From NCBI GenBank assembly GCA_027064085.1, contig JAMOQH010000195.1:1-5047 (forward strand): DNA of 5,047 nt, read 5' to 3'. This DNA comes from a bacterium. Lineage in GTDB: Bacteria; UBP6; JAFGXH01. The notes beneath the pieces are model-generated. The model did no database searches and was not told where the DNA came from. It saw only the letters and a program-made list of their open reading frames with translations. Of the stretch, positions 1 through 5,047 are shown one piece after another (positions within the stretch are counted from its first letter, which is position 1; each line of letters opens with the position of its first letter). Position numbers and translations under genes: made by a program.

Positions 1-1551
1 ACAAGTAAAACTACCATCAGTATCTGTACAATTTTGTGTACAATTATCAGTTCCTGCAGTACATTCATCTATATTATCACATGTTTTACCATCAGCATTT
101 AATGTATAACCATCATTACAAGAACAAGTAAAGCCTCCAACAGTGTTATTACAATTTTGAGTACAATCATCTGCATTTGTTGCACATTCATCTATGTCAT
201 CACATCTTCTTTCATCTGTATTTAATGTATAGCCCTCATTACAAGAACAAGTAAAGCCTCCATCTGTATTATTACAGTTTTGAGCACAGTTATCAGTGTT
301 ATTCTCACATTCATTTATATCTATACAATTACCATTACCATCGTCAGTATAACCTAAATCACAATGACATTCAGCAATACCATTTGTATCATCATCTCTA
401 CATATGGTTTTATGTGATTCTGTACATGGATTGTTTTCACAAACAGCTACAACAGTGCAAGTAACTCCGTCTCCTTCATATCCACTTTTACAACTACATT
501 CAAAACCTGGATTTTGATCTGTACAATCAGCATGTATGGAACAGCCACCGTTGTTAGTGTTGCATTCGTTTATATTATCACAAGTTTTGCCATCAGCATT
601 TAGTATGTATCCTGTTTCACAATAACAAGTAAAGCTTCCTGTTGTATTTGTACAGTTTTGGCTACAGCCATCGGTATTTTCTTCACATTCATCTATATCT
701 GTATCACAATTAATACCTGTCCAACCCTCTAAGCATTCACAGGTATAAGAATTGATATTATTTTGGCAGATACCATGAACACATGGGTTATCTGCACATT
801 CATTTATGTCATCACAAGTTTTACCATCAGCATTTAATATATAGCCATTATTACATGAACATGTAAAGCCACCATCATTATTGCTACAAATTTGATTACA
901 GCCATCAATATTTTCTTCGCATTCATTTATATCTACATCACAATTAATTCCTTTCCAGCCCGTTGTACAAGTACAGGTATAAGTTCCTATTCCATCAGTA
1001 CATGTTGCACCATTCTTACATGGTTGATTTTCACAATCATTTATATTTCTACAACTAAAACCATCTCCTTCATATCCTGGTTTACATGTACACTCATATC
1101 CTCCACGATTATTAGTACATATAGCATTTACATCGCAATTATTTGCCTCATTGTCTGAACATTCATTTATATCCAAACAAACACCATTTTCATTTTCTTT
1201 ATAGCCTGGGTTACATGAACATTCAGCAATACCATCATGGTTTTCATCTTTACAAACATTTTTACCAGATTCTTTACATGGGTCATTTAAACAAGCATCT
1301 ATAATGGTGCATGTTTCTCCATTTCCCTCATAACCACTTTTACAAACACACTCAAAACTTCCAGCTTTGTTATTACAAACAGCATTTACATCACAACCTC
1401 CGTTATTGATAGCACATTCATCTATATCATCACAAGTTTTATGGTCATCATTTAATACATAGCCATCTTCACATGAGCATTCATAACTGCCATTTGTGTT
1501 AGTACATTTTTGAGAACACTCGCCATTGTTATTAGCACATTCATCTATATC
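1..1551 (-). repeat. Tandem array of EGF-like coding units with higher-order duplications
   Basis: This part of the lipoprotein gene encodes residues 175-691. By cysteine spacing, the domains fall into four types: A (C-x6-C-x3-C, then YxLN..GKTC endings), B (GGC-type, ending GYEGxGxxC), C (non-canonical, C-x4-C with a Dx[DN]x[DN]G loop) and D (short, ending GWxGINC). Reading from the N-terminus the order is A-B-C-B-D-A-D-A-B-C-A-A-A. Blocks at 1162-1551 and 310-699 both encode A-B-C and are offset by exactly 852 bp. Positions 577-1047 encode D-A twice in tandem (79 and 78 residues). The left end is a run of 123-bp A units; the units at 61-183 and 184-306 match at about 80% of positions by hand count. 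This is divergent coding repetition, not a CRISPR array. Confidence 0.9.
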
Positions 1552-2073
1552 AACACAATTCCCTGTTCCTTCTGAGTCAAATTCAAAACCTGTATCACAA
1601 ATACACTGACCAGTATTACATGTTGCATTATCTCCACAATCTATCAATGAACAAGGATCTGTATCATCAATAATACATGATTCTCCATCTTCTGAAATTT
1701 TGTAACCACTTTCACAGGACCATAAGCATTCAGCAGGTTCTTCCCAGGTTTTAGTTTTTTGCTTCCATTTTATAATAACTTTAGCACTAGTTGATATTGC
1801 ATGTTCAGGTGCATTATCCATACAATCAACTTCTTGAGTTCCTTGTAAACAACTACCATTTATGCATACTTGATCATCTGTACATTTTGGAGTACATATG
1901 TTTTCTGTTTTTATACAGATACCATTATTACATGTTTCATCATTGTGTGGGCAAACACCATGGACAAACTGTGCCGAACATTTTTCTGCTGGCTTAGTGT
2001 TAGCACCATCACATGATGTAATTAATAACATTAATGAGGCTATTACAACAAACAAAAAACTTGAATACTTCAT
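1..2073 (-). CDS. Giant Cys-rich lipoprotein with a calcium-binding EGF-like repeat array (3' end outside the window)
   Basis: The frame is open without a stop from ATG at 2073 to the left edge: 691 codons, C-terminus missing. GGGAGGAG lies just upstream (2083-2076) and supports this start. Residues 1-21 form a lipoprotein signal (MKYSS, hydrophobic run, lipobox ITSC with lipidated Cys21); residue +2 is Asp. Residues 32-75 hold two four-cysteine modules, the second reading CTDDQVCINGSC. Residues 84-133 form a Trp/Cys module (W103, W110, CLWSC, GY). Residues 141-173 are a divergent six-Cys EGF-like domain. From residue 175 there are 12 complete EGF domains plus a 13th cut by the edge. Most begin D/N-I-D/N-E-C and carry the C-x-[DN]-x4-[FY]-x-C signature of calcium-binding EGF domains. 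About 95 of the 691 residues are Cys. Inference: a periplasmic or surface-anchored, disulfide-stiffened rod, possibly an adhesin. The EGF assignment is very secure; the function is unknown. Confidence 0.93.
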   Translation of the reverse strand, partial: MKYSSFLFVVIASLMLLITSCDGANTKPAEKCSAQFVHGVCPHNDETCNNGICIKTENICTPKCTDDQVCINGSCLQGTQEVDCMDNAPEHAISTSAKVIIKWKQKTKTWEEPAECLWSCESGYKISEDGESCIIDDTDPCSLIDCGDNATCNTGQCICDTGFEFDSEGTGNCVDIDECANNNGECSQKCTNTNGSYECSCEDGYVLNDDHKTCDDIDECAINNGGCDVNAVCNNKAGSFECVCKSGYEGNGETCTIIDACLNDPCKESGKNVCKDENHDGIAECSCNPGYKENENGVCLDINECSDNEANNCDVNAICTNNRGGYECTCKPGYEGDGFSCRNINDCENQPCKNGATCTDGIGTYTCTCTTGWKGINCDVDINECEENIDGCNQICSNNDGGFTCSCNNGYILNADGKTCDDINECADNPCVHGICQNNINSYTCECLEGWTGINCDTDIDECEENTDGCSQNCTNTTGSFTCYCETGYILNADGKTCDNINECNTNNGGCSIHADCTDQNPGFECSCKSGYEGDGVTCTVVAVCENNPCTESHKTICRDDDTNGIAECHCDLGYTDDGNGNCIDINECENNTDNCAQNCNNTDGGFTCSCNEGYTLNTDERRCDDIDECATNADDCTQNCNNTVGGFTCSCNDGYTLNADGKTCDNIDECTAGTDNCTQNCTDTDGSFTC

Positions 2074-2102
2074 TACTCCTCCCAAAGTATAATAACTGTT
2101 GC

Positions 2103-2131
2103 TTTATATCCTTTTTTTTAAAAAAATACAA
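2103..2131 (-). promoter_or_regulatory. Candidate sigma70 promoter of the EGF lipoprotein gene
   Basis: On the minus strand, a -10 box TATAAA (2108-2103, five of six consensus bases) lies 17 bp downstream of TTGTAT (2131-2126, three of six). The spacer contains an uninterrupted A/T tract (2112-2126). The -10 box sits about 30 bp before the start codon, leaving room for a short leader with the ribosome site. The -35 is weak and the DNA is AT-rich, so chance matches are likely. The rest of the gap up to 2229 shows no gene, no GC-rich hairpin and no clear terminator. Confidence 0.38.
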
Positions 2132-2229
2132 GAAATAAAATCCATTTTTTATAATAAAATCATAGTCTTGTATATGAAAACTTTATTTGATTATAAGAAA
2201 TGCTAATTTTAGGTAATTATTTATGGTTT

Positions 2230-3105
2230 TTACACAAATCCATTTTCATCTAAAAATTCTTCAATATACATATTTGTAACTTCAGGTTGTTCAATAGGTG
2301 CAGTATGGCTTCCCCACTTTAATATTTTTAATTTAGCATTTGGAATAATTTTAAACATCTTTATTGATAAAAAAGTTGGTGTCATTTTGTCTTTTTCTCC
2401 TGCAATAATAAGAACCGGTACTTTTATTTTAGGTAAAAAATCTAAAGTTGAGTGTTTAATTGCCGATTCTAACATATAGCCAAATGCTTTCATGCTTAAT
2501 CTATCTCTAATATCTTTTAAGTAGGGCATAAAGTCTTCTTTTTTTATCATGTCGGCATTTAATTCACCCTTTGCAACAAAACTGTAAGTAATATTATTAT
2601 ATGGAATAATTTTTTGCATTTTTTGAAGAAATGGCTTATGTGGTTTAAGAATAAAGTTAATTATCATTTTAGCAAATGGCTCAAATTTATCTGTCCCATG
2701 GTAAGATTTAAATAATTTTCCATAACTTCCACAAATAGGAATTAGGGCTTTTACATTATTTGGATACTGTCTGTAGAATTCATAAATTGTTTGGACTCCC
2801 ATAGAATGGCCTATCATAATAGCTTTATCAACTTTTGCATCTTTTAGAACTTCATATAAATCTTTTACTGAATTTTCAATTGTTACTGTTGAACAATCTT
2901 CAGGTTCAGGACTTCCTCCATGGCCCCTAAAATTCATGTGTAGAATCTGATATCTATCTTGAAAATATGGAATAATATATTTCCATATAAATCCCATAGT
3001 GGCAATTCCATCAACCAAATAGAGAGTTTCTTTTCCTTGACCTAATTTTTCATACCATATCTCTGCACCATCAAAACTTTTTATTGTTTTTTCAATTCTT
3101 TTCAT
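2230..3105 (-). CDS. Alpha/beta hydrolase fold protein
   Basis: This 291-residue protein has the size and layout of a single-domain alpha/beta hydrolase. The nucleophile elbow GHSMG (residues 99-103) gives Ser101, the acid is Asp239 in AGEKDKMTP, and the base is His267 in WGSHTAP, so the catalytic triad is complete. FRGHGGS (59-65) is the conserved segment before the elbow. The usual HG oxyanion motif is replaced by DG in VDGIATMG (31-38). A helical cap probably covers residues 130-215. There is no signal peptide, so it should act in the cytoplasm. The ATG at 3105 is preceded by GGAG (3115-3112) with good spacing. It lies inside the end of the upstream heme lipoprotein gene, overlapping it by 14 bp in another frame, which points to translational coupling. 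The fold covers esterases, lactonases, C-C hydrolases and haloperoxidase-like enzymes; the substrate cannot be told from the sequence. The family assignment is secure. Confidence 0.92.
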   Translation of the reverse strand: MKRIEKTIKSFDGAEIWYEKLGQGKETLYLVDGIATMGFIWKYIIPYFQDRYQILHMNFRGHGGSPEPEDCSTVTIENSVKDLYEVLKDAKVDKAIMIGHSMGVQTIYEFYRQYPNNVKALIPICGSYGKLFKSYHGTDKFEPFAKMIINFILKPHKPFLQKMQKIIPYNNITYSFVAKGELNADMIKKEDFMPYLKDIRDRLSMKAFGYMLESAIKHSTLDFLPKIKVPVLIIAGEKDKMTPTFLSIKMFKIIPNAKLKILKWGSHTAPIEQPEVTNMYIEEFLDENGFV

Positions 3106-3859
3106 ATTTTGCTCCAGTTTTTATCCAACCTATGATCTTTTCCAATTCATATAGTGGAATTAAATCATTTTGAGGCATTTTATCACCATAAAAATTAATT
3201 CCCATTAATTTATTTATTAAATAACTGTTTTCTGTATCATCAGCTATTATGTAAAACTTGTTAGTTTCTTGATTTTTATTTTCTGTGAGATATTTATATA
3301 ATTCTTTTTTAGGCTTTGTAAAATCTAATTTATGGTTTTTATTATGGCACTCAGAACATCTTCTTTGTAAAAATGTATATACATTCTTATAAGAGTATGA
3401 ATTTTGATTAAATGTTTTTTTACTAAAATATTGATTATTTGTTTTAAATGAAAATTTATACTCTTTATCAAGAGCTTCACCATATATATTAGTAACATCT
3501 TGTGTTATTGTGCAGGTATATTTTACATAAGGTATAAATGGATAAAATGGAATTATTTTAACTAAATCCCCATCATCATAACTATACTTGTATAAATATA
3601 TAAATGCTTTTTTATCGCCTGACTTACAAGAAACTCCTTTATAAAGCGAACTTCTTGATACTTGTGAATTAAATTTGATTTCAAGGTTTGATGTAATATC
3701 TATTTCTTGATTTTCTAAATTAAAAGATATTATTTTAAGTTGAGCTAGCTTAACTTCTCTATATTTTGAATTTATTTCTTCTCCACAAGAGATAATAGAG
3801 AGATTTAACATGAAAAATATTATATATATACTTTTTTTTAAAACAAATAGTCTTTTCAT
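3092..3859 (-). CDS. Ig-like / cytochrome c lipoprotein
   Basis: This 255-residue exported protein starts with a basic N-terminus, a hydrophobic stretch and the lipobox SIISC (lipidated Cys25, Gly at +2). Residues about 40-140 look like a bacterial Ig-like domain of the Big_5 type: LEIKFNSQVSRSSL, then Y-T-C-T-I and an ending KFSFKT; Cys78 and Cys116 may form a disulfide. Residues about 158-250 hold a single c-type heme site, CSECH (168-172), then SYLINKLMG, GDKMP with Met228 as likely distal ligand, and EKIIGWIKTGA. This arrangement resembles heme-binding lipoprotein domains common in myxobacteria and Planctomycetes. The ATG at 3859 has no clear Shine-Dalgarno sequence but keeps the whole signal peptide. 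The gene overlaps the downstream hydrolase by 14 bp. Role inferred: an envelope electron carrier or redox sensor; partner unknown. Codons 7-15 contain an A8 tract next to a (TA)5 run. Confidence 0.85.
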   Translation of the reverse strand: MKRLFVLKKSIYIIFFMLNLSIISCGEEINSKYREVKLAQLKIISFNLENQEIDITSNLEIKFNSQVSRSSLYKGVSCKSGDKKAFIYLYKYSYDDGDLVKIIPFYPFIPYVKYTCTITQDVTNIYGEALDKEYKFSFKTNNQYFSKKTFNQNSYSYKNVYTFLQRRCSECHNKNHKLDFTKPKKELYKYLTENKNQETNKFYIIADDTENSYLINKLMGINFYGDKMPQNDLIPLYELEKIIGWIKTGAKYEKN

Positions 3860-3883
3860 AGGTTAGATTTTATCATATTTACT

Positions 3884-3889
3884 ATAATA
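3884..3889 (-). promoter_or_regulatory. Possible -10 element for the heme lipoprotein-hydrolase pair
   Basis: TATTAT on the minus strand, preceded directly by TG, lies about 25 bp before the lipoprotein start codon. No convincing -35 box is found at the expected distance. The pair could instead be read through from sdhC, since no terminator is visible in the 85-bp gap. The call rests on one short AT-rich match and is weak. Confidence 0.22.
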
Positions 3890-3919
3890 CATTCAATTAA
3901 TAAAGATTATTTTTTTTAG

Positions 3920-3932
3920 ATTTGTTACAAAT
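3920..3932. promoter_or_regulatory. Perfect palindrome ATTTGTTACAAAT between sdhC and the heme lipoprotein gene
   Basis: ATTTGT and ACAAAT are exact inverted repeats around a single central base, about 60 bp upstream of the lipoprotein start and just after the sdhC stop. The one-base centre makes it unsuitable as an RNA hairpin. The minus strand after it runs into A residues rather than T residues, so it is not a terminator for sdhC. It could be a dimeric regulator operator, but one copy in AT-rich DNA proves nothing. Confidence 0.25.
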
Positions 3933-3944
3933 GGAGAAAATTAA

Positions 3945-4583
3945 TTATTTTCCTGTGGTAAGCATATATAAAGGATAAAAACCCATTACTGCAATAACTA
4001 GCATAAAAATGATAGAATAAATTTTCATTTTTCTTTGAGATTCAACGCCTTTAGTCCAACCCATAGTATTGGTGAATGTCCATAAACCATTACCTAAATG
4101 AAACATTACCCCTAAAATTCCAAGAACATAAATAGGAATAACGAACCATTCTGAAGTAAATGCTTCGTGCATATGAGCATACCAACCCTCTTTCGGTGTT
4201 CCATGTAGCCAATATCCAATTCTTGTTTTAAAGAAATGGGCACCAATAAATAATGCCAATCCTAAACCAGACATTCTTTGAAGAAAAAATCTCCAATTGT
4301 CTAAATATCCATATCTAATAGTATTATATTTAGCTTTAAATATAAAAGTTAAACCTAAAGCCAAGTGAAATAATAAAGGAATATATAAAAATATAATTTC
4401 TAATGCTAATTGCCATGGATTTTCCATGGATCTTTTAATTGCGTCATTATAAGCACTTTCACCCATACCAGCAAATGAATTTGTGTATAAATGCATTATC
4501 ACAAAAAAGCCTACAATAAACATTCCTGATAATGAATGCCATCTTTTCCAATAAAAAGTTCTAAAAGATTGTTTGTCTGCCAT
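3945..4583 (-). CDS. sdhC: Succinate dehydrogenase/fumarate reductase diheme cytochrome b subunit (Bacillus-type SdhC)
   Basis: This 212-residue membrane protein is about the length of Bacillus subtilis SdhC (202) and recognisably related to it along its whole length. Shared features include FYWKRWHSLSG near the N-terminus, a segment ending LLFH, NWRFFLQRMSG, FIGAHFFKTRI and FHLGNGLWTF. Five membrane helices fit residues about 18-38, 60-82, 100-119, 148-170 and 188-208. The four histidines that ligate the two b hemes in B. subtilis (28, 70, 113, 155) correspond to His31, His73, His116 and His162 here, so a diheme, quinone-reactive anchor is expected. AAGGAG (4595-4590) is spaced six bases from the ATG and fixes the start. 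The protein normally anchors SdhA and SdhB and is usually encoded directly before them. Here the next gene is an unrelated heme lipoprotein, so the catalytic subunits must be elsewhere. Confidence 0.94.
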   Translation of the reverse strand: MADKQSFRTFYWKRWHSLSGMFIVGFFVIMHLYTNSFAGMGESAYNDAIKRSMENPWQLALEIIFLYIPLLFHLALGLTFIFKAKYNTIRYGYLDNWRFFLQRMSGLGLALFIGAHFFKTRIGYWLHGTPKEGWYAHMHEAFTSEWFVIPIYVLGILGVMFHLGNGLWTFTNTMGWTKGVESQRKMKIYSIIFMLVIAVMGFYPLYMLTTGK

Positions 4584-4611
4584 GGAATACTCCTTATAAA
4601 ATCAACAATTC

Positions 4612-4640
4612 AAAATAGAATATCAAAAAACATTTGTCAA
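4612..4640 (-). promoter_or_regulatory. Sigma70-type promoter of sdhC
   Basis: On the minus strand, a perfect -35 box TTGACA (4640-4635) is followed, after the optimal 17 bp, by TATTTT (4617-4612), which matches four of six -10 bases. Transcription would start about 20-25 bp before the sdhC start codon, just upstream of the AAGGAG ribosome site, giving a short leader. Its place between the preceding gene's stop and sdhC suggests that sdhC has its own transcript. Confidence 0.55.
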
Positions 4641-4662
4641 GATATTTTTAGTTTTTTTTAAA

Positions 4663-4676
4663 ATTAAATATTTAAT
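4663..4676. other. 14-bp AT-only perfect palindrome between the signalling gene and sdhC
   Basis: ATTAAATATTTAAT is self-complementary over 14 bp. It lies 44 bp past the stop of the signalling gene and about 22 bp upstream of the sdhC -35 box. As an RNA hairpin it would be weak (no G-C pairs) and is followed on the minus strand by only three T residues and then A8, so it is a poor terminator. An operator site is possible; chance is also plausible in DNA this AT-rich. Confidence 0.2.
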
Positions 4677-4719
4677 ATAAGTTTAGGTTATGATATCTTA
4701 AATTATGTAGATAATTTCG

Positions 4720-5047
4720 TTAATCTTTTGATAAATTAGAATCTTCTTCTTTTATATCATCTGTAAACTCAGGATATAATTTATGAGCACATGTTGGACA
4801 TAAACTATGGCTAAATTGTGTATCAGAGTTTTTTGAAATATAATGTTCTATTTGCTCCCAATAACCATCATCATCTCTAACTTTTTTACATGATGAACAA
4901 ATAGGTAAAAATGAAGATAATTGTTTAACTTCATCTATTGATTGTTGCAATTCTAATATTAATTTTTTACTTTTTTTCTCTATTTTTTTTCTATTTTCTA
5001 TTTCTAATGTTAGTTTGTTTTCAGCTTCTCTTCTTGTAAGTTCATAG
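4720..5047 (-). CDS. C-terminal part of a signalling protein (histidine kinase/PAS/receiver type) with a CxxC...CxxC tail
   Basis: The frame is open from the right edge to TAA at 4722-4720, giving 108 residues; the N-terminus lies outside the window. Residues 1-45 (YELTRREAEN onward) are Lys/Glu-rich with heptad-like spacing and probably form a coiled-coil linker. Then come LPICSSCKKVRDDDGYW and SHSLCPTCAHKLYPE, placing Cys50, Cys53, Cys83 and Cys86, with His80 nearby, as a likely zinc-binding knuckle. From general knowledge, this tail is recurrent at the C-terminus of PAS-domain, receiver and diguanylate cyclase-type sensors in deltaproteobacteria and other environmental bacteria; its role is not established. 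The extreme C-terminus is acidic. A TTG at 4950 could be read as a start, but the tail family and the open coiled coil upstream argue that it is internal. Which catalytic domain precedes it cannot be seen. Confidence 0.8.
   Translation of the reverse strand, partial: YELTRREAENKLTLEIENRKKIEKKSKKLILELQQSIDEVKQLSSFLPICSSCKKVRDDDGYWEQIEHYISKNSDTQFSHSLCPTCAHKLYPEFTDDIKEEDSNLSKD

Follow-up and report, generated by a model that had tools for sequence, protein, structure and literature searches.

A bacterial lipoprotein with tandem EGF modules of the animal calcium-binding type, a probable stalk of the cell envelope

Introduction

The closest described counterparts of the protein analyzed here are animal ectodomains built of EGF_CA and cEGF modules, namely those of LDLR, LRP2, NELL2, Notch1 and fibrillin-1. 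Among bacterial proteins, comparison can be made with the Leptospira surface proteins LenA and LenB and with TraA of Myxococcus xanthus, whose Cys-rich repeats were proposed to form a stalk presenting a recognition domain at the cell surface (PMC3325183, PMC6372800). Our literature search found no paper directly on prokaryotic EGF arrays.

The window studied here, 5,047 nucleotides long, is the whole of contig C195 of a draft genome (3.65 Mb, 195 contigs, 94.7% complete) from a sparsely sampled bacterial phylum. A preliminary description, made from the sequence alone, reported a lipoprotein gene with at least 13 calcium-binding EGF domains at one edge and proposed that its product is a calcium-stiffened, disulfide-rich rod on the envelope, either acquired from eukaryotes or part of a bacterial EGF lineage.

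Results

The EGF lipoprotein gene is read on the minus strand from an ATG at 2073 and continues through 691 codons with zero stops (2073..1) up to the contig edge, so that its 3' end is missing. The unbroken frame, Shine-Dalgarno sequence and lipobox reported previously were all recovered (Table 1). The N-terminus (MKYSSFLFVVIASLMLLITSC) has the n-region, h-region and terminal Cys of a bacterial lipoprotein, as judged by sequence pattern rather than by a dedicated predictor, and cysteine accounts for 95 of the 691 residues. Four genes on the same strand lie upstream, all bacterial-looking, among them an SdhC-type subunit, a Big_5 lipoprotein and an alpha/beta hydrolase. The GC3 of the EGF lipoprotein gene (0.145) lies within the range of these three neighbours (0.14-0.21), in line with the AT-rich codon use noted earlier. 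The Big_5 lipoprotein gene (3092-3859, minus strand) encodes a single CSECH haem motif near the C-terminus and overlaps the start of the hydrolase gene by 14 bases. The fourth, at 4720-5046 (minus strand), is a C-terminal fragment without Pfam match and carries a zinc-ribbon-like CSSCKK...CPTC motif after a coiled stretch, resembling the tails of signalling proteins.

Table 1. Features of the EGF lipoprotein gene in the window
Feature	Position	Strand	Basis
Shine-Dalgarno-like GGGAGGAG, 2 bases 5' of ATG	2076..2083	-	sequence
EGF lipoprotein gene, 691 codons, without 3' end	1..2073	-	open frame up to contig edge
Type II signal peptide, lipobox LITS-C (residues 17-21), Asp at +2	2011..2073	-	sequence pattern
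Cys-rich N-terminal linker, residues 22-78, common to paralogue C164	1840..2010	-	comparison with C164
Undescribed Cys4 domain (A3), residues 79-133	1675..1839	-	sequence comparison
EGF-like 1, without DxDEC calcium motif	1555..1659	-	Cys pattern
cbEGF 2	1432..1551	-	sequence pattern
cbEGF 3 (EGF_3 type)	1309..1428	-	Pfam and pattern
EGF-like 4, non-calcium; units 3 and 4 form a block repeated as units 10-11	1177..1305	-	Cys pattern
cbEGF 5	1051..1173	-	sequence pattern
cbEGF 6 (Notch-like short type)	940..1047	-	sequence pattern
cbEGF 7	814..933	-	sequence pattern
cbEGF 8 (Notch-like short type)	706..810	-	sequence pattern
cbEGF 9	580..699	-	sequence pattern
cbEGF 10	457..576	-	sequence pattern
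EGF-like 11, non-calcium, resembles unit 4	325..453	-	Cys pattern
cbEGF 12	202..321	-	sequence pattern; modelled
cbEGF 13	79..198	-	sequence pattern; modelled
cbEGF 14, truncated by contig edge past its fourth Cys	1..75	-	sequence pattern

Cys spacing defines 14 EGF-like units, which bears out the earlier count of at least 13: 10 complete calcium-binding units ([DN]-x-[DN]-[DE]-C), one calcium-type unit cut by the edge and three without a D-x-D-E-C start. The pattern [DN]-x-[DN]-[EQ/D]-C with a central [DN] and an aromatic residue likewise marks 10 complete units. All three Pfam families suggested for a search matched the protein, namely cEGF (7e-69, 11 stretches), EGF_CA (PF07645; 1e-64, eight stretches, 215 bits against a curated cut-off of 27) and EGF, as did FXa_inhibition and EGF_3. 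The hydroxylation-type motif C-x-[DN]-x4-[FY]-x-C, pointed out previously, occurs 11 times; 2000 shuffles of the residues yielded 0.12 on average and never more than 2. One to two residues separate each Cys6 from the next calcium motif, a linker length usual in tandem cbEGFs. Units 12-14 were modelled with AlphaFold from six rows (mean pLDDT 69), and in a structural search with this model EGF pairs of LRP2/LDLR ranked first (E 7e-6). From their sequence, the modules are predicted to bind calcium.

The missing 3' end is an assembly break. Genes with EGF_CA run off the contig edge on five of the 10 EGF_CA-bearing contigs of the genome (C195, C164, C67, C185 and C170), and in paralogue C164 (L011:3-400) near-identical tandem EGF units stand right at the edge. 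We attribute such breaks to the tandem units of 123 bases, which are 85% alike. A stop just left of the window, named earlier as a finding that would weaken the proposal, is not there; the C-terminus lies beyond the window, as stated, and the contig itself ends. The last 130 bases of the frame overlap no other contig end in the genome. The 5'-cut gene on C170 was considered as the missing 3' part; it is not assignable to C195, C164, C67 or C185 in particular, and no join is claimed.

Between the Cys-rich linker and the first EGF-like unit lies a phylum-specific, undescribed domain of about 56-70 residues with four near-invariant cysteines. Most copies share a Q-T-W-x-G-x-x-W-x-P core, and the end follows C-x-[FWY]-x-C-x3-Y. 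No Pfam family reaches its cut-off on this Cys4 domain, the nearest being FXa_inhibition, through its C-terminal half (E 0.004); a fold search with a model from just three rows weakly hit EGF-like and sushi-like structures (Z no higher than 3.1), which we do not interpret. Within the phylum, 26 of 28 genomes have copies, as many as 82 each; outside it, one of 358 genomes does, and none was found in the viral contigs searched.

This distribution ties the EGF lipoprotein gene to the phylum and argues against an assembly chimera. Although the gene sits where a 5-kb contig of a draft, metagenome-type assembly ends, it has a bacterial Shine-Dalgarno sequence, a lipobox and an uninterrupted frame, its same-strand neighbours (SdhC-type, alpha/beta hydrolase) are bacterial, and the 30-kb contig C164 encodes a 51% paralogue that shares its N-terminus. 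We therefore regard chimerism or eukaryotic contamination as an extremely improbable explanation of the gene.

Of the 28 genomes of the phylum, 19 contain EGF_CA, and each of the 10 genera is represented among them; a single genome has as many as 57 matches. The 14 control genomes have none. Within a sample of 61 genomes, the window protein found a match in one of the 33 outside the phylum; relatives also occur in the metagenome-assembled genomes JAGLDR01, CALMRE01 and JAKLIW01. No full-length orthologue was found, including in both other genomes of the same family, so turnover of the EGF repertoire appears to be rapid. A plasmid search returned no EGF match. On a 127-kb IMG/VR contig, an EGF-like match with 38% identity was seen (L104:4001-4273).

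Similarity to animal EGF proteins is high (E 4e-32 between the last 110 residues and LRP2; around 1e-28 between the protein and Notch1 or NELL2), as would be expected had an animal EGF gene been acquired fairly recently and then expanded. However, EGF_CA spans every genus of the phylum, codon use is host-like and the phylum-specific N-terminal domain lies in the same frame. Moreover, none of 16 animal domains came closer to any of the 10 complete units than that unit's best bacterial match. The animal panel was small: 13 domains came from PDB alignments, and three (LDLR A, LDLR B and one fibrillin) were entered by hand as yardsticks. Such an acquisition followed by expansion thus appears highly improbable.

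In a tree of individual EGF domains (109 rows, 40 columns, four starred branches), the rows fall together by EGF subtype (7 changes versus 48 after shuffling) and those from animals lie dispersed, so that the origin is not readable from it. The two origins offered by the preliminary description consequently fared differently. An old bacterial repertoire is favoured over recent acquisition because of the phylum-wide spread and the phylum-specific N-terminal domain, whereas the tree does not separate an animal from a bacterial root. Recent transfer from eukaryotes is unlikely, in agreement with the earlier view that any transfer would not be recent.

The proposed search for Dsb-type oxidoreductases revealed a VKOR-DsbA fusion of 392 residues on C154, which makes disulfide formation plausible. 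Across the 28 genomes of the phylum, VKOR is confined to three, all from the family of the window, and DsbB is absent from all. Most of the 25 genomes that have neither VKOR nor DsbB nevertheless encode the Cys4 domain and EGF_CA many times over. An Asp/Asn beta-hydroxylase (PF05118), also suggested earlier, was found in none of the 28 genomes; control genomes were equally silent, so that its absence is not established.

Seven relatives in the genome carry EGF modules N-terminal to a C-terminal head. According to domain matches, the heads are an RCC1 propeller (C184), PLDc_2 (phospholipase D; C95), DUF285 (C118), Endonuclease I (C141), SBBP propellers (C166 and C179) and DUF1554 (C170). Six of the seven have a lipobox, C170 being cut at its 5' end. 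In an S8 protease on C194 (L089), the EGFs instead adjoin a C-terminal 'SSCNY-TM-KR' tail. Either way, the EGF block separates the anchor from the head, and it is mainly for this reason that we read the EGF array of the window protein as a stalk.

Alternatively, the array itself could be the adhesive or receptor surface, binding cells, particles or a host and lacking a head, like Notch and fibrillin ectodomains. It mixes three EGF subtypes (Notch-like, fibulin/LDLR-like and EGF_3-like), more than a mere spacer needs, and no other EGF array seen in the genome is as long. The six lipobox relatives and C170, however, bear their heads past the EGFs, and the lack of a full-length orthologue even within the family does not point to conservation of a binding surface. 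We consider this alternative doubtful.

Tails of the SSCNYx/GCDY-TM-KR type, MYXO-CTERM-like, were noticed on five proteins (L014:1079-8185, L089:976-3669, L089:3-887, L089:3699-5987 and L090); the four scanned gave no NCBIfam CTERM signal match. A protein with beta-barrel, TSP_3 and OmpA domains and TraB architecture (L014:8203-10194) directly follows a giant of 2369 residues, whose domains are of the lectin, cadherin-like, EGF_CA and TSP_3 types.

Discussion

A disulfide-bonded, calcium-stiffened stalk carrying a C-terminal head is, in our judgement, the best explanation of the EGF lipoprotein, and probably the right one. The protein would be exported and anchored via an N-terminal diacylglyceryl-cysteine, followed by the short Cys-rich linker, the Cys4 domain and a tandem array of 14 or more EGF modules. 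The modules would be oxidized in the periplasm by the VKOR-DsbA fusion, and calcium at their joints may stiffen the array into a rod of about 40 nm. Such a rod would keep a binding or catalytic head, presumably encoded past the contig edge, off the membrane. The rod with a C-terminal working domain proposed in the preliminary description gains from the same layout in intact relatives and from the oxidase, its calcium part following from sequence motifs. On the other hand, the C-terminal part may lack a head, leaving a pure rod, and paralogue C24 has a cbEGF near its C-terminus and no known head. Furthermore, by the E. coli Lol rule Asp at +2 leads to inner-membrane retention; with Asp at +2 of the lipid Cys, surface exposure is not given.

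More broadly, we tentatively suggest that this phylum may use an animal-like cbEGF kit together with its own Cys4 domain as exchangeable stalks for many surface enzymes and propellers, most members having neither VKOR nor DsbB. How disulfides form in so Cys-rich a phylum becomes a question in its own right. If our reading is true, the Cys4 domain would be a new phylum-marking domain, and the EGF arrays would offer a simple system in which to test cbEGF rods and give the EGF family an outgroup among prokaryotes.

The window protein resembles TraA in having a Cys-rich repeat region proposed as a stalk. In TraA, however, a PA14-like variable domain stands at the N-terminus and a MYXO-CTERM anchor at the C-terminus, whereas the window protein begins with a lipobox, has true EGF modules and gives no Pfam match to PA14, which places it outside the TraA family. 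With LenA and LenB the likeness lies in the DUF1554 head of the EGF fragment C170, which matches these proteins in part (60 bits, far short of the family cut-off of 300); in this fragment, rather than in the window gene, an EGF stalk precedes DUF1554. Neither LNR, TB or LDLR repeats among the Pfam matches nor the Notch traits (LNR/NRR, transmembrane segment, ankyrin repeats) were found in the visible 691 residues, from which the C-terminus is missing. The ectodomains of LDLR, LRP2, NELL2, Notch1 and fibrillin-1 share with the window protein the module sequence, both motifs, linkers of one to two residues and the predicted fold, and differ from it by its bacterial lipoprotein anchor and N-terminal Cys4 domain. 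If the stalk reading is true, a bacterial lineage would have built modular surface proteins of EGF stalk and head in parallel to animals.
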